In this document: positions 1 through 6,505 of the stretch, piece after piece
Layout: each line of letters begins with the position of its first letter
Numbering within the stretch: position 1 is the stretch's first letter
Assembly: GCA_025774865.1 (NCBI GenBank)
Contig: JALGZO010000180.1
Coordinates: 1-6,505, forward strand
Source of the DNA: a bacterium
GTDB lineage: Bacteria; ARS69
DNA: 6,505 bases
Reading direction: 5' to 3'
The notes under the pieces: model-generated
Told to the model about the DNA's origin: nothing
Database searches by the model: none
Seen by the model: only the letters and a program-made list of their open reading frames with translations
Position numbers and translations under genes: made by a program

Positions 1-770
1 AGCAGGTTCGGATTCGCTTGGAGGACCGCAAGCTGGACGTGAAGCCCTCGGAAATGCGGGCGCGGAGCGAGTCCAGGATCTCGCCGGTGTCGTTCCGAGA
101 GGCCCTCGAGCCGGCGGGAACGTCTCTGATCGCAGAAGCGAAGCGCGCCTCACCGTCGCGGGGGGTGCTGCGCGATCCGTACGATCCAGCGGCGTTGGCC
201 GCCGAGTACGAGGCGGCCGGAGCGCGAGCCGTGTCGGTGTTGACGGAGCCCGACTTCTTCGGCGGTGCCCCTGAGCACCTGGAAGCGGCAAGCCGGGCGA
301 TCGAGTTGCCGGTCCTGCGGAAGGACTTCCTCGTGGATCCGTATCAGTGCTGGGAGGCGAAGGTGTGGGGCGCGTCGGCGGCGCTGCTGATCGTCGCGGC
401 GCTCGACGATGCTCTCCTGCACGACTTGTACGCGCTGCTCGAGGAGATCGGCCTGGACGCGCTCGTCGAGGTGCATGACGAAAAGGAGGCGGAGCGGGCG
501 CTGAACCTGCCGGTATCGATTCTCGGCGTGAACAACCGGGACCTCGCCACTTTCGAGACGGACCGCACGGTCACGGCGCGAATCGGGGCACTCGCGCCCG
601 CCGACGTCAGCCTCGTGTCGGAGAGCGGAATCCACTCGCGCGATCACGTCCTGGAGGTCGAGCGCGCGGGGGCGTGCGCGATTCTCGTGGGGGAGGCGCT
701 GCTCCGGTCGGAACGGCCGGGTGACACGGCCCGCGAGCTCATCGGCGCCGACGCGGAGGGGGCGGCGTGA
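1..770 (+). CDS. trpC: Indole-3-glycerol-phosphate synthase TrpC, 5' end outside the window
   Basis: Cytoplasmic TIM-barrel enzyme that closes the indole ring: CdRP to indole-3-glycerol phosphate plus CO2 and water. The frame is open from base 3. The first possible start inside the window is TTG at 18 (250 residues from there), but the residues before it are also open and the text around it looks like the usual N-terminal helix, so I infer that a few codons lie upstream. Counting from TTG 18, family hallmarks are [11 protein letters not shown] (residues 39-49, catalytic Glu40 and Lys42), [10 protein letters not shown] (101-110, Lys102), LVEVH (149-153, Glu151), NNRDL (172-176), SESGI (201-205, Glu202) and VGEALL (224-229). 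There is no fused TrpF domain. The stop TGA overlaps the GTG start of trpB by four bases, so the two are almost certainly cotranscribed and translationally coupled. The identity is very secure; only the start is uncertain. Confidence 0.97.
755..759 (+). promoter_or_regulatory. Shine-Dalgarno for trpB inside the trpC 3' end
   Basis: GGAGG, followed by more G, lies 7 bases before the GTG at 767. It supports GTG as the trpB start and coupling to trpC termination at the same GTGA overlap. Confidence 0.75.
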
Positions 771-1957
771 CCGGACCCGACCTCCCGAACGCGCGGGGGT
801 ACTTCGGCGAGTACGGAGGTCGTTTCGTTCCCGAGACGATCATGGCCGCGCTCGACGAGCTCGAGCGCGCGGCCGACGCCGCGTTCGCCGAGAGCGAGTT
901 CCGGGACGAGCTCGAGGGTCTATGGCGCGACTACGCGGGTCGACCCACGCCGCTGTTTCACGCCCGTGGGCTCTCGGAGCGTTGCGGCTGTCGGACCTAC
1001 CTCAAACGGGAAGATCTTCTCCACACCGGCGCCCACAAGATCAACAACACGATCGGTCAGGCGCTCTTGACCAAGCGAATGGGGAAGCCGCGCGTGATCG
1101 CCGAGACGGGGGCCGGTCAGCACGGCGTCGCCACGGCGACGGCGGCCGCTCTCTTCGGACTGGAGTGCGTCGTCTACATGGGTGAAGAGGACATGCGGCG
1201 GCAGGAGCCCAACGTCTACCGAATGCGTTTGCTCGGCGCGGAGGTCGTCGGCGTGCACTCGGGCAGCCGCACCCTCAAGGACGCGATCAACGAAGCGATG
1301 CGAGACTGGGTCACGAACGTGCAGAACACGCACTACATCCTCGGCTCGGTGCTCGGCCCGCACCCGTTCCCGCGACTCGTGCGAGATTTTCAGAAGGTGA
1401 TCGGGCGCGAGGCGCGGCGCCAGATTCAGGAGGTCGAAGGGCGGTTGCCCGACCTTCTCGTCGCGTGTGTCGGCGGCGGCTCGAACTCGATCGGTCTCTT
1501 CCACGAGTTCGTCGGCGAACCCAGTGTGCGCCTCGCCGGGGTGGAGGCCGGCGGGCTCGGTCTGGAGCCGGGGAAGCACGCCGCGCGCTTCTCCGGTGGA
1601 AGCCCGGGTGTGCTGCACGGCACCCGGAGCTGGGTTCTGCAGGACGAAGCGGGCCAGATCGCGCCCACCCACAGCGTTTCGGCCGGACTCGACTACCCGT
1701 CGATCGGGCCGGAGCACGCGTGGCTCCACGACCTCGGCCGCGCGGAGTACCACTCGGTCGACGACGAAGAGGCGCTCGAAGCGTTCCGGTTCCTTTCGAA
1801 GTCCGAAGGGATCATTCCCGCTCTCGAGTCGGCCCATGCGGTCGCGTGGCTTCTGCGCGAAGGGCCGAAGATGGACGGCGAGCCCCTCGTCGTCTTGAAT
1901 CTCTCCGGCCGCGGCGACAAGGACCTGCAGCACGCGGCCGAGGAGATCCGCCGGTGA
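767..1957 (+). CDS. trpB: Tryptophan synthase beta chain TrpB
   Basis: PLP enzyme that condenses indole with L-serine to give L-tryptophan. It normally works as an alpha2-beta2 complex with TrpA, which channels indole to it. At 396 residues it has the usual length and appears intact. Visible motifs are the N-terminal [13 protein letters not shown] (residues 11-23), the PLP lysine in HTGAHKINN (86-94, Lys91), the catalytic acid in AETGAGQHG (112-120, Glu113), the phosphate-binding GGGSN (236-240), [13 protein letters not shown] (305-317) and the C-terminal LSGRGDKD (379-386, Ser380). These place it in the standard TrpB1 group rather than TrpB2. The start is GTG, overlapping the trpC stop as GTGA and preceded by GGAGG. 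Its TGA stop in turn overlaps a GTG, where trpA would be expected to begin, but only a 16-codon ORF follows. Either trpA is elsewhere in the genome or this TrpB works without its usual neighbour. Confidence 0.98.
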
Positions 1958-2004
1958 TCCGCCGGTTGACCGAACGCGCGGTTCCACAACCTCCAGATCC
2001 CTAG
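1954..2004 (+). pseudogene. Possible truncated start of trpA (16 codons)
   Basis: GTG at 1954 overlaps the trpB stop as GTGA, exactly as trpB overlaps trpC. It reads [16 protein letters not shown] and ends at TAG 2002-2004. The first nine residues resemble the opening helix of many TrpA proteins (M-x-R-[IL]-x-x-x-F/A), but nothing TrpA-like follows, and no TrpA motif was seen in the 500 bases downstream. I infer a remnant left when trpA was lost. It could equally be a chance short ORF, since the resemblance covers too few residues to be decisive. Confidence 0.35.
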
Positions 2005-2026
2005 TGTTTCCCATTGCGTTGGGTGG

Positions 2027-2151
2027 CCCGGAGCGGCATGAGGCCGGGGACCCCCTCGCCCGCCGTTGCTGCTCGGCTCGCGAAGGGGATTGGTGCTCGC
2101 CTGCGCTGCGCTGACGCGTTCGAGGGGATCCCCGGCCTCACCCCGCTCGGG
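2027..2151 (+). repeat. Structured palindromic element, copy 1
   Basis: A 20-base arm at 2039-2058 pairs with 2121-2140, with one C/A mismatch at 2051. The stem continues outward through a 2x2 internal loop and a one-base bulge (2027-2036 with 2143-2151), making about 30 paired positions. The stem encloses a 62-base core (2059-2120). The core's first 26 bases match the reverse complement of the copy 2 core at 25 positions, and its last 22 bases (2099-2120) match perfectly. The middle (2085-2098) is diverged, and the short inner hairpin seen in copy 2 is largely lost. It lies 22 bases past the 16-codon ORF that follows trpB. It may be a mobile REP-like element, a structured RNA or a transcription barrier; the sequence does not decide between these. 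Confidence 0.85.
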
Positions 2152-2168
2152 CCTCTCGGGATAGAGGC
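2151..2168. repeat. Small hairpin next to copy 1
   Basis: GCCTCT at 2151-2156 pairs perfectly with AGAGGC at 2163-2168 around a six-base loop. It abuts the outer stem of copy 1 directly. There is no T-run after it, so it is a weak terminator candidate at best. Confidence 0.4.
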
Positions 2169-2285
2169 GAGGTTGCGGGCCCGTCCCCGTCGACGTGCGT
2201 CAGCCCTGCTCGCGGTGTCGCGACGATTCGAAGGGGGGTCGGGAGCTCCGTCGCCGGCCGGCTGGCCAAGTTAGGTCTGGCATCC

Positions 2286-2421
2286 GGAGGAGCCGAGCTT
2301 CGCGAGGTGGAGAGGCACCCTCGAACGCGTCAGCGCAGCGCAGGCTCGCTTCGATGTTTCGCGAGCCGAGCAGTAACGGCGGGCGAGGGTGCCTCTCCAC
2401 CTCGTGAAGCTCGGCCTCGCC
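2286..2421 (-). repeat. Structured palindromic element, copy 2 (inverted relative to copy 1)
   Basis: A 31-base arm at 2293-2323 pairs with 2384-2414 along its whole length, the only non-Watson-Crick position being a G-T pair (2302/2405). Weaker pairing continues outward past a bulge at 2291. The 60-base core (2324-2383), read on the minus strand, is nearly the same sequence as the core of copy 1. It contains an inner 7-bp hairpin, GGCTCGC (2343-2349) with GCGAGCC (2361-2367), around an 11-base loop. The outer arms share only short patches with those of copy 1 (GAGG and CCCTCG on the 5' side), yet each is paired within its own copy. It starts about 20 bases beyond the ancestral aceE stop at 2444, on the side where aceE transcription would exit. 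Confidence 0.88.
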
Positions 2422-2443
2422 AGGAGAGTCTCGGGACGGCTCG

Positions 2444-2544
2444 CTAGCGGCGGACCGAAGGCGACGGAGTCTCGACGTCGGGAGCGTGCTTCGAGTTCGT
2501 CTCGAGACCCAGCTCACGACGGGCGCGCGCCACCTCCGCCGCCG
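2444..2544 (-). pseudogene. Displaced C-terminal coding segment of aceE
   Basis: Read on the minus strand in the frame that would apply if only one copy of the 37-base repeat were present, this encodes AAAEVARARRELGL and 19 further residues, ending in SPSVRR and a TAG at 2446-2444. The segment fits the last helix and tail of AceE proteins (E. coli has a comparable KKVVADAIAKFNI). In the sequence as given, the frame shift makes translation stop at 2514, so 2444-2513 is no longer translated and 2514-2544 is read out of frame. Confidence 0.8.
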
Positions 2545-5183
2545 CGATCCGCCCGTCGGCGGCGAGGCGCGCCAGCACGGCCGATCCGCCCGTCGGCGGC
2601 GAGGCGCGCCAGCACGGCGGCGACGATGTTCTCGGCGTCGATCCGGAAGAATCGTCGCAGCGCCTCCCGCGTGTCACTCCGACCGTAGCCATCGGTGCCG
2701 AGCGAGTGCAGCCGCGGGACCCAACGCGCGATCTGGTCCGGCACCGCCTTGATCCAGTCCGACGCCGCGACGATCGGACCCTCGGTCCCGCCGAGAAGCT
2801 GGGTCACGCGCGGTGCCCGCGCGGGTTCTTCGGGGTTCTCGCGGTTCGCGCGCTCGCAGGCGAGCGCCTCCCGACGAAGCTGTGTGTAGCTCGTGGCGCT
2901 CCAGACGTCGGCGGCCACGTCGTAGCGTTCGGCCAGGATCTCCTGAGCGTCGAGCGCGCAACGCAGGATCGGTCCGCTCCCGAGCAGTTGCGCTCGATGC
3001 GTCGCGGCGCTCGAGGCGGGCCGATACAGATAGAGGCCTTCGAGAATCCCGTCGCGCACGCCGTGTGGCATGGGCGGCATCTCGTAGTTCTCGTTGTACA
3101 GCGTGATGTAGTAGAAGACGTCCTCGTCCTCGCCGTACATGCGACGGAGGCCGTCCTGGATGATGACCGCCATTTCGTAGGCGAACGCGGGATCGTACGG
3201 TTGCACCGTCGGTACGGCGGACGCGAGCAGGTGACTGTGGCCGTCGTCGTGCTGAAGTCCCTCGCCCATCAGGGTCGTCCGACCGGCCGTGGCACCCATC
3301 AGGAAGCCGCGCCCGCGACAATCCCCGAACGCCCAGATCTGGTCCATCGTCCGCTGGAATCCGAACATCGAGTAGAAGATGTAGAACGGGATCGTGAACT
3401 CGCCGAACGTCGCGTACGTCGTGCCCGCCGCCGTGAACGAAGCCATCGATCCGGCTTCGGTGATGCCCTCTTCGAGGATTTGCCCGTCGGCTCCCTCGGC
3501 GTAGGAAAGGAGAAGCTCGGCGTCCACCGGAACATAGCGCTGTCCGAACGGCGAGTAGATCTTGAACTCCTTGAAGAGGCCCTCCATGCCGAAGGTACGA
3601 GCCTCGTCGGGAACGATCGGGACGACGCGACGACCGAAGTCGGCGGCCCGCATGAGCCCTCGCAGGAGTCTCACGAACGCCATCGTCGTCGAGACCTCCT
3701 GGCCGGCCTGCGTGCCGCCGGCGAACTCGCGGAAGGTCGTGTCCGAGGGCAGGGGCAACGGCGCCGCGCGAACGATGCGCTTCGGGAGCTGCCCGCCCAG
3801 TTGGCGCCGTCGTTCCTCCAGATACTGCATCTCCTCACTGTCCTCGCCCGGGTGGTAGTAAGGCGGATCCTCCTCCAGCTGTGAGTCGGCGATCGGGAGC
3901 TCGAGACGATCGCGAAACGCGATGAGCTCTTCCCGGCCGAGCTTCTTCATCTGGTGCGTCATGTTCCGCGCCTCGAAGCCCTCTCCGAGAGTCCATCCCT
4001 TCACGGTCTTCGCGAGAATGACGGTGGGGGAGCCCTCGTGCTCGACCGCCCGCCGGTACGCCGCGTACAGCTTCCGGTAGTCGTGACCGCCGCGACGCAG
4101 CTTCCGGAGCCCGTCATCCGAAAGGTGTGCCACGAGCTGCTGCAGCTGTGGGTCCGGTCCGAAGAAATGCTCGCGGATGAATGCGCCGGTCTCGACGGAG
4201 TATTTCTGGTACTGGCCGTCGAGCGTCTGAAGCATCCGATTCGCGAGCACGCCATCCGTGTCACGGGCGAGGAGCTCGTCCCATTCGCTCGACCAGATCA
4301 CCTTGATCACGTTCCAACCCGACCCGCGAAACTCGCCTTCGAGCTCCTGGATGATCTTGCCGTTGCCCCGGACGGGACCGTCGAGACGCTGGAGGTTGCA
4401 ATTCACGACGAAGATCAGGTTGTCGAGTTTCTCGCGCGCGGCGATGTCGAGCGCTCCGAGCGCCTCCGGCTCGTCGCATTCGCCGTCGCCGAGGAAGGCC
4501 CACACGCGGGTGCCGCTCGTCTCCGCGATGCCTCGCGCTTCGAGGTAGCGATTGAACCGCGCCTGATAGATCGCGTTCATGGGACCGAGTCCCATGGAGA
4601 CGGTCGGAAACTCCCAGAAGTCGGGCATCGTCTGAGGATGCGGATACGAGGCCAGGCCCTGACCGGGGACGACCTCGCGACGGAAGTGGTCGAGCTGCGC
4701 CTCCGTGAAGCGCCCCTCCAGGAACGCCCTGGCGTACAGCCCCGGGGCGGCGTGCCCCTGATAGAAGATCTGGTCGCCCGGCTCGTGGTCCTTGCCACGG
4801 AAGAAGTGATTGAACCCGACCTCGTACAGGCTGGCTGACGACGCATAGGTCGAAAGGTGGCCGCCGAGGCCGGGGTATCGGTTGTTCGCGCGCGTGACCA
4901 TCGCCATCGCGTTCCACCGGATCAAGCGACGAATGCGCCGTTCCATCTGCTCGTCTCCGGGAAACAGCGGCTCGTCCTCCGGACCGATCGTGTTGAAGTA
5001 GCCCGTCTGGGTCAGTGCTGGCAATCCCGCCTTCTTGCGGCGTGCGTGGTTCACGAGCTTCCGCAGGAGGAAACGCGCTCGTTCCGGGCCCTCGCTCTGA
5101 AGGACCGAATCGAACGAATCGAGCCACTCCGCGGTCTCTTGCGGATCGGCGTCCGGGGTCGGCTCGCGGGACTCGAGGCTCAT
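2514..5183 (-). CDS. aceE: Pyruvate dehydrogenase E1 component, homodimeric type, with frameshifted C-terminus
   Basis: Thiamine-diphosphate enzyme that decarboxylates pyruvate and passes the acetyl group to lipoyl-E2 in the cytoplasmic pyruvate dehydrogenase complex. From ATG 5183 it has 889 residues, close to the 887 of E. coli AceE. It shows GGH (107-109) and YQGH (141-144) active-site histidines, the ThDP motif GDGECDEP (232-239) to NCN (261-263), RLDGPVRGNGKI (267-278), Glu572 in GQILEEGITEAG (567-578), SMFGFQR (605-611), EGLQHDDGHSH (641-651) and LGTDGYGRSDTR (828-839). The start was chosen because the good promoter at 5217-5245 would start RNA near 5210, after the upstream ATG at 5246. 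GGAG (5197-5194) serves ATG 5189 or 5183, and family similarity begins only at DPQETAEW. After residue 867 a 37-base tandem duplication shifts the frame, replacing a normal 33-residue tail with 22 Arg/Gly-rich residues. No E2 or E3 gene is in view. Confidence 0.96.
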   Translation of the reverse strand: MSLESREPTPDADPQETAEWLDSFDSVLQSEGPERARFLLRKLVNHARRKKAGLPALTQTGYFNTIGPEDEPLFPGDEQMERRIRRLIRWNAMAMVTRANNRYPGLGGHLSTYASSASLYEVGFNHFFRGKDHEPGDQIFYQGHAAPGLYARAFLEGRFTEAQLDHFRREVVPGQGLASYPHPQTMPDFWEFPTVSMGLGPMNAIYQARFNRYLEARGIAETSGTRVWAFLGDGECDEPEALGALDIAAREKLDNLIFVVNCNLQRLDGPVRGNGKIIQELEGEFRGSGWNVIKVIWSSEWDELLARDTDGVLANRMLQTLDGQYQKYSVETGAFIREHFFGPDPQLQQLVAHLSDDGLRKLRRGGHDYRKLYAAYRRAVEHEGSPTVILAKTVKGWTLGEGFEARNMTHQMKKLGREELIAFRDRLELPIADSQLEEDPPYYHPGEDSEEMQYLEERRRQLGGQLPKRIVRAAPLPLPSDTTFREFAGGTQAGQEVSTTMAFVRLLRGLMRAADFGRRVVPIVPDEARTFGMEGLFKEFKIYSPFGQRYVPVDAELLLSYAEGADGQILEEGITEAGSMASFTAAGTTYATFGEFTIPFYIFYSMFGFQRTMDQIWAFGDCRGRGFLMGATAGRTTLMGEGLQHDDGHSHLLASAVPTVQPYDPAFAYEMAVIIQDGLRRMYGEDEDVFYYITLYNENYEMPPMPHGVRDGILEGLYLYRPASSAATHRAQLLGSGPILRCALDAQEILAERYDVAADVWSATSYTQLRREALACERANRENPEEPARAPRVTQLLGGTEGPIVAASDWIKAVPDQIARWVPRLHSLGTDGYGRSDTREALRRFFRIDAENIVAAVLARLAADGRIGRAGAPRRRRADRGGGGGARPS
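2545..2618. repeat. Perfect 37-base tandem duplication within aceE
   Basis: Bases 2545-2581 and 2582-2618 are identical at all 37 positions and directly adjacent. The unit encodes AVLARLAADGRI on the minus strand in the aceE frame. Since 37 is not a multiple of three, the second unit is read out of frame (RAGAPRRRRAD). Removing either copy restores a standard AceE C-terminus ending at 2444. It may be a real recent slippage mutation or an assembly error. Confidence 0.95.
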
Positions 5184-5193
5184 ACGCATTGTT

Positions 5194-5197
5194 CTCC
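5194..5197 (-). promoter_or_regulatory. Shine-Dalgarno of aceE
   Basis: GGAG on the minus strand lies 4 bases before ATG 5189 and 10 bases before ATG 5183. It favours these starts over ATG 5246 but does not separate the two. Confidence 0.5.
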
Positions 5198-5216
5198 GGG
5201 ATGGATGGAAGGAGTC

Positions 5217-5245
5217 AAGATAGGCCGGATCGCCCGGAGTGTCCA
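5217..5245 (-). promoter_or_regulatory. Putative sigma70-type promoter of aceE
   Basis: On the minus strand, TGGACA (5245-5240, 5 of 6 to consensus) is followed by a 17-base spacer and TATCTT (5222-5217, 4 of 6). Transcription would start near 5210, about 20-27 bases before the ATGs at 5189 and 5183. The upstream in-frame ATG at 5246 overlaps the -35 box and would not be in the RNA. It lies back to back with the tRNA-Arg promoter. Confidence 0.6.
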
Positions 5246-5256
5246 TTCGGGCTACC

Positions 5257-5286
5257 TTGACACCCTCGTGAGCCTTCGCCTAGATT
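5257..5286 (+). promoter_or_regulatory. Putative promoter of tRNA-Arg
   Basis: A perfect -35 TTGACA (5257-5262), an 18-base spacer and TAGATT (5281-5286, 4 of 6) place the RNA start near 5293, only a few bases before the mature tRNA 5' end at 5297. Its -35 box is 11 bases from the -35 box of the divergent aceE promoter. Confidence 0.65.
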
Positions 5287-5296
5287 CGCCTCGCGC

Positions 5297-5373
5297 GGGC
5301 CCGTAGCTCAGCTGGATAGAGCGTTGGTCTCCGGAACCAAAGGCCGGAGGTTCGAATCCTCTCGGGCCCGCCA
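5297..5373 (+). tRNA. tRNA-Arg, anticodon CCG
   Basis: Full cloverleaf. The acceptor GGGCCCG (5297-5303) pairs perfectly with CGGGCCC (5363-5369), followed by discriminator G and an encoded CCA (5371-5373). The D stem is GCTC/GAGC (5306-5309 and 5319-5322). The anticodon stem is TTGGT/ACCAA (5324-5328 and 5336-5340), with loop CTCCGGA giving anticodon CCG (5331-5333), which reads the Arg codon CGG. The variable loop has five bases. The T stem is GGAGG/CCTCT (5346-5350 and 5358-5362) with loop TTCGAAT. It appears intact and functional. CGG occurs several times in the neighbouring genes, so a dedicated decoder fits the high GC content. No integrase or att-like repeat was seen beside it. Confidence 0.98.
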
Positions 5374-5404
5374 CTTCTTCTGGTCCCGCCGCGCTCCACC
5401 TCGC

Positions 5405-5425
5405 CTCGTGCCTTGACGTCACGAG
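5405..5425. repeat. Short inverted repeat between tRNA-Arg and the binding-protein gene
   Basis: CTCGTG (5405-5410) and CACGAG (5420-5425) form a 6-bp stem with a nine-base loop. It lies after the tRNA and upstream of the next promoter, so it could help end the tRNA transcript or serve as an operator. No T-run follows and the stem is short. Confidence 0.25.
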
Positions 5426-5479
5426 CGACGGCGAGTGACCCCGGTGACCATCGGACGCGACCCCGGCGGCCGGGCGCCG

Positions 5480-5508
5480 TTGCCACGTTCTGGGCGCTTT
5501 GTTACGAT
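5480..5508 (+). promoter_or_regulatory. Putative sigma70-type promoter of the binding-protein gene
   Basis: TTGCCA (5480-5485, 5 of 6 to consensus), a 17-base spacer and TACGAT (5503-5508, 4 of 6) predict a start near 5515 and a leader of about 22 bases before the ATG at 5537. The position just upstream of a gene with its own ribosome-binding site supports it. Confidence 0.55.
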
Positions 5509-5525
5509 TCCTCGATTCTCCGACC

Positions 5526-5530
5526 GGAAG
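5526..5530 (+). promoter_or_regulatory. Shine-Dalgarno of the binding-protein gene
   Basis: GGAAG lies 6 bases before ATG 5537, which also begins the signal peptide, so the start is well supported. Confidence 0.6.
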
Positions 5531-5536
5531 TCGTGG

Positions 5537-6505
5537 ATGCGATTCACGTTCAGTCTCTCTCTGGCGATCCTGCTCGCGTTCCCGGGGGCGCCGGCCGGAC
5601 AGGAGCCCAGCCCCGCTCGCGGCGGGACGCTGATCTACGGGCGCGGAATGGATTCCGTCGGGCTCGATCCCGCCCACGAGTCGGACGGAGAGTCGTTCAA
5701 GATCTGCGACAACCTCTACGAGCCGCTGGTTCGATTCGTCTCGGAGGACGGCCGGATCTGGACGTTCCACCTGCGCCGTGGCGTCAGGTTTCACTGCGAC
5801 GATCTTCTGGATGCGGCCGCCGTCGACTACACGATCAGCCGACAATGGAGCGCGCGCGAACCTCGGCACGAGAACTACGGGGTCGGGGGGCCGTATCCGT
5901 TCTGGGGTTATCTCGGCATGGACGAGGCGCTCGACGCGGTCGAGGTTCTCGATCCTCTCACGATCCGGTTTCGCTTGAAGGAACCGAACGCCCCGTTTCT
6001 CTCGAATCTCGCATGTAACTTCGCGTCGATCGTCTGCCCGCGACACGCCCGCGAATTCGGTCAGGAGTTCTTCCGGCGGCCGTGTGGGACGGGCCCGTAC
6101 AAGTTCGAAGAGTGGAGCCGGAACGAGTACATCAAGGTGTCGCGGTTCGAGGGATACTGGGGTTTCGAGCCATACCTCGACGAGATCATCTTCCGCACGA
6201 TCCCCGAGAACTCCACGCGCTTCTTCGAACTTCTGTCGGGATCGATTCACATGATGGACGGGATCCCGCCGGACGACGTCGGCGCGATCCAGAAGAATCG
6301 TGCGCTGAAGCTCGTGGGCGAGCCCGGAATGAACGTCGCGTACCTCGCGATGAATCTGGATCACGAACCCTTCGGGAATCCTCTCGTGCGTCGCGCGTTG
6401 AGTCACGCGATCGATAAAGAAGCGATCGTCAGTGGTCTCTATGCGAACCTCGCGGACGTCGCGATCGGACCCGTGCCGCCGAACGTGTTCGGCGCGAATC
6501 CCGAA
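5537..6505 (+). CDS. DppA-like ABC transporter substrate-binding protein (SBP family 5), 3' end outside the window
   Basis: Secreted solute-binding protein of the peptide/nickel family, which captures oligopeptides or related solutes for an ABC importer. The frame stays open for 323 codons to the window edge; the family is usually about 500-550 residues, so roughly 200 are missing. Residues 1-20 are a signal peptide (MRF, hydrophobic LSLAILLAF, then APA before Gly21) with no lipobox cysteine, so a soluble periplasmic protein is expected. Next come GGTLIYGRG (29-37), DPAHESDGESF, NLYEPLVRF (59-67), WTFHLRRGVRFH, EPNAPFLSNLACNFASIV, CGTGPYKFEEW, FEGYWG, PGMNVAYLAMN and VRRALSHAIDKEAIV, all closely matching E. 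coli DppA in order. Between Phe67 and Val68 about 16 residues are absent relative to DppA, including the usual G-L-A-x-x-W-E block. Ligand specificity cannot be read from this part. It has its own promoter and is probably the first gene of a rightward unit. Confidence 0.93.
   Translation, partial: MRFTFSLSLAILLAFPGAPAGQEPSPARGGTLIYGRGMDSVGLDPAHESDGESFKICDNLYEPLVRFVSEDGRIWTFHLRRGVRFHCDDLLDAAAVDYTISRQWSAREPRHENYGVGGPYPFWGYLGMDEALDAVEVLDPLTIRFRLKEPNAPFLSNLACNFASIVCPRHAREFGQEFFRRPCGTGPYKFEEWSRNEYIKVSRFEGYWGFEPYLDEIIFRTIPENSTRFFELLSGSIHMMDGIPPDDVGAIQKNRALKLVGEPGMNVAYLAMNLDHEPFGNPLVRRALSHAIDKEAIVSGLYANLADVAIGPVPPNVFGANPE

Follow-up and report, generated by a model that had tools for sequence, protein, structure and literature searches.

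The trpB-aceE spacer and the repeat within it

The window, i.e. the whole stretch of 6,505 nucleotides analysed here, contains one copy of a protein-free repeat of about 450-495 bp, which we call family 1, between the convergent genes trpB and aceE. No recognisable protein lies inside this element. Its parts and its two neighbours are arranged as follows:

767-1957, plus strand: trpB (PALP family), convergent, stop codon 43 nt ahead of the element
2001-2447, no strand: whole family-1 element with shortened ends (copy alignment; empty site in genome G004, locus L173)
2001-2027, plus strand: A-end, terminal-inverted-repeat remnant CTAGTGTT and spacer, ∼20 repeat bases absent (copy alignment)
2028-2151, no strand: hairpin A, outer stem GGAGCGGCATGAGGCCGGGGACC and its partner (inverted repeats, folding, hairpin alignment)
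2057-2077, minus strand: hairpin A core arm GCCGAGCAGCAACGGCGGGCG
2099-2121, minus strand: hairpin A core arm GAACGCGTCAGCGCAGCGCAGGC
2152-2291, no strand: middle segment separating the hairpins, 77% identity among copies
2292-2415, no strand: hairpin B, outer stem GCCGAGCTTCGCGAGGTGGAGAGGCACC and its partner (inverted repeats, folding, hairpin alignment)
2323-2345, plus strand: hairpin B core arm GAACGCGTCAGCGCAGCGCAGGC
2365-2385, plus strand: hairpin B core arm GCCGAGCAGTAACGGCGGGCG
2416-2447, minus strand: B-end, terminal repeat mostly deleted; its last CTAG is the source of the aceE stop codon
2444-5183, minus strand: aceE (pyruvate dehydrogenase E1), convergent

The natural TAG stop of aceE (2446-2444) falls within the right CTAG of the element. 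The listed aceE reading frame stops at 2514 because it is shifted by an exact 37-bp tandem duplication close to the 3' end of the gene (2545-2618); without one duplication unit the frame should reach the TAG at 2446-2444, and the duplication is either a genuine allele or an assembly error. A tRNA gene (5297-5370, Rfam RF00005) is flanked by aceE and an SBP_bac_5 gene.

The original prediction described positions 2027-2421 as two oppositely oriented copies of a structured element with matching cores, and these copies are real: one inverted repeat joins both hairpins at 2053-2084/2358-2389 (32 nt, 97%), and another does so at 2099-2126/2318-2345 (28 nt, 100%). That each core sits inside a long stem was also borne out, with hairpin A pairing 2028-2063 with 2116-2151 (36 nt, 83%) and hairpin B pairing 2292-2328 with 2379-2415 (37 nt, 92%). 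Each of the two hairpins folds far better than dinucleotide shuffles, with z-scores of -4.2 to -10.7 over the two strands. The predicted limits cover both hairpins but fall short of the full element, which is bounded by CTAG ends. Nor does the single hairpin serve as the unit: most longer copies are composites built on two inverted hairpins, running from one terminal inverted repeat (end repeat) through hairpin B, the middle segment and hairpin A to the other. The consensus family-1 element, compiled by eye from the copies, measures ∼495 bp; its ends carry GTGTTCCGTCTCGAAAGTC, and the end repeat of intact copies is CTAGTGTTCCGTCTCGAAAGTC, inverted at the opposite end. In the window copy the greater part of each end repeat is missing, but CTAG persists at 2001-2004 and 2444-2447.

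Copies, distribution and insertion sites

Hairpin A, used as a query against the source genome, recovered hairpin B (E = 4e-18) together with more than 25 further matches to dispersed copies (E<1e-8), spread over roughly two dozen other sites. Queries with hairpin A, the full consensus and the end repeats placed whole or broken family-1 copies at ∼27 loci, and since copies frequently terminate contigs in this fragmented MAG (G000; 4.7 Mb, 785 contigs, 93% complete, with signs of strain mixture), all copy counts are lower bounds. The expectation that intergenic copies sharing conserved cores would prove numerous and dispersed was confirmed, and neither a restriction to the two hairpins of the window nor identity with an Rfam, REP or ERIC family emerged. 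Rfam covariance models gave no credible match at either threshold, and no intrinsic terminators (a GC stem followed by a T-run) or promoters were found. At positions ∼345-380 of contig C713 (L002), adjoining a family-1 copy, lies the perfect palindrome CTAGTGTCCCGTCTCGCGACGGGACACTAG, in which two end repeats are abutted without an interior.

Family 1 is absent from four genomes of the same family and 55 others by nucleotide searches, the exact two-core pattern has zero matches in 84,980 species genomes and zero in viral contigs, and the family was not found in plasmid or phage collections. By the exact two-core pattern and nucleotide searches of a few relatives, the element is lineage-restricted.

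Element edges lie at stop codons, mostly no more than ∼10 bases away, and the neighbour's TAG is in many cases part of the edge CTAG; several copies (C235, C381, C729, C703 and C277) show this on both sides. CTAG-type stops make up 12 of 25 (48%) at element edges vs 28 of 268 (10%) elsewhere (p = 1.2e-5). As scored, 13 of the 27 loci lie between convergent genes (one, C515, is doubtful, and most others are cut by a contig end). In the sampled contigs, which were mostly picked for carrying copies and whose genes were called by a simple in-house caller, convergent pairs account for 36 of 277 gene pairs (13%), CTAG occurs at 0.27 per kb of this GC-rich genome, and 40 of 99 CTAG sites are stop codons.

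The closest AceE relative (74% identity) is encoded by the MAG Gemmatimonadota bacterium DHS20C21, apparently of the same species as genome G004. In both, members of a sister genus, trpB and aceE are convergent across a spacer of ∼34 bases with CTAG at the aceE stop (L173 in G004), and this spacer is the probable orthologous empty site. The presence of CTAG at both element ends and at the empty site is compatible with duplication of either TA or CTAG. Partial support for an empty site comes from contig C477, a near-empty allele relative to C60 of the same assembly. Positions 1-120 of C477 (L098) and 1-260 of C60 (L118) are apparently one locus in two strains, a hairpin copy standing against ∼40 bases of end. 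Contigs C122 and C780, which likewise lend partial support, have flanks in common, and a deletion in C122 fuses the two inverted cores.

Conserved cores, drifting stems and further families

In an alignment of 22 hairpins both core arms hardly vary, and base pairs of the outer stem have often changed on both sides: cores are ∼97% identical among copies, and the ∼28-bp stems vary with compensatory changes. Core identity is 0.969 between hairpins A and B, 0.964 among A and 0.971 among B. Stem arms match their own partners better than those of another copy (0.85 vs 0.73 for A, 0.91 vs 0.83 for B). By region, identity is 0.92-0.96 in the cores, 0.81-0.88 in the stems and 0.77 in the middle segment, falling to 68-72% in the terminal repeats and 59-73% in the spacers. 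With terminal repeats so far below the cores, these are not recently transposed copies, and neutral decay at one even rate is no fit. Our chief reason for regarding the core as constrained is this pairing of decayed ends with intact cores; we infer that the constraint is sequence-specific, possibly acting in mRNA 3' ends, and the structured RNA proposed in the original prediction may also hold for the hairpin core. In the inverted pairs inspected (family 1, and C549 and C72 of family 3, described below), the hairpin that each gene reaches first has its core in the same orientation, the exceptions being C42 and tandem family-3 copies. The stems appear to be kept paired through template switching; the best sign of it in this genome is the identical 2-nt indel by which the strain alleles C160 and C313 differ in both arms of the stem.

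Scanned for long inverted repeats, the sampled contigs yielded almost solely family 1, plus two more families of like shape. Family 3 occupies C477 and ∼11 further loci, of which C72 and C549 hold inverted pairs; its core is conserved, and its outer stems pair with themselves yet differ in each copy. A family-3 covariance model (R2) also detects family 1. Because opposite-strand palindrome matches score similarly, we based homology not on R2 but on strand-specific alignment and symmetry-keeping shuffles: the family-3 core aligns with family-1 hairpin B with a score of 60-61 on the same strand and 18-22 on the opposite strand, and this alignment was equalled by 0-1 of 5000 shuffles. By this comparison families 1 and 3 appear to be homologous in the core, strongly so for hairpin B and weakly for hairpin A. 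Across 145 genomes the family-3 model matched just the source genome, plus one marginal match (E = 0.006) in an unrelated genome. Family 2 (C704, C358, C474, C130 and C154) has a like shape; homology was not demonstrated by the alignment and shuffle comparison, and the family-1 terminal repeats were not seen flanking families 2 and 3. Family-2 copies at positions 13060-13325 of C704 (L095) and at L127, L128, L129 and L130 have the core CGCATCAAGGGCCC...GGAGGGCCCAGCGG, partly in tandem. Short repeats of the GTTGACACCGCTGCGGGCGTAC type occur in several spacers near family-2 copies and also at L144.

Proposed origin and possible role of the element

The original prediction also raised a dispersed mobile element; this reading is well supported, but no transposase could be tied to it. 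Among Y1, DDE_Tnp_1 and DDE_3 proteins, no transposase with the element's ends was found in the assembly, from which, at 93% completeness and in 785 contigs, repeats are easily lost. PF01609 (DDE_Tnp_1) gave no match, and no PF01797 (Y1) protein was found in the source genome or four relatives. The sole IS630-type gene (DDE_3, PF13358) was rejected as mobiliser, its ends being unrelated to those of the element. It belongs to an IS630-type insertion sequence at positions 1405-2456 of C702 (L089), with overlapping orfA/orfB and ends like CTGCCTAAATAATGCAATA; beside it are an rve-like ORF and a tyrosine-recombinase-like ORF, judged by eye.

Literature searches returned no published description of the element, which is a new family; MITEs and BIME/REP elements are kinds already known. 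As expected of a MITE, the element is short, non-coding and dispersed (∼450-495 bp, ∼27 loci), and its intact copies are bounded on either side by terminal inverted repeats, which the window copy has in shortened form. IS630 inserts at TA in CTAG, according to the title of Tenzen and Ohtsubo (1991; via PMC2170065). Like MITEs of the IS630/Tc1-mariner group, family 1 is non-coding, with terminal inverted repeats and a probable insertion point at the TA of CTAG; unlike them, it has two large internal hairpins with constrained cores, and no matching IS630 transposase was found. MITEPsy1, a CTAG-target MITE of Pseudomonas syringae compared here by description, is likewise small with terminal inverted repeats, but it measures 100 nt and is tentatively linked to IS5 (PMC3189936). 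Template switching can create and maintain hairpins (PMC8794818); such hairpins, including coding palindromes of Nematomorpha (PMC6649704), share the long near-perfect stems and paired arm changes, whereas the family-1 stems surround a conserved core that dispersed units have in common. Relative to integron attC sites the layout is reversed, the hairpin alignment showing a conserved inner part and a variable stem.

The scattered copies, their ends, the target context, the empty site, the pairing of the stems and the conservation of the cores are all observed, and we consider the element to be probably a lineage-restricted, non-autonomous, MITE-like insertion element with a TA/CTAG target. Counting against this reading are the failure to find a transposase with matching ends, terminal repeats more worn than the cores, and families 2 and 3, around which family-1 terminal repeats were not seen. 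It is very improbable that the element is of REP/BIME type and moved by a REP-associated tyrosine (HUH) transposase reading the imperfect hairpin as single-stranded DNA. CTAG-bearing terminal inverted repeats, present here, are not known as a feature of REPs. The inverted imperfect-hairpin pairs between convergent genes do resemble the REP doublets known as BIMEs and REPINs, which also occupy intergenic spacers (PMC2817692, PMC3116915), but the ∼124-nt units are much longer than REPs, which are palindromes of 20-40 bp (PMC3733652); lineage restriction and terminal repeats further set the element apart, and no RAYT was found, PF01797 being unmatched in this genome and the four relatives.

The opposite emphasis, on retention by the host, is tentative but possible: the hairpins may be putative mRNA 3'-end structures (for termination, end protection or RNase III-type processing) whose internal-loop core binds a protein, so that selection, not mobility, would explain both the conservation and the stem covariation. 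Cores that persist while the middle segment, spacers and ends of the same copies decay, the numerous compensatory pairs, the placement at gene 3' ends and the shared orientation of the core first met by each gene all point this way; the lack of an Rfam match and of a U-tract terminator signature, the reversed orientation of C42 and the tandem family-3 copies, and the absence from other genera of the host's family point away. It is unlikely that recombination and template switching alone, with no selected function, account for the pattern, the core being a recently homogenised segment. The paired indel of C160/C313, the core fusion in C122 and the A-B core likeness, which matches that within A and within B, suit such a by-product; yet gene conversion would have to halt at the core limits across unlinked loci, and template switching should have erased the core mismatches.

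For the MITE-like insertion element, we propose that a transposase acting in trans, of a TA/CTAG-targeting DDE type for which IS630 is the known example, inserted copies at TA within CTAG. Copies would land at gene ends because CTAG is rare in this GC-rich genome and 40% of its sites are at stop codons, and insertion would be nearly harmless because CTAG at both ends gives each convergent gene its TAG stop back. The two inverted hairpins would then evolve concertedly, with replication template switching, suggested by the compensatory stems and the strain-level paired indel, holding the arms complementary as their sequence drifts, while proposed recognition by some factor would keep the core nearly invariant. 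The likeliest place for this role is the mRNA 3' end, the alternative being a recognition site at the DNA level; RNA is favoured because convergent transcripts first meet a hairpin of the same orientation in the inverted pairs read. It is rather doubtful, though conceivable, that these elements make up a novel class of hairpins at gene 3' ends, in which insertions re-creating both convergent stops would give each gene a long hairpin whose core is recognised by protein or RNA, and template switching during replication would keep rewriting the stems, across several families of one genome, at least two of which would be homologous.

The copies constitute a natural series in which a fixed core is set on different matched stems, which makes template switching testable against point-by-point selection and, equally, makes testable what a core held constant at many gene ends does. 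The CTAG-targeting element further shows a route into gene-dense DNA that leaves both neighbours unbroken.
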